A model generated the notes under the pieces. The model saw nothing but the letters and a program-made list of their open reading frames with translations. It had not been told where the DNA came from and made no database searches. The position numbers and the translations under genes are program-made. Shown one piece after another: positions 1 through 64,000 of a stretch of DNA of 64,000 bases. How positions within the stretch are numbered: the first letter of the stretch is position 1; every line of letters starts with the position of its first letter. The stretch is from Rheinheimera sp. EpRS3 (lineage in GTDB: Bacteria; Pseudomonadota; Gammaproteobacteria; Enterobacterales; Alteromonadaceae). Where the stretch lies: positions 62,001 through 126,000 of the forward strand of contig NZ_LNQS01000007.1 of assembly GCF_001513785.1 (NCBI RefSeq), written 5' to 3'.

Positions 1-972
1 GAATTTCAGGATAACCGCCGTTTATATGACTGGATTTTGGATAACATTACTATTGCCTGCCACCCACAGCAGATTGAGTTCTCACGCTTAAATCTTGAAT
101 ATGCGGTAATGAGCAAGCGTAAACTGCAAACGCTGGTAGAAAAACAGGTTGTATCCGGTTGGGACGACCCGCGTATGCCAACCATTGCCGGTTTACGCCG
201 TCGTGGTTATACGGCATCAGCTATTCGAGAGTTTGCTAAACGCATTGGTGTGACCAAGCAAGACAATGTCATTGAAATGAGCGCACTGGAAGCCTGTATC
301 CGCGAAGATTTAGATGCAGCTGCACCACGTGCTATGGCGGTGCTTGACCCGCTTAAAGTAACTATTACTAACTACCCGGCCGATGGCGTGCAGTGGGTTG
401 AGGCGCCAAATCATCCGAAAGATGACAGCATGGGCAGCCGCAAACTGCCGTTCGGGCCTGTGGTGTATATCGACCGCGCCGATTTTCGCGAAGAGGCTAA
501 CAAAAAGTATAAGCGTTTAGTGCTTAATGGTGATGTGCGTTTACGCAATGCTTATGTTATCCATGCAGATGAAGTGGTAAAAGACAGCGAAGGTAATATT
601 GTTGAATTAAAATGCAGCTATTTACCAGAAACACTGGGTGAAAACCCGGCAGATGGCCGTAAAGTGCGTGGCGTAATTCATTGGGTTGAAGCCAAACACG
701 CAGTGCCAGCCGAGTTCCGCGTTTATGATCGTTTATTCAGCGTGGCTAACCCTGCAGCAGAGGAAGACTTCCTGCAGGTGATTAATGCGCAGTCGTTAGT
801 GATTAAACAAGGTTTGGTTGAGCCGTCATTACAAACAGCTAAAGCTGAACAGGCTTATCAGTTTGAACGTGAAGGTTATTACTGCGCAGATAATAAAGAC
901 AGTAGTGCCAACAAACTGGTATTTAACCGTACAGTAGGGCTGCGGGACAGCTGGGGTAAAGAAGAGGAATAA
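1..972 (+). CDS. glnS: Glutamine--tRNA ligase, C-terminal part (5' end outside window)
   Basis: Charges tRNA-Gln with glutamine in the cytoplasm. The frame is open from base 1, so the gene is cut by the window edge and about 323 C-terminal residues are present. The segment starts with [11 protein letters not shown], typical of GlnRS, and soon shows VMSKRKL, the class I KMSKS-type ATP-binding loop. The C-terminal two-barrel anticodon-binding region follows, including [12 protein letters not shown] and the late [13 protein letters not shown] strong hairpin terminator lies about 25 bases after the stop. Identity is firm; only the missing N-terminus is unseen. Confidence 0.97.
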
Positions 973-995
973 TAATCCTCTGTAACCAGATAAAT

Positions 996-1016
996 AAAGG
1001 CCGCATTGCGGCCTTT
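996..1016. terminator. Bidirectional hairpin between glnS and the DUF3185 gene
   Basis: A perfect 9-bp stem AAAGGCCGC/GCGGCCTTT with a 3-base loop sits between two convergent genes. The A and T ends of the stem give a short U-tract in either direction, so it probably ends both transcripts. Confidence 0.8.
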
Positions 1017-1032
1017 ATGCATGTTAAGCAGT

Positions 1033-1227
1033 TTATTTCTTCAGCAAAACACCCAGACCTACAATCGCAGCTATGGCACCACCCACCAGAAACCAAATAG
1101 AGTTGTCTGTTGGATTGCCTGTTACTACCTCAGTTACCTGAGACGCGGCTGAATTGTATTCGGTGTAACCAAAGTATAATAAAATGACACCGGCGACCAA
1201 AATTGCCAAACCCAGAATTTTATTCAT
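1033..1227 (-). CDS. DUF3185 family small membrane protein
   Basis: A 64-residue protein with two hydrophobic segments (about residues 4-20 and 45-61). They are separated by a polar stretch containing GNPTDNSIWFLVGG, which matches the DUF3185 pattern (GxPTDxxxWxLxGG). The family has no established function; it is a small inner-membrane protein. It runs convergent to glnS, and its start is preceded by AGGAGA about 7 bases upstream on the minus strand. The family call is from recalled pattern, not a search. Confidence 0.75.
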   Translation of the reverse strand: MNKILGLAILVAGVILLYFGYTEYNSAASQVTEVVTGNPTDNSIWFLVGGAIAAIVGLGVLLKK

Positions 1228-1365
1228 GTTTATCTCCTGTCTTCTCTCTTAATCAGGCTGTTGTTCTGTATTTTTATAAAGTAAATATCAGGTTTAGGCT
1301 GACTATTTTCAGCAAATTAGATAATACTTCATTGATAACATGGCACAGTTATTCGGTGAAAAATA

Positions 1366-2205
1366 GTGATACGTATAATTTTACTTTATTTTTGCCTGTT
1401 TACGGCTAGCGGTGCTGCGGAATTGGTGCGCTATCCTGCGATTGCGCACGTTGAAGATCCACGGTCTGTTTATCCATTAGCCTTGCTGGAACTGGCATTG
1501 GCACAATCGGAGCGGCAGTATCAGCTGCAAAGCTCGTCTGAGCGGATGTCTAAATCACGCAGTATAGTTTTTTTAAAAGAGCAGGCCGAGCTGGATGTAC
1601 TGTGGACGATGACGTCTGTTGAGCGCGAGCTGGATTTACGGCCTATTCGCATTCCCATTTTTAAAGGCCTTAGCGGTTATCGTATTATGTTGATCCGCAA
1701 CGACCAGCAGGCTAAATTTTCAGCCAGCGCTAAACCTGCGCAAATCCGCCGTCTGGTGTATGCGCAGGGCCATGACTGGGTAGATGCCAAAGTACTGCAG
1801 CTTAACGGCTTTTCGGTAATTGGCGCTGCCGGCTATGACAATTTATTCTCCATGCTGGAAAAAGGCCGGGTGGATGCGGTGCCACGCAACGCGCTGGAAA
1901 TTGCTGATGAAGCCGCACTGCTTACAGAGCGTAATATAGTGACAGAGCAAAACTGGGTGCTTTATTATCCTACCGCCAGCTATTTTTTTGTTAATTATGC
2001 TAACGAGCAACTGGCAAAGGATATTGAAAACGGGCTGCACAAAATGGTTGCCGATGGCACTTTTGATCAGCTTTTTTATCAGTTTTTCGCCAATCATCTG
2101 GCAGAGCTAAAACTGGATAAGCGGCAAATAATAAAGCTGGATAATCCGCTTTTACCTGCACAAACGCCTATTAAAGACGGCCGACTCTGGTATTATCCGC
2201 AGTAA
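1366..2205 (+). CDS. Periplasmic solute-binding (SBP type 3-like) protein
   Basis: A 279-residue protein starting at GTG, with GGTGAA a few bases upstream. Residues 1-18 form a signal peptide (hydrophobic core, then SGAAEL). The body has the two-lobe layout of amino-acid-type binding proteins: a segment like FKGLSGYRIMLIRND, then VDAVPRNALEI (the usual slot-reporting VDAxxxN region), and a C-terminal NGLHKMVADGTFDQLF, matching the family's final helix (xxLxxMxxDGTxxxI). It stands alone without permease genes. In Alteromonadales such lone domains are often sensors or of unknown role, so the ligand is not predictable. Confidence 0.75.
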   Translation: MIRIILLYFCLFTASGAAELVRYPAIAHVEDPRSVYPLALLELALAQSERQYQLQSSSERMSKSRSIVFLKEQAELDVLWTMTSVERELDLRPIRIPIFKGLSGYRIMLIRNDQQAKFSASAKPAQIRRLVYAQGHDWVDAKVLQLNGFSVIGAAGYDNLFSMLEKGRVDAVPRNALEIADEAALLTERNIVTEQNWVLYYPTASYFFVNYANEQLAKDIENGLHKMVADGTFDQLFYQFFANHLAELKLDKRQIIKLDNPLLPAQTPIKDGRLWYYPQ

Positions 2206-2235
2206 GTATCGTATTTTTACCCAACCTCTGGATGT

Positions 2236-2862
2236 ATGATGGACCTATTCTTAGCGGTGCTGTTTTTTGCCTTTTCTACCACTATCACACCTGGCCCTAA
2301 CAACGTAATGATTATGTCATCCGGCGTTAATTATGGTGTCAAGGCCAGCGTGCCACACTGGTTGGGAATATGTTTGGGTTTCCCGCTAATGGTACTGCTG
2401 GTGGGGCTGGGGTTTGGTGCTGTGTTTGAGCGTTATCCGCATCTGCATCAACTGATTAAAGTGGTTGGGGTGGTTTATCTTATCTGGCTGGCCTGGCACA
2501 TTGCCAGCGCTGAACCAAAAGCAATAGAAAAAGGCAAAAGTAAGCCATTCAGCTTTATACAGGCTGCATTATTTCAATGGGTTAATGGCAAGGCGTGGGT
2601 GATGGCCAGTGGTGCTGTCGCCGCCTTTACTACGGTAGGGGGCGTGTATTGGCTGGAAGTGAGCGTAATTACCGCCGCTTTTTTATTGGTCGCTTTTCCT
2701 TGTGTGGGGGCCTGGCTGGTATTTGGTGCAGCCCTCAGAGCGGTGCTAACTAAACCTTTGTTTCAGCGTATATTTAATATTTGCATGGCCATTATTTTGC
2801 TGTTATCAGTAGTGCCGGTGGTGATCGAAATCTGGCATTATTATTTTATGCCAGCAACATAA
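2236..2862 (+). CDS. LysE/RhtB-family amino acid exporter
   Basis: A 208-residue inner-membrane protein with about six hydrophobic segments. Near the N-terminus is TPGPNNVMIMSSG, the hallmark of the LysE/RhtB superfamily, which exports amino acids and related metabolites by proton exchange. Length fits the family (about 200-210). Two in-frame ATGs open the gene (2236 and 2239). The substrate cannot be told from sequence. The following gene begins within 31 bases, so the two may be cotranscribed. Confidence 0.88.
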   Translation: MMDLFLAVLFFAFSTTITPGPNNVMIMSSGVNYGVKASVPHWLGICLGFPLMVLLVGLGFGAVFERYPHLHQLIKVVGVVYLIWLAWHIASAEPKAIEKGKSKPFSFIQAALFQWVNGKAWVMASGAVAAFTTVGGVYWLEVSVITAAFLLVAFPCVGAWLVFGAALRAVLTKPLFQRIFNICMAIILLLSVVPVVIEIWHYYFMPAT

Positions 2863-2892
2863 TTGTGGTTTGATAGTTTGGGTTTTGCACAG

Positions 2893-3420
2893 ATGAATGG
2901 CAGTGAGGAAAAAATAAAGCTGGAGCATGAAGCGGCAAGGCTGTTTATGCGCCTGTACGAGCAGCGCTTTGGTATTGCTATGCGCCATATCTGGCATAAC
3001 GAGCCGGCCCGGCCGGATGTATCCTGTTATTACGATGCGCAAAAGCTGGATTTAGAAATTGCTCATCTTTATGGTAGCGAAGCAGAAGCCATGCATATTC
3101 TGGGGCGCGAGCTGGGCACTAATACCCACAAAGAGCTAATGGCGCTGCTGCGCACACCGGCGCAGCATCGGTTGCTAACCGCACTTAATCGCCTGATCAG
3201 CAATAAAGCCGAAAAAAACTACCATACTGAACGGGTCTGGCTGGTGATCCGTAATGCCAACCCGTTATGGACCCGGCGCGATATTTTGCAGTATTACAAA
3301 CAACTGCATATGCCAAAACGGCATCCGTTTGAACAAATCTGGTTAATTGGTGATATGCAGGGGCAAAGCGGCATAATGGCACTGTACCCTGCAAGTCTGA
3401 CCGCACTGGAGCTTGGCTGA
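2893..3420 (+). CDS. Conserved hypothetical protein, possible nuclease-like fold
   Basis: About 175 residues if the first ATG (2893) is used. The frame also allows a TTG at 2863, directly after the preceding stop, but neither start has a clear ribosome site. It has no signal peptide or membrane helix. The stretch PDVSCYYDAQKLDLEIAHLYG has the spacing of a PD-(D/E)XK-like core, but no lysine follows in the expected place, so a nuclease role is only a weak inference. Its stop overlaps the next start (TGATG), suggesting translational coupling with the small membrane protein that follows. Confidence 0.6.
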   Translation: MNGSEEKIKLEHEAARLFMRLYEQRFGIAMRHIWHNEPARPDVSCYYDAQKLDLEIAHLYGSEAEAMHILGRELGTNTHKELMALLRTPAQHRLLTALNRLISNKAEKNYHTERVWLVIRNANPLWTRRDILQYYKQLHMPKRHPFEQIWLIGDMQGQSGIMALYPASLTALELG

Positions 3421-3794
3421 TGCTGGCATTTTATCAACGCTGGGCGCGGCGCATGTATCCGGCGAGGGCCTTGTTTGTTGTACTGTTTTTACTGGCAGTT
3501 AGCGCCTTTGGCTGGCTGCTGTTTAGCGCAACACCGGAGTTTGCTCAGCGCTGGCAGCTTACTGCGGTATTATGCGGTGTCAGCAGTTTACTGCTCTGGC
3601 TGTGGGCAGTAGTGTTTTATCCTGAATTACCAACGGCAGATCACAACGCTGCCACGCTACATAAAATTAAAATACGCCTGCAACGGCTATGTTATTACCT
3701 GTTGGCTATGCTGGTAACAGTGTTACTGCTGGCGACAACATACCTTGGCCTGCGTGTACTTAAAGGTATAATAGCCACCCTGTTTTTTAGCTGA
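3420..3794 (+). CDS. Hypothetical small inner-membrane protein
   Basis: A 124-residue protein with three likely membrane helices (about residues 17-35, 46-66 and 95-118). A short polar loop carries LPTADHNAATLHKIKIRLQRL. Its ATG overlaps the previous stop, so the two are probably one translational unit, and earP starts 11 bases after its end. No family is recognised. Confidence 0.65.
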   Translation: MLAFYQRWARRMYPARALFVVLFLLAVSAFGWLLFSATPEFAQRWQLTAVLCGVSSLLLWLWAVVFYPELPTADHNAATLHKIKIRLQRLCYYLLAMLVTVLLLATTYLGLRVLKGIIATLFFS

Positions 3795-3805
3795 CGATAT
3801 ATTTG

Positions 3806-4975
3806 ATGCCTGCAACTGCCCGCCGCTGGGATATTTTCTGCGCTGTTATAGATAACTTTGGTGATATCGGTATTTGCTGGCGGCTAAGCCGGCAACTGGC
3901 TGCCGAACAGGGTATTGCAGTGCGGTTGTGGGTGGATGATTTAGCCAGCTTTAACAAAATTTGCCCACAGGTGGATATTAACCAGACACAGCAGAATATT
4001 GCCGGTGTTACTATTACGCTGTGGTCTGACAATACCGACTGGCAGGCAAATGGTATCGCCAGCGTAGTGGTGGAGGCGTTGGCGTGTAATGTGCCAATGC
4101 CTTATCAGCAATTAATGGCACAGCAAGATGTAAAGCCGTTATGGCTGAATCTGGAATACTTATCGGCAGAAGCCTGGGTAGAGGGCTGCCATGCGCTGCC
4201 GTCGCCGCAGCCACATTTAGCACTGGATAAATATTTCTTTTTCCCCGGTTTTACTGCTGGCACTGGTGGTTTGCTGCAAGAGGCGAATGTGCAACAGCTT
4301 GGCGCGCAGTTTCTGGCTGATGCCTCAGCGCAGCAACAGTTCTGGCAGCAGTTAGGGGTTGATAACCACGGGTATTACCAGCAAAAAATTTCGCTGTTTG
4401 CTTATGATCATCCGAAAATTGAAAGTTTACTGGCCTGCTGGCAACAACCGGATATCAACACTTTGTGTCTGGTGCCTGAAGGCGCGCTAGCCAACCAGTT
4501 AATGCAGTTTTACCCGCAGCTAAAACAGCACGGCGAGCTGGTAATAAATACGCTGACATTAAAGGTATTGCCTTTTATGCCACAAGACGATTACGACAAG
4601 CTGCTCTTTGCCTGTGATATTAACTTTGTTCGCGGTGAAGATTCGGTTATCCGCGCGCACTGGGCAGCTAAGCCTTTTATCTGGCAAATTTATCGCCAGG
4701 CAGAGCAGGCCCATCTGGATAAGCTGCAGGCTTTTATGCAGCGTTACTGTGAGCAAATGCCTGAAGATGTTGCTGATAACTTGCAAGAATTCTGGCTGGC
4801 CTGGAATACCGACAGTGCGCTTGGCGAGCGCTGGCAAAAATGTAGTGCAAAGCTGGCGCAAATCGCCGAATATAACCGGTATTGGCGCACAGCGTTAACG
4901 GCAAACGGAGATCTTGCCAGCAACCTCGTGCACTTTGTTGAAAAAAAATTTATAATGCGACGCAATTTTTCCTAA
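3806..4975 (+). CDS. earP: EF-P arginine rhamnosyltransferase EarP
   Basis: Transfers rhamnose from dTDP-rhamnose to Arg32 of elongation factor P. The protein of about 389 residues opens with WDIFCAVIDNFGDIGICWRL. The acidic residues of this segment (Asp16, Asp20) match the catalytic region of the family. Near residue 270 it has FVRGEDSVIRAHWAAKPFIWQIY, the conserved nucleotide-sugar-binding signature. A TTG directly precedes the ATG; the ATG is preferred. efp follows 21 bases later, the usual pairing of enzyme and substrate. Confidence 0.95.
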   Translation: MPATARRWDIFCAVIDNFGDIGICWRLSRQLAAEQGIAVRLWVDDLASFNKICPQVDINQTQQNIAGVTITLWSDNTDWQANGIASVVVEALACNVPMPYQQLMAQQDVKPLWLNLEYLSAEAWVEGCHALPSPQPHLALDKYFFFPGFTAGTGGLLQEANVQQLGAQFLADASAQQQFWQQLGVDNHGYYQQKISLFAYDHPKIESLLACWQQPDINTLCLVPEGALANQLMQFYPQLKQHGELVINTLTLKVLPFMPQDDYDKLLFACDINFVRGEDSVIRAHWAAKPFIWQIYRQAEQAHLDKLQAFMQRYCEQMPEDVADNLQEFWLAWNTDSALGERWQKCSAKLAQIAEYNRYWRTALTANGDLASNLVHFVEKKFIMRRNFS

Positions 4976-4996
4976 CGAGAAGATATTTCAGTCATG

Positions 4997-5554
4997 ATGA
5001 AGACAGCTCAAGAACTGCGTGCTGGCCAGGTGATTATGGTTGGCACAGAACCAATGGTAATTTTAAAAGCCGAGTTTAACAAATCCGGCCGTAACTCTGC
5101 CGTGGTTAAAATGAAAATGAAAAACCTGCTGAATGCGCAGGGCATGGAAACGGTATACCGTGCTGATGACAAATTTGAACAGGTTCTGCTGGAAACTAAA
5201 GAAGTAACTTATTCTTACTTCTCTGATCCTATGTATGTCTTTATGGATCAGGAATACAACCAGTTCGAAGTTGAAGCAGAAAACATGACCGAAGCACTGA
5301 AGTACCTGGTAGATGGTATGGAGTGCTCAGTGGTGTTCTATAACGAGCGGCCAATTTCTGTTGACCTGCCAACGGTTGTAGTACGCACTGTCACTTACAC
5401 TGAACCAGCAGCCCGTGGTGATACTTCAGGTAAAGTATTAAAACCAGCTAAAATTGAAACTGGTTTTGAGCTAATGGTACCGGCGTTCGTGGAAGAAGGC
5501 GACAAAATCGAAATCGATACCCGTACCGACGAGTACCGCAGCCGCGCCAAGTAA
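4997..5554 (+). CDS. efp: Elongation factor P (Arg32, rhamnosylated type)
   Basis: Relieves ribosome stalling at polyproline stretches. Two ATGs are adjacent (4994 and 4997). Starting at the second gives [11 protein letters not shown] and places the modified residue of KSGRNSAV at Arg32, the standard numbering, with 185 residues in all. It has the three EF-P domains: an N-terminal KOW-like domain with the Arg32 loop, then two OB-like domains ending in DEYRSRAK. Arg rather than Lys at this position goes with the adjacent earP and not with EpmA/EpmB. A strong terminator follows. Confidence 0.97.
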
Positions 5555-5577
5555 TACTGGCAGGTTAAATGAAAAAG

Positions 5578-5601
5578 AAGGCGCTCAGGCGCCTTTTTTA
5601 A
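5578..5601 (+). terminator. Rho-independent terminator of efp
   Basis: Stem AAGGCGC/GCGCCTT with a 4-base loop, followed by TTTT, 23 bases after the efp stop. It marks the end of the core chromosome segment. The attI-like sequence begins about 50 bases later. Confidence 0.88.
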
Positions 5602-5650
5602 TGCCCGTGGTTTTACCATACCGCCTACAGCCCAACCCTTCCTCGCTCTT

Positions 5651-5762
5651 AAAAACCTGTTGATTTACTGAACCTTGTTCGATAGCTTGTTTTCATCAAC
5701 GAAAGATAGAAATGAATTTATACAGTGTGAAAGCGTGTGAGTTCCAAACGATTAAACTGTTA
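5651..5762 (+). other. Second attI-like integron site, without an integrase gene
   Basis: Aligns without gaps to the attI region beside intI (49701-49812). I count 78 identical bases in the first 110. The conserved blocks are CTGTTGATTTA-like, GATAGCTTGTT, AAAGATAGAA, GTGAAAGCGTGTG, TCCAAAC and the final CTGTTA crossover. No integrase remnant lies between it and the efp terminator. Cassette-like genes follow in the polarity expected of an integron. Confidence 0.75.
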
Positions 5763-5780
5763 TAGCTATGGAGTTGTTAA

Positions 5781-6212
5781 TTGAGTCCTGGTGATTTTTT
5801 AGAGCTCATATTCGAAATAGCCCCGGCTTTCAGAGCCGAATGGGAGAGTGAAGATAATTTATTTGTACGAGACGATGGTAGTTATAACTTTCATTCTGTT
5901 TGCAGTAAGTTTTCTCACTATTTTATTACTCAGGAAAAGCACAAATATGCCTCAAGAAATGACGTCATGTGGAATCCCACGATTGCAGATTCTAAGCTAA
6001 TTTATTTGTTCAGTTTGTTTGAATCGAATATAGAAAATATCGAGACAAAAGAATCGTTGAAAACGCCGGAAGGCTCGCTATCAAATGCTATATGCACATG
6101 TTTTCTCGAAAATATTTCTCAAACAAATGCAGGTGAGTATGCAAAGGGGTTCATGGGCAAAAAAAGCAGAGCTTACTTTGAGCAATGGCATGTTTATAGT
6201 AAAAGGCTATAA
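5781..6212 (+). CDS. Hypothetical protein, satellite cassette S1 (DUF7674-like)
   Basis: A 143-residue soluble protein starting at TTG. GGAG seven bases upstream supports this start, and the nearby ATG at 5768 is in another frame and stops at once. It begins SPGDFLELIFEIAPAFRAEWE and ends with GKKSRAYFEQWHVYSKRL. This start and end pattern resembles small proteins I recall as DUF7674, of unknown function. It is the first gene after the orphan attI-like site, and its stop codon lies inside the next attC, as is usual for cassettes. Codon use is A+T-richer than the neighbouring core genes. Confidence 0.65.
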   Translation: MSPGDFLELIFEIAPAFRAEWESEDNLFVRDDGSYNFHSVCSKFSHYFITQEKHKYASRNDVMWNPTIADSKLIYLFSLFESNIENIETKESLKTPEGSLSNAICTCFLENISQTNAGEYAKGFMGKKSRAYFEQWHVYSKRL

Positions 6213-6306
6213 CAGCTTGCTTACTTTCGCTCCGATTACAAAACAAATTGGCCTCCACGGGTTTGTTTACGCTGAGTTGTGGCAACCCATTAGCGATGCG
6301 TGAGGC
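6207..6306 (+). other. attC site of satellite cassette S1 (degenerate right core)
   Basis: About 100 bp, clearly of the same family as attC7, attC9 and attC11 of the main integron. Shared elements in order are TAACA-G-TTGCTTA-TTTCG-TCCG, GGCCTCCACGGG, TACGCTG, GGCA-CCCATTAGC. The 5' core is CTATAAC. The 3' core reads GTGAGGC in place of GTTAGGC, a change that should weaken recombination. Confidence 0.72.
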
Positions 6307-6315
6307 TGCTCTGTA

Positions 6316-6636
6316 ATGCATCTGTATAGACTCAGGTATTTCTTTTCTGCGGGGAGCAACGTTTGTCTTTGGGCTGAGAATGAAGCTGCGCGCCAGAAGT
6401 GGGACTATCCAATAGATGCGCAGCGTCTGCCGTTGCCTGAAAACACATGGCGGTTTTCGTTCCACCTTTGCGCTTGGTACGACACGAGCATTGATTGGAG
6501 CTATCCACCAAACCCTTCGCCATGGGACGTGCGAGAGCGCACTAACTTCAATCTTGCTGCGCAGCGATTTCTGGCTAGTCTTCGTGAACAACTGGGAGCA
6601 GATTTTGAAATTATTGATGAGTCAGAAACGGCCTAA
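6316..6636 (+). CDS. Conserved hypothetical protein, satellite cassette S2
   Basis: A 106-residue soluble protein beginning MHLYRLRYFFSAGSNVCLW, with a central HLCAWYDTSIDWSYPPNPSPW and an acidic end. This pattern (LYRLRYFF...ICLW...AWYDTSIDWSYPPDPSPW) is one I recall from a widespread uncharacterised bacterial family. The start lies 10 bases after the preceding attC. The stop lies in GCCTAAC, a canonical 5' attC core. No function is assigned. Confidence 0.68.
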   Translation: MHLYRLRYFFSAGSNVCLWAENEAARQKWDYPIDAQRLPLPENTWRFSFHLCAWYDTSIDWSYPPNPSPWDVRERTNFNLAAQRFLASLREQLGADFEIIDESETA

Positions 6637-6741
6637 CATGAGAAAAAGGAGTTGGAGGCAATTAAAGGCACTTAAGATTAACCCGCTATATCCAGTCAGT
6701 GGCTTGAGTAAATGGCGATTATCAGTGCCGCTCTCTTAGTT
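6631..6741 (+). other. Possible degraded attC after satellite cassette S2
   Basis: GCCTAAC (6631-6637) is a perfect 5' core, and CTTAGTT (6735-6741) could be a decayed 3' core. An internal inverted pair GGCACT/AGTGCC fits a folded attC, but the rest of the palindrome is poor. Confidence 0.3.
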
Positions 6742-6763
6742 GATACGTGATTGAAGGAAGCTT

Positions 6764-7270
6764 ATGAGCAATATCGAAGAGTCTGAGTTTGTAAAAAGTA
6801 AACGTGGAAAGTGGTCTAAATCTGGCGTTCCTCATAGAGGTTGGCGTTGCGTCGATATTGAAGATCTCGGTGAGCCTTCTACTACTTGTGGTATGTGTGA
6901 ATCACAAGAAATTCGCTTCGTACATTTTATGGAGCATAGTAATTATCCTGAGGTCCTTCAGGTTGGTTGTGTTTGTGCAGGGCATATGGAAGGAAACCTT
7001 GCCGCGTCACAGGCTCGCGAAGCATCTATGAAAAGCAGGGCGGCAAAGCGAAAGCGCTGGGTTACGCGAGCATGGAAAATTTCAGCTAAAGGCAATCCAC
7101 ACATAACCGCAGATGGATACAGAATTACGGTTTATCCTAGAGGCAATGGTTGGGCATGTACTTTAGCCGGTCTTGTCAGCGGTGCAGTTCAACACTCTCG
7201 TAGATATTTTAAAACTATTGAAGAGGCTAAGCTCGCGGCATTCGACCATATTACAAAAAAAAGCGCATAA
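6764..7270 (+). CDS. Hypothetical cysteine-motif protein, satellite cassette S3
   Basis: A 168-residue protein with AAGGAAG just before the ATG. Residues about 20-75 hold SGVPHRGWRCVDIEDLGEP, then CGMCES, then VGCVCAGHMEG. The CxxC...CxC arrangement suggests metal binding, probably zinc. A basic segment (KSRAAKRKRW) and a C-terminal domain with RITVYPRGNGWACTLAG follow. I recall this as a recurrent uncharacterised family in mobile regions. Function is unknown. Confidence 0.7.
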   Translation: MSNIEESEFVKSKRGKWSKSGVPHRGWRCVDIEDLGEPSTTCGMCESQEIRFVHFMEHSNYPEVLQVGCVCAGHMEGNLAASQAREASMKSRAAKRKRWVTRAWKISAKGNPHITADGYRITVYPRGNGWACTLAGLVSGAVQHSRRYFKTIEEAKLAAFDHITKKSA

Positions 7271-7373
7271 TAAAACAATCAAGCTGATGGTTTGTAAGTT
7301 GAATTATGCTACTGCTCCACTCATTTATGGTAAAAGCACAGCTTTGAAATTGCATCTTACCGCGGTGTTAAAT
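7265..7373 (+). other. Possible attC after satellite cassette S3
   Basis: The interval runs from GCATAAT, at the stop of S3, to GTTAAAT, which fits the GTTRRRY core exactly. The length of 109 bp is in the attC range. An imperfect internal pair (CAAGCTG left, CAGCTTTG right) is present, but symmetry is modest. Confidence 0.4.
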
Positions 7374-7389
7374 ATTTTTGAGAAACCTG

Positions 7390-8085
7390 ATGAAGACAGA
7401 TAACTTAGGTGGCGGATGGTCAAAATTTACAGTTCTTGAACCAGAAACCCAAACATTCTACAACCGCTATTATTACAAACGAATCTTAGCCCATAGGGTT
7501 GTAATTGATACCCCAAAGGCGAAAGCTTTAGCTGCGTATACTTTGATTGAAAAAGATCTCCGAAGCGTATTAGTTTGGCTTTATGAGATTAGAGGGCTAC
7601 TTGCTGACGACAAGGTTATAGCTGGTAAAAAAGGATCGCAGAAAACGGCACATGATCGAACTAGGTACAATTTGATAAAAGGTCTTTTTGTTGCGTCTCT
7701 CACATTTTATGCTAAATGCTTTACAAGCTGTGAAGGACGAAGAATTAAGCTGGAAAAGAAAAATCTATCTGACGACTTTCAAAAGGACCACGACTCTATC
7801 ATGGAGATGAGACACAACTTTGCAGCACACAGCGGTGCTAAGCAGGTTGAGAAAGTTCATGTCGTTCTGGCCCTTGACAGTAAGAAGCGAAAAGGAGCGG
7901 TTCCTTTTATAACAAGAGAACTTGGTCAGCCAGATTCTTACAATCTTGATAGTACTTTAGAGTTTATAGCTTTGGCTTTGCATGTTAAGGAATTCGTTGA
8001 TCTCAAGGTTGATACTTTAAACGAAAAGCTGTTAAAAGATGACATTCTTACAAAGCCACCAGAATATTGGTATAAAAAAACTTAA
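7390..8085 (+). CDS. Hypothetical protein with HEPN-like RxxxxxH motif, satellite cassette S4
   Basis: A 231-residue, mostly helical soluble protein. The ATG at 7390 is preferred to one 12 bases upstream. Its centre has EMRHNFAAHSG, an R-x5-H arrangement like the active site of HEPN-type RNases, or of the related non-catalytic helical proteins. The surrounding helices (LIEKDLRSVLVWLYEIRGLL; ALHVKEFVDLKVDTLNEKLL) fit a helical bundle. No partner gene is present. The stop overlaps ACTTAAC, a perfect 5' attC core. The HEPN assignment is inference. Confidence 0.65.
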   Translation: MKTDNLGGGWSKFTVLEPETQTFYNRYYYKRILAHRVVIDTPKAKALAAYTLIEKDLRSVLVWLYEIRGLLADDKVIAGKKGSQKTAHDRTRYNLIKGLFVASLTFYAKCFTSCEGRRIKLEKKNLSDDFQKDHDSIMEMRHNFAAHSGAKQVEKVHVVLALDSKKRKGAVPFITRELGQPDSYNLDSTLEFIALALHVKEFVDLKVDTLNEKLLKDDILTKPPEYWYKKT

Positions 8086-8100
8086 CAAGTTACTTTTAAG
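8080..8100 (+). other. Truncated attC (5' core only) at the end of the satellite array
   Basis: ACTTAACAAG matches the first part of the attC sites in this genome (RYYYAAC then AAG). Only about 22 bases then remain before the next ATG at 8109, so the right half is missing. It looks like the point where the array was cut and joined to core sequence. Confidence 0.4.
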
Positions 8101-8108
8101 GACGATAC

Positions 8109-8252
8109 ATGAATAACGAAGTGAAAAATTGGTGGCGCTCTGTGCCGGAACGCCAGAAAAAAGGCCTGATGGTGTTAGGCGTTTTTGTCGCCGCCGTGCT
8201 TATTATGAGCTTTGGCGTTACTATCGGCGCCTCGCTGGGCAAAGTACTCTAA
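8109..8252 (+). CDS. Small single-pass membrane protein, 47 residues
   Basis: Reads MNNEVKNWWRSVPERQKKG followed by a hydrophobic helix LMVLGVFVAAVLIMSFGVTIGA and a short tail. The base composition is like the core genes, not like the cassettes just upstream. It is therefore probably the first resident gene after the inserted array. AAGGACG lies about 5 bases before the ATG. Function is unknown. Confidence 0.62.
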   Translation: MNNEVKNWWRSVPERQKKGLMVLGVFVAAVLIMSFGVTIGASLGKVL

Positions 8253-8326
8253 AGTTATTGCCGGTGTTTCAAGCTTTGCTTTTTGTTACCCTTAGCCGCT
8301 TTATTTGCTTTTAATCAGGTCTTTTT

Positions 8327-8890
8327 ATGCCATTAGAAAAACACAAAATGCTATCGGGAGACTGGTATAACCCGCTGGATAGAGAACTTAGTGCTGAGCG
8401 TATGGCTGCACGTAAGTTACAGCATCAGTTTAACCACAGCTTGCCGGATGATGAAGCATTACGTAAACAATTGTTAAAGCAGTGGTTGCCCAATACCGGT
8501 AAACATTTTTATGCTGAACCGCCGTTTTACTGCGATTACGGCTATAACATTAAAACCGGTGCTAAGGTGTTTTTTAATTTTAACTGCGTAGTGCTGGATG
8601 TCGCGCCGGTGAATATTGGCAATAACGTATTTTTTGGCCCGGCAGTACAAATTTATACCGTAAACCACCCGCTAAATGCAGCAGAACGGCGCACATTAAT
8701 AGAGCGGGCTTTGCCTGTAACAATAGAAGACGATGTCTGGATTGGCGGCGGGGCGATACTGTTGCCCGGCGTGACGATTGGTAAGGGCAGTGTGGTGGCC
8801 GCCGGTAGTGTGGTAACTAAAGATGTGCCTGCAGGGGTGGTCGCAGGCGGTAACCCGTGCCGGGTAATTAAAGCTGTATCTGATGAGTAA
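8327..8890 (+). CDS. Sugar O-acetyltransferase, maltose/galactoside acetyltransferase type
   Basis: Transfers acetyl from acetyl-CoA to a sugar hydroxyl. Its 187 residues match the family length. The N-terminal segment MLSGDWYNPLDREL is the usual maltose acetyltransferase N-domain. It is followed by hexapeptide-repeat turns of a left-handed beta-helix (VNIGNNVFFGPAVQIY, VTIEDDVWIGGGAILLPGVTIGKGSVVAAGSVVTKDVP). The catalytic His is in YTVNHPL. The true substrate cannot be told from sequence. Confidence 0.9.
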   Translation: MPLEKHKMLSGDWYNPLDRELSAERMAARKLQHQFNHSLPDDEALRKQLLKQWLPNTGKHFYAEPPFYCDYGYNIKTGAKVFFNFNCVVLDVAPVNIGNNVFFGPAVQIYTVNHPLNAAERRTLIERALPVTIEDDVWIGGGAILLPGVTIGKGSVVAAGSVVTKDVPAGVVAGGNPCRVIKAVSDE

Positions 8891-8938
8891 GGTGCAGCGA
8901 TCAGTTAAGTAAAATTTAATAAGTAAGTAGTAGAAGTT

Positions 8939-9451
8939 ATGTCGATATATATTCGTTTGATTAACGAGGCAGATCTTGGCGCCATAGTGGCGATACAAGA
9001 TAGCTGTTACGCCGATGAACTGTTTGAAGATGCCGGCCTTATCAGTAGGCGTTTGGCATCACAGCCGCAAAGCTGCTGGCTGGCCGAAAATAATAAACGT
9101 GAGGTGCTGGCGTATTTGTTCAGCTATCCGTCGCGTAATAGGCAGGTAGCGCCGCTTGGCAGTGACTTTGGCTGCTACACTGATGCCGAACTGTTGTACC
9201 TGCATGATATGGCGGTAAGCCATAACGCCAGAGGAATGCGCCTGGCACCGCAGCTGTTGGCGTATGCCGAGCAGTATGCAGCTGATTTGGGTTTTAACAC
9301 TCTGGCGTTGGTTGCTGTGCAGGGCTCTGTGCCGTACTGGCAAAAGCAGGGCTTTGAAGTATTAACTCTTACCGACACTGCCGCTTTGCAGGCACTGGCA
9401 AGTTACACCGGCCAGAATGCGGTTTATATGCAAAAGCAACTAAAGGTGTAA
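8939..9451 (+). CDS. GNAT family N-acetyltransferase
   Basis: A 170-residue single-domain protein. It has the GNAT core: an N-terminal strand IYIRLINEADLGAIVAI, then LYLHDMAVSHNARGMRLAPQLLAYAEQYA, where the R-G-M-R-L segment takes the place of the acetyl-CoA loop (Q/RxxGxG/A), and the late strand FNTLALVAVQGSVPYWQKQGFEV. It is a soluble enzyme with unknown substrate, standing alone between the sugar acetyltransferase and a secreted protein. Confidence 0.82.
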   Translation: MSIYIRLINEADLGAIVAIQDSCYADELFEDAGLISRRLASQPQSCWLAENNKREVLAYLFSYPSRNRQVAPLGSDFGCYTDAELLYLHDMAVSHNARGMRLAPQLLAYAEQYAADLGFNTLALVAVQGSVPYWQKQGFEVLTLTDTAALQALASYTGQNAVYMQKQLKV

Positions 9452-9539
9452 ATGTTATGTAATTTGTCCGTATTGTATCTGGTATCTAATGCGGATTTGT
9501 CACTATACTGAACACAATTCATGTTATCAGGATGTTGCG

Positions 9540-9854
9540 ATGAAATTATTTTATGCTGCTATTGTCGTGTTGCTATTTGCCGCACAAGCCAGTGCCTGCG
9601 GTTTCAGATTAAGCGATGGTAAATTGTTACGCTGCGGCATGACACGAATTGATGTGCTGTCGCTGGCTGGCGAGCCGGTAGCAAAAGATGTGGAGACGTT
9701 GGGCGTAGATATTGGCGAGCCGGTAAAAGGCACTACTGTTGAAACCTGGTCTTACCGGCTAAAAGGCGATATCGGCGGGGAATACCTGGTGTCGCTTACA
9801 CTAAAAGGTGGCAAAGTATCTGCGATAAACTCCAGGCAACTGAATCGTATTTAA
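9540..9854 (+). CDS. DUF2845 domain periplasmic protein
   Basis: A 104-residue protein using the ATG at 9540, which has AGGATG upstream and gives a clean signal peptide (MKLFYAAIVVLLFAAQASA, then C). An upstream in-frame ATG at 9489 would put a polar tail before the signal. The mature part has CGFRLSDGKLLRCGMTRIDVLSLAGEP, the recurring DUF2845 pattern (LxxGxxxxDVLxxxGEP). Function is unknown. Confidence 0.72.
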   Translation: MKLFYAAIVVLLFAAQASACGFRLSDGKLLRCGMTRIDVLSLAGEPVAKDVETLGVDIGEPVKGTTVETWSYRLKGDIGGEYLVSLTLKGGKVSAINSRQLNRI

Positions 9855-9960
9855 ATTGTTACATTGTTTGGCTTGTTATGTTTAAAGGTAAGTGTAATGT
9901 GCTTGTATTGTTAGTGAGGTTGGTTTAGAAAGAGTGCTTAACTTTTTATAAGGTACGGTT

Positions 9961-10785
9961 ATGCGTGGGCTTTTTTTTAACAGTATAAGCACTGGTTTAC
10001 TTTTTTCTTTGCTCACGGCTTGCGGTAGCGGTGGCGATACAGCAAACGATCAGGGAGGTATAGTTACTCCACCACCTGTTGTTATCTCACCACCACCAGT
10101 AGATGAAATGCTGCCTATACCGGATAACCGCTACGTAGACCAATACCAGATACTGCTTGTTGGTAATAGTCATGTCAGTTCAAATAATCTGTCGTCAGTG
10201 TTAAGCGCTTTACTGGAACAAGGTACTGGTAAAACCACCGTTGCTACTGTGGCACCGGGATGGGCATATCTTGATGAAAGGTTGAGCGATGGTGTTACGC
10301 TGGCTGCGCTGCAATCCCAAGACTGGAGCCATGTAATATGGCAAGCGCAGAAATACTCAACCACCGGTCAGTACTCTTATTCTACAGCGGCGTCAGAATA
10401 CTGGGTTGCGCTAAGTAAACAGTTATCGGCTACTCCTATTATGTTTCCGGAGCATCCACAAAGAGGCAACGCTGAAGAAGGCATGCGGGTTTATTTGCTG
10501 CATTTGGGTATTGCTGGTAGGGAAGCAAGTTGTGTGGCACCCATTGGACCTGCCTGGAATAATGCAGTAGGCATGCTACCTCAGACATCTTTTCATACTG
10601 ATGGCAATCATGCGTCACTGGCCGGAACTTTACTAACAGCGCTGGTGTTTTACGAGATTATTAGTGGTGAATCAGCTGATGAGTTACCTTACATGCCACA
10701 GATCGCATTAGCGGAGCAGCTTCAGGCTCAGTTAAGACAAATTGCATCTGCTACTTTACAGCAATACTCTGGTTGTACTTACTAG
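9961..10785 (+). CDS. SGNH-hydrolase-like lipoprotein
   Basis: A 274-residue protein with a lipoprotein signal ending LLTAC (Cys21), then a proline-rich linker, so it is probably anchored in the outer membrane facing the periplasm. The catalytic domain begins with ILLVGNSHV, where Ser70 fits SGNH block I. Near the C-terminus DGNHASLAGTLLTA fits block V (DxxH). Blocks II and III are not obvious. An esterase or related hydrolase is likely; the substrate is unknown. No operon partners were seen. Confidence 0.72.
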   Translation: MRGLFFNSISTGLLFSLLTACGSGGDTANDQGGIVTPPPVVISPPPVDEMLPIPDNRYVDQYQILLVGNSHVSSNNLSSVLSALLEQGTGKTTVATVAPGWAYLDERLSDGVTLAALQSQDWSHVIWQAQKYSTTGQYSYSTAASEYWVALSKQLSATPIMFPEHPQRGNAEEGMRVYLLHLGIAGREASCVAPIGPAWNNAVGMLPQTSFHTDGNHASLAGTLLTALVFYEIISGESADELPYMPQIALAEQLQAQLRQIASATLQQYSGCTY

Positions 10786-10806
10786 CGGATCATCTGCACA
10801 AATGGT

Positions 10807-11469
10807 TTAACGTGACAATAAGTATAAGTCGCTTAGGGTCATCGTATTACCGCCGAGTTTTAACTGGCTAAGCAGCAGCAGGGCGCTGCTGTAGGCATCT
10901 TCCAGTGCGTGGTGATTTGCCATATCGGGCAGGCCGTGACGCTTAAGGCAGTTGGGTAGCTTAAGTGCATCATGTTTTACTACCTTACCCTGGCGCAGCA
11001 GGCGCTGCCATTCCATTTGCATGGTGTCAATAAAACGAAAGCGCGGCGCTTTGCCAAAACAGCGCTGGCAGGCAAAACGCAGACATTGCTCGTCCAGCCC
11101 ACTGTGGTGGGCGACAAATATGTAGCCGGCGTAGTGCGATAACAACTCAGTGAGTATCTGTGCCAGATCATGGGCATTTTTTAACTGATGATCGTGTAAG
11201 CCATGATATACCGCACTCTGGCCGACACTGACCGGGCTATTTATCAGATAATGCTTTGCTTCAGCCAGCACAATTTCCTGCCCTCTGATGGGCACCCAAC
11301 CAATGCTGACGATATGGTCTTTGCGCGGATTAAGCCCGGTAAGTTCAAGATCCAACACCAGAAAATTAGCCTGCTCTATCGGGGTTGAAGACGCAGGGAA
11401 TGGGGTATTAATAAAATGGTTTACCACTTCACTTAAGGCGGTGTTTTTACGCAATAACCAGCCGAACAC
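10807..11469 (-). CDS. DnaQ-like 3'-5' exonuclease (DEDDh)
   Basis: A 220-residue nuclease. Exo I motif is VLDLELTGL (catalytic Asp and Glu), and the last motif is HHALEDAYSSALLLL, giving the H-x4-D of DEDDh enzymes. The middle aspartate region includes VAHHSGLDEQCL. It resembles the exonuclease domain of polymerase III epsilon but without the tau-binding tail. It starts one base after the stop of the CBS/DUF294 gene upstream, so they form one transcript. This pair commonly sits beside acetate-use genes. Confidence 0.88.
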   Translation of the reverse strand: MFGWLLRKNTALSEVVNHFINTPFPASSTPIEQANFLVLDLELTGLNPRKDHIVSIGWVPIRGQEIVLAEAKHYLINSPVSVGQSAVYHGLHDHQLKNAHDLAQILTELLSHYAGYIFVAHHSGLDEQCLRFACQRCFGKAPRFRFIDTMQMEWQRLLRQGKVVKHDALKLPNCLKRHGLPDMANHHALEDAYSSALLLLSQLKLGGNTMTLSDLYLLSR

Positions 11470-11470
11470 C

Positions 11471-13297
11471 TTACAGCTCCCGGCAGAAACGATGTTTTAC
11501 CCGGCTTTGTGCTTCGTTTATTACGGCAAAACTGTCTTTTAACTGGTGCCGTGCGAGGCCGGACACTTCAGCCGGGTTTAGCAGGTTAGTAACATCATGA
11601 CTGTTTTGCAGGTCATGCTGATGTTTTTCCCAGCGTAGTTGTGCTAACAGATCAAAAGCATCGTTTAAATTCTGACCGTCTTTACTATCGATAATACCTT
11701 GAGCTGCAAGCTGTTGCAGACGGCTACGGGTGTTAACCTCATGGATCCCGGCGTAGAGTGCATACACTCTAACTAAGTCGGTGATCAGGCTGATACCCCG
11801 TTTTTTTAAATCCAGGCCTTTTTTATGCTTACCATCCTGTTCAAGGATAAAATTTTTAAAGAAACCCAGCGGAGCAGTGCGCTGTAGAGCTGCCTGCGCC
11901 AGATGATACAAAAATAACGGAGCTTCAGTTGTGCGTTGCAACACATCTTCTTGTAGAGCATTAAACAGGCCTTTGCTGCCGTCAATAACCCGTAAGTCAA
12001 AGAAAATACTGGCTTTGAGCAGTGCTTCCGGCGTTGGGGTGGCAATCCAGCGGGCAAAGCGGCCAGACCAGCCTTTTAAACTTAACCGTAGTTCGGGGTT
12101 GGTTGCCATAATATTACCAGGGCAAAGTGTAATGCCGCATTGTGCTAACCCCTGACAAACGAATTCGGCTAGTGCACTGAAATATTCACCAACCGCACCA
12201 ACGGGTTCTTTTTCCAGCAGCAGTGCGTTGTCCTGATCGGCGTTAAGGCTTTGGTCCATCCGTGCCTGAGAGCCAAAAGCCAGCCAGCTGAATACACAGG
12301 GCGGTTCGCCCAGTTTCTGCTGTGCCAGATAAATCAGGCGTTGGGTAAGTGCATCTGTAATTGTGGTAATAATATGTCCGGCTTCATATGCCGGCACCTG
12401 TTGTTTACTTAGTGTAATAGCCAGTGCAGCTATTTGCTGGCTGCAACGCTCCAGGCCATCTGTGGACAGCTGCCGGTGTATTTCGCCAATCAGATATACC
12501 GGATGATCCTGCTGGCTGCGGATAATATCTGTTGCGGTCAGCATGCCGCAGCACACACCTTGATCTGTTACTGGCAGATGGTGAATATTATGCTGGCTCA
12601 TCTGCTGTACGGCTTCATACAGGTAAGCATGGCGATCGATGCTTTGTGGCTGACGCGTCATCACCTGGCTTACCTGAGTGCTTGAGGGTAAGGCATGTGC
12701 TAACACTCTGCTGCGCAAATCGCGATCTGTCAGAATGCCGACCAGTTTATTGTTTTCCTCTACCAACAACGATGATACGCGGCTGTCAGACATCAGTTTT
12801 GCTGCATCCTGTGCTGTTTGTTCCGGCCGGATGGCAATTTTACGTTGTTGTACAACATCACTTATTTTTAAGGTAAAGCGCGAGGCCTGCTGTTGTTCAC
12901 GGTATTGGTGCAGCCGTCGGCTAAACAGGCGCTGGAAGAAAATATCGATATTTTTGTACTGATAACGGCATTGATGAAACGCTTCTGCCTCCAGCCAATA
13001 CACCAGACCATCTTCTTCACAGAGCAGGGTGTCGCTGTCAGTCAGGCCGGTGAGCAGCTGCTGATAACCATAAAAATCGCCACTTTGCAGTTTAGTCAGC
13101 AACTGCTGCTGATCGCTGTACAGCGTAAAAATTCCGGTGCGGACTATCAGCAAGCGATCGGTGTTAATTTTTACGCTATCCTGCGCCTGATAATAATAAA
13201 CGTTGATATGGGCTGACAACTGGCCAAGCGCTGCGGCGTCGAGTTGATCGAATGGCGTAGTTTCGGCAAGAAATTTTGTAACGTCAGCAACTTCCAT
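11471..13297 (-). CDS. cNMP-binding/CBS/DUF294 nucleotidyltransferase-like protein
   Basis: A 608-residue putative signalling protein. In order it has a cyclic-nucleotide-binding-like domain (about 1-130, with LLTKLQSGDFYGYQQLL), two CBS domains (about 150-270, with SRVSSLLVEENNKLVGILTDRDLR and HNIHHLPVTDQGVCCGMLTATDI), a DUF294 nucleotidyltransferase-like domain (FGSQARMDQSLNADQDNALL, with the expected GS and acidic residues), and a C-terminal helical DUF294_C region. It is cotranscribed with the exonuclease. Family members sit beside DUF4212/sodium:solute symporters, as here, suggesting control of acetate transport. That role is inference. Confidence 0.85.
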   Translation of the reverse strand: MEVADVTKFLAETTPFDQLDAAALGQLSAHINVYYYQAQDSVKINTDRLLIVRTGIFTLYSDQQQLLTKLQSGDFYGYQQLLTGLTDSDTLLCEEDGLVYWLEAEAFHQCRYQYKNIDIFFQRLFSRRLHQYREQQQASRFTLKISDVVQQRKIAIRPEQTAQDAAKLMSDSRVSSLLVEENNKLVGILTDRDLRSRVLAHALPSSTQVSQVMTRQPQSIDRHAYLYEAVQQMSQHNIHHLPVTDQGVCCGMLTATDIIRSQQDHPVYLIGEIHRQLSTDGLERCSQQIAALAITLSKQQVPAYEAGHIITTITDALTQRLIYLAQQKLGEPPCVFSWLAFGSQARMDQSLNADQDNALLLEKEPVGAVGEYFSALAEFVCQGLAQCGITLCPGNIMATNPELRLSLKGWSGRFARWIATPTPEALLKASIFFDLRVIDGSKGLFNALQEDVLQRTTEAPLFLYHLAQAALQRTAPLGFFKNFILEQDGKHKKGLDLKKRGISLITDLVRVYALYAGIHEVNTRSRLQQLAAQGIIDSKDGQNLNDAFDLLAQLRWEKHQHDLQNSHDVTNLLNPAEVSGLARHQLKDSFAVINEAQSRVKHRFCREL

Positions 13298-13338
13298 TTT
13301 TTCTCCGGTTAAACCGAATCAAAGTATTAATAATATCC

Positions 13339-13857
13339 TCAGCTGCGACAAAGCGCGCTAATCAGAGGATCTTCACTACTAAGTTTTTTCCAGTTGCCGT
13401 TCAAGGCTGTATCACCTTCGGGGATCTGCAGCTCGGCGTTAAAATCAGCCTGGGCATACTGTTGACAATGCACAACCTGAGGTACGCGCCGGGCCTGAGC
13501 ACGCCGTTCAAAGAAGTACAAATCAACCAGTTTTACTTGCGGGTTAATATTATTTGCCGAGGCATTACTCACGTCAGCTGCGATAAATCGTAGCGTTTGC
13601 GGATACAGGTAGCTCCAGGGCCGCAACGCAGTTTGTTGCTCAATCTTTTTTATTACTACCACACCAGCGGGTAAGCGGCTGGCCGTATGCTGATACCAGG
13701 TGTATTCACTTTGGATCTGAAACCCCAGCATGGCAGCTCCGGCAAATACCGGTATTAGCCAGCGTGGAGCACGGTTTTTGCTTAACTTACGTAGTAACAG
13801 TGCAATACCTGCAGCGCCAAGCCCTGCGAATACCGTTGCAATCAGTTCCCATAGCAT
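13339..13857 (-). CDS. Hypothetical membrane-anchored protein
   Basis: A 172-residue protein with two N-terminal hydrophobic segments (about 3-22 and 34-47). The longer soluble part contains QTLRFIAADVSNAS and KLVDLYFFERRAQARRVPQVVHCQQ. No domain is recognised. It lies between the symporter terminator and the CBS/DUF294 gene on the same strand, so it probably belongs to the acetate block as a first gene of the downstream transcript. Confidence 0.6.
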   Translation of the reverse strand: MLWELIATVFAGLGAAGIALLLRKLSKNRAPRWLIPVFAGAAMLGFQIQSEYTWYQHTASRLPAGVVVIKKIEQQTALRPWSYLYPQTLRFIAADVSNASANNINPQVKLVDLYFFERRAQARRVPQVVHCQQYAQADFNAELQIPEGDTALNGNWKKLSSEDPLISALCRS

Positions 13858-13865
13858 AGTGTTAT

Positions 13866-13900
13866 CCCTGAAAAAGACGGGCTTTCACCATGAAAGCCCG
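13866..13900 (-). terminator. Terminator of the symporter operon
   Basis: Read on the minus strand, the 10-bp stem CGGGCTTTCA/TGAAAGCCCG with a 3-base loop is followed by TCTTTTTC. It lies about 70 bases beyond the symporter stop. Confidence 0.8.
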
Positions 13901-13968
13901 CTTTATTATTTTTGCCTTGCTCTGACTTCTAAAGCAAGTTTACTGTGTTACCAAGTTTACTGTGTTGC

Positions 13969-15735
13969 TTAGTGGCCGGTAGCTGAACCTGCACCTTTTG
14001 GATAACGTACGCTTTCAACCAGTTCCTGAATGCGTGCTGGCGGTGCTTCTGTGGCAGACGATACGGCAAAGGCAACAATAAAGTTAATCATTGCACCTAC
14101 AGCTCCGAATGACAGTGGCGATATGCCAAACAGCCAGTTGTCAGGTGTGTTCGCCAGCATTGCTGTGCCAGGAATAAAGAACCAACCCAGGAACAGGAAG
14201 ATGTAGATCACAGTTGACAGCAAGCCTGCCAGCATACCTGCAATAGCGCCTTTGTTATTTACCCGTTTGGAGAATATACCCATCATCAGCGCCGGGAAGA
14301 TAGACGCCGCGGCAATACCAAATGCCAGTGCTACTACCTGCGCTGCGAAACCAGGCGGGTTCATCCCCAGCCAGGTGGCCACCAATATGGCTACAGCCAT
14401 AGAGATCCTTGCAGCCAGCAATTCACCTTTTTCACTGATATTGGGATTAATCGAGCCTTTAATTAAGTCATGGCTGATAGCTGACGAAATGGCCAGCAAT
14501 AAGCCTGCAGCGGTAGATAATGCTGCTGCTAAACCACCCGCTGCAATTAAACCTACAACCCAGCCAGGTAAATTAGCAATTTCAGGGTTAGCTAATACCA
14601 GAATGTCATTATTAACGGTTAACTCGTTACCATTCCAGCCACGTTCGTCAGCGGTTGCTTTAAAGGCGGCGCTGTCGTTATAAAGCTGAATACGGCCATC
14701 GTTATTTTTATCTTCAAACTTAATTAAACCGGTTTGCTCCCAGTTTTTAATCCAGTCCGGGCGTTCTGCATATTCTATAGCGTCAGCAGTAGGGCCTGCA
14801 GGGTAAATTGTGGTTAACAGGTTTAACCGTGCCATAGAAGCAACAGCTGGCGCTGTTAAATACAGCAGGGCGATAAACACCAGTGCCCAACCGGCTGACC
14901 AGCGTGCGTCAGACACTTTAGGCACAGTGAAGAAACGAATAATAACGTGTGGTAAACCGGCTGTACCAATCATCAGTGACAGCGTAAATAACACCATATT
15001 CAGTTTGTTATCCACATCAGCCGTGTAATCAACAAAGCCCAGATCACGTACAACCATATCCAGCTTTTGCAGCAACGGCACGCCAGATTCAATATGGTCT
15101 GAGAATAACCCCAGCGGTGGCAGGAAGTTGCCGGTCAGTTGTAATGAAATAAACACGGCAGGGATAGTATAAGCAATAATCAGTACCACATACTGTGCTA
15201 CCTGAGTATAGGTAATACCTTTCATACCGCCCATTACCGCATACAGGAAAACAATAACACCCGCTATGATAAGGCCGGTATTACTTTCTACTTCCAGAAA
15301 GCGTGAAAACGCTACACCGGCACCGGTCATCTGGCCGATAACGTAAGTTACCGAAGCAATGATTAAACAGGCTACTGCGACAAAACGGGCATTTTTACTG
15401 TAAAAACGGTCACCGATAAATTCCGGCACGGTGAATTTACCAAACTTACGCAGGTAGGGCGCAAGTAACATAGCCAGCAACACATAACCGCCGGTCCAGC
15501 CCATCAGATAAGTAGAGTTAGCATAACCACCGGCGGCAATTAAGCCTGCCATAGAAATAAACGATGCAGCAGACATCCAGTCAGCGGCTGTTGCCATACC
15601 ATTCATTACCGGGTGTACGCCACCACCGGCTACATAGAACTCTTTGGTGGAGCCAGCCCGGGCCCAAATCGCAATGGCGATATAGAGCGCGAATGAGCCG
15701 CCAACAAAAATAAGGTTAATTGCAAATTGACTCAT
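13969..15735 (-). CDS. Sodium:solute symporter, acetate-type (partner of DUF4212)
   Basis: A 588-residue inner-membrane transporter of the solute:sodium symporter superfamily, with about 13 hydrophobic segments. Signatures are STKEFYVAGGGVHPVMNGMATAADWMSAASFISMAGLI near the N-terminus and a long periplasmic loop around residues 310-380. It belongs to the subfamily that pairs with a short DUF4212 subunit, encoded 7 bases upstream. With crbS, crbR and acs adjacent, acetate or another short carboxylate is the likely substrate. It is called actP-like in many genomes, but differs from E. coli ActP, so no symbol is given. Confidence 0.9.
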   Translation of the reverse strand: MSQFAINLIFVGGSFALYIAIAIWARAGSTKEFYVAGGGVHPVMNGMATAADWMSAASFISMAGLIAAGGYANSTYLMGWTGGYVLLAMLLAPYLRKFGKFTVPEFIGDRFYSKNARFVAVACLIIASVTYVIGQMTGAGVAFSRFLEVESNTGLIIAGVIVFLYAVMGGMKGITYTQVAQYVVLIIAYTIPAVFISLQLTGNFLPPLGLFSDHIESGVPLLQKLDMVVRDLGFVDYTADVDNKLNMVLFTLSLMIGTAGLPHVIIRFFTVPKVSDARWSAGWALVFIALLYLTAPAVASMARLNLLTTIYPAGPTADAIEYAERPDWIKNWEQTGLIKFEDKNNDGRIQLYNDSAAFKATADERGWNGNELTVNNDILVLANPEIANLPGWVVGLIAAGGLAAALSTAAGLLLAISSAISHDLIKGSINPNISEKGELLAARISMAVAILVATWLGMNPPGFAAQVVALAFGIAAASIFPALMMGIFSKRVNNKGAIAGMLAGLLSTVIYIFLFLGWFFIPGTAMLANTPDNWLFGISPLSFGAVGAMINFIVAFAVSSATEAPPARIQELVESVRYPKGAGSATGH

Positions 15736-15742
15736 GACGGGT

Positions 15743-16006
15743 TTACTCCTCGCTTAAGCCAAATTCTTCATCAAGCTTATTCATTCTCCAGGCATAGAAG
15801 AAGATTAAGACGATAAAGGTTAAGATAGACCCCTGTTGTGCAAACCAGAAACCAATGTCGGTGCCGCCTACTGTGATGCCTGACAGCATGGGACGTAACA
15901 GGATCCCAAAACCATATGACACCAAAGCCCAGACGATGAGGCTGCCAATGATCAGGCGAAGATTCGCTGACCAGTAAGCCGCCGCGTTGCGATCGTGCTC
16001 TGTCAT
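15743..16006 (-). CDS. DUF4212 small symporter subunit
   Basis: An 87-residue membrane protein with two hydrophobic helices (about residues 20-42 and 52-72). The ATG at 16006 is preferred because AAAGGAG lies 8 bases before it; a GTG at 16015 would touch the ribosome site. It starts MTEHDRNAAAYWSANLRL, typical of DUF4212, which is always found directly upstream of a sodium:solute symporter and is taken to be its accessory subunit. Cotranscribed with the symporter. Confidence 0.9.
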   Translation of the reverse strand: MTEHDRNAAAYWSANLRLIIGSLIVWALVSYGFGILLRPMLSGITVGGTDIGFWFAQQGSILTFIVLIFFYAWRMNKLDEEFGLSEE

Positions 16007-16078
16007 AATTAACACTCCTTTCCTTTGTTATTTTTATCTCGCAAAGTTAATCTAGCAGTAGTTAACACAAGTGAAAGC

Positions 16079-16091
16079 CCGACTTTAGTCG
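16079..16091. promoter_or_regulatory. Palindrome GACTTTAGTC between symporter and crbS
   Basis: CGACTTTAGTCG at 16080-16091 lies in the divergent promoter region. It matches GACCTTAGTC upstream of acs in 9 of 10 bases. It is a candidate site for CrbR or another shared regulator; this is inference. Confidence 0.4.
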
Positions 16092-16166
16092 AAGCCGTAG
16101 CGCAGATAGTTGACTTGTGGCCCGCGCTGAGCCAAAAGTAAAACAGAATAATAACGGGAGAATGCA

Positions 16167-19100
16167 GTGGCCGCGTGGGTAGTTGCCTTATTGGCGTTGT
16201 TATATGTCGGTGGTTTGTTCCTTATTGCCAACTGGGGCGAGCGCCATGCCGATGACAAACTAATACGAAAGTATGGGGGGCTGATCTACAGCCTGGCGTT
16301 AGCCGTGTATTGCACCTCCTGGACTTACTATGGTGCTGTAGGGACGGCGGTTACCCAGGGCTGGGATTATATTCCCATTTATCTGGGGCCCATTTTGCTG
16401 TTTATGTTTGCCCAGCCGTTTTTATTTAAACTGCTGTATGTGGCAAAAAAACAAAACGTTACCTCTGTCGCCGATTTTATCTCTGCCCGCTACGGTAAAC
16501 GCAAAAATATTGCGCTGCTGACATCATTAATTTGTCTGGTGGTAGTGGTGCCCTATATTGCACTGCAGCTAAAAGCCGTAGCCAGTTCTTATCATGTGTT
16601 GCTGGGCGGCGATTTTAGCGATGAGGCTGCCAACTGGTGGCAGGACAGTGCGTTTTTAAGTGCTCTGGCAATGGCTTTTTTTGCTATTTTGTTTGGCACG
16701 CGCAAGTTGCACCTTACCGAGCAAAGCCGTGGCGTGATGGTGGCTATTGCTTTTGAGTCGGTAGTAAAGTTATTTGCTTTACTGATGCTTGGGCTGGCAG
16801 TGTATGTTTTTGTGCTGGCAGATGACATTAGCGTGTTTGAGCGTTTTGCTGAGCATGCCATGGCCCAGCAGCAAAGCAGCAATGGCCACGGCGTGGTAGA
16901 GTTTTTTACCAAAACCATCTTGGCCATGGCAGCGGTGTTTTTACTACCGCGGCAGTTTCACGTCGCTTTTGTCGAAAACGTGTCGCACCACCATTTACGC
17001 CATGCACGGCGCTGGTTTTCACTGTATTTGTTTTTAGTCACCATAGTGGTTATTCCAATCGCCATTGGCGGTATGCAGCTATTTCCAAATGCACTTAATT
17101 CTGCTGACAGCTTTGTATTGCTTATTCCGGCGCAGTCTGGCTGGAGTACGTTAAGTGTGCTGGTATTTATCGGCGGTTTTTCAGCAGCAACATCGATGAT
17201 TATTATCGCTACGCTGGCGCTGTCGACAATGATAAGCAACGATGTGATTATGCCCGGCTTGTTGCGCAGCAGTAAAAAGCAGGGCTTACCGCACGATTAC
17301 AGCCTGCTGATCCTGCTGGTAAGGCGCAGTATGATCATTCTGGTGATGGCGCTGTCTTATCTGTATTACCGTGTGTTTGCCCGTAATTATGAGCTGGCGG
17401 AAACCGGCTTGCTGGCCTTCGCGCTGGTGATCCAGTTAGCTCCGGCGGTGATCGGCGGCTTATACTGGCGCCGCGGTAATGCCTGGGGCGTATATCTGGG
17501 CCTGGCTGTGGGTTTTTCACTGTGGTTTTTCACGCTGATGCTGCCGCAGTTAGTCAGCACCGGTGCTATAGACAGCAACATTATGCAAACTGGTTTGTTT
17601 GGCTGGCCCTGGCTGGTGCCCACAGCGTTATTTGGTACACAACTGGATAGCTTAAGCCATGGCGTGCTGTTCTCGTTAGGCTTTAACCTGCTGTTTTATA
17701 TTCTGGGCTCGTTAATGATGCAGGTTAACCTGCAAGACAGGTTGCAGGCCGTTGCCTTTGTTAAGCCTAATTTACCGGTAAATCATCAGGACACGCCCGC
17801 GCGGCGCATTCGTATTCGCAATAAAGACTTAAAAATTCTGCTGGAGCGTTTTGTCGGTGCTAGCCGGGCGAGCGAGTGTTTGTTGGAATACGGCCGCCGC
17901 CAGGACACCGCGCTGCAACTGGATGATTTACCCAGTGTCGGCCTGGTCGAGCATGTCGAGCGCGAGTTAGCCGGTGTTATAGGCGCCTCTTCAGCATCGG
18001 CGATGGTTAATGCTGTACTGGAAGGCCGCCAGCTTGGCTTTGAAGATGTGGTCACCTTATTTGATGACACAACGCAGGCGATTCAGTTTTCACGTAAAAT
18101 TCTGTTTTCTACCCTGGAGCACTTAAGCCAGGGCGTTAGCGTAGTAGACCGGGAGTTAAAGCTGGTAGCCTGGAACCGGGCTTATCTGGATATGTTTGAT
18201 TACCCCGAAGCCATGGTGCGGGTAGGCCGGCCAATTGCCGATATAGTGCGCTTTAACGCCGAGCGCGGCCTGTGCGGGCCAGGTACGGCAGACGAGCATG
18301 TAGAAAAACGTATTGGCCATATGCAAAACGGTACGGCACATGTGTTTCAGCGGGTACGCCCGGACGGTAAGGTAATAGAAATGCGCGGCAACCCGATACC
18401 GGGCGGCGGCTTTGTTACCAGCTTTACCGATATTTCTGACCATGTTAAAGCTGTGCAGGGGCTGGCTGAGGCGAAGCAACACTTGGAAGACAGGGTACAG
18501 GAGCGCACCCAGACCATTTCTGAAATTAACCATGAATTGCTGGGCGAGGTGCGCCGGCGGCGTGAAACTGAGCTGCAATTGTTGCAGGCCAAAGCGGAAG
18601 CTGAGGCCGCTAATGCGTCTAAAACCCGTTTTCTGGCTTTGGCCAGCCACGATATCTTGCAGCCGCTGAATGCAGCCAGGTTGTTTACCGCGGCGTTGGC
18701 AGGCAGTAAAGACACTCAGCAACAGCAGCATATAATTGGCCAGTTGGATAACTCGTTAAAAGCGTCTGAAGAGTTGATCTCAACCTTGCTGGAAATTGCC
18801 AAGCTGGACGATGGTAAGCTGTCTCCCGATGTGCAAACCGTCTCATTAAAAGAGCTGCTGTCGCAGTTATCCGATGAATTTAATTTACTGGCACAGCAAA
18901 AAGGCCTGGGGTTGGCAGTAAAAGCGGCCGATTACCAGGTGCAAACTGATCCTATGTACTTAAGGCGTATTTTGCAGAATATGCTGTCAAATGCGATAAA
19001 GTATACGAAAAAAGGCCGTATTGTGCTGGGGTGCAGAAAGCGGAAAAACCAGCTATTAATTCAGGTATGGGATACCGGCCCGGGCATTGGCGAAGCTGAT

Positions 19101-19733
19101 TTGCAGCGTATTTTCGAAGATTTTTATCGTATTGACGCAACGGCAAAAGGCGAGCAGGGGGTCGGCCTGGGGCTTGGTGTTGTCAATCGTATGGCAAAAT
19201 TACTTGGCCATACATTGGCAGTAGCGTCGTGGCCGGGTAAAGGCAGTGTCTTCAGCATCAGTTTGCCGCTGGTTGATATAGCGCAAAAGGTTGAATTTCC
19301 GTTGCCGGTTGTTGCAGTACACCGTCCGGTGCTGGGCTTGTCTGTGGTATGTGTCGATGATGATGCGGCAAACCTGGCGGCGCTAAAAGTGCTGCTGGAA
19401 CAATGGCAGGTGCAGGATGTGCAGTGTTTTTATGATGAACAGAGCTTACTGGATTATGCGCAGCAGCATCGTGCACCTGATGCCTTACTAATAGATTATC
19501 AGCTGGGGCAGAATTTAAATGGCCTGCAGTTGTACGAGAAAATTAAACCGGTATGGGGGCAGGTGAATGGCATTTTAGTGTCGGCGTCGCCGGAGACCGG
19601 CCTGGCACTTAAAGCCAGACAGCACGGGCTGATGTTTCTGGCTAAACCTATTAAGCCGGCGGCACTTCGCGCCAGCCTTAACCACCTCAGAATGCTAAAA
19701 CGTGCTCAGGAGCAAAATAACCCGGTAGCCTAA
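16167..19733 (+). CDS. crbS: CrbS-type hybrid sensor histidine kinase
   Basis: An 1188-residue inner-membrane sensor that controls acetate scavenging. It starts at GTG with GGGAG 7 bases upstream. In order: a sodium:solute-symporter-like sensor domain of about 500 residues and 12-13 helices; a linker; a PAS domain (LSQGVSVVDRELKLVAWNRAYLDMF); a coiled coil; a histidine kinase with H-box FLALASHDILQPLNAARLF, N-box NMLSNAIKY, and G-boxes DTGPGIG and GVGLGLGV; and a C-terminal receiver with phospho-acceptor Asp in LLIDYQLG. The LuxR-type regulator gene is convergent at the 3' end, and acs lies beyond it. This is the CrbS/CrbR arrangement known from Vibrio and Pseudomonas. Confidence 0.92.
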   Translation: MAAWVVALLALLYVGGLFLIANWGERHADDKLIRKYGGLIYSLALAVYCTSWTYYGAVGTAVTQGWDYIPIYLGPILLFMFAQPFLFKLLYVAKKQNVTSVADFISARYGKRKNIALLTSLICLVVVVPYIALQLKAVASSYHVLLGGDFSDEAANWWQDSAFLSALAMAFFAILFGTRKLHLTEQSRGVMVAIAFESVVKLFALLMLGLAVYVFVLADDISVFERFAEHAMAQQQSSNGHGVVEFFTKTILAMAAVFLLPRQFHVAFVENVSHHHLRHARRWFSLYLFLVTIVVIPIAIGGMQLFPNALNSADSFVLLIPAQSGWSTLSVLVFIGGFSAATSMIIIATLALSTMISNDVIMPGLLRSSKKQGLPHDYSLLILLVRRSMIILVMALSYLYYRVFARNYELAETGLLAFALVIQLAPAVIGGLYWRRGNAWGVYLGLAVGFSLWFFTLMLPQLVSTGAIDSNIMQTGLFGWPWLVPTALFGTQLDSLSHGVLFSLGFNLLFYILGSLMMQVNLQDRLQAVAFVKPNLPVNHQDTPARRIRIRNKDLKILLERFVGASRASECLLEYGRRQDTALQLDDLPSVGLVEHVERELAGVIGASSASAMVNAVLEGRQLGFEDVVTLFDDTTQAIQFSRKILFSTLEHLSQGVSVVDRELKLVAWNRAYLDMFDYPEAMVRVGRPIADIVRFNAERGLCGPGTADEHVEKRIGHMQNGTAHVFQRVRPDGKVIEMRGNPIPGGGFVTSFTDISDHVKAVQGLAEAKQHLEDRVQERTQTISEINHELLGEVRRRRETELQLLQAKAEAEAANASKTRFLALASHDILQPLNAARLFTAALAGSKDTQQQQHIIGQLDNSLKASEELISTLLEIAKLDDGKLSPDVQTVSLKELLSQLSDEFNLLAQQKGLGLAVKAADYQVQTDPMYLRRILQNMLSNAIKYTKKGRIVLGCRKRKNQLLIQVWDTGPGIGEADLQRIFEDFYRIDATAKGEQGVGLGLGVVNRMAKLLGHTLAVASWPGKGSVFSISLPLVDIAQKVEFPLPVVAVHRPVLGLSVVCVDDDAANLAALKVLLEQWQVQDVQCFYDEQSLLDYAQQHRAPDALLIDYQLGQNLNGLQLYEKIKPVWGQVNGILVSASPETGLALKARQHGLMFLAKPIKPAALRASLNHLRMLKRAQEQNNPVA

Positions 19734-19751
19734 TCGTTTCATTCTGAGTTT

Positions 19752-20432
19752 TTAGTGCGGCTGCGCCATGGCTCTGTCAACAGGTGGTTCCAGCGTCAGG
19801 CGCTGAGCCTGAATAACCACCTGAGTACGGTTAGTAACGCCAAGCTTGCGAAATATGGCAGTAATGTGCGCTTTTACTGTGGCTTCTGAGATATGTAAAT
19901 CGTATGCGATTTGCTTGTTAAGCCAGCCTTCGGTCAGATAGTACAGAACCTTGTATTGCTGCTGAGTTAACTGAGCTACGCGGGCTGCCAGATCCAAATC
20001 ATCTTCTGCTTCGCGGCTGTGGATATCCAGCACCTGATTTTTCAGTCGCAGCGGTACCCATAACTCCCCGGCCATAACAGCGTTTAGTGCTGCACTGATA
20101 TCCAGCGGGTTAGCTGATTTAGGCACGTAAGCTGAAGCGCCAAAGGCCATAACCCGGCGAATAACATCCAGCTCTTCACTGGCTGAGATTACGACTATTG
20201 GCAGGGCAGGGTAGTTTTTGCGTAACTGTATTAAGCCGAGAAAACCGCAGTTCCCCGGCATATGCAGATCAAGTAGCAGTAAATCGGTATCAGGGTGTTG
20301 TTCCAGTGCAACACAGGTGCTTTCAAAGCTATCTGTTTCAATAGTAGCTTTAGTGGCAAAAGTGCTGCTGATGGCGTTTATCAGCGCATTGCGAAACAGC
20401 GGGTGGTCGTCAGCGACGATCAGTTTTGCCAT
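19752..20432 (-). CDS. crbR: CrbR-type LuxR-family response regulator
   Basis: A 226-residue regulator. The receiver domain has the acidic pocket (VADDHPLF), phospho-acceptor Asp55 in LLLLDLHMPG, and a Lys in YVPKSANP. A LuxR-type helix-turn-helix (about 150-210) follows, with LTQQQYKVLYYLTEGWLNKQIAYDLHISEATVKAHI. GGAGG precedes the ATG. It lies between crbS and acs, the usual place for the regulator that turns on acs when acetate must be taken back up. It has its own upstream gap after acs. Confidence 0.9.
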   Translation of the reverse strand: MAKLIVADDHPLFRNALINAISSTFATKATIETDSFESTCVALEQHPDTDLLLLDLHMPGNCGFLGLIQLRKNYPALPIVVISASEELDVIRRVMAFGASAYVPKSANPLDISAALNAVMAGELWVPLRLKNQVLDIHSREAEDDLDLAARVAQLTQQQYKVLYYLTEGWLNKQIAYDLHISEATVKAHITAIFRKLGVTNRTQVVIQAQRLTLEPPVDRAMAQPH

Positions 20433-20480
20433 CTTGTCCTCCAGCGAAGGGTATTTTAATTATTATGCCATTCTTGTGAG

Positions 20481-20503
20481 AAAGGCCGCGAATGCGGCCT
20501 TTT
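20481..20503. terminator. Hairpin between acs and crbR
   Basis: A 9-bp stem AAAGGCCGC/GCGGCCTTT with loop GAAT. On the acs strand no long U-tract follows, so termination may be partial and some crbR transcription could come from acs. Confidence 0.6.
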
Positions 20504-20552
20504 ATACTGAGGTTAGCAGGGCGTCGTGTCAAGCGCGTACTTGCCCGATAGC

Positions 20553-22517
20553 TTATTTACGGTTTAACCGGTTTGTCACCAGAGTTTCAACAACAGATGG
20601 ATCAGCCAGTGTGGAAATATCACCTAACTGATCATGCTCATTAGCGGCAATTTTACGTAGAATACGCCGCATAATTTTGCCTGAGCGGGTTTTCGGTAAA
20701 CCGGTAGGTGCCCACTGAATTAAATCTGGTGTGGCAATAGGGGATATTTCTTCCCGCACCCAGTCACGCAATGCCTTGGTGAGCTCTGCGCTGGGTTCAA
20801 TACCCACCCTTGGTGTAACGTAAACATAAATGCCTTGGCCCTTAATATCATGCGGGTAACCCACCACAGCAGCTTCTGCCACCGCATCATGGGCAACCAG
20901 ACAACTTTCAATTTCGGCCGTGCCTAAGCGGTGGCCGGAAATATTCAGTACGTCATCTACCCGGCCCGTTAACCAGTAATAACCATCTGCATCGCGTTTG
21001 GCGCCATCACCGGTAAAGTATAAGCCTGGGTAAGTGCTGAAATAAGTTTGTTCAAAGCGCTCGTGATCGCCGTACACGGTGCGCATTTGCCCCGGCCAGC
21101 TGTCTTTAATGACCAGATTGCCCTCACACTCGCCGCTTAATTCTTTACCTTCGTTATCCACAATCGCTGGTTTAACGCCAAAGAATGGCCGGGTGGCAGA
21201 GCCGGGTTTAAGTTCAGTACAACCTGGCAGAGGTGTGATCAAAATGCCGCCGGTTTCGGTTTGCCACCAGGTATCCACAATAGGGCAATTACCGTTACCG
21301 AATTTCTCATGATACCAGTTCCATGCTTCAGGGTTAATCGGTTCACCCACACTGCCAAGTGTTTGCAAAGATGCAAGGTTGGCACCTTCTACCGGCGCAT
21401 CACCATGCGCCATCAGCGCGCGAATAGCAGTAGGTGCGGTATAAAGGATGTTTACTTTATACTTGTCGACAATTTGCGCCATACGTTTAACGCTGGGGTA
21501 GTTAGGTACACCTTCAAACAACACGCTGGTAGCACCATTGGCCAGCGGGCCATAAACAATATACGTATGTCCGGTTACCCAGCCGATATCGGCAGCACAC
21601 CAGTAGATGTCGCCATCGTGATAGTCAAATACATACTGGTGAGTCATCGACGCCCACACCATATAACCGCCTGTGGTGTGCAATACGCCTTTGGGTTTGC
21701 CGGTAGAGCCAGAGGTATACAAAATAAATAGCGGATCTTCAGCGTTCATGGGCTCGGCAGGGCAGTCTGCACTTTGCCGGTTTAATAAGTCGTGATACCA
21801 AACATCACGGCCATCTTGTCCGGCCTGCATATCAACATTTTTGCCTACATGTTTAACCACCAATACATGTTTAACCGGTGAGTCTGCTCCTAGGTGAGCC
21901 AGCGCCATATCAGTGTTATCTTTTAAGTTGGTCACCCGGCTGCCGCGTAATGCCTGATCTGCGGTAATAACCAGTTTAGAGTCACAGTCGACAATACGGC
22001 TGCCCAGTGCATCCGGCGAAAAGCCGGCAAACACCACAGAGTGCACAGCGCCAATGCGGGCACATGCGAGCAGTGCTACGGTGGCTTCCGGGATCATTGG
22101 CAGATAAATAGTTACCCGATCGCCTTTTTTAACACCCAGATCTTTCATACCATTGGCCAGTTTACATACTTGCTGATGCAACTGCGCATAAGTAACCGAT
22201 TTTTGTACGTCTGGTGAGTCGCCTTCCCAATAATAGGCAACCTGATTGGCGCGCTCAGGCAAATGCCGGTCCAGACAGTTATAACTGGCGTTGAGTTCAC
22301 CATCGCTAAACCAGTTAATATTCACTTTACCGCTGTCAAAGCTGGTATTTTTAACCTTGGTAAAAGGGGTAAACCAGTGCAGACGTTTACCGTGTTCCGC
22401 CCAGAATGCTTCCGGAGAGCTAACAGACTGCTGATACATCTGCATATATTGCTCGTTAGTTAAAAGTGAGCGCTTGGCTGCACTGGCGGGTACCGGATAA
22501 ACTAATGGATGTGACAT
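20553..22517 (-). CDS. acs: Acetyl-CoA synthetase (AMP-forming)
   Basis: Activates acetate to acetyl-CoA through acetyl-AMP. Its 654 residues match the usual length of about 650. Motifs are [19 protein letters not shown] (P-loop-like adenylation motif), [19 protein letters not shown], and [15 protein letters not shown] near the C-terminus, whose Lys is the conserved acetylation-controlled catalytic residue. It lies in the acetate block, divergent from a porin. A palindromic motif lies in the upstream gap. Confidence 0.97.
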
Positions 22518-22585
22518 AACTTCCCCTGTGAGAGCTTCATAAATTTACTGTTATCTTTCTATCGAAGCCGCGTGTTATTTGAAAT

Positions 22586-22599
22586 TAGACCTTAGTCTA
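22586..22599. promoter_or_regulatory. Inverted repeat TAGAC-CTTA-GTCTA upstream of acs
   Basis: A perfect 5-bp inverted repeat spaced by 4 bases, about 70 bases before the acs start in the 232-bp acs/porin gap. Its core GACCTTAGTC also occurs, with one change each, at 16081-16090 and as GACTAAAGGC at 22660-22669. It is a candidate CrbR operator, inferred from placement. Confidence 0.45.
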
Positions 22600-22659
22600 G
22601 CCAAATCCGCGTGTTGTAGCCAACCTGATACTGTTCGCTTTAATATGCAGCATAACTGC

Positions 22660-22669
22660 GACTAAAGGC
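22660..22669. promoter_or_regulatory. Second copy of the acs-region motif, nearer the porin
   Basis: GACTAAAGGC matches the reverse complement of GACYTTAGTC in 9 of 10 positions and lies about 80 bases before the porin start. It could let the porin share control with acs. Confidence 0.3.
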
Positions 22670-22749
22670 TAATTGCAGTAACGGCCAGTCTGAACCACAG
22701 TTGAATCGAAAAATTACCATTACAAGAACGAAGATGGAGAGACGAGAAA

Positions 22750-23901
22750 ATGAAAAAAATAACAACAATATCTTACCTTGCAGCCTGCGTGGCACTAGGA
22801 GCTGGCAGTGTACAAGCTGCTGGGTTTGATATCGGCGGCACCAATGTCACTTTTGGCGGCTATGTAAAGCTGGATGCCATGGTAACTGATGCTGATGGCG
22901 AAGTTGCAGCTCTGGGGCGGGAGTTTTATGTACCTTCGCTAACTCCCATTGGCGGAGAGAGTACCACACGTTTTGATATGCATGCTCGCCAGTCACGCTT
23001 CTTCTTTTCTACGGCAACAGAGCTTGAAGATGGCAGTAAAATTACCGGCCATCTTGAGTTTGATTTTATGACCAGTAATAATGGCAACGACGAACGTACC
23101 ACTAATGGTTATAGCCCGGTTATGCGTCATGCTTTTATTAAATACAAAAACTGGACTTTAGGCCAAACCTGGTCAAACTTTATGGATGTAGCCTCGCTTC
23201 CGGATACATTAGACTTTGTTGGTAACCCGGATGCCGCTATCTTTATCCGTCAGGCGCAGGTACGTTATACCCATGGCAATTTTTCTTTTGCAGTGGAAAA
23301 CCCTGAAAGTACCGTTACGCCTTTCGGCGGTGGTGCCCGTATTACCACAGATGACAATGCTACGCCGGATTTCACTGCCAGCTACAATCTGAAAACGGAT
23401 TGGGGTGTGGTGAAAGTGGCTGGTTTATTGCGCCAAATCGCGATTGATGACGGTACTTTTGATGATGAAGTGACATCTTACGGTTTATCGGTCAGCACCA
23501 AAATTGATTTAGCTAATAAAGACGATATTCGTATCACTTTGAATACCGGTAAAGGTCTGGGCCGCTATGTAGGTTTAAATACGATAAATGGCGCAGTGTT
23601 GGATGCTGACGGTAATCTGGAAGCTATCGATGTTACCGCATTCTCAGTGGCGTATCGTCACCTTTGGAATGATCAATGGCGTTCTACCTTCCTGTATTCA
23701 ACCCTGATGGCGGATAACGATACAGATTTGACCGGAGTTGGCGCCACTAAAACCACTCAGAGTTACAGCGCTAACTTGTTGTATCAGGCGACGAAAAAGC
23801 TGATGGTAGGTATTGAGTATAAGTTTGCTAACCGCGAAGTAGAGTCGGGCCTGGATGGCGATATGAACCGTGTTCAGTTCAGTGCCAAATACGATTTCTA
23901 A
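22750..23901 (+). CDS. DcaP-like trimeric outer-membrane porin
   Basis: A 383-residue outer-membrane protein. The signal peptide is MKKITTISYLAACVALGAGSVQA, cleaved before AGFD. The mature part begins with a strand TNVTFGGYVKLDAMV and has the DcaP hallmark RQSRFFFSTAT and FIKYKNWTLGQTWSNFMD. It ends with a terminal aromatic strand (VQFSAKYDF). AGATGGAGAG lies before the ATG. DcaP-type porins pass small dicarboxylates and other anions. Divergence from acs suggests a role in carboxylate uptake, which is inference. Confidence 0.88.
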   Translation: MKKITTISYLAACVALGAGSVQAAGFDIGGTNVTFGGYVKLDAMVTDADGEVAALGREFYVPSLTPIGGESTTRFDMHARQSRFFFSTATELEDGSKITGHLEFDFMTSNNGNDERTTNGYSPVMRHAFIKYKNWTLGQTWSNFMDVASLPDTLDFVGNPDAAIFIRQAQVRYTHGNFSFAVENPESTVTPFGGGARITTDDNATPDFTASYNLKTDWGVVKVAGLLRQIAIDDGTFDDEVTSYGLSVSTKIDLANKDDIRITLNTGKGLGRYVGLNTINGAVLDADGNLEAIDVTAFSVAYRHLWNDQWRSTFLYSTLMADNDTDLTGVGATKTTQSYSANLLYQATKKLMVGIEYKFANREVESGLDGDMNRVQFSAKYDF

Positions 23902-23970
23902 TTCGGCTACGCCCCTTAAATAACTACGCGTTATGATTTAAACAGGTTCTTGATTAAAGCCAGCTAATAA

Positions 23971-23999
23971 AAAAAAGCCAGACATTGTCTGGCTTTTTT
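23971..23999. terminator. Bidirectional terminator between the porin gene and rne
   Basis: A long stem AAAAAGCCAGACA/TGTCTGGCTTTTT with a very short loop lies between convergent genes. A and T runs on both sides suit termination of both transcripts. Confidence 0.9.
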
Positions 24000-24032
24000 G
24001 TGTCTGACACTTTGCAGTGTCAACTGATAAGC

Positions 24033-27000
24033 TTACTCATCAGATTTTGGCTTGGTCATTGGTGCGCTTACTGCCTGACGGGCAAACGCAGAACCGGCAG
24101 GACGCTCAGAGCTGGCTACAACCGGCCTTTCTTGTGCTGGCATTACCACAGGCGTTGCTACTTCAGCATTGCTGTCCTGTTTGCTGGCTTCCGGTTTGGT
24201 CATGGTAGCAACTACCATCTGGGCATAACGCCCGCCTGCAGGTTTCGCTGCTACCGGCTTAGCTGCTTCTGCTGCAGGGTTAGAAGGTGCTACTGCAGGA
24301 GCCGCTTCTGCTTTCACGACTTCTGTTTTAACAACTTCAGTTGCAACAGCTTCTGTTTTAGGTGCAACAGGCTCTGCAACTTCAGCTTTTTCAGCTACAA
24401 CACTACCCACGGTTTTTTCAGTCGCTGGTGCGGCTTCGCTTGCGCTTGCTGTATCAGTAACGTCTTTATCCGCTTTTTTGGCCGCAGGTTTACGGCGGCT
24501 GCGCGTTTTCGGTTTTTCTGCTACAGCTTGCTCTGCCTGCTCAGTGTTGTCAGCATCAACCACCGCTGCAGTATCTGCGTGTGTTACTTCGGGTTGTGCT
24601 TGCTCAACCTGTGCTGGCACAGCTTTTGGCTCTTCGGCTACCGCAACAGTATCTGCAGGTGTAGCGTCAGCTTCTGCTTGCGCGGCATCGGCGTCAGTTT
24701 GTTCCTGCTCTTTTTTACGTTTCTGGCCTGCAGCCCTTAAATGACGTGGTGAACGGCGGTTACGGCTGCGTGGCTCTGCGGTTTCCTGCTCGCTAGTTTC
24801 AGCAGTAGCCTCTTCGGTTGCGTCAACAGTAGTGTCAGTCGTTATAGCTGCTGTAACGTCATCTTTCGGCTGTGCCACTGCTGATTCGACTACAACTGCT
24901 GCTTCAGTATGTTCTTTAGTAGCAGTCACGGCGTCAGTAACAGGTTCGGCAGTTGTCATTTGAACCGGTGTTTCAGGTATTACTGCAGACGTAGTATCGG
25001 TAACGGCTGCTGCTGTTACCACTTGAGTGGTTTCTGCTGCAGGCGCTTTATCCATACGTACAGAGCGGCGCGTGTTACGACGTTGCCGGCGTTCAACTAT
25101 ACGCTGCGGTGCATTGTCATCTTCAGGCTCTTTATTGACAACTGGCGCTTTCTCCACAGGTTTTCTGGCTTCCTGCTGTGGGCGTGGTGCACGCGGCTCT
25201 TGTGGCGGGCGTTGCTGACGCTCAGGTTTCTGAACAGCTTCATCTTTTAGTTGTGGCGCTAACGCTTTGTCGTCACCTTCATTACGGCGGCGTGGCTTAT
25301 TGCGGCGACGGTTGTTGTCGCGGTTGGCATCACGGCTGTTGTCGCGATTACCATCACGACCATTTTCACGATTGCCATTACGCGGATTGCTGCGCTCATT
25401 TGGCTTAGCGACAGGCTTAACTTCGGCCTGGGTTTCTGCCGGGGCAAACAACTTGCCAAACCAGCTACTGATTGCCTGAAATAAGCCGGTACTTTGTACT
25501 GGGGCTTTCTCTGCCACGGTGACAGCGGCTGCCGGACGCGCGGCAGTGCTATCTGCAATGTTAATTGCCGAAATAGCAGGCTTTTCTTTTACTGCATCAG
25601 AAGCCGGATGATACAGCGTTGATGTGGCCTCTGGCACTTTCACCATGTTGTAGCTGGCATCATCAATTTCTTCATCAATACGAATGCGGATAACTTCATG
25701 GTTTGGTGTTTCCATATGCTCGTTAGGAATAACAAACACGCGGATACCATGGCGTTTTTCGATACGGCGTATCGCATCACGCTTTTCGTTCATCAGGTAG
25801 GTAGCAACAGATACCGGCACCTGAGCATGAATTTGACTGGTATTGTCTTTAATTGACTCTTCTTCAATTAAACGCAGGATAGACAGTGCAGATGACTCGG
25901 TGCTACGAATAGTACCGCGACCGTGACAACGTGGGCACACATGCGTAGCTGACTCACCCAGCGATGGGCGCAGACGCTGGCGTGACATTTCCAGCAAACC
26001 AAAACGTGAAATACGGCCAATTTGCACCCGGGCACGGTCGTGTTTTACCGCATCTTTTAAGCGGTTTTCTACTTCGCGCTGGTGGCGTACCGGTGTCATG
26101 TCGATAAAGTCAATTACAATCAAGCCGCCTAAGTCACGTAAACGTAACTGACGGGCAATTTCATCGGCCGCTTCTAAGTTGGTGTTAAACGCCGTTTCTT
26201 CAATATCGCCGCCTTTGGTAGCTTTAGACGAGTTGATATCAATGGCGGTTAAGGCTTCAGTGCTGTCGATTACGATAGAGCCGCCTGATGGCAGGCGTAC
26301 TTCGCGGCGAAACGCTGATTCAATCTGGGTTTCAATCTGAAAGTGCATAAACAGTGGTACTTCGCCCTGATACAGCTTAACGCGGTGGGCAAAGTCTGGC
26401 CTGAACTGCTGAATATACACTTTGGCTTCTTCAAAAATACGCGGATTATCGATCAGGATTTCGCCAACATCGCGACGCAGGTAATCGCGGATGGCGCGAA
26501 ACACTACGTTACTTTCCTGATGGATTAAAAACGGCGAAGCGCGCTTTTGCGCTTCTTCGGTAATAGCAGACCAGTGTTTTAACAGCGCTTTTAAATCGTA
26601 GTCCAGCTCTTCATAGGATTTACCTACGCCAGCAGTGCGTACAATTAAGCCCATGCCGTCCGGCATTTCTAACTGGCCTAAAGAGTCTTTTAGTTCCTGA
26701 CGTTCGTCGCCTTCTATACGGCGTGAAATACCACCCGCGCGCGGGTTATTCGGCATTAAAACTAAGTAAGAGCCGGCAAGGCTGATAAAGGTAGTTAACG
26801 CAGCGCCTTTTTGGCCACGTTCTTCTTTATCAATCTGGATAATTACTTCCTGGCCTTCTTTAACCACTTCTTTAATATTGGGGCGACCATCAAAGCTGTA
26901 ACCAGAAGGGAAGTATTCGCGGGAAATTTCTTTCAGAGGTAAAAAGCCGTGGCGATCAGCACCGTAGTCAACAAAAGCAGCTTCTAAGCTGGGTTCGACC

Positions 27001-27143
27001 CGGGTGATTTTGCCTTTGTAAATATTAGCTTTCTTTTGTTCATGGCCCGGGCTTTCAATATCCAGGTCGTACAGTTTCTGGCCATCGACCAGCGCAACGC
27101 GGATTTCTTCTTCCTGCGTGGCGTTAATTAACATTCTTTTCAT
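24033..27143 (-). CDS. rne: Ribonuclease E
   Basis: The essential endonuclease for mRNA decay and rRNA/tRNA processing. The ATG at 27143 gives [21 protein letters not shown], the universal start, and about 1036 residues. An S1 domain (about 35-125) is followed by the catalytic DNase I-like domain, with metal-binding aspartates in [14 protein letters not shown] and [11 protein letters not shown], and the Zn-link VCPRCHGRG. From about residue 560 the protein is a long disordered tail: an Arg-rich RNA-binding segment ([15 protein letters not shown]), then acidic Ala/Val/Thr/Glu-rich sequence, ending with a conserved Ala/Pro-rich tip. The tail would hold degradosome contacts. The promoter lies in the 500-bp divergent gap. 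Confidence 0.97.
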
Positions 27144-27643
27144 CGTTAGTGACTCGCATTTTGCAGCCACAACGCAGCCCAACGGGCACCTGCGTGTTCA
27201 GACGTTATCAAACACTAATGGGTGCAGTCTCACGACTGGAATGTCTGAAGAAACCAAATTGTCACTGCGTGGGCTTTTGTGATGGCTTCGCAGTTTATGC
27301 TGTTTTCGTTTTTGGATCTGAAACACACCGCCTTGTGGCGCTGCGTTATAGCAATATCTTTTATGCTCTGGTTGACCGGAACTCATGTTTTGCCGCTATT
27401 GATAACAGATTACGCAACATTATCTCAGGCAAATGGCGTTTGGTTTACGCCGGGGGTATAAAAAACGTTGGTTTTCACCACGATTTCGGTATGATCACTC
27501 CCCCAAGCGCTGCCGCACAAATTCTCTTACGTCACTTTGAGCGCCCTAATTGCCAGTTTTTGGCAGAATTAGCGGGGGGATTATCCCACTAATGCGCAGC
27601 CGATAGCAACTGAAATCTAATATTAGCAGAGTATTCAAAACCC
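27144..27643. other. 500-bp divergent gap between rne and rluC
   Basis: No convincing gene. The open frames here have no homology I recognise and run across both strands. The span suits a long rne 5' untranslated leader, as in E. coli, where rne autoregulates through a structured leader. I did not identify the conserved hairpins. rluC starts directly at the right end, without a clear ribosome site. Confidence 0.5.
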
Positions 27644-28597
27644 ATGAGCGATGAAATCAAGTTACCTGTGCAATTAATTGAAATAGAACCTGATTTTATT
27701 GGTCAGCGCATAGACAATTTTTTACTGGCACGGCTAAAAGGCGTACCAAAAAGTGTTATTTATCGGGTTTTGCGAAAAGGAGAGGTGCGAGTGAACAAAA
27801 AACGCATCAAACCTGAATATAAACTGCAGCAGGATGATGTGGTGCGTATACCACCATTAACCGTTGCCGCTGAAGGCGAACCGGTGTCGGTAAAATTGTC
27901 GATGGTGAAAAACCTCGAACAGCATATTTTATTTGAAGACAACGACCTGATTGTACTTAATAAACCATCTGGCATGGCGGTGCATGGTGGCAGTGGGTTG
28001 CAGTTTGGTGTGATTGAAGCACTGCGGGCACTGCGACCACTGGCGAAACATCTGGAGCTGGTACACCGGCTTGACCGCGATACTTCAGGTTGTTTGCTGA
28101 TTGCAAAAAAGCGCTCGGTGCTGACCCATCTGCACGAACAGCTGCGCAATAAAACCGTAGAAAAAAAATACTGGGCACTGGTCGCTGGCGACTGGGACAA
28201 CAAGGTTCGTAAAGTTACCGAGCCACTGAAAAAGAATACGCTGCAATCTGGTGAACGGGTAGTGCGGGTAGATGAAGCTGAAGGTAAACCTTCAGAAACG
28301 CGGTTTCGTATTTTACAACGTTATCAGCAGGGCACTTTGGTAGAAGCTTTTCCGGTAACCGGCCGTACGCACCAAATTCGCGTGCATACCGCTTGTAAAG
28401 GCCACCCGATCGCTTGTGATGATAAATACGGTGACAACACCTTTACCTCACAGATGCAACAGGTTGGCTTAAACCGCTTGTTTTTACATGCTAAAACCCT
28501 GAGTTTTATCCATCCGATGACCGAAACAACCATGCGGGTAGAAGCGCCGCTGGACCCCAGCCTGGAACAGGCGCTGGCAAAACTGACGAGAAAATAA
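27644..28597 (+). CDS. rluC: 23S rRNA pseudouridine(955/2504/2580) synthase RluC
   Basis: Modifies three uridines in 23S rRNA. The 317-residue protein has an N-terminal S4 domain (IDNFLLARLKGVPKSVIYRVLRKGEVRVNKKRIKPEYKLQQDDVVRIP). The RluA-family catalytic domain includes HRLDRDTSGCLLIAKK, whose Asp is the catalytic residue, and VTGRTHQIRVHTACKGHPI. The position opposite rne is the usual RluC context in gammaproteobacteria, which separates it from RluD. Confidence 0.95.
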   Translation: MSDEIKLPVQLIEIEPDFIGQRIDNFLLARLKGVPKSVIYRVLRKGEVRVNKKRIKPEYKLQQDDVVRIPPLTVAAEGEPVSVKLSMVKNLEQHILFEDNDLIVLNKPSGMAVHGGSGLQFGVIEALRALRPLAKHLELVHRLDRDTSGCLLIAKKRSVLTHLHEQLRNKTVEKKYWALVAGDWDNKVRKVTEPLKKNTLQSGERVVRVDEAEGKPSETRFRILQRYQQGTLVEAFPVTGRTHQIRVHTACKGHPIACDDKYGDNTFTSQMQQVGLNRLFLHAKTLSFIHPMTETTMRVEAPLDPSLEQALAKLTRK

Positions 28598-28601
28598 TTC
28601 A

Positions 28602-29261
28602 ATGCAAAATGCTGTAACAGACAAAGTATCTCTGGTGGTGTTCGATTGGGATGGCACCGTAATGGATTCTATCGGCCGTATCGTGTCGTCAATGCAGGCT
28701 GCTGCAAGGCATTCAGATTTAGTAGTACCCAGTGATTTTGCCGTTAAACAAATTATCGGTCTAAGCCTGGACCCGGCCTTAGATGTGTTATTTCCCGGCG
28801 TAACGGCTGATAAACGTCTGCAGTTATTTACGCATTACCGTGACCATTATGTGATTCACGACACTACACCAACGCCGTTGTTTGATGGTGTAGAACAGGT
28901 GTTGCAACAGTTAAAGGCACAAAATGTGCTGTTAGCCGTGGCTACCGGTAAAGCGCGTAAAGGCTTACAGCGTATGTTCGATGAAACCGGGTTGGCAAAA
29001 TATTTTGATACCAGCCGCTGTGCTGATGAAGCTCAATCGAAGCCGCATCCGGATATGCTGCAGCAAATTTTGCTGGAACTGAATATAAAAGCTGAGCATG
29101 CTATCATGGTGGGTGATACCAGCCATGATATGAAAATGGCTCAGGCGATAGCAATGCCGCGAATTGGTGTAACCCATGGCGTGCATGGCCGCGATGTACT
29201 AAGCCAGTTTGCGCCCAAAGCCATTATCGATACGATACCGGAACTACTGCATGTATTGTAA
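28602..29261 (+). CDS. HAD-IA family phosphatase
   Basis: A 219-residue cytoplasmic hydrolase of the phosphoglycolate-phosphatase-like HAD group. Motif I is FDWDGTVMDS (both Asp of DxD), motif II is AVATGK, and motif III/IV is SKPHPDM plus MVGDTSHDMKMAQ. A helical cap lies between motifs I and II. It begins 4 bases after rluC and is probably cotranscribed, as is common in this group. The substrate is unknown; phosphoglycolate or small sugar phosphates are possible. Confidence 0.88.
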   Translation: MQNAVTDKVSLVVFDWDGTVMDSIGRIVSSMQAAARHSDLVVPSDFAVKQIIGLSLDPALDVLFPGVTADKRLQLFTHYRDHYVIHDTTPTPLFDGVEQVLQQLKAQNVLLAVATGKARKGLQRMFDETGLAKYFDTSRCADEAQSKPHPDMLQQILLELNIKAEHAIMVGDTSHDMKMAQAIAMPRIGVTHGVHGRDVLSQFAPKAIIDTIPELLHVL

Positions 29262-29276
29262 AACCAGATAATGCCG

Positions 29277-29450
29277 GGTGAGTTCGGCTTGCTCTAAGGC
29301 AACCGTTGCAGGCCAGGATGCTGACAAATCCGCAGGGAGCGGATTTGAACAGCTCTGCTGGTCCGTAGGATAAACTTCAAGGATGAAGTTTATAATCGAG
29401 CCCCCATGGATGGGTTCACGGCGTGTTGCTGTGGGCAAACCGAACTCACC
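29277..29450. repeat. Structured repeat R1 with inverted-repeat ends (174 bp)
   Basis: The ends are a perfect 11-bp inverted repeat GGTGAGTTCGG/CCGAACTCACC, extending to 16 matches in 18. Inside are hairpins AAATCCGC/GCGGATTT and AAACTTC/GAAGTTT, and the core CGAGCCCCCATGGATGGG. A relative with the same ends and core but a shorter middle lies at 44300-44399. No open frame is plausible. Confidence 0.75.
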
Positions 29451-29465
29451 TTTACACCGAACTTG

Positions 29466-30065
29466 TCAGCTAAGCAGCACATTAACGCCTTCATTTAACA
29501 GCATCCGGTTTAGCCGGATTAGCGGCAGGCCAATCAGGCTATTGGGGTCATCACCGCTGAGTTTGCTAAACAGGCTAATGCCCAGGCCTTCGCTTTTAAA
29601 GCTGCCGGCACAGTCCAGTGGCTGCTCTTTGTCGATATAAGCGATAATTTCTGCATCGGTTAAAGTGCGAAAGCTAACGTTAAACGGTTCAACAATAATC
29701 TGTACATTGCCGGTTTGTGCATTAACCAGTGCCAGCCCGGTAAGAAAAGTGACGCAGTTGCCGCTAAAACGGCGTAATTGTGTACGCGCGTTTGCTGCGG
29801 TGTGGGGTTTGCCGATAATATCATGATTAAAAACCGCCACCTGATCAGAGCCAATAACCAAACCTGTGCTTAAACCTGCGGCTACAGCCTGTGCCTTGGC
29901 AACGGCTAAACGACGCACCAATTGTTCTGCACTCTCGTTTGCTAACGGCGTTTCGTCAACGTCCGGTTTAGCGGTGTGAAACTGTGGCGTTAACTTCGCC
30001 AACAACTGGCGGCGATAGGTTGAGGTAGAAGCCAGATACAGCGCTGGCAAAGTGGGCTCAGTCAT
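29466..30065 (-). CDS. yceF: Maf-family nucleotide pyrophosphatase YceF
   Basis: Hydrolyses non-canonical or modified nucleoside triphosphates (7-methyl-GTP for E. coli YceF). The 199-residue protein opens with LYLASTSTYRRQLL, the Maf SxSxRRxxLL phosphate-binding motif. It continues with PDVDETP, VIGSDQVAV and GSFKSEGLGISLF. Gene order with the divergent yceD-rpmF-plsX is the same as in E. coli, which supports YceF rather than the paralogue YhdE. Confidence 0.93.
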   Translation of the reverse strand: MTEPTLPALYLASTSTYRRQLLAKLTPQFHTAKPDVDETPLANESAEQLVRRLAVAKAQAVAAGLSTGLVIGSDQVAVFNHDIIGKPHTAANARTQLRRFSGNCVTFLTGLALVNAQTGNVQIIVEPFNVSFRTLTDAEIIAYIDKEQPLDCAGSFKSEGLGISLFSKLSGDDPNSLIGLPLIRLNRMLLNEGVNVLLS

Positions 30066-30194
30066 TGATAAATAGCCTTTTTATGCAGAATGTGCGGCAC
30101 TATAATCAGAATGATAAAAATGCGCGAGAAAAACCATAAATATCTGCCAGATCCCTTTGACAGCAATGGGGCGCTTCTATATGATGCGCGCCTT

Positions 30195-30722
30195 ATGCAA
30201 AAAGTAAAAATACCCGTTACTATAGATCCGGTTAAAGCAGCGCAAAAGCGCTCTGATTACGAAGGCTTCGTGCCACTAGTAAATTTAACCCGGTTAACAC
30301 AAAGCTTGCTTAATCCGCAGGGCGAGGTAACGGTACGAGTTGAATGCGGTACTGACCAGCAAGGCCTGACTGTAATACAGGGTGGCGCTTCTTGCGAAGT
30401 GAGTGTAACCTGCGAACGTTGTGGTGAAGCCATGATGGTGTCGCTGGACTGCAATTTTGCATACACTCCGGTTAAGCCGGGTGATGACAGTGCTTTGGAG
30501 TTAATTCCTGAGCGTTACGACGTGATCGAGAAAGACGAACACGGCGAAATAAATTTACGACAGTTAGTGGAAGATGAGTTGATTCTGGCTCTGCCACTGT
30601 TCCCGATGCACGACGAAGCGGTTTGCGCCGTTAGTGCGGCATCGATGAGCTTTGGCGATATAGGTCCGGAACCGGAAAAACCCAATCCTTTTGCTGTACT
30701 GGCAGAATTAAAGAAAAAGTGA
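30195..30722 (+). CDS. yceD: YceD/DUF177 large-subunit rRNA accumulation protein
   Basis: A 175-residue protein starting at the ATG that gives [25 protein letters not shown], the conserved start of the family; an upstream in-frame ATG at 30090 would add 35 non-conserved residues. It has the Cys pair CERCGEAM, a C-terminal [19 protein letters not shown], and the terminal [14 protein letters not shown]. It is needed for normal 23S rRNA levels in some bacteria and plants. It forms an operon with rpmF, 16 bases downstream. Confidence 0.93.
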
Positions 30723-30738
30723 GTTTAGGAGAAATACC

Positions 30739-30903
30739 ATGGCTGTTCAGCAAAACAAAAAATCACGTGCACGTCGCGATATGCGTCGCTCACACGATGC
30801 ATTAACTGGCCCAACGCTGTCAGTTGATTCTACTACCGGTGAAACGCATCGTCGTCACCACATTACTGCCGATGGTTACTACAAAGGCCGTAAAGTAAAA
30901 TAA
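30739..30903 (+). CDS. rpmF: 50S ribosomal protein L32
   Basis: A 54-residue basic protein, [25 protein letters not shown] and on to [10 protein letters not shown], matching L32 in length and sequence. TAGGAGA lies about 8 bases before the ATG. It sits between yceD and plsX, the standard order. Confidence 0.97.
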
Positions 30904-30909
30904 GTCTGG

Positions 30910-31950
30910 GTGCACCTGGTGCAGCCAACTAAGCTGACACTTGCATTAGACATGATGGGGGGCGATCACGGCCCCCATTCTACCATTCCTGCCGCGCTGG
31001 CAGCGATTTGTGAGTTCCCGGAACTAAATCTCGTTTTATGTGGTGATGAAGCCATGCTCACTGAGCAACTAAAGTTGCACGGTGTATTTCCTCATCCTCA
31101 GCTTCATATCCGTCACAGTACTCAAATCGTTTCCATGGCTGATAAGCCTTCCGTTGCGCTACGCTCAAAACGCGACTCGTCTATGCGGGTGGCGCTTGAT
31201 TTGGTTGATAAAGGTGAGGTTCAGGCCTGTGTCAGTGCCGGTAATACCGGCGCATTAATTGCTATGGCGCATTTTGTGCTGAAAATGCTCAACGGTGTAG
31301 ACCGCCCGGCATTGATCAGTGCATTGCCTGCAGTTGAGGGGCACCCTATTTATATGCTGGATTTAGGCGCTACAGTAAACTGTGATGCCGATACCTTATT
31401 TCAGTTTGCCGTAATGGGCGCGGTGATGGCTGAAGAAGTGATCGGTATCAGCCAGCCTAAAGTTGCGTTACTGAATATGGGCGAAGAAGAAATTAAAGGT
31501 TCAGATCAGATAAAGCGCGCGTCTATGCTGTTGTCTGACTGTAACGATATTAATTACATCGGCTATATCGAAGGTAATGATATTTTTACCGGCAAAGCGG
31601 ATGTTATTGTCTGTGACGGTTTTGTCGGTAATGTCGCGCTTAAAACCTGTGAAGGCGTAGCTAAACTTATTTTGCGCCGCTTCGAGTCCAGCATTAAAGA
31701 CAGGGTAACTGCGCAATTATTCGGCTGGTTAATCAAACCTTTTATAAAAAACCTTTATCAGGGCGTGAACCCCGACCACTATAATGGTGCAAGTCTGATA
31801 GGATTGCGCGGAATTGTAGTGAAAAGTCATGGAAATGCGACTAAAGATGCATTTCTCAGTGCCATCCGGCAAGCGGTGCGTGAGGTTGAACGCCAGGTGC
31901 CCGCAAAAATTAAAGACCGGTTGGAACACGTATTAATTGATAAAGCGTAG
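30910..31950 (+). CDS. plsX: Phosphate acyltransferase PlsX
   Basis: Makes acyl-phosphate from acyl-ACP for phospholipid synthesis. The 346-residue protein starts at GTG, 6 bases after rpmF; a second in-frame GTG at 30919 is possible. It has [44 protein letters not shown] and [17 protein letters not shown], all hallmark PlsX segments. It links the ribosomal gene to the fatty acid cluster that follows. Confidence 0.96.
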
Positions 31951-31956
31951 GTCCTC

Positions 31957-32916
31957 ATGTATTCACGCATTATAGGTACCGGGAGCTATTTCCCGTCGCA
32001 GGTTCGCAGTAACGCTGATCTGGAATCAATGGTAGAAACTACCGACGAATGGATTATTGAACGCACCGGGATCAGAGAGCGCCGTATTATCGGTGACAAC
32101 GAAACCGTGGCAACGATGGGCGCCCAGGCGGCATTAAAAGCCATCGAAGCGGCCGATATTGATAAAAACAGCATAGATATGATCATCTGTGCTACCACTA
32201 GCGCATCACGCGCCTTACCCAGTTCTGCTTGTGAAATTCAGCGCGAGCTGGAAATTCCTGCTATTCCTGCCTTTGATATCGCCGCCGCCTGTGCTGGCTT
32301 CTGCTATGGCCTGAGCGTAGCAGATCAGTACATTAAAAGCGGTATTGCCAAACGCATTCTGGTGATTGGCTCAGATTGTTTATCGCGTTTAATATCACCG
32401 GAAGACAGAAGCATGGTGATCCTGTTCGGTGATGCCGCTGGTGCGGTGATACTGGAAGCGTCAGAGCAACCGGGTATTTTATCTACCCATATTCATGCTG
32501 ATGGCAAATATTCAGAACTGCTGTATGTCGATAACCCTATTCGCGGTGATGAGCAATCGGTGCACCAGTCCTGGGGTTCAATGAAAGGCAACGACGTATT
32601 TAAAGTTGCGGTGACCAAACTCTCTGAAGTCGTAGAACAAACACTGGCTGCAAATAATCTGGATAAATCGCAGATTGACTGGCTGGTGCCGCATCAGGCT
32701 AACCTGCGTATTATTTCGGCCGTAGCGCGTAAACTTGATATGTCGATGGAGCAGGTTGTTATTAACCTTGATCGTTACGGCAATACCTCAGCAGCTACTG
32801 TACCGACCGCATTGGATGAAGCCATCCGTGACGGTCGTATTCAGCGGGGGCAAACCTTATTACTGGAAGCTTTTGGTGGCGGTTTCGCCTGGGCTTCGGC
32901 GCTGGTGCGTTACTAA
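31957..32916 (+). CDS. fabH: Beta-ketoacyl-ACP synthase III
   Basis: Starts fatty acid chains by condensing acetyl-CoA with malonyl-ACP. The 319 residues include the active-site Cys112 in [11 protein letters not shown], His in [10 protein letters not shown], and Asn in [11 protein letters not shown], the Cys-His-Asn triad. It starts 7 bases after plsX in the same operon, with length as in E. coli FabH. Confidence 0.97.
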
Positions 32917-32952
32917 ACTACAGCAGTATAATTATTTTTTGCAGGACTGAAC

Positions 32953-33888
32953 ATGACAACAAAACTTGCAATCGTATTTCCGGGGCAGGGCTCGCAAAGT
33001 GTTGGTATGCTGAGCGAATTGCATCAGCAATATGATGTGGTAAAAAACACCTTTGCTGAAGCATCTGCGGCACTGGGTTATGACTTATGGGCGTTGGTAG
33101 CCAATGGCCCGGAAGCCGATCTGAACGAAACACACCGTACTCAACCAGCCTTGTTAACCGCCTCGGTTGCGGTATGGCGTTTATGGCAGCAGCAAGGTGG
33201 TGCGCAACCTGCTTATTTTGCCGGTCACTCTCTGGGTGAATACTCCGCCCTGGTCTGTGCTGGTGTACTATCTTTGGCCGATGCGGTAAAGCTGGTAGAA
33301 AAACGCGGTAATTATATGCAGCTGGCGGTGCCGGCCGGTGTTGGCGCTATGTCAGCCATTATCGGTTTGGACGATGCCGCTATTGCCACCGCGTGCGAGC
33401 AAGCGGCACAAGGCGAAGTCGTGTCACCGGTTAATTATAATTCTCCCGGCCAGGTGGTTATTGCAGGCCATAAAGCTGCCGTTGAGCGGGCAGGTGAGCT
33501 GTGTAAAGCAGCCGGTGCCAAGCGCGCGTTACCTTTACCGGTAAGCGTGCCATCTCACTGCGCTTTAATGCGCCCGGCAGCAGAAAAATTAGCCACAGAT
33601 TTAACGGCACTTAATTTTAACGATGCTGTCATACCGGTGGTGAATAATGTCGATGTTGCTATTGCTGCCAACGCCACCGCAGTAAAAGACGCTTTGGTAC
33701 GGCAGTTACACAGCCCGGTGCGCTGGACCGAAACCATCGAATGGCTTGCTGCGCAAGGTGTTACTGATGTGTTGGAACTGGGTGCAGGTAAAGTATTAAG
33801 CGGCCTGATTAAACGTATTGACAAGAATTTGGCTGTAGCTTCGGTTGGCGATATCGCCTCACTACAGGCCGCGCTGGCTGCAGAATAA
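32953..33888 (+). CDS. fabD: Malonyl-CoA:ACP transacylase
   Basis: Loads malonyl groups onto ACP. The 311-residue protein has the N-terminal FPGQGSQSVGML, the nucleophile Ser93 in GHSLGEY, and the late SVPSHCALM with the catalytic His. Length and operon position (fabH-fabD-fabG) are standard. Confidence 0.97.
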   Translation: MTTKLAIVFPGQGSQSVGMLSELHQQYDVVKNTFAEASAALGYDLWALVANGPEADLNETHRTQPALLTASVAVWRLWQQQGGAQPAYFAGHSLGEYSALVCAGVLSLADAVKLVEKRGNYMQLAVPAGVGAMSAIIGLDDAAIATACEQAAQGEVVSPVNYNSPGQVVIAGHKAAVERAGELCKAAGAKRALPLPVSVPSHCALMRPAAEKLATDLTALNFNDAVIPVVNNVDVAIAANATAVKDALVRQLHSPVRWTETIEWLAAQGVTDVLELGAGKVLSGLIKRIDKNLAVASVGDIASLQAALAAE

Positions 33889-33897
33889 GGATTGAGC

Positions 33898-34644
33898 ATG
33901 ACAAGTTTTATTTCACTGGAAGGTAAAGTGGCATTGGTTACCGGCGCCAGCCGTGGTATTGGCCGCGCTATTGCCGAGCAATTAGCGGCATTGGGTGCCA
34001 AAGTTGTCGGCACAGCTACCTCTGAAAAAGGTGCTGCAGATATCAGTGGTTATTTAGGTGACAAAGGCTGCGGACTGGTGTTAAATGTGGCCGACACCAC
34101 ATCAATTGAACAATGTTTAGAACAAATTAAAAACCAGTTTGGAGATATTGATATTCTGGTTAATAATGCCGGCATTACACGCGATAACTTGCTGATGCGC
34201 ATGAAAGATGAAGAGTGGTTTGACATTATGCAAACCAACCTGACATCGGTGTACCGCTTAAGTAAAGCCGTTATGCGCACTATGATGAAAAAACGCTTTG
34301 GTCGTATTATCAGCATAGGGTCGGTAGTGGGCTCTATGGGTAACGCAGGCCAGACAAATTATGCAGCAGCGAAAGCCGGTGTGTTAGGTTTTACTAAATC
34401 ACTGGCACGCGAAGTAGCATCACGCGGTATTACTGTTAATGCTATTGCGCCGGGTTTTATTGATACTGATATGACCAAAGAGCTGTCGGATGAACAAAAA
34501 CAAGCTATTTTTGCTCAGGTACCGGCTAATCGTTTAGGCCAGCCGGACGAAATTGCTGCCACCGTAGCATTTTTGGCATCAAATCAGGCTGCCTACATTA
34601 CCGGTGAAACAATTCACGTTAACGGCGGTATGTATATGGTGTAA
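33898..34644 (+). CDS. fabG: 3-oxoacyl-ACP reductase
   Basis: Reduces 3-ketoacyl-ACP with NADPH. The ATG at 33898 is chosen (248 residues) over a TTG two codons upstream, with AAGGA about 9 bases before it. The short-chain dehydrogenase signatures are GASRGIG (cofactor), NNAG, and the catalytic Ser...Tyr-x3-Lys in SIGSVVGSMGNAGQTNYAAAKAG. It ends with ITGETIHVNGGMYMV. Confidence 0.97.
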   Translation: MTSFISLEGKVALVTGASRGIGRAIAEQLAALGAKVVGTATSEKGAADISGYLGDKGCGLVLNVADTTSIEQCLEQIKNQFGDIDILVNNAGITRDNLLMRMKDEEWFDIMQTNLTSVYRLSKAVMRTMMKKRFGRIISIGSVVGSMGNAGQTNYAAAKAGVLGFTKSLAREVASRGITVNAIAPGFIDTDMTKELSDEQKQAIFAQVPANRLGQPDEIAATVAFLASNQAAYITGETIHVNGGMYMV

Positions 34645-34780
34645 GCCGGGGTTTAAAAGCAGGTTTGACCAGCGTAAAATGCTAGTCGCATCACTTGCAA
34701 CCCAATAAGCTTACGCATAAACTAGCGCCACACAAAATTGCACGAACTGTTGCGATTTATATGAGAAAAAGGAAGAAAAG

Positions 34781-35017
34781 ATGAGCAACATCGAAGAACG
34801 CGTTAAGAAAATCATTATTGAACAGCTGGGCGTTAAAGAAGACGAAGTGAAACACGAAGCTTCTTTTGTTGACGATCTGGGCGCAGACTCACTGGATACT
34901 GTTGAGCTGGTTATGGCGCTGGAAGAAGAGTTCGATACTGAGATTCCAGACGAAGAAGCTGAGAAAATCACGACTGTTCAGTCTGCTATTGATTACATCA
35001 AAGCACACGCTGAGTAA
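34781..35017 (+). CDS. acpP: Acyl carrier protein
   Basis: A 78-residue acidic carrier. The phosphopantetheine attachment site is Ser37 in [26 protein letters not shown] lies about 9 bases before the ATG. The 136-bp gap after fabG probably contains its own promoter, in line with its high expression. Confidence 0.98.
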
Positions 35018-35032
35018 GTTATCAGCTTACAG

Positions 35033-35063
35033 AACGGGTAGCTAAGCTACCCGTTTTCGTTTT
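35033..35063 (+). terminator. Terminator between acpP and fabF
   Basis: A 10-bp stem AACGGGTAGC/GCTACCCGTT with loop TAA, followed by TTCGTTTT. It would let acpP be made in excess over fabF. Confidence 0.82.
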
Positions 35064-35097
35064 AAGATCGATGAAAATTTCCATGGCGGAGGGTTTT

Positions 35098-36336
35098 GTG
35101 GCAAAACGTCGTGTGGTTGTTACCGGTTTAGGCATGCTTACGCCGCTGGGTAATGATGTTGCCTCAAGCTGGCAAGGCTTACAGCAAGGTAAAAGTGGCA
35201 TATCGCTGATCGAGCATTTCGACACCAGTGCTTACACCACCAAATTTGCTGGTTTGGTAAAAAACTTTGATGTAGAACCGTTTTTTTCAGCTAAAGATGC
35301 GAAAAAAATGGATCTGTTTATTCAGTATGGTGTGGCTGCCGGTATTCAGGCATTTCGTGACTCCGGCATCGAAATTACTGAGCACAATGCGCCGCGTATT
35401 GGGGCGGCAATTGGCTCAGGTATTGGTGGTTTGGGTTTAATTGAAGAAAACCACACTAAACTGATTAATAGTGGCCCTAAACGGTTATCGCCGTTTTTTG
35501 TGCCATCTACCATTATTAATATGATTGCTGGTCAGCTATCCATTTTACTTGGGTTGCAAGGGCCGAATATCAGTATTGTTACTGCCTGTACTACAGGTGT
35601 ACACAACATTGGCCATGCGGCACGGATGATAGTGTACGGTGATGCGGATGTAATGATAGCCGGTGGTGCTGAAAAAGCCTCTACGCCTTTGGGCATGGGT
35701 GGTTTTGGTGCTGCAAGGGCATTATCTACCCGTAATGAGGCACCAGAGCAAGCCAGCCGCCCCTGGGACAAAGGCCGTGATGGTTTTGTGCTGGGTGATG
35801 GTGCCGGTGTTATGGTGTTGGAAGAATATGAACACGCCAAGGCGCGTGGCGCTAAAATCTATGCTGAGCTGGTAGGTTTTGGTATGAGCGGTGACGCTTA
35901 CCATATGACTTCGCCACCAGAGAACGGTGCCGGTGCAGCCTTAGCGATGAAAAATGCGCTAAAAGATGCACAGGTAAGCTCAGAGCAGGTTGCCTACATT
36001 AATGCGCATGGTACCTCAACACCAGCCGGTGATATTGCTGAAACCAGAGCAATTAAATCGGTATTTACTAATAATCTGGATAAACTGATGGTTAGCTCAT
36101 CCAAGTCGATGATTGGCCATCTATTGGGTGCTGCTGGTTCGGTAGAATCTATTATTACCGTGCTGTCGCTGCAGGATCAACTGGTTACACCGACCATTAA
36201 TCTGGATAACCCGGATGATGGTTGTGATCTGGATTATGTGCCTCACGAAGCACGCCAGGTATCAATGGAATATGCCTTGTGTAATTCGTTCGGTTTTGGT
36301 GGAACTAACGGCTCTATACTGTTTAAACGTGTATAA
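35098..36336 (+). CDS. fabF: Beta-ketoacyl-ACP synthase II
   Basis: Elongates acyl-ACP. The GTG at 35098, with GGAGGG 4 bases upstream, gives [18 protein letters not shown], the normal start; the ATG at 35071 would add nine residues covering the ribosome site. About 412 residues. The active-site Cys is in [14 protein letters not shown], and the two His residues are in [11 protein letters not shown] and [11 protein letters not shown]. It is the last gene of the fab cluster, followed by a terminator. Confidence 0.96.
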
Positions 36337-36376
36337 TCTGCTGTTTTAACACACATAATCTGCCGTGTTAATGATG

Positions 36377-36406
36377 AAGGCTGCCATAGTGCAGCCTTTG
36401 TTTTAT
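36377..36406 (+). terminator. Terminator after fabF
   Basis: An 8-bp stem AAGGCTGC/GCAGCCTT with a 6-base loop, followed by TGTTTTAT. Confidence 0.8.
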
Positions 36407-36455
36407 CTGCATTTTAAGGCATACTGCCGCTAGTTTGACTTTTCCGGTAGCGGCC

Positions 36456-37214
36456 ATGCAAACCCTTATCAGTGCCAGAGATCGCAGTTTTAATTATGGC
36501 GATGGTATTTTTACTACTATGCAGGTACGCGGTGGCAGTATACAGCTGTGGCCTTTGCATTTGCAGCGCTTGCAGCGTTCTGCAGCACAGTTGGGGTTTG
36601 GCGCAATTGACTGGCAAAGTGTACAGCAACAAGCGCAAGCCGCAATAACAGCACCAGAGCAGGTCATTAAGATATTGATTTCGCGTGGTGAAGGTGGCCG
36701 CGGTTATGCTACAGCAGAGGTCGCAGCACCAGGCATTTATATTTCTGTTAGCGCCATGCCGGATTACCGCCTTGCACAACAGCAAGGCATCAGTTTAGGC
36801 ATGGCGACATTAAAGCTGGCAGTACAGCCGCTGTTGGCCGGGCTTAAGCATAATAACCGGCTGGAACAGGTGTTGCTAAAGCAAGAGCTGGCAAGCATGG
36901 ATGTGGATGATGTCCTGGTGCTGGATCAGCAGGGTTTTATTACTGAAGTCAGTGCCGCCAATGTGTTTTTACATCGCAACGGCGTCTGGCATACACCAGA
37001 GCTGCGGCGTGCCGGAGTGGCAGGCGTGATGCGCCAGCATATTTTGCAGCAGGCAGATATCGCCCTGATTAACTGGAGTATTACTGAACTTGCGTCGGTT
37101 GACGCTATTTTCATTTGTAATGCTTTAATGGGTATAGTGCCGGTACGCAGTATAGAAGGCAGAGCTTTATCTGTCAGTAAGGTACAACAGTTTTCAAAGC
37201 AGGTACTATGTTAA
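36456..37214 (+). CDS. pabC: Aminodeoxychorismate lyase
   Basis: A PLP enzyme that releases 4-aminobenzoate for folate. The ATG at 36456 gives MQTLISARDRSFNYGDGIFTTM, the family start (252 residues); a TTG seven codons upstream is less likely. The PLP lysine is in LAGLKHNNRLEQVLL, and FITEVSAANVF matches the class IV aminotransferase fold. Its last bases overlap the mltG start, so the two are coupled. Confidence 0.94.
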   Translation: MQTLISARDRSFNYGDGIFTTMQVRGGSIQLWPLHLQRLQRSAAQLGFGAIDWQSVQQQAQAAITAPEQVIKILISRGEGGRGYATAEVAAPGIYISVSAMPDYRLAQQQGISLGMATLKLAVQPLLAGLKHNNRLEQVLLKQELASMDVDDVLVLDQQGFITEVSAANVFLHRNGVWHTPELRRAGVAGVMRQHILQQADIALINWSITELASVDAIFICNALMGIVPVRSIEGRALSVSKVQQFSKQVLC

Positions 37215-38221
37215 AAACACTAAAAATTATTCTGCTGTTGGGTGCATTGCTGGGGCTGGGTTATTACTTTGGTGTACGTTATGTGCAGCAAATTTCGCTT
37301 AACTTACCTGACGGTATTCACACTGTGGCCCCCGGCAGCTCAGCCGCCAGACTATGCCGGCAATGGCAGCAACAGGCGCTGCTAAGTGATAGCCAATGCC
37401 TGATGCTGCGGCTTTACCTGAAATTACATCCTGAAGAGGCCGGCGTGCAGCAAGGTGTGTACCGCGTATCTGCAGAGCAGACTTTATTACTACAGGTGCT
37501 GGCGTTGTTTCGCAGTGGCAAAGAAGCGCAATTTGCCATAACGCTGATTGAAGGTGAAACCCTGCAACAAAGCCTGGACCGGATAAATAAAGCCGAGTAT
37601 TTACTGCAGGATGTTACAACAGCAGAGCAGGTAACGCAGACGATGGTATGGCCACAAGAGTGGGGCGAGCAACCGCAGAGCAGTGAAGCGTTATTGTACC
37701 CGGATACTTACTATTACACCGCAAACAGTAAGGCCAGTGCATTAGTTAAACGCGCGCAGCGCTCTTTGCTGGCCGAACTGGACAAAGCCTGGCAGCAGCG
37801 CCACCCTGACTTACCATTACAAAACCCATATCAACTGCTGATCCTGGCTTCTATTATTGAGAAAGAGAGCAGCTATCCACCGGAGAAAACCCTGGTCGCG
37901 TCGGTGTTTGTTAACAGGTTACGCAAAAATATGCGTTTGCAAACCGATCCTACCGTTATTTACGGGCTGGAAGATTTTAATGGCAATATCACCCGGGCAG
38001 ATTTAAATAATCCGCATCCGTATAATACTTACCGTCATCATGGCCTGCCTCCCGGGCCAATCAGCCTGGTGAGCCGCGCTGCTATGTTGGCAGCAGCACA
38101 GCCTGCTGAAACAGAGCTGTATTACTTTGTCAGCAAAGGCGATGGTACACATCAATTTTCATCAACCCTAGAGCAGCATAATGCCGCCGTTCAAAAATAT
38201 ATTCTGGGATCGACGCCATGA
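37208..38221 (+). CDS. mltG: Endolytic peptidoglycan transglycosylase MltG
   Basis: A 337-residue inner-membrane anchored enzyme (helix at about residues 3-20) that cuts nascent glycan strands. The catalytic Glu lies in [12 protein letters not shown]. Other signatures are [24 protein letters not shown] and [26 protein letters not shown]. It overlaps both pabC and tmk (ATGA), the usual pabC-mltG-tmk-holB order. Confidence 0.96.
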
Positions 38222-38847
38222 CGGCAACAGCTAAATTTATTGTGGTAGAAGGCCTGGAAGGTGCTGGTAAAAGTACCGCGATCAGCCATATCCAACGTTA
38301 TTTGCAGCAATTGGGCAAAGAAGTGATCTGCACCCGTGAGCCGGGCGGTACACCGTTGGCTGAAAGTTTACGCAGCCTGGTAAAACAGGTGCAAACTACA
38401 GAAACCGTGGCACCACAAACTGAGCTTCTGCTAATGTATGCCGCGCGGATGCAATTGGTCTCTAACGTTATTAAGCCGGCTTTAGCGCAGGGAAAGTGGG
38501 TATTAGCTGATCGGCATGATATGTCATCGCGCGCTTATCAGGGCGGTGGCCGTCAGTTAGATGAGCAATTTATTAATCAGTTACGCCAGGCGGTACTGGG
38601 CGATTTACGACCGGATTTAACCCTGTATCTGGATATTGATCCGGCCATCGGGTTGGAGCGTGCCCGCCAGCGCGGCGAGCTGGATCGTATAGAGCAGGAA
38701 CAATTGGCGTTTTTCCAGCGCACCCGGCAGAAGTACCTGCAAATTGCTGCCAGTGAAGCTAATATTGTTGTCATTGACGCCAGCCAGCCAGTAGCCAGCG
38801 TGCAGCAGCAACTTACCACTGCGCTTGATAACGCTTTGGGGCAGTAA
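38218..38847 (+). CDS. tmk: Thymidylate kinase
   Basis: Phosphorylates dTMP to dTDP. The 209 residues include the P-loop [10 protein letters not shown], the DR motif [16 protein letters not shown], and the lid region [14 protein letters not shown]. It starts within the mltG stop (ATGA) and ends directly before holB, so this is one tightly coupled operon. Confidence 0.97.
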
Positions 38848-39741
38848 ATGCAGCCCTGGCTTATACCTTATCAGCAACAGTTAACCACCTTATTGCAGAA
38901 TAATCAGCTGGCACACGGCTTGTTAATATCGGGCCCGGCAGGTATTGGTAAAAGTGTACTGGCAAATTGGCTGGCGGCATCATTGTTGTGTACAGAGCAG
39001 TCAAAACCCTGTGGCCAGTGTAAAAGTTGCTTACTGCGTCTGGCAGGCAGCCATTCAGATCTGCTGATTATTGACAGTTCAGGCAGTAGTATTGGTATAG
39101 ACAGCGTGCGCCAGCTCAGCCAGTTTATGTATGGCCGGGCGCAGCAGCAACTGAATAAAGTTGTACTGTTGGCCGATGCAGAGAAATTAACTGAGGCAGC
39201 GGCTAATGCGCTGCTAAAAACACTGGAAGAGCCGCCGCAAAACAGTTTTTTGTTATTACAAAGCCGGGCCAGCAATACCTTAGCGGCAACCTTGCTAAGC
39301 CGCTGCCAGCACTGGACATTAGCTGCCGAATTTGGCGCCGATACACAACAATGGCTTGCCCAGCACAGTAACAGAGCCGTGCCCGAATTTTTACTGACAT
39401 ATTGTGCCGGTGGGCCGTTAAAAGCGCTGAGTATGCTTGAATCCGGCGAAGCAGATCAGCTACAACTCACGTTGCATAGCCTGAGCCAGTTTCTGACAGA
39501 TAAACTGACACTGCAGGATATAGTTAAACAGCTCGATAGCGTCAGCGAATTACGTCAGTTATTGGGCTGGTTTTTAACCCGGCAGCTGCTACCGGCTATG
39601 GCAGGGCAGGAGCCGCACCGGTTATTAGCCATTCATCAGCTGTACAGCCGTTGGTGTCGTGACGAAATGCAAATTTTAGGGCAGAATAAAGCACTTGCGC
39701 TAAGTGCATTTCTTGCTGAATTAAAACGGTTGCACGGCTAG
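38848..39741 (+). CDS. holB: DNA polymerase III delta-prime subunit
   Basis: Clamp-loader subunit. The 297-residue protein has an AAA+-like N-domain with GPAGIGKSVLANWL, a zinc module CTEQSKPCGQCKSCLL, and NALLKTLEEPPQNSFLLLQ (sensor 1 region). The ATG directly follows the tmk stop. Confidence 0.95.
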   Translation: MQPWLIPYQQQLTTLLQNNQLAHGLLISGPAGIGKSVLANWLAASLLCTEQSKPCGQCKSCLLRLAGSHSDLLIIDSSGSSIGIDSVRQLSQFMYGRAQQQLNKVVLLADAEKLTEAAANALLKTLEEPPQNSFLLLQSRASNTLAATLLSRCQHWTLAAEFGADTQQWLAQHSNRAVPEFLLTYCAGGPLKALSMLESGEADQLQLTLHSLSQFLTDKLTLQDIVKQLDSVSELRQLLGWFLTRQLLPAMAGQEPHRLLAIHQLYSRWCRDEMQILGQNKALALSAFLAELKRLHG

Positions 39742-39752
39742 CCGGAGGACAT

Positions 39753-40079
39753 ATGGAAGAGCTGTCGTTAGGATTCACCGATGTTAAAGAGCTGTACCGC
39801 AGTTATATGCCATTTCTGAAAAACGGCGGGCTTTTTGTGCGCACTTCCCGCCAGTACAAAATGGGCCAGTCACTGGCGTTAAATGTTACCCTGCCTGATG
39901 CGCTGGAAACCATTGTCGTGTCTGGTAAGGTTGCCTGGATAACGCCGCATGGCTCGCAAAGCTCCAGCCCGGCAGGTATTGGTGTTGGCTTTATCGATGA
40001 TAAAGCGCAATTGGGCACCCGGATTGAAAAACTATTAGGTGGCCTGCAAAACTCTGCTGAAGCCACTTATACTATTTAA
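39753..40079 (+). CDS. pilZ: Type IV pilus assembly protein PilZ
   Basis: A 108-residue protein of the PilZ fold needed for type IV pilus formation. It has YRSYMPFLKNGGLFVRT, then VSGKVAWITPHGSQSSSPAGIGVGFIDD. The N-terminal RxxxR arginine motif for cyclic-di-GMP is absent, as in true PilZ of Pseudomonas, which does not bind the nucleotide. The holB-pilZ-tatD order supports this assignment. CCGGAGGA lies before the ATG. Confidence 0.9.
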   Translation: MEELSLGFTDVKELYRSYMPFLKNGGLFVRTSRQYKMGQSLALNVTLPDALETIVVSGKVAWITPHGSQSSSPAGIGVGFIDDKAQLGTRIEKLLGGLQNSAEATYTI

Positions 40080-40094
40080 CAGGTAATCAGCGTT

Positions 40095-40877
40095 GTGTTT
40101 GTAGATTCTCATTGTCATTTAGACCGGCTAGAGCTGGAAAAACTGGGTCTTAACTTAGATCAGGTGATTACTGCCGCTCAGGCTAAACAGGTGCAGCATA
40201 TGTTATGCGTTTGCGTCAGTCTGGCCGAATTTGAGCAAATGTCAGCGCTGGTAGCTGAGTATCCAATGGTGTCGGTATCCTGTGGTGAGCACCCTTTACA
40301 CCAGCATGATCAGGTTGATGCCGCATTATTACTGCAAAAATGTAACCTGGAACACGTGGTTGCAGTAGGCGAAACCGGGCTGGATTATTTTTATTCACCA
40401 GACTCTAAACTAAGCCAGCAAGCGGCTTTTGTAAGCCATATACAGGTGGCGAACAAGGTAAATAAGCCGCTTATCATTCACACACGTGACGCGCGCCAAG
40501 ATACCTTAGCCTTAATGCGCAGCCATAATGCAGAGCAGGCCGGTGGTGTATTGCATTGTTTCACTGAAAACTGGGAAATGGCCAAAGCCGCGTTGGACAT
40601 GGGATTTTATATCTCTATTTCCGGCATTATGACCTTTCGCAATGCTGATGAACTACGCGATGTGGTAAAAAAGCTACCACTGGACCGGTTATTAATAGAA
40701 ACCGACTCGCCTTATCTGGCGCCAGTGCCGTTTCGCGGTAAAACCAACCAACCTGCTTATGTTACTGCCGTAGCCGAAGCTATTGCGCATTTGAAGGACG
40801 TTAGCCTGGAGCAACTGGCACAGGTCACTACAGAGAACTTTTATAACCTGTTCAAATTGGTAAAAAAAGTCGCTTAA
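40095..40877 (+). CDS. TatD-family metal-dependent hydrolase (YcfH type)
   Basis: A 260-residue TIM-barrel hydrolase, probably a DNase or D-aminoacyl-type enzyme. It starts at GTG to give MFVDSHCHLDRL, the metal-binding HxH. Others are GETGLDYFY, IIHTRDARQDTL, HCFTENWEMA and LLIETDSPYLAP. It is the last gene of the pabC-tatD operon and corresponds to E. coli YcfH by position. Confidence 0.92.
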   Translation: MFVDSHCHLDRLELEKLGLNLDQVITAAQAKQVQHMLCVCVSLAEFEQMSALVAEYPMVSVSCGEHPLHQHDQVDAALLLQKCNLEHVVAVGETGLDYFYSPDSKLSQQAAFVSHIQVANKVNKPLIIHTRDARQDTLALMRSHNAEQAGGVLHCFTENWEMAKAALDMGFYISISGIMTFRNADELRDVVKKLPLDRLLIETDSPYLAPVPFRGKTNQPAYVTAVAEAIAHLKDVSLEQLAQVTTENFYNLFKLVKKVA

Positions 40878-40897
40878 TTTCAACAGTCTGATAAAAG

Positions 40898-40957
40898 AAG
40901 CCCGGAACCAATCCGCATTGTTCCGGGCTTAGGGGAATGGCTCATAGGGAATGAGCC
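40898..40957 (+). terminator. Tandem hairpins after tatD
   Basis: An 11-bp stem AAGCCCGGAAC/GTTCCGGGCTT (40898-40930), then a 7-bp stem GGCTCAT/ATGAGCC (40939-40957). Neither is followed by a T-run, so termination, if any, would not be the simple U-tract type. Confidence 0.5.
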
Positions 40958-41404
40958 GTGCGCTATCGTTACAACTGCTAATGTTCACAAGGTAAGTTCC
41001 AGTTTAGTTAATACACAAATTTTTGCTTGTTAGTACATTTGAAACAAAGGTACTGATAGCTATCCTTTTTTATGCATTTATGCCCAGCTTATACGAAAGT
41101 TATCCCCAGCTTATGCAGTGAAACAGGCAAGATGACTGTGTTGCCCCTGATTTCGGTGCAATATTAGTCGCGACTATTTTTAGTACATCATTGTATTAAC
41201 ATTGGTTACTTTATAAGTAAAAAGTCTAAAAAATTATTTTCAGCTGTATTTCAAAGCCAGGTGACCGGTTATCTTACATTCTGTAAACTGATAAAGACAA
41301 AATTTCGACTGATTGTCGACAATGTGGTTGTCTTCAGGCTTGACTTAGCGGTTTAAAGCCGTTAAAACAGTCTTAATTTATTTTTATGTCGACAATTAAG
41401 CTTT
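40958..41404. promoter_or_regulatory. A+T-rich gap before the propionate operon, with operator-like sites
   Basis: Apart from the hairpins at its left edge, the 527-bp gap after tatD holds no gene. It contains a perfect palindrome ATTGTCGACAAT (41312-41323) and a close variant ATGTCGACAAT (41386-41396) within 20 bases of the regulator start. These are the features expected of a GntR-controlled, autoregulated promoter. Confidence 0.6.
41312..41323. promoter_or_regulatory. Operator-like palindrome ATTGTCGACAAT
   Basis: A perfect 12-bp palindrome about 80 bases before the GntR gene. A second near copy is centred on GTCGAC at 41388-41393, and a third (ATTGTCGACACA) starts at 41632 inside the regulator gene. 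FadR-subfamily GntR proteins bind short palindromes of this kind; that the local GntR binds here is inference. Confidence 0.6.
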
Positions 41405-42082
41405 ATGCAGCATCCATCCTTACGTTCTCCTATTACTGCCGCCGATCGGGTTTTGCTGGAAATTCAGCGTGCTATTGTTGAAGGCGAGATAGCGCCAGGC
41501 AGTAAAATCAGTGAGCCGGAGCTGGCAAAACGCTTTGATTTGAGCCGCGCGCCGCTGCGTGAGGCTTTAGCACGGTTAGAGCGCTGCCACTTAATAGAAC
41601 GTATCCCTAATGCCGGTGCCCGAGTAGTGAAATTGTCGACACAAGGGCTGTTGTCTTTGTATCAACTGCGCGAAACCTTAGAAGGCTTAGCCTGCCGGCT
41701 GGCAGCTGAACATATGGCCGACAGCGAAATAGCTGAGCTGCGCGCTTTGCTTGATCAACATCTGAACACCCAGCGGGTACGCGAAGGCGAAAGCTATTAT
41801 CAGGAAGCCGGCGATCTGGACTTTCATTACCGTGTCATCCTGGGCAGTAAAAATGCTTATTTGATTAATATTCTCTGCGACGAGCTGTACTATCTGGTAC
41901 GGATGTACCGCGTGCAATTGGGCATGAACGGGCCTCGGGTATCACGGGCATTTGACGAACATAAAGCTATTCTTAATGCCATTGCCAACCGCGATGGTGA
42001 ACTGGCCGATTTATTGATGCGCCGCCATATAGCAGCATCCCGGCGCAATATTGAAAAACAACTGGAACAAACGGGGACTTAA
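41405..42082 (+). CDS. GntR-family (FadR/FCD type) regulator of the propionate operon
   Basis: A 225-residue repressor-type protein. The N-terminal winged helix-turn-helix has [51 protein letters not shown]. The C-terminal FCD effector domain is all-helical, with [19 protein letters not shown] and [18 protein letters not shown]. It precedes prpB by one base, so it is first in the operon and likely autoregulated. Many gammaproteobacteria use a GntR protein here in place of the sigma54-type PrpR. Confidence 0.88.
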
Positions 42083-42083
42083 C

Positions 42084-42968
42084 ATGAGCACAGTTACTGC
42101 CGGACAAAAATTCCGCGCCGCGATTAAGGCGAACCAACCGCTGCAAATCGTCGGTACTATTAATGCTTATACGGCAATGATGGCAGAGCGCACCGGCCAT
42201 CAGGCGCTATACCTGTCTGGCGCGGGTGTGGCGAATGCCTCTTTTGGCTTGCCGGATTTGGGTATGACGTCATTAAACGATGTTTGTGAAGATATCCGCC
42301 GCATTACTGCCGCTACCAGCTTGCCATTATTGGTTGATGCCGATACCGGTTGGGGCGGGGCTTTTAATATTGCCCGCACGGTAAAAGAGATGACCCGCGC
42401 CGGTGCAGCCGGTTTTCATATTGAAGATCAGGTGGCGCAAAAGCGCTGTGGCCACCGGCCAAATAAAGAGATTGTATCTTTAGATGAAATGGTCGACCGC
42501 GTAAAAGCCAGTGTGGATGCGCGCAGCGATGAGAGCTTTTTTATTATGGCGCGTACCGATGCGTTGGCTCAGCAGGGGCTGGACGCGGCCATTGAGCGCG
42601 CCCTGGCCTGTGAAGCCGCCGGGGCCGATGCCATTTTTGCTGAAGCGGTGTACACACTGGAACAATATCAGGCTTTTACCAAAGCATTAAAAGTGCCGGT
42701 ACTGGCCAATATTACTGAATTTGGTCAAACGCCGCTGTTCAATAAAGCCGAGCTGGATGCTGTAGGGGTAGCGATGGTGCTGTATCCGCTCAGTGCGTTT
42801 CGGGCGATGAACAAGGCTGCGTTGAATGTGTACCAGTCTATATTAGTCAATGGCGATCAAAAGGCCGTGGTCGACAGCATGCAAACCCGCGCCGAGCTGT
42901 ACGACTTTTTAAACTACCATAGCTTTGAGCAAAAACTGGATCAGCTGTTTAGCAGCAAGAAATCTTAA
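42084..42968 (+). CDS. prpB: 2-methylisocitrate lyase
   Basis: Splits methylisocitrate to pyruvate and succinate, the last step of the methylcitrate cycle. The ATG at 42084 (GGGGA upstream) gives 294 residues. The frame opens upstream inside the regulator gene, but that part is not conserved. Motifs are [26 protein letters not shown] (with the catalytic KRCGH), and [18 protein letters not shown]. It follows the GntR gene by one base. Confidence 0.96.
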
Positions 42969-43020
42969 TTGTTAGTTTTGAATTTTGAGTTTTTAATTTA
43001 AAGACAACGGGGAGAACACC

Positions 43021-44148
43021 ATGTCAACAGGTAAAGTACTTTCAGGCGCGGGTCTGCGCGGTCAGGTGGCCGGTAAAACGGCACTGTCGACTGTCGGTAA
43101 AAGCGGCTCTGGCTTAACCTACCGTGGTTATGATGTAAAAGATTTAGCCGCCAGCTGCAGCTTTGAAGAAGTAGCGCACTTAATTTTAAAAGGTGAGTTG
43201 CCAACAGTAGCAGAGCTCAATGCCTACAAAGCCAAACTGAAAAGCCTGCGGGCACTGCCACAGGCATTAAAAGATGTGCTGGAGCGTATTCCGGCCAGCG
43301 CCCACCCGATGGATGTCATGCGTACCGGTTGCTCTATGCTGGGTAACCTGGAAACTGAAGCCAGTTTTGCCCAACAACAAGATGCCAGCGATCGGATGTT
43401 AGCGATTTTCCCAGGCCTGGTGAACTACTGGTACAACTACAGCCACCATGGTAAGCGCGTTGAGGTAGAAACCGACGCCGATTCTGTTGCAGAGCAATTC
43501 TTGTGGACCTTACACGGCAAAAAACCAAGCGCGCTGCATGTTGAAGTGATGCAAGCCTCGCTGATTTTATACGCCGAGCATGAGTTTAATGCGTCTACCT
43601 TTACCGCCCGCGTTTGTGCTTCAACCTTAAGCGACATGCATTCCTGTGTTACCGGCGCTATAGGTTCACTGCGCGGCCCGTTGCACGGTGGTGCTAACGA
43701 AGCGGCGATGGAGCTGATTGAAAAAATGGCCAACCCGGATGATGCCGAGCAAAAACTGCTGGGCATGCTGGAGCGCAAAGAAAAAATTATGGGCTTTGGC
43801 CATGCGGTGTACTCCGATTCCGATCCTCGTAATGCAGTAATTAAAGCCTGGTCAGAAAAGTTAGCCAAGGCCAATGGCGATACGCGCTTATATGATGTGT
43901 CTGAGCGTTGTGAAGCTGTAATGTGGCGTGAGAAAAAGCTGTTTTGTAATGCCGACTTCTTCCATGCCTCGGCCTACAACTATATGGGTATTCCGACTAA
44001 GCTGTTTACACCAATTTTTGTTTGCAGCCGTTTAACCGGCTGGGCCGCGCATGTGATGGAGCAGCGCGCAGATAACCGTATTATCCGGCCAAGTGCTGAT
44101 TATGTTGGTGTAGAGCCGCGTAGCGTAAAGCCGATAGCGCAACGGTAA
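43021..44148 (+). CDS. prpC: 2-methylcitrate synthase
   Basis: Condenses propionyl-CoA with oxaloacetate. The 375-residue citrate-synthase-fold protein has GLTYRGYDVKDLA, the catalytic His in GPLHGGANEAAM and GFGHAVYSDSDPR, and the Asp region NADFFHASAYNYMGIPTKLFTPIFVCSRLTGWAAH. GGGGAGA lies about 7 bases before the ATG. Length (about 375) and context separate it from the citrate synthase GltA. Confidence 0.95.
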   Translation: MSTGKVLSGAGLRGQVAGKTALSTVGKSGSGLTYRGYDVKDLAASCSFEEVAHLILKGELPTVAELNAYKAKLKSLRALPQALKDVLERIPASAHPMDVMRTGCSMLGNLETEASFAQQQDASDRMLAIFPGLVNYWYNYSHHGKRVEVETDADSVAEQFLWTLHGKKPSALHVEVMQASLILYAEHEFNASTFTARVCASTLSDMHSCVTGAIGSLRGPLHGGANEAAMELIEKMANPDDAEQKLLGMLERKEKIMGFGHAVYSDSDPRNAVIKAWSEKLAKANGDTRLYDVSERCEAVMWREKKLFCNADFFHASAYNYMGIPTKLFTPIFVCSRLTGWAAHVMEQRADNRIIRPSADYVGVEPRSVKPIAQR

Positions 44149-44166
44149 GTGAAGTTGCAACTGTGA

Positions 44167-44263
44167 TCGGTTGCAACACCCGCCATGCTCGCCACAGCAA
44201 CTCGTCCTTATGCCTACGGCAGGACTCAGACACTCTGTGGCTGCGCTAGCGGGGTTCCAACCT
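44167..44263. repeat. Palindromic repeat P-A between prpC and acnD
   Basis: A 97-bp imperfect palindrome. It runs from GGTTGCAAC to GTTCCAACC and shares with P-B the inner GCTCGCCACAGCAACTC and CAGACACTCTGTG blocks, which lie near the hairpin apex. The outer stem (CCCGC/GCGGG) differs in sequence from P-B but still pairs. Confidence 0.7.
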
Positions 44264-44299
44264 CACATTGCAGAATGCATCAGCAACAAGTGATAAAGC

Positions 44300-44399
44300 C
44301 AAATCGGCTTGATCTAAACCAACCGTTGAAGCCCCGGACGGGCTGAGACGAGCCCCCAGGGATGGGTTTACGGCGTGTTGGTGTGGTCAAGCCGGTTTG
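44300..44399. repeat. Structured repeat R2 (100 bp), relative of R1
   Basis: The ends pair as CAAATCGGCTTGATC with GGTCAAGCCGGTTTG (13 of 15). It shares with R1 a left block (CGGCTTG-TCTAA--CAACCGTTG) and a right block (CGAGCCCCCA-GGATGGGTT-ACGGCGTGTTG). The middle differs: here it is a short GCCC/GGGC hairpin. It lies 48 bases before acnD. Confidence 0.72.
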
Positions 44400-44447
44400 T
44401 GCGTTACACCACAGTCTGGTCATAACCAAGACAAACAGGTAAACACT

Positions 44448-47036
44448 ATGAACAGCCAATACCGTAAAAAACTGCCCGGCACAGCGCTGGATTACTTCGA
44501 CACCCGGGCCGCTGTCGATGCGATAGAACCGGGCGCTTATGCCAAACTGCCTTATACCTCGCGCGTGCATGCCGAAAACTTAGTGCGCCGCTGCGACCCG
44601 GCCATGCTTACTGATGCCTTAAAGCAGCTGATTTACCGCAAACGTGATTTAGACTTTCCGTGGTTCCCGGCCCGGGTAGTGTGCCACGATATTTTAGGCC
44701 AAACCGCACTGGTCGACTTAGCCGGTCTGCGTGATGCCATCGCCGAAAAAGGCGGCGACCCGGCCAAAGTAAACCCGGTAGTGCCCACCCAGTTAATCGT
44801 GGATCACTCCTTAGCAGTAGAGCATGGCGGCTTTGAAAAAGATGCCTTTGCAAAAAACCGTGCCATAGAAGACAGACGCAATGACGATCGTTTTCACTTT
44901 ATCAATTGGACCAAAAAAGCCTTTAAAAATGTCGATGTTATACCGCCTGGCAACGGCATTATGCACCAGATTAATTTAGAGCGGATGTCGCCGGTGGTAC
45001 ACGCCTTAAACGGCGTTGCTTTCCCTGATACCTTAGTGGGTACCGACAGCCATACGCCGCATGTCGATGCGCTGGGCGTTATCGCTATTGGCGTAGGTGG
45101 CCTGGAAGCGGAAAGCGTAATGTTAGGCCGTGCCAGCTGGATGCGCCTGCCGGATATTATCGGCGTAGAGCTAACTGGCAAAGCTCAGCCTGGCATAATG
45201 GCTACCGACATAGTGCTGGCGCTGACGGAGTTTTTACGCAAAGAAAAAGTGGTGTCGGCCTATTTAGAGTTTTATGGCGAAGGCGCCAGCAGCTTAAGCC
45301 TGGGCGACAGGGCCACTATCTCTAATATGACGCCGGAATACGGTGCCACAGCGGCGATGTTTAGCATTGACCAGCAAACGCTGGACTATTTAACCTTAAC
45401 CGGCCGCGAGCCAGAGCAGGTTAAGCTGGTTGAAACCTACGCCAAAGAAGCCGGTTTGTGGAGCGACAGCTTAATAACTGCCGAGTACGAGCGGGTGCTG
45501 AAGTTTGATTTATCCGGCGTTGGCCGCACTATGGCCGGGCCATCTAACCCGCATGCACGGTTGTCGACCAGTGACTTAACTGCCAAAGGCATTGCCGGTA
45601 AATACGTATTGGAAGAGGGTAAAATGCCCGACGGCGCGGTGATCATTGCCGCTATTACCAGTTGCACCAATACCTCTAATCCGCGCAATGTTATTGCTGC
45701 TGGCTTATTAGCCCGCAACGCCAATAAGTTGGGGTTAACACGTAAGCCCTGGGTTAAAACCTCACTGGCGCCAGGTTCCAAAGCCGTACAACTTTACTTA
45801 GAAGAAGGCCATTTGCTTAGCGAGTTGGAGCAACTGGGTTTTGGTATTGTCGGCTTTGCCTGTACTACCTGCAACGGCATGAGTGGTGCACTGGATCCGG
45901 TTATTCAAAAAGAAGTAATAGAACGCGACTTATACGCTACGGCAGTGCTATCCGGTAACCGTAACTTTGACGGCCGTATTCACCCGTATGCCAAGCAAGC
46001 GTTTTTGGCATCTCCTGCATTGGTAGTTGCTTATGCTATTGCCGGTACTATCCGTTTTGATATCGAAAAAGATGTATTAGGCTATGATGCCGCCGGCAAT
46101 GCTATCACCTTAAAAGACATTTGGCCGGACGATGCAGAAATCGATGCAGTAGTTGCCAAAAGCGTAAAACCGGAGCAGTTCCGTAAAGTGTACGAGCCAA
46201 TGTTTGCCGTAGAAGTAGATTACGGCGACAAAGTATCGCCACTTTATGACTGGCGACCACAAAGCACTTATATCCGACGCCCGCCTTATTGGGAAGGCGT
46301 ACTGGCCGGCGAGCGCAGCTTAACCGGTATGCGGCCACTGGCGCTGTTGCCGGATAACATTACTACCGACCATTTATCACCGTCGAACGCCATTATGCTA
46401 GACAGCGCCGCCGGCGAATACCTGCACAAGATGGGCCTGCCGGAGGAAGATTTTAACTCTTACGCGACCCATCGCGGCGATCACTTAACCGCGCAGCGCG
46501 CTACTTTTGCCAACCCCAAGCTGATTAATGAAATGGCTGTGGTTGATGGCAAGGTAAAACAAGGCTCGCTGGCACGGCTGGAGCCGGAAGGCAAAGTGAC
46601 CCGCATGTGGGAAGCGATAGAAACTTATATGCAGCGCAAGCAGCCGTTAATTATTATTGCAGGTGCCGATTACGGCCAGGGCTCGTCACGAGACTGGGCG
46701 GCAAAAGGTGTGCGGCTGGCCGGGGTGGAAGCCATAGCAGCGGAAGGCTTTGAGCGTATTCACCGTACTAACCTGGTGGGCATGGGGGTACTGCCGCTGG
46801 AGTTTATGCCGGGCACTAACCGCAAAACGCTGCAGCTGGATGGCACTGAAACCTACGATGTAACAGGTGAGCGTACGCCACGCAGCACATTAACGCTGGT
46901 TATTCACCGCACGAACGGCGAAAAGCTGGAGGTGCCGGTAAGATGCCGGTTGGATACAGCCGAAGAGTTGTCGATTTATGAAGCCGGCGGCGTGCTGCAG
47001 CGCTTTGCGCAGGATTTTTTGCAGGGCGCGGTTTAA
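44448..47036 (+). CDS. acnD: Fe/S-dependent 2-methylcitrate dehydratase AcnD
   Basis: Dehydrates 2-methylcitrate to a 2-methylaconitate isomer, working with PrpF in place of PrpD. The ATG at 44448 gives MNSQYRKKLPGTALDYFDTRAAVDAI, the normal AcnD start, and 862 residues; an earlier in-frame start adds sequence from the R2 repeat. It is an aconitase-fold protein: TDSHTPHVDALGVIAIGVGG, AITSCTNTSNPRNVIAAGLLA (cluster Cys), GFACTTCNGMSG (two more cluster Cys), and the swivelling domain with DYGQGSSRDWAAKG. Confidence 0.95.
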   Translation: MNSQYRKKLPGTALDYFDTRAAVDAIEPGAYAKLPYTSRVHAENLVRRCDPAMLTDALKQLIYRKRDLDFPWFPARVVCHDILGQTALVDLAGLRDAIAEKGGDPAKVNPVVPTQLIVDHSLAVEHGGFEKDAFAKNRAIEDRRNDDRFHFINWTKKAFKNVDVIPPGNGIMHQINLERMSPVVHALNGVAFPDTLVGTDSHTPHVDALGVIAIGVGGLEAESVMLGRASWMRLPDIIGVELTGKAQPGIMATDIVLALTEFLRKEKVVSAYLEFYGEGASSLSLGDRATISNMTPEYGATAAMFSIDQQTLDYLTLTGREPEQVKLVETYAKEAGLWSDSLITAEYERVLKFDLSGVGRTMAGPSNPHARLSTSDLTAKGIAGKYVLEEGKMPDGAVIIAAITSCTNTSNPRNVIAAGLLARNANKLGLTRKPWVKTSLAPGSKAVQLYLEEGHLLSELEQLGFGIVGFACTTCNGMSGALDPVIQKEVIERDLYATAVLSGNRNFDGRIHPYAKQAFLASPALVVAYAIAGTIRFDIEKDVLGYDAAGNAITLKDIWPDDAEIDAVVAKSVKPEQFRKVYEPMFAVEVDYGDKVSPLYDWRPQSTYIRRPPYWEGVLAGERSLTGMRPLALLPDNITTDHLSPSNAIMLDSAAGEYLHKMGLPEEDFNSYATHRGDHLTAQRATFANPKLINEMAVVDGKVKQGSLARLEPEGKVTRMWEAIETYMQRKQPLIIIAGADYGQGSSRDWAAKGVRLAGVEAIAAEGFERIHRTNLVGMGVLPLEFMPGTNRKTLQLDGTETYDVTGERTPRSTLTLVIHRTNGEKLEVPVRCRLDTAEELSIYEAGGVLQRFAQDFLQGAV

Positions 47037-47068
47037 CTGTAACGGATAGCCAGAGTCCTTTTGGGGCT

Positions 47069-47165
47069 TCGGTTGCAACTCCCCGAAAAGCTCGCCACAG
47101 CAACTCTCTCGCTGCTGGCTCGCTCGTTCAGACACTCTGTGTCGACTTTTCGGGGATTCCAACCT
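47069..47165. repeat. Palindromic repeat P-B between acnD and prpF
   Basis: Also 97 bp, with an uninterrupted 10-bp stem CCCCGAAAAG/CTTTTCGGGG enclosed by GGTTGCAAC/TTCCAACC. The inner part carries CTCGCCACAGCAACTC and CAGACACTCTGTG as in P-A. As RNA or single-stranded DNA it should form a long hairpin. Confidence 0.75.
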
Positions 47166-47243
47166 TCGCTTTCACGTTCAGCTGATATCGACCAGAAAGA
47201 GCGGAAATCTAGTAGGGATTTATACTCCGAATTTGATGAGGGA

Positions 47244-47337
47244 GAGCCGATGTCTCTTTATGTCATCACAGAGTGTTTGAAGGAGTGCTGCTGGCACGAC
47301 TGAGTTGCTGTGGTGAGTAGAAAGAGATTTTCGGCTC
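47244..47337. repeat. Palindromic repeat P-C, inverted relative to P-A and P-B
   Basis: The conserved inner blocks appear in reverse orientation: CACAGAGTGTTTGA, then GAGTTGCTGTGGTGAG. The outer stem is again different but self-complementary (GAGCCGA plus CTCTTT pairing with AAAGAG plus TCGGCTC). It ends about 40 bases before the prpF start. Confidence 0.65.
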
Positions 47338-47378
47338 GTACTCCACGCGATAAACATAAACTTCATTGGGCAAAAACT

Positions 47379-48566
47379 ATGACAGCTCCACAAATAAAAA
47401 TCGCTGCTACTTATATGCGTGGCGGCACCAGCAAAGGCGTATTTTTTAAACTGGACGACTTACCAGCCGCCGCCCAAGTGCCCGGCACATCGCGTGACAA
47501 CCTGCTGCTACGGGTTATTGGCAGCCCCGATCCGTATGGTAAACATACCGACGGTATGGGCGGCGCTACCTCCAGCACCAGCAAAACCGTAATTTTAAGC
47601 CAAAGCAGCAAGCCTGAGCATGACGTTGACTACCTGTTTGGCCAGGTAGCGATAGACAAGCCGTTTATTGACTGGAGCGGCAACTGCGGCAACTTAACGG
47701 CGGCGGTGGGGTCATTTGCTATCAGCAACGGCCTGGTGGCCAAAGGGTGTATCCCACAAAATGGCATCTGCACGGTGCGCATCTGGCAGGCGAATATCAA
47801 CAAAACCATTATTGCTCATGTACCGATAACCAACGGCGAAGTGCAGGAAACCGGTGACTTTGAACTGGACGGTGTTACTTTCCCTGCGGCAGAAGTGCAA
47901 ATTGAGTTTTTAGACCCGGCCGCCGATGCAGGCGAGGGCGGTGGTGCCATGTTCCCCACCGGCAACCGGGTAGATGAGTTAGAAGTGCCCGGTATCGGCA
48001 CTTTTAAAGCTACGCTGATTAACGCCGGCATCCCGACTATTTTTGTGAACGCCGCCGATATCGGTTACAGCGGCACCGAGCTGCAAGATGCGATAAACGG
48101 CGATGCCGCCGCACTGACACGCTTTGAAACCATCCGCGCCTACGGTGCGGTAAAAATGGGCCTGATAAGCGATATTAGTGAAGCTGCCGCCCGGGCGCAC
48201 ACGCCGAAAATTGCTTTTGTGGCACCTCCTGCAAGCTATGTATCATCCAGCGGCAAGCAGGTAAATGCCAATGATATCGATCTTTTGGTACGGGCGCTGT
48301 CGATGGGCAAACTGCACCACGCCATGATGGGCACTGCCGCAGTGGCCATTGGCACTGCAGCAGCAATACCCGGCACCTTGGTAAACCTGGCTGCCGGTGG
48401 CGCAGCGCGTGAAGCCGTGCGCTTTGGCCATCCGTCCGGCACCTTGCGGGTAGGCGCAGCAGCAACACAGGTAAACGGGCAGTGGACAGTAACCAAAGCC
48501 ATAATGAGCCGCAGTGCGCGGGTATTAATGGAAGGTTTTGTGCGGGTGCCCGGCGATTGCTTCTAG
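47379..48566 (+). CDS. prpF: 2-methylaconitate cis-trans isomerase PrpF
   Basis: Isomerises the AcnD product so that it can be hydrated to methylisocitrate. The ATG at 47379 gives MTAPQIKIAATYMRGGTSKGVFFKLDDLP, the family start, and 395 residues; upstream in-frame sequence lies in repeat P-C. Motifs are GGATSSTSKTVIL and WSGNCGNLTAAVGSFAI, typical of the PrpF/diaminopimelate-epimerase-like fold. It is the last gene of the operon, with a strong terminator. Confidence 0.95.
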   Translation: MTAPQIKIAATYMRGGTSKGVFFKLDDLPAAAQVPGTSRDNLLLRVIGSPDPYGKHTDGMGGATSSTSKTVILSQSSKPEHDVDYLFGQVAIDKPFIDWSGNCGNLTAAVGSFAISNGLVAKGCIPQNGICTVRIWQANINKTIIAHVPITNGEVQETGDFELDGVTFPAAEVQIEFLDPAADAGEGGGAMFPTGNRVDELEVPGIGTFKATLINAGIPTIFVNAADIGYSGTELQDAINGDAAALTRFETIRAYGAVKMGLISDISEAAARAHTPKIAFVAPPASYVSSSGKQVNANDIDLLVRALSMGKLHHAMMGTAAVAIGTAAAIPGTLVNLAAGGAAREAVRFGHPSGTLRVGAAATQVNGQWTVTKAIMSRSARVLMEGFVRVPGDCF

Positions 48567-48596
48567 TTGATGCTGTGAGTATTTAGCAAGTTATCA

Positions 48597-48618
48597 GGGC
48601 GCTTCGGCGCCCTTTTTT
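48597..48618 (+). terminator. Terminator of the prp operon
   Basis: Stem GGGCGC/GCGCCC with loop TTCG, followed by six T. It overlaps the last bases of the convergent intI gene. Confidence 0.93.
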
Positions 48619-49582
48619 ACAGCAGTTGTGACAGCGGGCTTTTTACGCCAGCAGCACCGCGGTTTAGTACATGAGTGTAAATTTGTGTAGTACGCACATC
48701 GGTATGGCCTAATTGCTCTTGCACAGTGCGGATATCGGCGCCAGATTCCAATAAATGTGTAGCAAAGGAATGGCGTAGTATATGGCAGGTAACATTTTTG
48801 CAGATCCTTGCCTTTTTTGCTGCCAATTTAATTTCGCACCTGACGCAACTCTCGTCCAGATGGTGGCGGCGCAGTAGCTTAGTGTCGGGGTCGACGCTTA
48901 ACTGCATTGACGGAAACAAATACTGCCAGCCGAGCTCTTTGGACGCATTTGGGTACTTACGTCCCAGCGCATAAGGCAACCAGACACCCGCATAATTAGG
49001 GTTTGCCAAATCGGCCTGAAAATACTGCAGCACATGCTGGCTTTGCTGTTTTAGCGAAACAACTAATTCCGGCGCCAGAGTAGTACGTCGGTTTTTATTG
49101 CCTTTACCCTGCCATACCATTACAGACAGGTAGTCGTAATCAATATCATGCACGCGCAACCTAACAGCCTCCATTAACCGTAAACCACTACCGTACATTA
49201 ACTGCGCCAGCAGTTTATAACGTGGCTCAATAACCCTTAGCAGTGCCGCAATTTCGCTACGGGTTAGCACTACCGGCAGCTTGGGTGCAAGCTGTGAGCG
49301 ATTAAAGTTAAGGTTTAAAGACAAAGGTTTTTGCAATACGGCTTTATACAGAAAGCTCAGGGCATTAAGTGCCGATGCTTGAGTGCGTGGTGCAACATTA
49401 CGCTGATTAGTCAAATACGTTAAAAAACGCTCGACATCCTGTTCGGTTAACTGTGCCGGATGCTGTTTTTTGTTGAACAAGATATACATTTTTATCCAGT
49501 ACACATAGCCTTCAACCGTTCTTTTGGCATAACGGCGGGCATACATAAACTCAGCGATATACTGTAAAAACGGCGAGGCCAT
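48617..49582 (-). CDS. intI: Integron integrase IntI
   Basis: A tyrosine recombinase that moves cassettes between attC and attI. The ATG at 49582 has AAAGGTG 6 bases upstream and gives 321 residues beginning MASPFLQYIAEFM. The N-terminal SAM-like core-binding domain is about residues 1-90. The catalytic residues are Arg135 (GSGLRLMEA), His267 and Arg270 (CHILRHSF), His293 (GHTDVR) and Tyr302 (TQIYTH). The insertion at about 208-245 (KYPNASKELGWQYLFPS and on) is the patch found only in integron integrases. All catalytic residues are intact, so it may be active. It is convergent to prpF and divergent from its cassettes. Confidence 0.96.
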   Translation of the reverse strand: MASPFLQYIAEFMYARRYAKRTVEGYVYWIKMYILFNKKQHPAQLTEQDVERFLTYLTNQRNVAPRTQASALNALSFLYKAVLQKPLSLNLNFNRSQLAPKLPVVLTRSEIAALLRVIEPRYKLLAQLMYGSGLRLMEAVRLRVHDIDYDYLSVMVWQGKGNKNRRTTLAPELVVSLKQQSQHVLQYFQADLANPNYAGVWLPYALGRKYPNASKELGWQYLFPSMQLSVDPDTKLLRRHHLDESCVRCEIKLAAKKARICKNVTCHILRHSFATHLLESGADIRTVQEQLGHTDVRTTQIYTHVLNRGAAGVKSPLSQLL

Positions 49583-49604
49583 AACCAACACCTTTAAATA
49601 ATTC

Positions 49605-49624
49605 ACATGGATAAATAAACAGTA
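49605..49624 (-). promoter_or_regulatory. Weak LexA-box-like sequence before intI
   Basis: On the minus strand TACTGT is followed 8 bases later by CCAT, against the consensus CTGT-N8-ACAG (6 of 8 defined bases). It lies about 23 bases before the intI start, where SOS control of intI is often seen. The right half is poor. Confidence 0.25.
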
Positions 49625-49700
49625 GTTGGTTAATTCGTTGTTAGCAAATTAATCGCGAGGTTTTGCCACGCTTTCCACAGCGAATGCCAATATTAAAGTT

Positions 49701-49812
49701 AAAAATCTGTTGATTTAATTGGTTTTATTGGATAGCTTGTTGTTCATTATTAAAGATAGAAGGGAGCAAACGCTGCGTGAAAGCGTGTGCGCTCCAAACT
49801 ATAAAGCTGTTA
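49701..49812 (+). other. attI recombination site of the integron
   Basis: The region between intI and the first cassette, ending at CTGTTAG, where cassettes join after the G at 49809. It aligns gap-free with 5651-5762. Blocks shared by both copies (TGTTGATTTA, GATAGCTTGTT, AAAGATAGAA, GTGAAAGCGTGTG) may be integrase-binding repeats or the cassette promoter; a weak TTGATT-17-TAGCTT pair is present in both. Confidence 0.8.
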
Positions 49813-49844
49813 GCCGGTTCTATAAACATAGATTCGTTGGTTGT

Positions 49845-50654
49845 ATGGAAACTGAAAATAAATTTAAAAGCTTTATTGCAAGCAAACCTGGCACGAATTT
49901 TTGGCTACTTTTTAAAGTTGCTTCATATGACAGGTTAGTGCAAATGCAGAAGGGACTTATCTACATGAATAGTCTCGAGTACTTTTCAAGTTTAAAAGAT
50001 GAGGGAACTCTGGCTTTGCGAGCTGATGAGCTTGAGAAAGTTTATGGGATACTTCGAGCAGGCAAAACCCCAACGGGCCACACCACGTTATCTTTGAAAG
50101 TTGATGATGAAGAAATAGATATGGGTCCCGAAGCGGTTCTTACAGCTCATTTTCCAAGAGCTAAGAATACAATGTTATTTTGTATGGGAGCTTTTTCTGA
50201 CGGTGAAGATGGCTTAATACCTGGCGAAGTGGACAATAAGATATATTTTGATGAACGATTTCTTGAGTTTGGCTCACATATTCTTCTCATAAACAAGCCT
50301 AGGGATTTTTCAGAAAGAATAAACAAAGCACTTAAAAAAGTCTCTGGTGCCTTTAGCTCTAAGCTTTTGCATGATGGCTATGGGTTGGTTGGTTATAAGT
50401 CACTAGAAAATTACTCTGGCCCAATTGGCTTATATCTAAAAGACACAAAATACTCCTGGCAAATGGAGTTTAGAATTTCTTTTGGTGTTGAAGATCATTG
50501 TCTAAATTCCAAAGGTGCATTTGAATTAGAAATTGGTGATATTTCTGACATAAGTAGCATCATTCCGGTTCAAGCGCTTATCGATGAGCCGCTTTGTGTT
50601 AAAAGGCGAACATTTATAAAAAGCGGTGATGGTTATGAACAAGTTAATGGCTAA
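49845..50654 (+). CDS. Hypothetical protein, cassette 1
   Basis: A 269-residue soluble protein using the first ATG inside the cassette (49845). The open frame extends back through attI, but that part is not cassette DNA. The N-terminal WLLFKVASYDRLVQMQKGLIYMNSLEYFSSLKDEG and the later FCMGAFSDGEDG faintly recall proteins of the DUF2971 kind, but I cannot confirm a family. As the cassette next to attI it should be the best expressed and the most recently captured. No ribosome site is evident. Confidence 0.72.
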   Translation: METENKFKSFIASKPGTNFWLLFKVASYDRLVQMQKGLIYMNSLEYFSSLKDEGTLALRADELEKVYGILRAGKTPTGHTTLSLKVDDEEIDMGPEAVLTAHFPRAKNTMLFCMGAFSDGEDGLIPGEVDNKIYFDERFLEFGSHILLINKPRDFSERINKALKKVSGAFSSKLLHDGYGLVGYKSLENYSGPIGLYLKDTKYSWQMEFRISFGVEDHCLNSKGAFELEIGDISDISSIIPVQALIDEPLCVKRRTFIKSGDGYEQVNG

Positions 50655-50735
50655 CAAGGCGCATCACTCGCTCCCGTTGGTCGCTGGGACGCCAACCCGC
50701 TGCGCGGCTCGTCGCCCGTGTGCTTTGCGTTAGGG
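50649..50735 (+). other. attC1
   Basis: From GGCTAAC (which contains the cassette 1 stop) to GTTAGGG, 87 bp, G+C-rich and imperfectly palindromic in between. Confidence 0.8.
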
Positions 50736-50749
50736 CTAAGGAGTCAAAC

Positions 50750-51055
50750 ATGAGTGTAGAAAGTCAAATTCTGCTTGATGCCGGGCTAAGTGATGGTACC
50801 GCGAAATACCACATTTCAGACAACGGGCGAGATTTTGTTCTTGAAGTAGCGCAGAATGAAAAGCTTATCGAAGCTCTGGACGCTATAAATTTAAAGGGAT
50901 TAGCGACAACAATTCCATTGCATCAACGAGCTGTTGATAGCACAGGGACACCAGAGCTAAAAATCCAAGATTTTAAAATATACCCAGCGCCAAGAAACAA
51001 AACTGTACGCAATGGTATCCACAGCTATGTTTTTATTTATGCGCCAAAGCAGTAA
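50750..51055 (+). CDS. Hypothetical protein, cassette 2
   Basis: A 101-residue soluble protein. The ATG at 50750 has AAGGAG 7 bases upstream, a good ribosome site within the cassette. It starts MSVESQILLDAGLSDGTAKYHIS, with FVLEVAQNEKLIEALDAINL and a C-terminal IHSYVFIYAPKQ. It has no signal peptide, membrane helix or known motif. Confidence 0.72.
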   Translation: MSVESQILLDAGLSDGTAKYHISDNGRDFVLEVAQNEKLIEALDAINLKGLATTIPLHQRAVDSTGTPELKIQDFKIYPAPRNKTVRNGIHSYVFIYAPKQ

Positions 51056-51057
51056 GG

Positions 51058-51139
51058 CCCTAACAAGCGCCATCAAAAACGCGCCCTATGGGCGCTCGAC
51101 TCGCAACAAGTTGCTCGCGTTTGTGGCGGGCGTTATGTT
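51058..51139 (+). other. attC2 (subfamily alpha)
   Basis: CCCTAAC to GTTATGT, 82 bp. The sequence between is nearly identical to attC4 and attC12: CGCCATCAAAAACGCGCCC, a GGGCGC partner, and CTCGCAACAAGTTGCTCGCG. Confidence 0.9.
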
Positions 51140-51154
51140 GAAAAAGGAATTTAG

Positions 51155-51712
51155 ATGGCATTTCCATTATTAGAAACTGAACGGCTGTTGCTTACCGAAC
51201 TTCATGTTGATGATGCCGCTGGTTTGTTCAATTTGTTTTCCAACCCAGCGGTAGTCGAGTACTACGATTTAGATGTGTTTCGAGAACACAGCCAAGCGAC
51301 TCATTTAATTAATCTTTTTAAGTCAAGATATGAGGAACAGCAAGGCATTCGATGGGCGATCCGGTTAAAGTCATCTAAACAACTAATAGGCACCTGCGGT
51401 TTTAACTCGTGGAGCAGCAAAATGCGTCATGCCGTTATTGGTTATGATCTGCTTCCCGAATTTTGGCGGCAAGGTTATTCCTCAGAAGCCGTGCGAGCCA
51501 TTATTGGTGTTGGTTTTTCCGGAGCCTTAGCTTGCGGTGAGTTACATCGAATTCAAGCTGATACAGTGCCAGGCAATTACGCCTCTGAATCATTGCTTCG
51601 TCGGCTTGGGTTTAAAGAAGAAGGGCTTCGGCGTGAGTGTGGATACTGGAAGAATAAGTTTCATGATCTCAAGTGTTTCGGCTTGCTCCAACCTGAGTTC
51701 AGTACAACATAA
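51155..51712 (+). CDS. GNAT acetyltransferase (RimJ/RimL type), cassette 3
   Basis: A 185-residue acetyltransferase. It opens LLETERLLLTELHVDDAAGLFNLFSNPAVVEYYD, the typical RimJ/RimL start. It has IGTCGFNSW, GYDLLPEFWRQGYSSEAVRAII (acetyl-CoA loop RQGYSSEA) and NYASESLLRRLGFKEEG. AAAAAGGAA lies before the ATG. Members acetylate protein N-termini, antibiotics or small amines. GNAT genes are frequent in integron cassettes; the substrate is unknown. Confidence 0.88.
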   Translation: MAFPLLETERLLLTELHVDDAAGLFNLFSNPAVVEYYDLDVFREHSQATHLINLFKSRYEEQQGIRWAIRLKSSKQLIGTCGFNSWSSKMRHAVIGYDLLPEFWRQGYSSEAVRAIIGVGFSGALACGELHRIQADTVPGNYASESLLRRLGFKEEGLRRECGYWKNKFHDLKCFGLLQPEFSTT

Positions 51713-51784
51713 CAAGCCGCGTCAATCGCAGCCTTCGGCCCCTGCGACGCTCACAAGTTCGCGCGCTTGCGCGGGTCGTTAGGC
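51707..51784 (+). other. attC3
   Basis: ACATAAC to GTTAGGC (exact 3' core), 78 bp, with internal hairpins such as GCAGCC/GGCCCCTGC and a GCGCGC-rich right arm. Confidence 0.85.
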
Positions 51785-51795
51785 AGGTCAGTGCT

Positions 51796-52104
51796 ATGGC
51801 ATGGTTAGGAAGAAATGCAGTTTTTCTGATTAGCGGTTTCATCTTACTACCAGCTGCCACATATGCTCTATTTATGTGGTTAGCTTTTGGTTATGGTTTT
51901 GCTCGTGAACAATCCATAAATGCGGTTTTAGTGGCACTATTAATTTTGTCTTATTTTGCCGTATATATTTTATCTATTCGGTTTGCACTTAAACGGCTGA
52001 AGTTGTGCGGTAGTTACGGGTACTGGGATGTGTTGCCTGTTTTCTATTTTACAGCCCTATTTCTGTTTTTTTTCAGCGGTGGCTTGGGTTTTGATATCGC
52101 CTAA
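51796..52104 (+). CDS. Small membrane protein, cassette 4
   Basis: A 102-residue protein with three hydrophobic helices (about 8-30, 42-62 and 78-97) and a short basic loop RFALKRLKLCGSYGYW. No known family. The ATG is 12 bases after the attC core, and the stop lies within the next attC. Confidence 0.7.
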   Translation: MAWLGRNAVFLISGFILLPAATYALFMWLAFGYGFAREQSINAVLVALLILSYFAVYILSIRFALKRLKLCGSYGYWDVLPVFYFTALFLFFFSGGLGFDIA

Positions 52105-52179
52105 CAATCGCCATCAAAAACGCGCCCTTTGGGCGCTCGACTCGCAACAAGTTGCTCGCGTTTGTGGCGGGCGTTAAAT
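52099..52179 (+). other. attC4 (subfamily alpha)
   Basis: GCCTAAC to GTTAAAT, both exact cores, 81 bp. Nearly identical to attC2 and attC12. Confidence 0.92.
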
Positions 52180-52588
52180 GTCAGAGAATATGCATTCCAC
52201 ATTGAGTAAGTGGCTCGAAGAGCTCGAGGAAACAAAGATTTCTACCTCAGATCAGATCAATGATGGAGCTCGAGCAAATATGGTTTCATTCGGTGTTAAC
52301 GGCGGTTTGCTTCAAGAGTGGGGCAAAGAGTCACTAACAGGATTTTTGCATAGCTGCGCTAACCTTTACCAGCGAAAGAGCAACGATCTAAAAATGGTGT
52401 TCTATTCATGGTTCGATGAGCAAGCAGGGCAAGTCCGAATATCGGCAGTCAGTCAGGTTCATAGCAAATTGCCTTTTTCCTGCAAGCTAAACTCAACTAA
52501 TTTGAGCGAGGTGGTCAATGGCATTTACTCCAACGACTCAGGCTTATATACAAAAGGGGTATTAGATGTTTGGTGCCAAAACATTTAA
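52178..52588 (+). CDS. Hypothetical protein, cassette 5
   Basis: A 136-residue soluble protein. The first ATG overlaps the attC4 core (GTTAAATG), only about four bases into the cassette, so it has no ribosome site of its own. A second ATG at 52190 is possible. It reads MHSTLSKWLEELEETK at the start and has a central MVFYSWFDEQAGQVRISAVSQ. No family recognised. Confidence 0.68.
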   Translation: MSENMHSTLSKWLEELEETKISTSDQINDGARANMVSFGVNGGLLQEWGKESLTGFLHSCANLYQRKSNDLKMVFYSWFDEQAGQVRISAVSQVHSKLPFSCKLNSTNLSEVVNGIYSNDSGLYTKGVLDVWCQNI

Positions 52589-52669
52589 CAAGCGCAGTCA
52601 CAAACGGCCACTGCGTGGCCTGGACCTCACCCGCTGCGCGGGTTTCGGCCTGTGCTGCGAGCGTTAGGC
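52583..52669 (+). other. attC5
   Basis: ATTTAAC to GTTAGGC, both exact cores, 87 bp, G+C-rich between. Confidence 0.88.
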
Positions 52670-52675
52670 ACTAGT

Positions 52676-53026
52676 ATGCACATGAAAGATATCACAATTG
52701 GCTATGCATGCTTGGAGTGTAAAAAGGTCTTCAAGAAGCACAAGTATATTCAAGATAAGCATGGCAATTGGGAGCCCGTTGAATACAAAGTTGTATGCCC
52801 ACAATGCACCACTACAATGTACGAAACGGGCTCAGCATTCAAAGCGCCTAAGACCTCGGATTCAAAAGAGTGGGCCAAGCTCAAACCATTATTTGAGAGC
52901 GGCTATAAATTTAATCCAGATTTCGGTAACCCGTTTGAGGCGCAGCAAATAGAGAAAGTAGTTGTTCATAATGCCCCTAAGTCAGAATTTAGAAAGCCTG
53001 CAAGAAAGAGGTCAAAAAGTGCCTAA
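52676..53026 (+). CDS. Zinc-ribbon hypothetical protein, cassette 6
   Basis: A 116-residue protein. Two cysteine pairs, YACLECKKVF (CxxC) and VVCPQCTTTMY (CxxC), separated by about 32 residues, form a likely zinc ribbon in the N-terminal half. The C-terminal half is basic (KSEFRKPARKRSKSA), as in nucleic-acid-binding proteins. ATGs at 52676 and 52682 are both possible. I recall this layout as a recurrent uncharacterised cassette protein. Confidence 0.72.
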   Translation: MHMKDITIGYACLECKKVFKKHKYIQDKHGNWEPVEYKVVCPQCTTTMYETGSAFKAPKTSDSKEWAKLKPLFESGYKFNPDFGNPFEAQQIEKVVVHNAPKSEFRKPARKRSKSA

Positions 53027-53131
53027 CAAGCGGCTCAAACCGACCTCCACTGCGTTGCTCGTTCTGCGCTTATACGCTACGCTAGCGCAAAACAACCAAC
53101 TCCGTTCCGGCGGCTTAGCCGAGCGTTATAA
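53021..53131 (+). other. attC6
   Basis: GCCTAAC to GTTATAA, 111 bp, the longest in the array, with an internal TAGCG/CGCTA hairpin region. Confidence 0.82.
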
Positions 53132-53150
53132 GCCATAGGATAGATCGGTG

Positions 53151-53498
53151 ATGAAATCGTTAGTCGGGAAACTTGATGTACTCAGCGTTTTTATTGCATG
53201 GTTGCTTCTTATCGCTTTTTTTCTAGCACTGGGTTACGTTAAGTTTTTCTCTCCGCCGGAGTCTAGTGCGAGTCATTTGATATACATCTTCGGTGCGTTT
53301 TTTTGCGCCGTAGTTGTACATATTGTTTTGGCATTTTTTAATCGTTGCCCTCACTGCAATAAGTGTTTAACTGTTCAAGGGTTTAAATCGCCGCATCCAG
53401 CATCAAGTGGAGATTGGTCTAAAGTTGTTTGGCATTGGTTTTCAGGCTCAATCGTTTGTATTCATTGCGGTAACAGGGTCAACACAAATGGCTTATAA
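53151..53498 (+). CDS. Membrane-anchored zinc-ribbon protein, cassette 7
   Basis: A 115-residue protein with two N-terminal hydrophobic helices (about 8-30 and 42-62). A C-terminal soluble part follows with CPHCNKCL and, about 33 residues later, CIHCGNR, a zinc-ribbon pair. ATAGGAT lies before the ATG; a GTG one codon upstream is less likely. A membrane-linked sensor or adaptor is conceivable, but function is unknown. Confidence 0.72.
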   Translation: MKSLVGKLDVLSVFIAWLLLIAFFLALGYVKFFSPPESSASHLIYIFGAFFCAVVVHIVLAFFNRCPHCNKCLTVQGFKSPHPASSGDWSKVVWHWFSGSIVCIHCGNRVNTNGL

Positions 53499-53591
53499 CA
53501 AGTTGCTTAATTTCGTTCCGGCCACAAACAGCGTGGCCTCCACTGGACTGCCTACGCTACGCTGCGGCAGCCCATTAGCAAAGCGTTATGT
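53493..53591 (+). other. attC7 (subfamily beta)
   Basis: TTATAAC to GTTATGT, 99 bp. Nearly identical to attC11 and close to attC9: TTGCTTAATTTCGTTCCGGC, GGCCTCCACTGGACTGCC, GGCAGCCCATTAGC. Confidence 0.9.
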
Positions 53592-53598
53592 GTAATTG

Positions 53599-53817
53599 AT
53601 GAATTATCTCTTAACTATGAGTATTGGAAATAACAAAAATATACCTATGAAAGACTGCCCTTCTTGCAGTGGTAAAGGGGAAGTCGAATGTCCAGCATGC
53701 AAAGGTAAAGGTAGGCCTTTTGATTGTAGTCACTGTGGAGACATCGAAAAACCCGAATCGTGGGGTTTCGTGCCCTGTAACCGTTGTAATGGCACTGGTA
53801 AGGTTAATAGAGGTTAG
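53599..53817 (+). CDS. DnaJ-type zinc-finger miniprotein, cassette 8
   Basis: A 72-residue protein made almost entirely of CxxCxGxG-like repeats: CPSCSGKG, CPACKGKG, CSHCGD and CNRCNGTG. This is the cysteine-rich zinc domain of DnaJ without a J domain or substrate-binding domain. It could bind unfolded protein or act in metal or redox chemistry; this is inference. Several ATGs are possible (53599, 53617, 53647), none with a strong ribosome site. The stop is TAG, 15 bases before the attC. Confidence 0.7.
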   Translation: MNYLLTMSIGNNKNIPMKDCPSCSGKGEVECPACKGKGRPFDCSHCGDIEKPESWGFVPCNRCNGTGKVNRG

Positions 53818-53831
53818 TCCGTGCTTAAAAC

Positions 53832-53912
53832 ACATAACAAGGCAATGAAAAATCGCCCACAAAAAATGTGGGCTGGACTCGCTAACGCTCGCCTTTTATT
53901 GCGGCGTTATGA
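53832..53912 (+). other. attC8
   Basis: ACATAAC to GTTATGA, 81 bp, with an internal palindrome CCCACA/TGTGGG. Confidence 0.82.
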
Positions 53913-53927
53913 AGCAGGGAGGTTCTG

Positions 53928-54005
53928 GTGATATTTGAGTTCAAATTGCTAATTAAATGGAGTTGCCGAGACTGCCCAGACGAAGATGAAATTGAGGATA
54001 GCTGA
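53928..54005 (+). CDS. Possible 25-residue leader peptide, cassette 9
   Basis: GTG start with a strong ribosome site (GGGAGG, 5 bases upstream), encoding 25 residues with a CRDC pair and an acidic tail. It overlaps the start of the next gene by 20 bases in another frame. That arrangement suggests translational coupling, since the larger gene has no ribosome site of its own. Confidence 0.45.
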   Translation: MIFEFKLLIKWSCRDCPDEDEIEDS

Positions 54006-54918
54006 TTTAAAAGCAATCGAAGATATTTCTAATATCTACTCAAATAACTCTTTCAATTGGGACGGAATTGATTTTGAGATATCAATTAATTGGGATGAAT
54101 TTAAATCAATTCTAATTGAAAGTTATGATATTAATGGTCGTTTCTATACAGCTATAGATGGTTCTCTCTACAAGCTGGTTTCACCTGTAGATTTAATTAG
54201 CTTACCTATTTCGGTCAATACAAGTTCTGACTTGGATATAACTAAGGTAAGAAGGTATCTTCACAGGTACTTAATGGATCTGTTTCTTATATGTAACCTA
54301 TCTGCTCCAGGGATTATCGATTTTTATAATGCCAAGCTAGATGGGGATGATAAAAATAATCCAATTAAAGCATCTAGTTTTTCTTTTGGATATGCCCTAG
54401 AAAATCTATCCCAAAAAAGAGTGCCTTATGTTTTTTATTCGGATGTTAAGCATGTTAAAGCGTGGTTTGAAACCTTGAATATTGGCATGAAAATGACAGC
54501 AAATAGCTCCGTCGAAAAGGCTATGTTTTCACTGCTTCATATTGTAAAAATGGATGGTTATGATATCGGAACTATCCCATGGATTTTTCATGCACTAGAG
54601 GCAATTTACGGAACAAATGCTGGGCGAGGATTCAACGATTTAAGTAAGAAGATTAACTTCTTATTGTCAGTTGAAGAAAGGCAGCAGAAAGCATTGAAAA
54701 CACAACTTAGAGAACTCAACGATATGAGGAGCAAGTTCGTTCATGGCGGTTTTAACGTTTCTCATCCTATGGATTATGATTTGAATGAACAAGTAAATGA
54801 ATTAGTAAATTTTGGTGTTAGTCTCGTCATTAGCAGTATTCAGAATTTAATGCTAAATGATTGGGATGAAATTGGTGTCGAAGAAAATATTTATGGGCAC
54901 AAAGCAACTGCTTCATAA
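53986..54918 (+). CDS. Apea/HEPN-like hypothetical protein, cassette 9
   Basis: A 310-residue soluble protein. The C-terminal third is helical, with WIFHALEAIYG, then LRELNDMRSKFVHGGF. The R-x4-H followed by GG is the pattern of Apea-like HEPN domains, a branch of RNase-related folds frequent in defence islands. The N-terminal half (SNNSFNWDGIDFEISINW and on) is unrecognised. The ATG lies within the short upstream frame, so expression may depend on it. Base composition is markedly A+T-rich compared with the core genes. Confidence 0.7.
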   Translation: MKLRIADLKAIEDISNIYSNNSFNWDGIDFEISINWDEFKSILIESYDINGRFYTAIDGSLYKLVSPVDLISLPISVNTSSDLDITKVRRYLHRYLMDLFLICNLSAPGIIDFYNAKLDGDDKNNPIKASSFSFGYALENLSQKRVPYVFYSDVKHVKAWFETLNIGMKMTANSSVEKAMFSLLHIVKMDGYDIGTIPWIFHALEAIYGTNAGRGFNDLSKKINFLLSVEERQQKALKTQLRELNDMRSKFVHGGFNVSHPMDYDLNEQVNELVNFGVSLVISSIQNLMLNDWDEIGVEENIYGHKATAS

Positions 54919-55013
54919 CAAGTTGCTTAATTTCGTTCCGGCCACAAAAAGACGTGGCCTCCACGGGACTGCCTACGCTGCGCTGCGGCAGCCCATTAGC
55001 AATGGCGTTATGT
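54913..55013 (+). other. attC9 (subfamily beta)
   Basis: TCATAAC to GTTATGT, 101 bp, close to attC7 and attC11 and to the satellite site at 6207-6306. Confidence 0.9.
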
Positions 55014-55024
55014 GTAAGGAAGAT

Positions 55025-55360
55025 ATGGAAGTACTAAAAACTCACGAAATTGATTGTAGTGAAAAAGATGAAAATGGTTACTATGATTGGCATTACGAAT
55101 ACGACCTGTATGAATTTTCATTTGGGGCTATAAAACTCCACGCTAGGTCATATTCTGATACTCCTAAAGAAGTTAGCTTCTTTGCCTATGAAAAAAATGG
55201 TGAGCGCTCTAAATATGACAATAATCTAATAGAGCAGCGAGAGTTTTTGAAAGCACTGAAATACTTAAAAGACCTTGGAATCTACGATAAATATTGTTTT
55301 TTTAATGGTGCTTATCCAATAGTTCCACTATCTATTTGGGCTAAAATTGAAAACACATAA
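55025..55360 (+). CDS. Hypothetical protein, cassette 10
   Basis: A 111-residue acidic soluble protein. The ATG at 55025 has AAGGAAG about 3 bases upstream; the longer open frame runs back through attC9 and is discarded. It reads MEVLKTHEIDCSEKDENGYYDWHYEYDLYEF, then IKLHARSYSDTPKEVSFFAYE, suggesting a small beta-rich fold. No family recognised. Confidence 0.72.
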   Translation: MEVLKTHEIDCSEKDENGYYDWHYEYDLYEFSFGAIKLHARSYSDTPKEVSFFAYEKNGERSKYDNNLIEQREFLKALKYLKDLGIYDKYCFFNGAYPIVPLSIWAKIENT

Positions 55361-55453
55361 CAAAACTGTCAAATACATTCCAGCCGCAAAAAGCGCGGCT
55401 TCCATCGGACTGGCTACGCGCTGCTCCGCCAGCCGTTTACAGTGGCGTTATAT
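55355..55453 (+). other. attC10
   Basis: ACATAAC to GTTATAT, 99 bp, a more distant relative of subfamily beta (GCGGCTTCCATCGGACTGGC). Confidence 0.85.
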
Positions 55454-55471
55454 GCCTAGAGAAATGTCTTG

Positions 55472-55789
55472 ATGAGTTTTACTATTTTAGCCGAAGTCGA
55501 AGTACTAAAAGTTGAAGATAAGGGCTGTTTAGCGAGATTTGCTAGTGGTGCTAGGCCAACCATATCCTACAAAGGTTTGGAGGTTTCAGGCTCTTCTTTC
55601 GCGTCATGTACGATTAACCTCGGTGGTGTTGAAGAAGCATTTCCGGGAGACAAATTAGAAATTGAAATCGGTTTTCTGAACCCTGAATTACACGAATCAC
55701 TAATGTACGTTGGGTTAGAGTTTGGGTTATATGCTGGTCCTTGGATGATAGCCAAAGGTACAGTTTCTTTATTAAGTAACGGCATATAA
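55472..55789 (+). CDS. EF-Tu domain III-like stand-alone protein, cassette 11
   Basis: A 105-residue beta-rich protein. Its sequence tracks the last domain of elongation factor Tu: AEVEVL (as AEVYIL), GARPTISYKGLEVSGS (as GYRPQFYFRTTDVTG), AFPGDKLEIEIGFLNPE (as VMPGDNIKMVVTLIHPI), and LEFGLYAGPWMIAKGTVSLL (as FAIREGGRTVGAGVV). It has no GTPase domain. A TTG one codon upstream is possible. Stand-alone barrels of this kind could contact tRNA or other factors, but the role is unknown. Confidence 0.72.
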   Translation: MSFTILAEVEVLKVEDKGCLARFASGARPTISYKGLEVSGSSFASCTINLGGVEEAFPGDKLEIEIGFLNPELHESLMYVGLEFGLYAGPWMIAKGTVSLLSNGI

Positions 55790-55882
55790 CAAATTGCTTA
55801 ATTTCGTTCCGGCCACAAACAGCGAGGCCTCCACTGGACTGCCTACGCTACGCTGCGGCAGCCAATTAGCAAAGCGTTATAT
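55784..55882 (+). other. attC11 (subfamily beta)
   Basis: ATATAAC to GTTATAT, 99 bp, nearly identical to attC7. Confidence 0.9.
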
Positions 55883-55911
55883 GGGATTAAATATCGGAGT
55901 CGGTTTGTAAA

Positions 55912-56193
55912 ATGCTTACCTTTAAAGATGAAACTCTGACCGCTGAGGATGCCTTTTGGGTTATGTGGTATTTCCTGAAAGAGCATTACGATTTATCTGG
56001 GGGCGCATTTGATCTAAGTGACATTCTTTCTGCATCTGAGCCTATTGGATTCTTAGAGAATGGACACATAAACTTTGCGGCCCCTGAAACAGGCAAAATG
56101 GTGCCGGCAGATAGCGGAATGATAGAACTCTGGAACAATGCTATCGCAAAATACCGAATTGATGGTTTGCCAGAACCTAAGTCGTTTAAATAA
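55912..56193 (+). CDS. Hypothetical protein, cassette 12
   Basis: A 93-residue acidic soluble protein beginning MLTFKDETLTAEDAFWVMWYFLKEHYDLSGGAFDLSDIL. The pattern of short helices followed by NGHINFAAPETGKMVPADSGMIELWNNAI resembles small immunity-like or cassette proteins, but no family can be named. No convincing ribosome site precedes the ATG. Confidence 0.68.
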   Translation: MLTFKDETLTAEDAFWVMWYFLKEHYDLSGGAFDLSDILSASEPIGFLENGHINFAAPETGKMVPADSGMIELWNNAIAKYRIDGLPEPKSFK

Positions 56194-56200
56194 TGTGGCC

Positions 56201-56281
56201 ATATAACAATCGCCATCAAAAACGCGCCCGTTGGGCGCTCGACTCGCAACAAGTTGCTCGCGTTTGTGGCGGGCGTTAGGT
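56201..56281 (+). other. attC12 (subfamily alpha)
   Basis: ATATAAC to GTTAGGT (exact 3' core), 81 bp, nearly identical to attC2 and attC4. Its last base is also the first base of the putative IS3 element. Confidence 0.9.
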
Positions 56282-56349
56282 GTCCGAGTTACCCATGATC
56301 AGTAGACACCTTCTATAGTTAGGTATCGTACCTGACACTGAGGTGCAAG

Positions 56350-56658
56350 ATGACCAGACATAAAACCCAGGCGTACTCAGAAGAGTTTCGCCGTGAAGCC
56401 GTAAGACTGTCTGATTTACCCGATAAAACAGCCACGTCTGTTGCCCAGGAGCTGGGCATACATCCTAATCAGATTTACAACTGGCGGGCGCAGTTTAACC
56501 GCTTGTCTGATAAGCAGTTTAACAGCCTGAATGGGGTAGATTATTCAAAAGATGAAAGCGAAAAAATCCGGCAGCTGAAGCGCGAGCTGGACACGCTGAA
56601 AAAGGAAAATGAATTCTTAAAGAAGGCAGCTGCGTACTTTGCCAAGCTGCAGGAGTAA
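56350..56658 (+). CDS. IS3-family transposase OrfA
   Basis: A 102-residue DNA-binding subunit. The N-terminal helix-turn-helix is RHKTQAYSEEFRREAVRLS to ATSVAQELGIHPNQIYNWR. A leucine-zipper-like coiled coil follows (IRQLKRELDTLKKENEFLKKAAAYFAK). The OrfB frame is -1 relative to OrfA and opens from about 56613. A-AAG near 56618-56622 is a possible slippage site for making the OrfAB fusion. Confidence 0.92.
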   Translation: MTRHKTQAYSEEFRREAVRLSDLPDKTATSVAQELGIHPNQIYNWRAQFNRLSDKQFNSLNGVDYSKDESEKIRQLKRELDTLKKENEFLKKAAAYFAKLQE

Positions 56659-56681
56659 AGTACGCCCTGATCAGCGAATAC

Positions 56682-57512
56682 GTGGGGCAGTATACGGTCA
56701 GGTTGATGTGTCGGGTGCTGGAAGTATCCGCCTCCGGCTTTTACCGCTGGCGGGGCCGTAAACCGAGCCGGAGCAGCGTAAAACACGAGCAGTTAGAGCA
56801 GCATGTGCTCGATAACTACGCCCGTTACAAAGCGCGCTACGGCGCGCCCAGGCTGGTAAAAGAGCTAAACGCGCTGGGGGTAAGTTGTTGTCTGAACACC
56901 GTGGCCAGCATCCTCAAAGCCAGAGGAATACGGGCACGTAATGGCAAGGCGTTTCGCTACAGCCCACGTACTGAAGCGATGACAAATGTGGCCGACAACT
57001 TACTGAAAAGGCGCTTTGACGCAGAAAAGCCCAATGAGCGCTGGACCACAGATATCACCTATATCTGGCTGAAAGATAAATGGTTATACCTGGCGACGAT
57101 GATGGATTTATACTCCAGAGCCATAGTGGGTTGGTCGTTGGACACCAGCATGACTGAGCGCCTGATTACGCAGGCACTGAGAATGGCACTGGCACGAAGA
57201 CAGCCAGAGCCTGGTCTGATAGTGCACTCAGACCGGGGAGTACAGTACCGCTCAACCGCGTATCAGGACGAGTTGATGAATGCCGGCTGCGTGCCGAGCA
57301 TGAGCCGTAAGGGCAATTGCTGGGATAATGCGGCGATGGAAGCCTTCTTCAGCCGGCTGAAAGTTGAGCTGATTTATGCCGAAAACTACGACTCGATTGA
57401 GCGGGCGAAGTCAGGTATCTTCGAGTACATAGAGATATTTTATAATCGTGTCCGTAGGCACTCAGCGATTGGCTATGTCAGCCCGGCTGAGTATGAGCGC
57501 AAATGCGCATAA
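56682..57512 (+). CDS. IS3-family transposase OrfB (rve integrase core)
   Basis: A 276-residue catalytic subunit. It has an N-terminal HTH_21-like segment (LMCRVLEVSASGFYRWRGR). The rve DDE core follows, with Asp in WTTDITYIWLKDKWLYLATMMD, Asp in VHSDRGVQYRS, and Glu in NCWDNAAMEAFFSRLKVELIY, then the end YNRVRRHSAIGYVSPAEYE. All three acidic residues are present, so it may be active. It is normally made as an OrfAB fusion by -1 frameshifting; codons upstream of the listed start are in frame and conserved (VKYALISEYVGQY). Confidence 0.93.
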   Translation: MGQYTVRLMCRVLEVSASGFYRWRGRKPSRSSVKHEQLEQHVLDNYARYKARYGAPRLVKELNALGVSCCLNTVASILKARGIRARNGKAFRYSPRTEAMTNVADNLLKRRFDAEKPNERWTTDITYIWLKDKWLYLATMMDLYSRAIVGWSLDTSMTERLITQALRMALARRQPEPGLIVHSDRGVQYRSTAYQDELMNAGCVPSMSRKGNCWDNAAMEAFFSRLKVELIYAENYDSIERAKSGIFEYIEIFYNRVRRHSAIGYVSPAEYERKCA

Positions 57513-57560
57513 CCGAGTGTCTACTTTTTATGGGTAAGAACACCAAAATATAAGAGTCCT

Positions 57561-57926
57561 ATGAGCCCTAAGAGATATATCGTTGTCAGCTCACATAAGA
57601 GTGAGTTTCCTAAGCCAATAACCTTTAAAAAAGGTGATCCTCTGCTTGTTGGTGAAGAATACAAAGGTGCCGAAGGCTGGGATAACTGGTACCTGTGCAC
57701 TACGCCCGGGCAAGAGCCTGGTTGGGTTCCTGATCAGATTATCGAGCGATTTGAGAACTCACAGGGTAGAGCATTTGATGATTACACGGCAAAAGAGCTA
57801 AATGTGCAGGAAGGAGAGCTACTGACGGGTTCCGGGGTTTTAAATGGCTGGCTATGGTGTGAAAAAACGGTCGGTACAGAATCAGGGTGGGTACCATTAG
57901 AGAATGTTAAAGAGGTAGCGCAATAG
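57561..57926 (+). CDS. SH3-domain protein, probable last cassette (13)
   Basis: A 121-residue soluble protein built from two SH3-like repeats: PITFKKGDPLLVGEEYKGAEGWDNWYLCTTPGQEPGWVPDQII and DYTAKELNVQEGELLTGSGVLNGWLWCEKTVGTESGWVPLENV. The paired ALYDY-like starts and GWVP ends are typical. Proteins of this family are common as single genes and in cassettes; function is unknown. The IS element separates it from attC12. A clear attC is missing downstream, so its status as a cassette is inferred. Confidence 0.8.
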   Translation: MSPKRYIVVSSHKSEFPKPITFKKGDPLLVGEEYKGAEGWDNWYLCTTPGQEPGWVPDQIIERFENSQGRAFDDYTAKELNVQEGELLTGSGVLNGWLWCEKTVGTESGWVPLENVKEVAQ

Positions 57927-57962
57927 CAACCGTGGCTATGCGTACGCAGGCGTTAAAAACGC
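57923..57962 (+). other. Possible attC remnant at the array end
   Basis: TAGCAAC and GCGTTAAAA lie about 30 bases apart, around a GCGTACGC palindrome. The spacing is too short for a full attC; it could be an internally deleted site. Weak. Confidence 0.22.
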
Positions 57963-58048
57963 AAAAAAAGTAATGAAGTAAGTAAATAATACTGGCGGGC
58001 GGTGCTGGTAATCTCAACTATGATATAGGTTTCAGGAACGGAGGAACT

Positions 58049-59116
58049 ATGTTTAATAGCCATTTAGTTGTTAATACTGCACGCACACCTTTTCGTTATC
58101 TATGGCTGGCTGTTTGGGCGTTGTTGTCCTTTGCTGTATCTGCAGATACCAGCCAGAAACCGCTTAACAGCCCGGCGCCTGTAACGGCGCAGGCGCAATG
58201 GCAAACACAAAATACCCAAGGGACACCTGCTGAGCGGCATGAGAATGGTTTTGTTGCTGTGGCAGGCCGCCTATATTTGCTGGGCGGGCGTGGCGAGCGG
58301 CCTTTAGATATTTTCGACCCGGCTACCGGACAATGGCAGCAAGGAGCAAAACCACCGTTTGAGCTGCACCATATGCAAGCTGTTGCCTATGATGACAAAT
58401 TGTATGTATTAGGCGCCTTAACCGGTGATTTCCCGGAAGAAAAATCTATTGCCAATATACTGATTTATAACCCGGCTACTGATACCTGGCAAACCGGGCC
58501 TGAGATCCCGGCGCAGCGGCAGCGCGGGGGCAGTGGTGTGGTGGTGCACAACGGGCTTATTTATCTTATTGGCGGTAATAACCGCGGCCATATGAGTGGT
58601 TTTGTCGCCTGGCTGGATGTGTTTAATCCGGCAACCGGACAATGGACAGCGCTGGCTGATGCGCCGAATGCCCGCGATCACTTTCATGCCGTTGTTATTG
58701 ATGATCAAATCTACGCTGCGGCCGGGCGTATGTCGTCACATGATACCGGCGAGACGATGTCACTGACAGTTTCAGCGGTAGATGTTTATGATATTAAAAC
58801 CCAGCGTTGGCATACGCTGGATACGCCGCTGCCCACGCCAAGGGCCGGTACCGCTGCAGTGGTAATTAACGGGCAACTGGTTGTTATCGGCGGTGAAAGC
58901 CTGCGCCAGGTAAGCGCGCATAATGAAGTTGAAGCTTATAACCCGGCGACGAAGCAATGGCAAAAGTGGCCAGCGTTACCTACAGGGCGACACGGTACTC
59001 AGGCTACGCTACTAAATGGTGTTGTGTATATTGCCGCAGGCAGTGCCAACCGTGGTGGCGGGCCGGAATTAAATGATTTGCTGCTATTGCCTCTGGCTGC
59101 GGATACAACGCCTTAG
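58049..59116 (+). CDS. Secreted Kelch-repeat protein
   Basis: A 355-residue protein with a long signal peptide (hydrophobic YLWLAVWALLSFAVSA). Five to six Kelch repeats follow, seen as paired Gly and spaced Tyr/Trp: LYLLGGRGERPLDIFDPATGQWQ, LYVLGALT...IYNPATDTWQ, IYLIGGNN...VFNPATGQWT, IYAAAGRM...VYDIKTQRWH, LVVIGGES...AYNPATKQWQ and VYIAAGSA. It should form a periplasmic beta-propeller, possibly binding a ligand or glycan. GGAGGAAC precedes the ATG. Core-like base composition places it outside the integron. Confidence 0.88.
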   Translation: MFNSHLVVNTARTPFRYLWLAVWALLSFAVSADTSQKPLNSPAPVTAQAQWQTQNTQGTPAERHENGFVAVAGRLYLLGGRGERPLDIFDPATGQWQQGAKPPFELHHMQAVAYDDKLYVLGALTGDFPEEKSIANILIYNPATDTWQTGPEIPAQRQRGGSGVVVHNGLIYLIGGNNRGHMSGFVAWLDVFNPATGQWTALADAPNARDHFHAVVIDDQIYAAAGRMSSHDTGETMSLTVSAVDVYDIKTQRWHTLDTPLPTPRAGTAAVVINGQLVVIGGESLRQVSAHNEVEAYNPATKQWQKWPALPTGRHGTQATLLNGVVYIAAGSANRGGGPELNDLLLLPLAADTTP

Positions 59117-59263
59117 TAAGGCGAAAGCTGTTTATGTTGTATGGCGTGTAACAATATCAGGCCCAGTATTGCAGGTAGCTGCTTTTTAGCTTGTTAACAT
59201 TGCAAAAACGCGGCTTTCTGTTTAGATTGAATAGCGATGAAAGTGGAATAACAGGAAGTCATA

Positions 59264-59656
59264 ATGAAAAAATGGGTGAGCGCCGCTATTGCTGCGGTGG
59301 CAATGTCAACAACAGCCGCTGCTAATGCACAAGATTATAAACTGATAACCGTAGCCGGTTACTTAAACTTTTATCTGCTGAACCTGAATGCTTGTCAGGA
59401 TTTTCATCCACCGGTGCGCCAGAGTGCTTATGATGCCGAAAAGACGTTGTATCCTTATCTGGATAAACTGTACGGCAAAATGGGCGGTGCTGAAGGTGCT
59501 AACCAGAAAATGATCGCAGATATTGTGATGAAACGCCGTGCCATGCTAAATGGCCAGATTACAGAAGGTGATTTTACCGTGGAGCATTGTCAGGCTATTG
59601 TAAAAATACTGACAGAAGATGGTTTGGATAAAACCTTGCTCAGTGCATTGGAATAA
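59264..59656 (+). CDS. Hypothetical periplasmic protein
   Basis: A 130-residue protein with a clear signal peptide (MKKWVSAAIAAVAMSTTAAANA, then QDYK). The mature part is helical and has two cysteines (LNACQDF and EHCQAI), which could form a disulfide. ACAGGAAG lies before the ATG. No family recognised. A terminator follows. Confidence 0.72.
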   Translation: MKKWVSAAIAAVAMSTTAAANAQDYKLITVAGYLNFYLLNLNACQDFHPPVRQSAYDAEKTLYPYLDKLYGKMGGAEGANQKMIADIVMKRRAMLNGQITEGDFTVEHCQAIVKILTEDGLDKTLLSALE

Positions 59657-59666
59657 TACATCTGCT

Positions 59667-59697
59667 ACCGCCAGCCTGATGCTGGCGGTTTCATTTT
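59667..59697 (+). terminator. Terminator before the cobalamin operon
   Basis: A 9-bp stem ACCGCCAGC/GCTGGCGGT with a 5-base loop, followed by TTCATTTTT. Confidence 0.85.
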
Positions 59698-59732
59698 TGA
59701 TTGCCACTATTTAAATCTGCTACACTGCGCCT

Positions 59733-59884
59733 GCTTTGGTGTGGGATAACTCCCGCTGAAAAGGGAAGCGGGTGTAAAGCCCGCACTGTACCCGCAACTG
59801 TAATAAGCGCTGCAATCAGATGCCACTGGTTATACTCCGGGAAGGCGATTGTGGGTTACCGCTTTAAGTCAGGAGACCTGCCTT
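59733..59884 (+). ncRNA. Cobalamin riboswitch
   Basis: The conserved core is visible: GGGAAGCGGGTGTAAAGCCC, then GCACTGTACCCGCAACTGTAA, and the B12 box AGTCAGGAGACCTGCC at 59867-59882. It binds adenosylcobalamin or a related cobalamin and should shut down the transporter operon when B12 is plentiful. TGGCAA (59927-59932) can pair with TTGCCA (59964-59969), next to the btuD ribosome site, so control may act on translation; that part is inference. Confidence 0.95.
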
Positions 59885-59976
59885 AGCTTAATGTCTTTTT
59901 TGCCTGCGTGCGGGAATTCACAGCAGTGGCAACTTACTGTTTTCAGCAAGTTGGCTGCTGCTATTGCCAGGAGTCA

Positions 59977-60774
59977 GTGTTGCTTGAACTTTCAGCGGTG
60001 TGTTTGCGCTTTGGTGCGAAACAGGTCCTGCATAACATCAGTTTCTCACTGCAAAAAGGTGAGTTTGTCGGCATTATCGGCCCCAACGGCGCTGGTAAAA
60101 GCTCATTGCTGCGGCTGATTCAGGGCGCGCTTAGCGCACACAGTGGGCAGATACTGCTAAAGCAACGTAAGATTGGCCGTTTTGCTACGGCAGAACTTGC
60201 CAGAACACTTGCCGTAGTAAGCCAGACGTCTGCGCCCTTATTTGCCCTGACAGTAGAGCAAGTGGCTACCATGGGGCTTTTACCGCATAAAAACTGGTTT
60301 GAGCTAAATAGCAGTTACGACACGGCCCAGGTTGCACTGGCGCTGAAAAAAACAGGCCTTAGCAACAAAAGTTCAGATGCTGTTGATACCTTATCCGGTG
60401 GTGAAATGCAGCGGCTTTATATCGCCAGGGCATTGGTGCAACAACCTTCATTATTACTGCTGGACGAGCCGACCAACCATCTGGATGTGCAGTACCAACA
60501 CCAGATCCTGCAACTGGTTAAAGCGCTGGATATTCCGCTGCTGGCATGTCTGCACGATTTAAACCTGGCTGCGATGTATTGTGACAAGCTGCTGTTATTA
60601 AATAATGGTGAACAGGTAGCCTTTGGTACACCTGCTGAGGTACTGCAACCCCAGTTAATGCAGCAGGTATTTGGTTTGCCCTGCCAGATAGCGTTACATC
60701 CGCTGATAAATAAACTGCAGGTAACTTTTATTCCAGCCTCAACAGGGTTGGCCGCGGCGGAGGCTGCATGTTAA
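59977..60774 (+). CDS. btuD: Cobalamin ABC importer ATP-binding protein BtuD
   Basis: Powers B12 import across the inner membrane. The GTG at 59977 with CAGGAG just upstream gives 265 residues and the right start (LLELSAVCLRFGAKQVLHNISF); an earlier ATG at 59908 would cover the leader. Walker A is GPNGAGKSSLL, the signature motif DTLSGGEMQRLYIARAL, Walker B LLLLDEPTNHLD, and the switch His in LLACLHDLNLA. It overlaps btuC. Confidence 0.93.
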   Translation: MLLELSAVCLRFGAKQVLHNISFSLQKGEFVGIIGPNGAGKSSLLRLIQGALSAHSGQILLKQRKIGRFATAELARTLAVVSQTSAPLFALTVEQVATMGLLPHKNWFELNSSYDTAQVALALKKTGLSNKSSDAVDTLSGGEMQRLYIARALVQQPSLLLLDEPTNHLDVQYQHQILQLVKALDIPLLACLHDLNLAAMYCDKLLLLNNGEQVAFGTPAEVLQPQLMQQVFGLPCQIALHPLINKLQVTFIPASTGLAAAEAAC

Positions 60775-61760
60775 AGCGGCATTATTCGCTGGCAATTTCT
60801 GTTGCTTTACTGATGCTGCTGTTTAGCCTGCTACTGAGTTTAACTATCGGCAGTGCCAGCTTAACACTGGCAGATATTGTCCGGGTGTTGTTTGGCTGGG
60901 AGGGTGTTTCTCCGCTGGCCGAAACCATTGTCTGGCAAATCCGCTTGCCGCGTTTAGTGTGCGCTGTACTGGTAGGTGCCGGGCTGGCGGTGTCTGGTGC
61001 AGTATTGCAAAATGCCAGCCGTAACCCGCTGGCTGATCCGTATTTATTTGGTTTAATGGCCGGCGCCGGTTTGGGTGCGACCCTTGTTAGCGTGGTGCTG
61101 CCGCCCCAGCTTATCAGCCTGGCGCTGGGCGCCTTTGCCGGTGCCTTATTTGCTGTTGCTCTGGTATTTGCCGTGTGTGCCGGGCAGCGCTGGCGTAAGG
61201 TTGAAATTACCTTGCTGGCTGGGGTAGCGGTATCCTTTATGTTAAGTGCGATCAGTAGTTTTATTTTGTACTTTGCCGAGCCTTTTGCTGCTAACCGGGT
61301 AATATTCTGGTTAATGGGCAGTTTAAGCCGCACCGACTGGCACAGTGTAATGTTACTGGCGCCGGTTGTCGTACTGGTGCTACTGCTGGCACTGGCGCTG
61401 CGCCGCCAGCTGGATGCTCTGCTGCTAAGTGATGAAAGCGCCCGTACGCTGGGGGTTAATACGCTGCGCCTGCGCTTGGTATTATTGCTGGCGACGGCCT
61501 TGCTGACAGCCTGTATTGTGTCGCAGTGTGGCGGTATCGCTTTTGTTGGCCTGATGATCCCGCATATAGTGCGGCATTTCTTTGGGGTTACATCAGCGCG
61601 CTTGCTATTGGGCTGTGCTGTTGTGGGGGCACTGTTTATGATCTGGGTAGACAATCTGGCCCGTACTTTGCTGCCGCAACAGGAAATTCCGCTGGGGGTT
61701 ATTACCTCGTTAGTGGGCAGTGTATTTTTCTTACTTATTATGCGCCGGCAACGGCTATAG
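60768..61760 (+). CDS. btuC: Cobalamin ABC importer permease BtuC
   Basis: A 330-residue FecCD-family permease with about ten helices. It has IRLPRLVCAVLVGAGLAVSGAVLQNASRNPLADPYLFGLMAGAGLGA near the N-terminus. The coupling region is GGIAFVGLMIPHIVRHFFG, followed by the final EIPLGVITSLVGSVFFLLIMRR. It overlaps btuD and precedes cobO by 9 bases. The B12 substrate is assigned from the riboswitch and cobO. Confidence 0.93.
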   Translation: MLKRHYSLAISVALLMLLFSLLLSLTIGSASLTLADIVRVLFGWEGVSPLAETIVWQIRLPRLVCAVLVGAGLAVSGAVLQNASRNPLADPYLFGLMAGAGLGATLVSVVLPPQLISLALGAFAGALFAVALVFAVCAGQRWRKVEITLLAGVAVSFMLSAISSFILYFAEPFAANRVIFWLMGSLSRTDWHSVMLLAPVVVLVLLLALALRRQLDALLLSDESARTLGVNTLRLRLVLLLATALLTACIVSQCGGIAFVGLMIPHIVRHFFGVTSARLLLGCAVVGALFMIWVDNLARTLLPQQEIPLGVITSLVGSVFFLLIMRRQRL

Positions 61761-61769
61761 CGATGTGTA

Positions 61770-62375
61770 ATGGCAACAGATGAATTAAAACAACAGCGCC
61801 ACCGTGAACGCCAGCAGCGGCTGAAAACGCAGGTTGATAGCGCAGTGGCTGCTGCTACCGATGAAAAAGGCTTACTGCTGGTGATCACCGGTAATGGCAA
61901 AGGTAAATCTACCTCTGGCTTTGGTACTGTCGCCCGTGCTGTTGGTCATGGTTTTACTGCGGCAGTCGTGCAGTTTATTAAAGGCAGTTGGGACTGTGGC
62001 GAGCGTAACTTATTGCAGCAACATGGCGTACAGTTTGCGGTAATGGCCACCGGCTTTACCTGGGATACACAAGATAAAGCAGCAGATATTGCCGCTGCAG
62101 AGCAAGTGTGGCAACAGGCCGAACAGTTTTTGGCAGACCCGGCCATAGATGTGGTGCTGCTGGACGAGCTGACCTATATGTTAAGTTATCATTATCTGCC
62201 GCTGGAACGTATCGAACAGGCATTACTGCAACGCCCGGCAACACAGCATGTGGTGATTACCGGCCGGGCTTGTCACCGGCGTTTAATCGAGCTGGCCGAT
62301 ACGGTAAGTGAAGTGCAAAACATCAAACATGCGTTTGATCACGGTATTAAAGCCCAGCGGGGGATTGACTGGTGA
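61770..62375 (+). CDS. cobO: Cob(I)yrinic acid a,c-diamide adenosyltransferase
   Basis: Adenosylates imported corrinoid (CobA/CobO/BtuR family). The 201 residues include the P-loop VITGNGKGKSTSGFGTVARAVGHG, VQFIKGSWDCGERNLL, VVLLDELTYMLSYHYLP and VITGRACHRRLIELADTVSEV. Its product is the likely riboswitch ligand. It overlaps the btuF start. Confidence 0.94.
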   Translation: MATDELKQQRHRERQQRLKTQVDSAVAAATDEKGLLLVITGNGKGKSTSGFGTVARAVGHGFTAAVVQFIKGSWDCGERNLLQQHGVQFAVMATGFTWDTQDKAADIAAAEQVWQQAEQFLADPAIDVVLLDELTYMLSYHYLPLERIEQALLQRPATQHVVITGRACHRRLIELADTVSEVQNIKHAFDHGIKAQRGIDW

Positions 62376-63196
62376 AAACACGTTACTGGCCCTTATTACT
62401 GCCGCTGTTAATGCTGCTGGCGTTGCCGGCGCTGGCTAAACCCCAGCGCATTATTGCACTGGCACCGCACATTACCGAGCTGTTGTTTGCAGTGGGGGCG
62501 GGTGAACAGGTTGTGGCCGTAAGTGACTACAGCGATTACCCTTTAGCAGCGCAAGCGTTACCGCGTATTGCCAGTTATGCCAGCATCAATTTGGAAGCCG
62601 TACTGGCGCTGCAACCTGATTTAGTTATTGCCTGGCGTAGCGGAAATCCGGCCGCAGATATTACCCGCTTGCAGCAGCTAGGTATTAAAGTGGCGTTTTC
62701 TGATCCATTAACACTGGATGATATTGGCGCAGAGCTGCGGCTAATCGGCCAGCTTAGCGGTTATCCAGAGCAGGGCGAACAACAAGCGCTGCAGTTTGAA
62801 CAACAATTGGCACAGCTACGCCAGCAATATCAGCATAAAACACCGGTAACGGCCTTTTTTGCTATGGGTACAGCGCCATTGACAACGATTGCCAACCGGG
62901 CCTGGCCGCAGCAGATATTGCAGTTATGCGCGGTTAATAATCCTTTTGCCAGCGCCAAGGGCGATTATCCGCAGGTAGGTATTGAACAGGTTATTCAGGC
63001 GCAGCCCGATGTGATTATTCAACCGGTGGCAGAAAAAGTGCTGGCAGATTTTTCCTACTGGCGGCCGTTTAGTGCTTTGCCTGCAGTGAAAAAAAACCAG
63101 TACTTAAGTGTGAATGCCGATTTTATCTACCGCACCACGCCCCGCACTTTGCTTGGTATTACACAGTTGTGTCAGGGCGTCGATGCTTATCGCTAG
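62372..63196 (+). CDS. btuF: Cobalamin-binding periplasmic protein BtuF
   Basis: A 274-residue binding protein that hands B12 to BtuCD. It starts at GTG overlapping the cobO stop. Signal peptide LLLPLLMLLALPALA, then KPQRIIALAPHITELLFAVGAGEQVVAVSDYSDYP, the standard BtuF opening. The long backbone helix and second lobe follow (GDYPQVGIEQVIQAQPDVIIQP). Last gene of the operon. Confidence 0.93.
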   Translation: MKTRYWPLLLPLLMLLALPALAKPQRIIALAPHITELLFAVGAGEQVVAVSDYSDYPLAAQALPRIASYASINLEAVLALQPDLVIAWRSGNPAADITRLQQLGIKVAFSDPLTLDDIGAELRLIGQLSGYPEQGEQQALQFEQQLAQLRQQYQHKTPVTAFFAMGTAPLTTIANRAWPQQILQLCAVNNPFASAKGDYPQVGIEQVIQAQPDVIIQPVAEKVLADFSYWRPFSALPAVKKNQYLSVNADFIYRTTPRTLLGITQLCQGVDAYR

Positions 63197-63210
63197 GGCG
63201 TCAACACACC

Positions 63211-64000
63211 CTAGCTGTTAAGGCTGCTCATCAATTCATTTGCGCGGCGCATTAGCCGCTCAGCATTGCGCACCTGATTGGTTTTTAACAGCTCACCTGA
63301 CAACGCCAGATATTTATCCGCCAGTTTACGGCGAAGCGCTTTATGCAATGAAAAGTCTGTCGGTACTTCAGCATCATATTGTTGCAGTTTGGTATAAACG
63401 GCATCTATTTGCTCAGCAGCTTCGCTGACTGCCAGTTCATTTTCCAGTAATGAGAAGCTGTGCTGATAAAATAGTTCTGCCGCCTGGTAAGGAAAGGTCG
63501 CCGGCTCGCCACTGCTTTGTGCCAGCCGGTATGCAGCCATTGCATCTACTGCTACAGCCAGTTGTTGGCCTTGCTCTACCAACTGTGCGGTATCGCTGTG
63601 GCGTGAAAATAATAACTCACCGACACTAATAAGACGCTGCAGTGCCACTGCATCATTAGTGGCGACAGCTTGCTCAAATGCCGACACATATACCGCCGCT
63701 TCTGCGTTGTCAGGCTCGGCCTGATAACGGCTGTCAATGCGTTTTAGTTCGGCAATAATTTTGTATGGGTCCTGGGCATCGCTTTGTTGCTGATATTGCT
63801 GGTTTAGCAATAACTGGCTTAACTGCGAGCGTAAAACATCAATAGCAGTTTGCTTACTGCGCTGCATATTGCTGCTCAGGCCAGCCAGATAATGAGAATC
63901 AGGATACAGCTCGCTGGCCTGCGCCAGGATACGTTCTATCTCCGGGTAATTAGGATAATTAAAGCTGCGATCAGTGATAATGTTGTCAATTTGCTGCTCA
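63211..64000 (-). CDS. Hypothetical helical-repeat protein, C-terminal part (5' end outside window)
   Basis: The frame is open from the window end, giving at least 263 residues, although an internal ATG exists at 63867. The whole segment is predicted helical, with TPR-like spacing (YPNYPEIERILAQASELYPDSHYL; RYQAEPDNAEAAVYVSAFEQAVATND; KLADKYLALSGELLKTNQVRNAERLMRRANEL). Such tails occur on kinase-like or other scaffold proteins in Alteromonadales, but the N-terminal domain is not visible here. Confidence 0.65.
   Translation of the reverse strand, partial: EQQIDNIITDRSFNYPNYPEIERILAQASELYPDSHYLAGLSSNMQRSKQTAIDVLRSQLSQLLLNQQYQQQSDAQDPYKIIAELKRIDSRYQAEPDNAEAAVYVSAFEQAVATNDAVALQRLISVGELLFSRHSDTAQLVEQGQQLAVAVDAMAAYRLAQSSGEPATFPYQAAELFYQHSFSLLENELAVSEAAEQIDAVYTKLQQYDAEVPTDFSLHKALRRKLADKYLALSGELLKTNQVRNAERLMRRANELMSSLNS

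Follow-up and report, generated by a model that had tools for sequence, protein, structure and literature searches.

An attI site without an adjacent integrase gene behind efp in Rheinheimera sp. EpRS3 and similar sites in related bacteria

The window analysed here is a stretch of 64,000 nucleotides from the genome of Rheinheimera sp. EpRS3 (G000). In this study, we found that positions 5651-5759 of the window are probably a genuine attI site with a promoter and without intI, one of many such modules, which an integrase encoded elsewhere may serve in trans (probability about 0.8). On this reading, intI would have been lost from beside the 5651 attI or would never have been there. The exact ends of the first cassette show that an integron integrase put cassettes into the site at the G|TT crossover. 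At many intI-less (orphan) sites of the Rheinheimera group, the local intI would have been deleted and the promoter-attI part kept, and some attI sites of Colwellia may have spread as modules, a few of them within the cassette stream. Orphan attI sites may still be usable by an IntI that is encoded elsewhere and acts in trans, as the cassette turnover at orthologous intI-less sites suggests. The 5651 site would today accept new cassettes at best and would not release the old ones, because the array in the window has lost recognisable attC sites.

Results

The block at 5651 and the attI beside intI

The integron integrase gene of the window, intI, is an open frame on the minus strand (48617-49582) and scored 460 bits against TIGR02249, for which the cut-off is 265. 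It was the only full-length IntI in G000 among the matches listed. There were seven IntI-like matches in this genome. Besides intI, those listed comprised four partial ones that span 50-64 residues and, judging from their length and identity, are presumably Xer-type recombinases. The linked attI lies on the plus strand at 49701-49809 with the crossover after G49809, and its first cassette has cognate ends of 7 nt (GTTAGCC/GGCTAAC). In relatives, the prpF locus (window about 47310-49582), which is about 40 kb from efp, carries IntI of either of two lineages. The identity to the window IntI is 65-71% in one lineage and 82-94% in the other, and this looks like the replacement of one integron by another at a single locus.

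An earlier note on this DNA had reported that 5651-5762 aligns with no gaps to 49701-49812 at 78 of 110 positions and that both blocks end in CTGTTA. The shared end was found as described, and our recount gave 80 identities in 112 positions. The note had also proposed a comparison with shuffled sequence, and the match proved to be far above background. Among 300 dinucleotide shuffles of the block, the highest score on the plus strand of the window was 57, and the runner-up real places scored 48 (plus strand) and 50 (reverse strand). When positions 5600-5780 were searched against the whole genome (4.4 Mb, 14 contigs), only the query itself and the linked copy were found (E 4e-13).

In 17 linked copies, 55 columns reach a conservation of 90% or more, and the orphan block (5651-5759, plus strand, crossover after G5759) retains 50 of them. 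The remaining 19 orphans described below keep 45-55 of these columns, and the linked copies keep 44-55. A putative cassette promoter, Pc, of weak consensus lies at 5660-5688 on the plus strand (TTGATT, 17 nt, TAGCTT). TTGAT[TA] was present in 40/40 copies of the block; a generic promoter scan did not call the putative Pc at 5660-5688 and gave a minus-strand site only. As the earlier note had said, IntI homology is absent near 5651, and the adjoining intI of a complete integron is thus missing there.

The locus behind efp

The left chromosomal neighbour of the block is efp, the gene for elongation factor P (4994-5554, plus strand; Pfam PF01132/PF08207/PF09285), and the block sits behind efp and its terminator. 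In relatives, efp and the genes beyond the insertion are collinear. The insertion, which consists of the orphan attI and the cassette genes (5604-8272, plus strand), lies between efp and a maltose-acetyltransferase-like gene and was seen in G000 only among the 21 genomes compared. An efp match was obtained in 29 relatives and 20 regions were compared; the contig of G004 stops about 1.1 kb behind efp. The attI block behind efp was absent in 20/20 of the relatives compared, and their alignment breaks off at 5597-5624 and restarts at 8273 or later. The gap between the aligned parts is 15-26 bp in five relatives and holds other sequence in others, and therefore the spot behind efp is variable. We considered 5604-5650 as a remnant of the intI-attI spacer and dropped this candidate, as 50 of 298 random 47-mers of the window scored equally. 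Since 5604-5650 has no significant trace of a spacer, both intI deletion and relocation are possible for the window copy.

Cassettes behind the 5651 site

The first cassette, c1 (5760-6306, plus strand), starts with TTATAGC directly after G5759. Its R'' at 6206-6213, GCTATAAC, equals the reverse complement of GTTATAGC exactly, so that the cognate ends agree at 8/8 positions; the R' at 6300-6306 is mutated. In chromosomal DNA, an 8-nt cognate end occurs within 1.2 kb by chance at about 3% of sites. The ORF of c1 (5781-6212, plus strand) has a weak match to DUF7674. A relative of the c1 protein with 78% identity was found in G017, which was the sole match besides G000 in a sample of 147 family genomes that took in part of the genomes of the genus. 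Upstream of this relative lies an attC rather than an attI, and the attC at its own end is intact. The homology between the two loci begins at the same G|TT, with none upstream, and the homology among copies of the block stops at GTTA, exactly where the relative of c1 begins. The cassette start at G|TT, the cognate R'' and the identical start of the G017 relative bear out the earlier description of 5651-5762 as a second attI-like site. Together with the likeness to the attI of the same integrase, they make it well supported by the sequence that the block is a genuine second attI.

Cassettes could also have entered the efp locus at a non-classical site (attG), which is neither attI nor attC, and the likeness to attI would then be coincidence or convergence. 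Integration at attG is known (PMC12444791), but the 5651 site is attI-like over an ungapped 112 bp, keeps 50/55 conserved columns and has the promoter element in place, which makes this explanation hardly credible.

The R'' of the c1 attC is intact, and the R' core reads GTGAGGC instead of the GTTAGGC predicted from the R'' of the second cassette gene, c2 (6316-6637, plus strand; R'' GCCTAAC at 6631-6637). A protein relative of c2 (38%) lies between two attCs in an intI-linked array of G005. The ORFs of c3 (6764-7270, plus strand) and c4 (7378-8085, plus strand) have no match in Pfam, NCBIfam or PADLOC. In c5 (8096-8262, plus strand), a short ORF was seen by eye at 8109-8252, and 167 bp of DNA with 75% identity lie between two attCs of the intI-linked array in G002. 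PADLOC and NCBIfam gave zero matches for four cassette proteins of the efp locus. We counted the relatives of c1 (G017), c2 (G005) and c5 (G002) in cassette arrays elsewhere for our main reading, and the mutated core of the first attC against it.

In the 9 kb after the 5651 site, no attC scoring at least 9.5 was found with a home-made finder, from which a covariance-model search could differ. Five weak candidates with scores of 8.1-8.3 lay within 5600-11000. At the threshold of 9.5, this finder gave 9.0 hits per 10 kb in arrays and 1.2 in upstream DNA. Two earlier finders were discarded; one was too strict, and with the other, upstream and shuffled controls produced about 9-10 hits per 10 kb, about half of its rate in arrays. 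With no attC above threshold, the window array does not show the two or more recognisable attC sites without intI that define a CALIN. The earlier note had stated that an attC and cassette genes follow in the right polarity; this holds for the genes and their polarity, but the first attC is degenerate. Because of its mutated core and the lack of attC sites above threshold, the window array looks decayed, headed by an attI in good shape. At the 5651 copy, the decayed attC speaks for a relic array that is headed by a well-preserved attI.

attI copies across the Rheinheimera group

The genus set comprised 31 mostly draft genomes, in which some sites are near contig ends; the relatives are named Rheinheimera, Arsukibacterium and Alishewanella. 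Searches with the two attI copies of the window found matches in 20 genomes each and in 22 combined. All listed sites of this type (type 1) were retrieved, and a profile yielded 40 copies. IntI lies beside 19 of them, several being broken and L172 being beside a scrap only, and 21 copies including that of the window are without it. One of the 21, L149, is at a contig start with its upstream side missing, and 20 orphan copies in 14/31 genomes were therefore counted. A full-length type-1 IntI is encoded elsewhere in six of these genomes (G000, G002, G005, G009, G015 and G019). Five have a full-length type-2 IntI only (G001, G011, G024, G029 and G030), and three have a broken type-1 IntI only (G016, G017 and G021). 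We counted these last two groups against our main reading.

The orphans have different upstream neighbours. Besides efp, these are a DUF3667 gene with a 179-aa ORF (locus A), pectate lyase (locus B), and uvrC with, by eye, a tRNA cluster (locus C); at single sites, they match PurT, DcuC, DCD, MazG, short-chain dehydrogenase and PNP_UDP_1. The first intI codons are still present at L140, L142 and L150 (by eye). The left ends of other orphans lie near -108, near -90 and at -5 (locus B), followed by the window copy, and so form a graded series. The intI-attI spacer is still visible by eye in 16/20 orphans. At locus A, R. baltica has the 179-aa ORF, then intI, then attI, and in G016, G005, G017 and G024 intI is gone with one junction common to all four. 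On the prpF side in R. pleomorphica (G019), intI was lost and attI was kept (L151). The graded left ends, the locus A junction and L151 thus show that intI was repeatedly deleted while promoter and attI were kept. The loss at locus A most likely predates the split of the four species, because they have one intI-less junction.

A relocation of the block offers a different history for the window copy. IntI would have acted at the left GTTA (GTTAAAA) and at the attI crossover, the 110-bp attI piece would have moved to efp as a cassette, and intI would never have been there. The homology to the linked copies indeed starts at most 5 bp from GTTAAAA at both efp and locus B; the Colwellia modules described below that start directly behind the G|TT of an attC (by eye) also fit, and delta-attI cassettes recombine in class 1 and class 2 integrons (PMC12901181). 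However, the base preceding TTAAAA at efp is C, not G. Moreover, the upstream gene at locus B is the one that flanks intI in R. nanhaiensis and R. pleomorphica, so that locus B could also be a deletion. On balance, we consider this history unlikely.

At L143 and L145 (locus B), two different terminal cassettes with the same AAC end were observed about 1.1-1.35 kb behind attI, and near-identical chromosomal sequence follows this AAC, as if the cassettes had been swapped at a half attC. At L168, L169, L171, L301, L340 and L364, an insertion that starts GTTGAACT(A/T)... with a G+C-rich hairpin lies directly at the attI crossover; it recurs in several genomes and is possibly an element that targets attI or attC.

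Cassette turnover and constraint at intI-less sites

The first cassette has a cognate end of 8 nt or more within 2.5 kb at 10/20 type-1 orphans and 13/19 linked copies. In the controls, 8-nt cognate ends occurred at 38/1255 sites of chromosomal DNA within 1.2 kb and, within 3 kb, at 24/285 random GTT positions of Colwellia arrays. Cognate ends of 7 nt were seen at L135 and L153, and none were found within 2.5 kb at L139, L142, L144, L145, L147 and L150; the attI of L144 is cut at position 90, and L145 is one mismatch short of a cognate end (by eye). The sequences of L140 and L141 were too short for a call. The earlier note had named a general dispersed repeat unrelated to integrons as the finding that would overturn its claim. 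The many copies per genus agree with such a repeat, but in the related genomes searched the copies end at cassette starts, and the cognate ends at orphan and linked copies exceed those of both controls. A dispersed repeat is therefore extremely improbable.

The first cassette at locus A is a different one in each of G016, G005 and G017, with cognate ends that are 7, 9 and 10 nt long. Between G005 and G017, no common match of at least 150 bp (blastn, E 1e-15) was found before 4.5 and 3.7 kb; the contig of G016 stops 0.96 kb after the start of the block. We also examined where the copies at orthologous loci differ. For locus A, 53 columns are conserved in the linked copies, and these include 2 of the 14 variable columns (p 0.005). 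Conserved columns made up 6/22 of the variable ones at locus B (p 0.02) and 12/42 at locus C in three species (p 0.0008). For G002 and G001 alone at locus C, the value was 8/18 (p 0.45), with no sign of constraint. In a search for cassettes common to the orphan and linked arrays of one genome (blastn, at least 150 bp), only a match of 73% over about 150 bp in G009 was found. Since the cassettes changed at orthologous intI-less sites, IntI acting in trans would be the simplest reading.

These changes bear on the view that the efp site is merely the tail of a dead integron. According to it, no orphan attI is in use, and the cassette differences predate the loss of intI or arose by homologous recombination. 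The degenerate attC at the window site and the graded intI remnants at other sites support this view, and in Xanthomonas citri a CALIN without intI carries the same pair of cassettes in every genome (PMC12444791). Yet the locus A junction is common to four species, three of which have different first cassettes with cognate ends. Different first cassettes also occur at a type-2 site of G000, G005 and G016 (see below), and substitutions avoid the conserved attI columns at loci A, B and, in three species, C. We regard a purely relic origin as possible rather than probable. The earlier note had offered one integrase for two attI sites or a relic of a duplicated or relocated integron as alternatives. 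The two are not exclusive, as the intI remnants are graded and the cassettes still changed.

Type-2 attI sites

When the attI of the second IntI lineage (G013) was used as a query, similar cores were found in 31/31 genomes. The count was based on 73 rows, that is, all rows to E 2.6e-7 minus one overlapping antisense row, with weaker rows excluded. They were compared with 52 IntI rows, from which weaker recombinase rows were excluded; some sites are at contig ends. Of the 73 cores, 59 start at least 2.5 kb from every IntI row, and they occur in 30/31 genomes. An IntI scrap was seen in only one of 20 type-2 loci inspected (7.5-13 kb). First-cassette cognate ends of at least 8 nt were present at 10/21 sites.

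Three attI-like sites of this second type were also observed in G000, at C1:464790 (L351), C1:190447 (L352) and C9:581764 (L353). Two of the three are degenerate (by eye), and the sequence inspected contains no IntI. The good site, C1:464790, has orthologues in G005 and G016; the upstream sequence is 88-97% identical, with about 0.8 kb extra in G000. The first cassettes at the three orthologues start differently, with cognate ends of 9 nt in G005, 10 nt in G016 and none in G000, and between G000 and G016 common sequence resumes 3.5 kb downstream. We counted the lack of a cognate end at the G000 site against our main reading. At a type-2 site common to G013 and G028 (upstream 72%), the cassettes are different and have cognate ends of 12 and 9 nt.

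attI modules in Colwellia

With the attI region of C. psychrerythraea (L203) as a query, matches were obtained in 31/39 genomes of the genus, with 3-7 matches in 21 of them; an IntI match was present in 35/39 (E 1e-20). The 40 loci examined are part of all sites. Half of them (19 from Colwellia and one from another genus) came from two candidates scored per genome, and the remaining 20 came from the search with the L203 attI region. A profile gave 42 rows, and 41 modules were left after removal of one weak, overlapping row on the opposite strand. IntI is in the locus of eight modules (one broken, one of the other genus), and 33 are without IntI, in about 19 upstream contexts by crude clustering. 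Of the 33 orphans, 18 have cognate ends of 8 nt or more within 2 kb. A single IntI match was found in the complete genome G297, along with at least four modules, whose first cassettes have cognate ends of 8, 12, 11 and 9 nt, and a fifth, partial attI match.

The sequence CTGTN8ACAG, which we take to be the LexA box motif, occurs exactly in 16/33 Colwellia orphans and 7/8 linked modules. Among the orphans, 27 have a complete left end, and in these the half-sites match the linked consensus at 93.5% and the N8 core at 60.6%. Only 8 of 12870 column assignments were as good in a permutation test, and 103 were as good when 13 orphans of different contexts were used. LexA boxes were often retained without intI, as at L294, L297-L299, L327, L329, L330, L332 and others, and a motif like TTTTAATARCAAAATARTCTTA was seen to the left of those boxes at several unrelated loci. 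LexA control of Pc was considered as the cause of the kept boxes and was dropped, as the Pc of V. cholerae is not under SOS control (PMC3948777).

At L336 and L325, the attI module starts right behind the G|TT of two different, unrelated attCs (by eye). These results suggest that attI apparently travels as an ORF-less cassette at these Colwellia loci. Modules with a common left stretch were observed at L336 (6536-6740 and 8250-8453), L325 (6304-6507) and L334.

Discussion

A broader reading is that Rheinheimera and Colwellia have distributed integrons, in which a single IntI serves several attI platforms spread over the chromosome that are kept by selection once the local intI is lost, and in which some modules move within cassette arrays and thereby seed new platforms. 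We give this about an even chance. The further point that each platform would have its own promoter, in Colwellia often with a LexA box too, belongs to the same reading and carries equally balanced odds. If true, the intI locus by itself would not suffice to judge integron activity, cassette expression and genome plasticity. A larger number of cassettes would stand first behind a promoter, and part of the arrays filed as CALIN relics would be live platforms. Orphan sites would also serve as natural intI deletions for the study of trans action. Such sites are easily missed, because IntegronFinder detects attI in class 1 only (PMC9024848), and the window array may escape a CALIN search because it has no attC above threshold.

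It has been stated that an integron has one attI (PMC3607928), and the earlier note had taken two attI sites with a single integrase to be an undescribed arrangement. This was not borne out for the arrangement as such, as there is one precedent in a Shewanella prophage (PMC9892861), and it stands, as far as we found, for the extent, the common loci and the turnover. In a shallow literature search, which is a weak test, we found no report of genus-wide orphan attI sites, common loci or turnover, and as far as could be seen only the extent is new relative to the literature.

Compared with known systems, the 5651 site is like a sedentary chromosomal integron (intI, Pc, attI and array) in its attI block, its cognate first cassette and its polarity, but it has no intI in reach, and the only integrase is 44 kb away. 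The window array is also like a CALIN in having cassettes without a neighbouring intI, and the loss of intI is listed as an origin of CALINs (PMC8618304); unlike a CALIN, it is headed by an attI with a promoter and has no attC above threshold. CALINs away from intI have been reported (PMC12444791, PMC9229058). Those of Xanthomonas are likewise intI-less arrays at fixed chromosomal loci apart from the integron, whereas an attI is not part of the description of the distal ones in the passages of PMC12444791 consulted. Delta-attI cassettes of class 1 and class 2 integrons, in which attI replaces attC at the cassette end and recombines, are comparable to the Colwellia modules. They mostly carry 14-18 nt of attI in mobile integrons (one carries 244 nt and one a complete attI1; PMC12901181), whereas the Colwellia modules consist of the whole attI and upstream sequence. 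The one precedent found is the Shewanella prophage, which has one integron and an attI-headed CALIN and thus two attI sites for one intact IntI, as here. That case concerns one cryptic prophage with a 28-bp attI motif at both sites (PMC9892861), whereas the sites described here are chromosomal and diverged and occur at many loci in many species of two genera.
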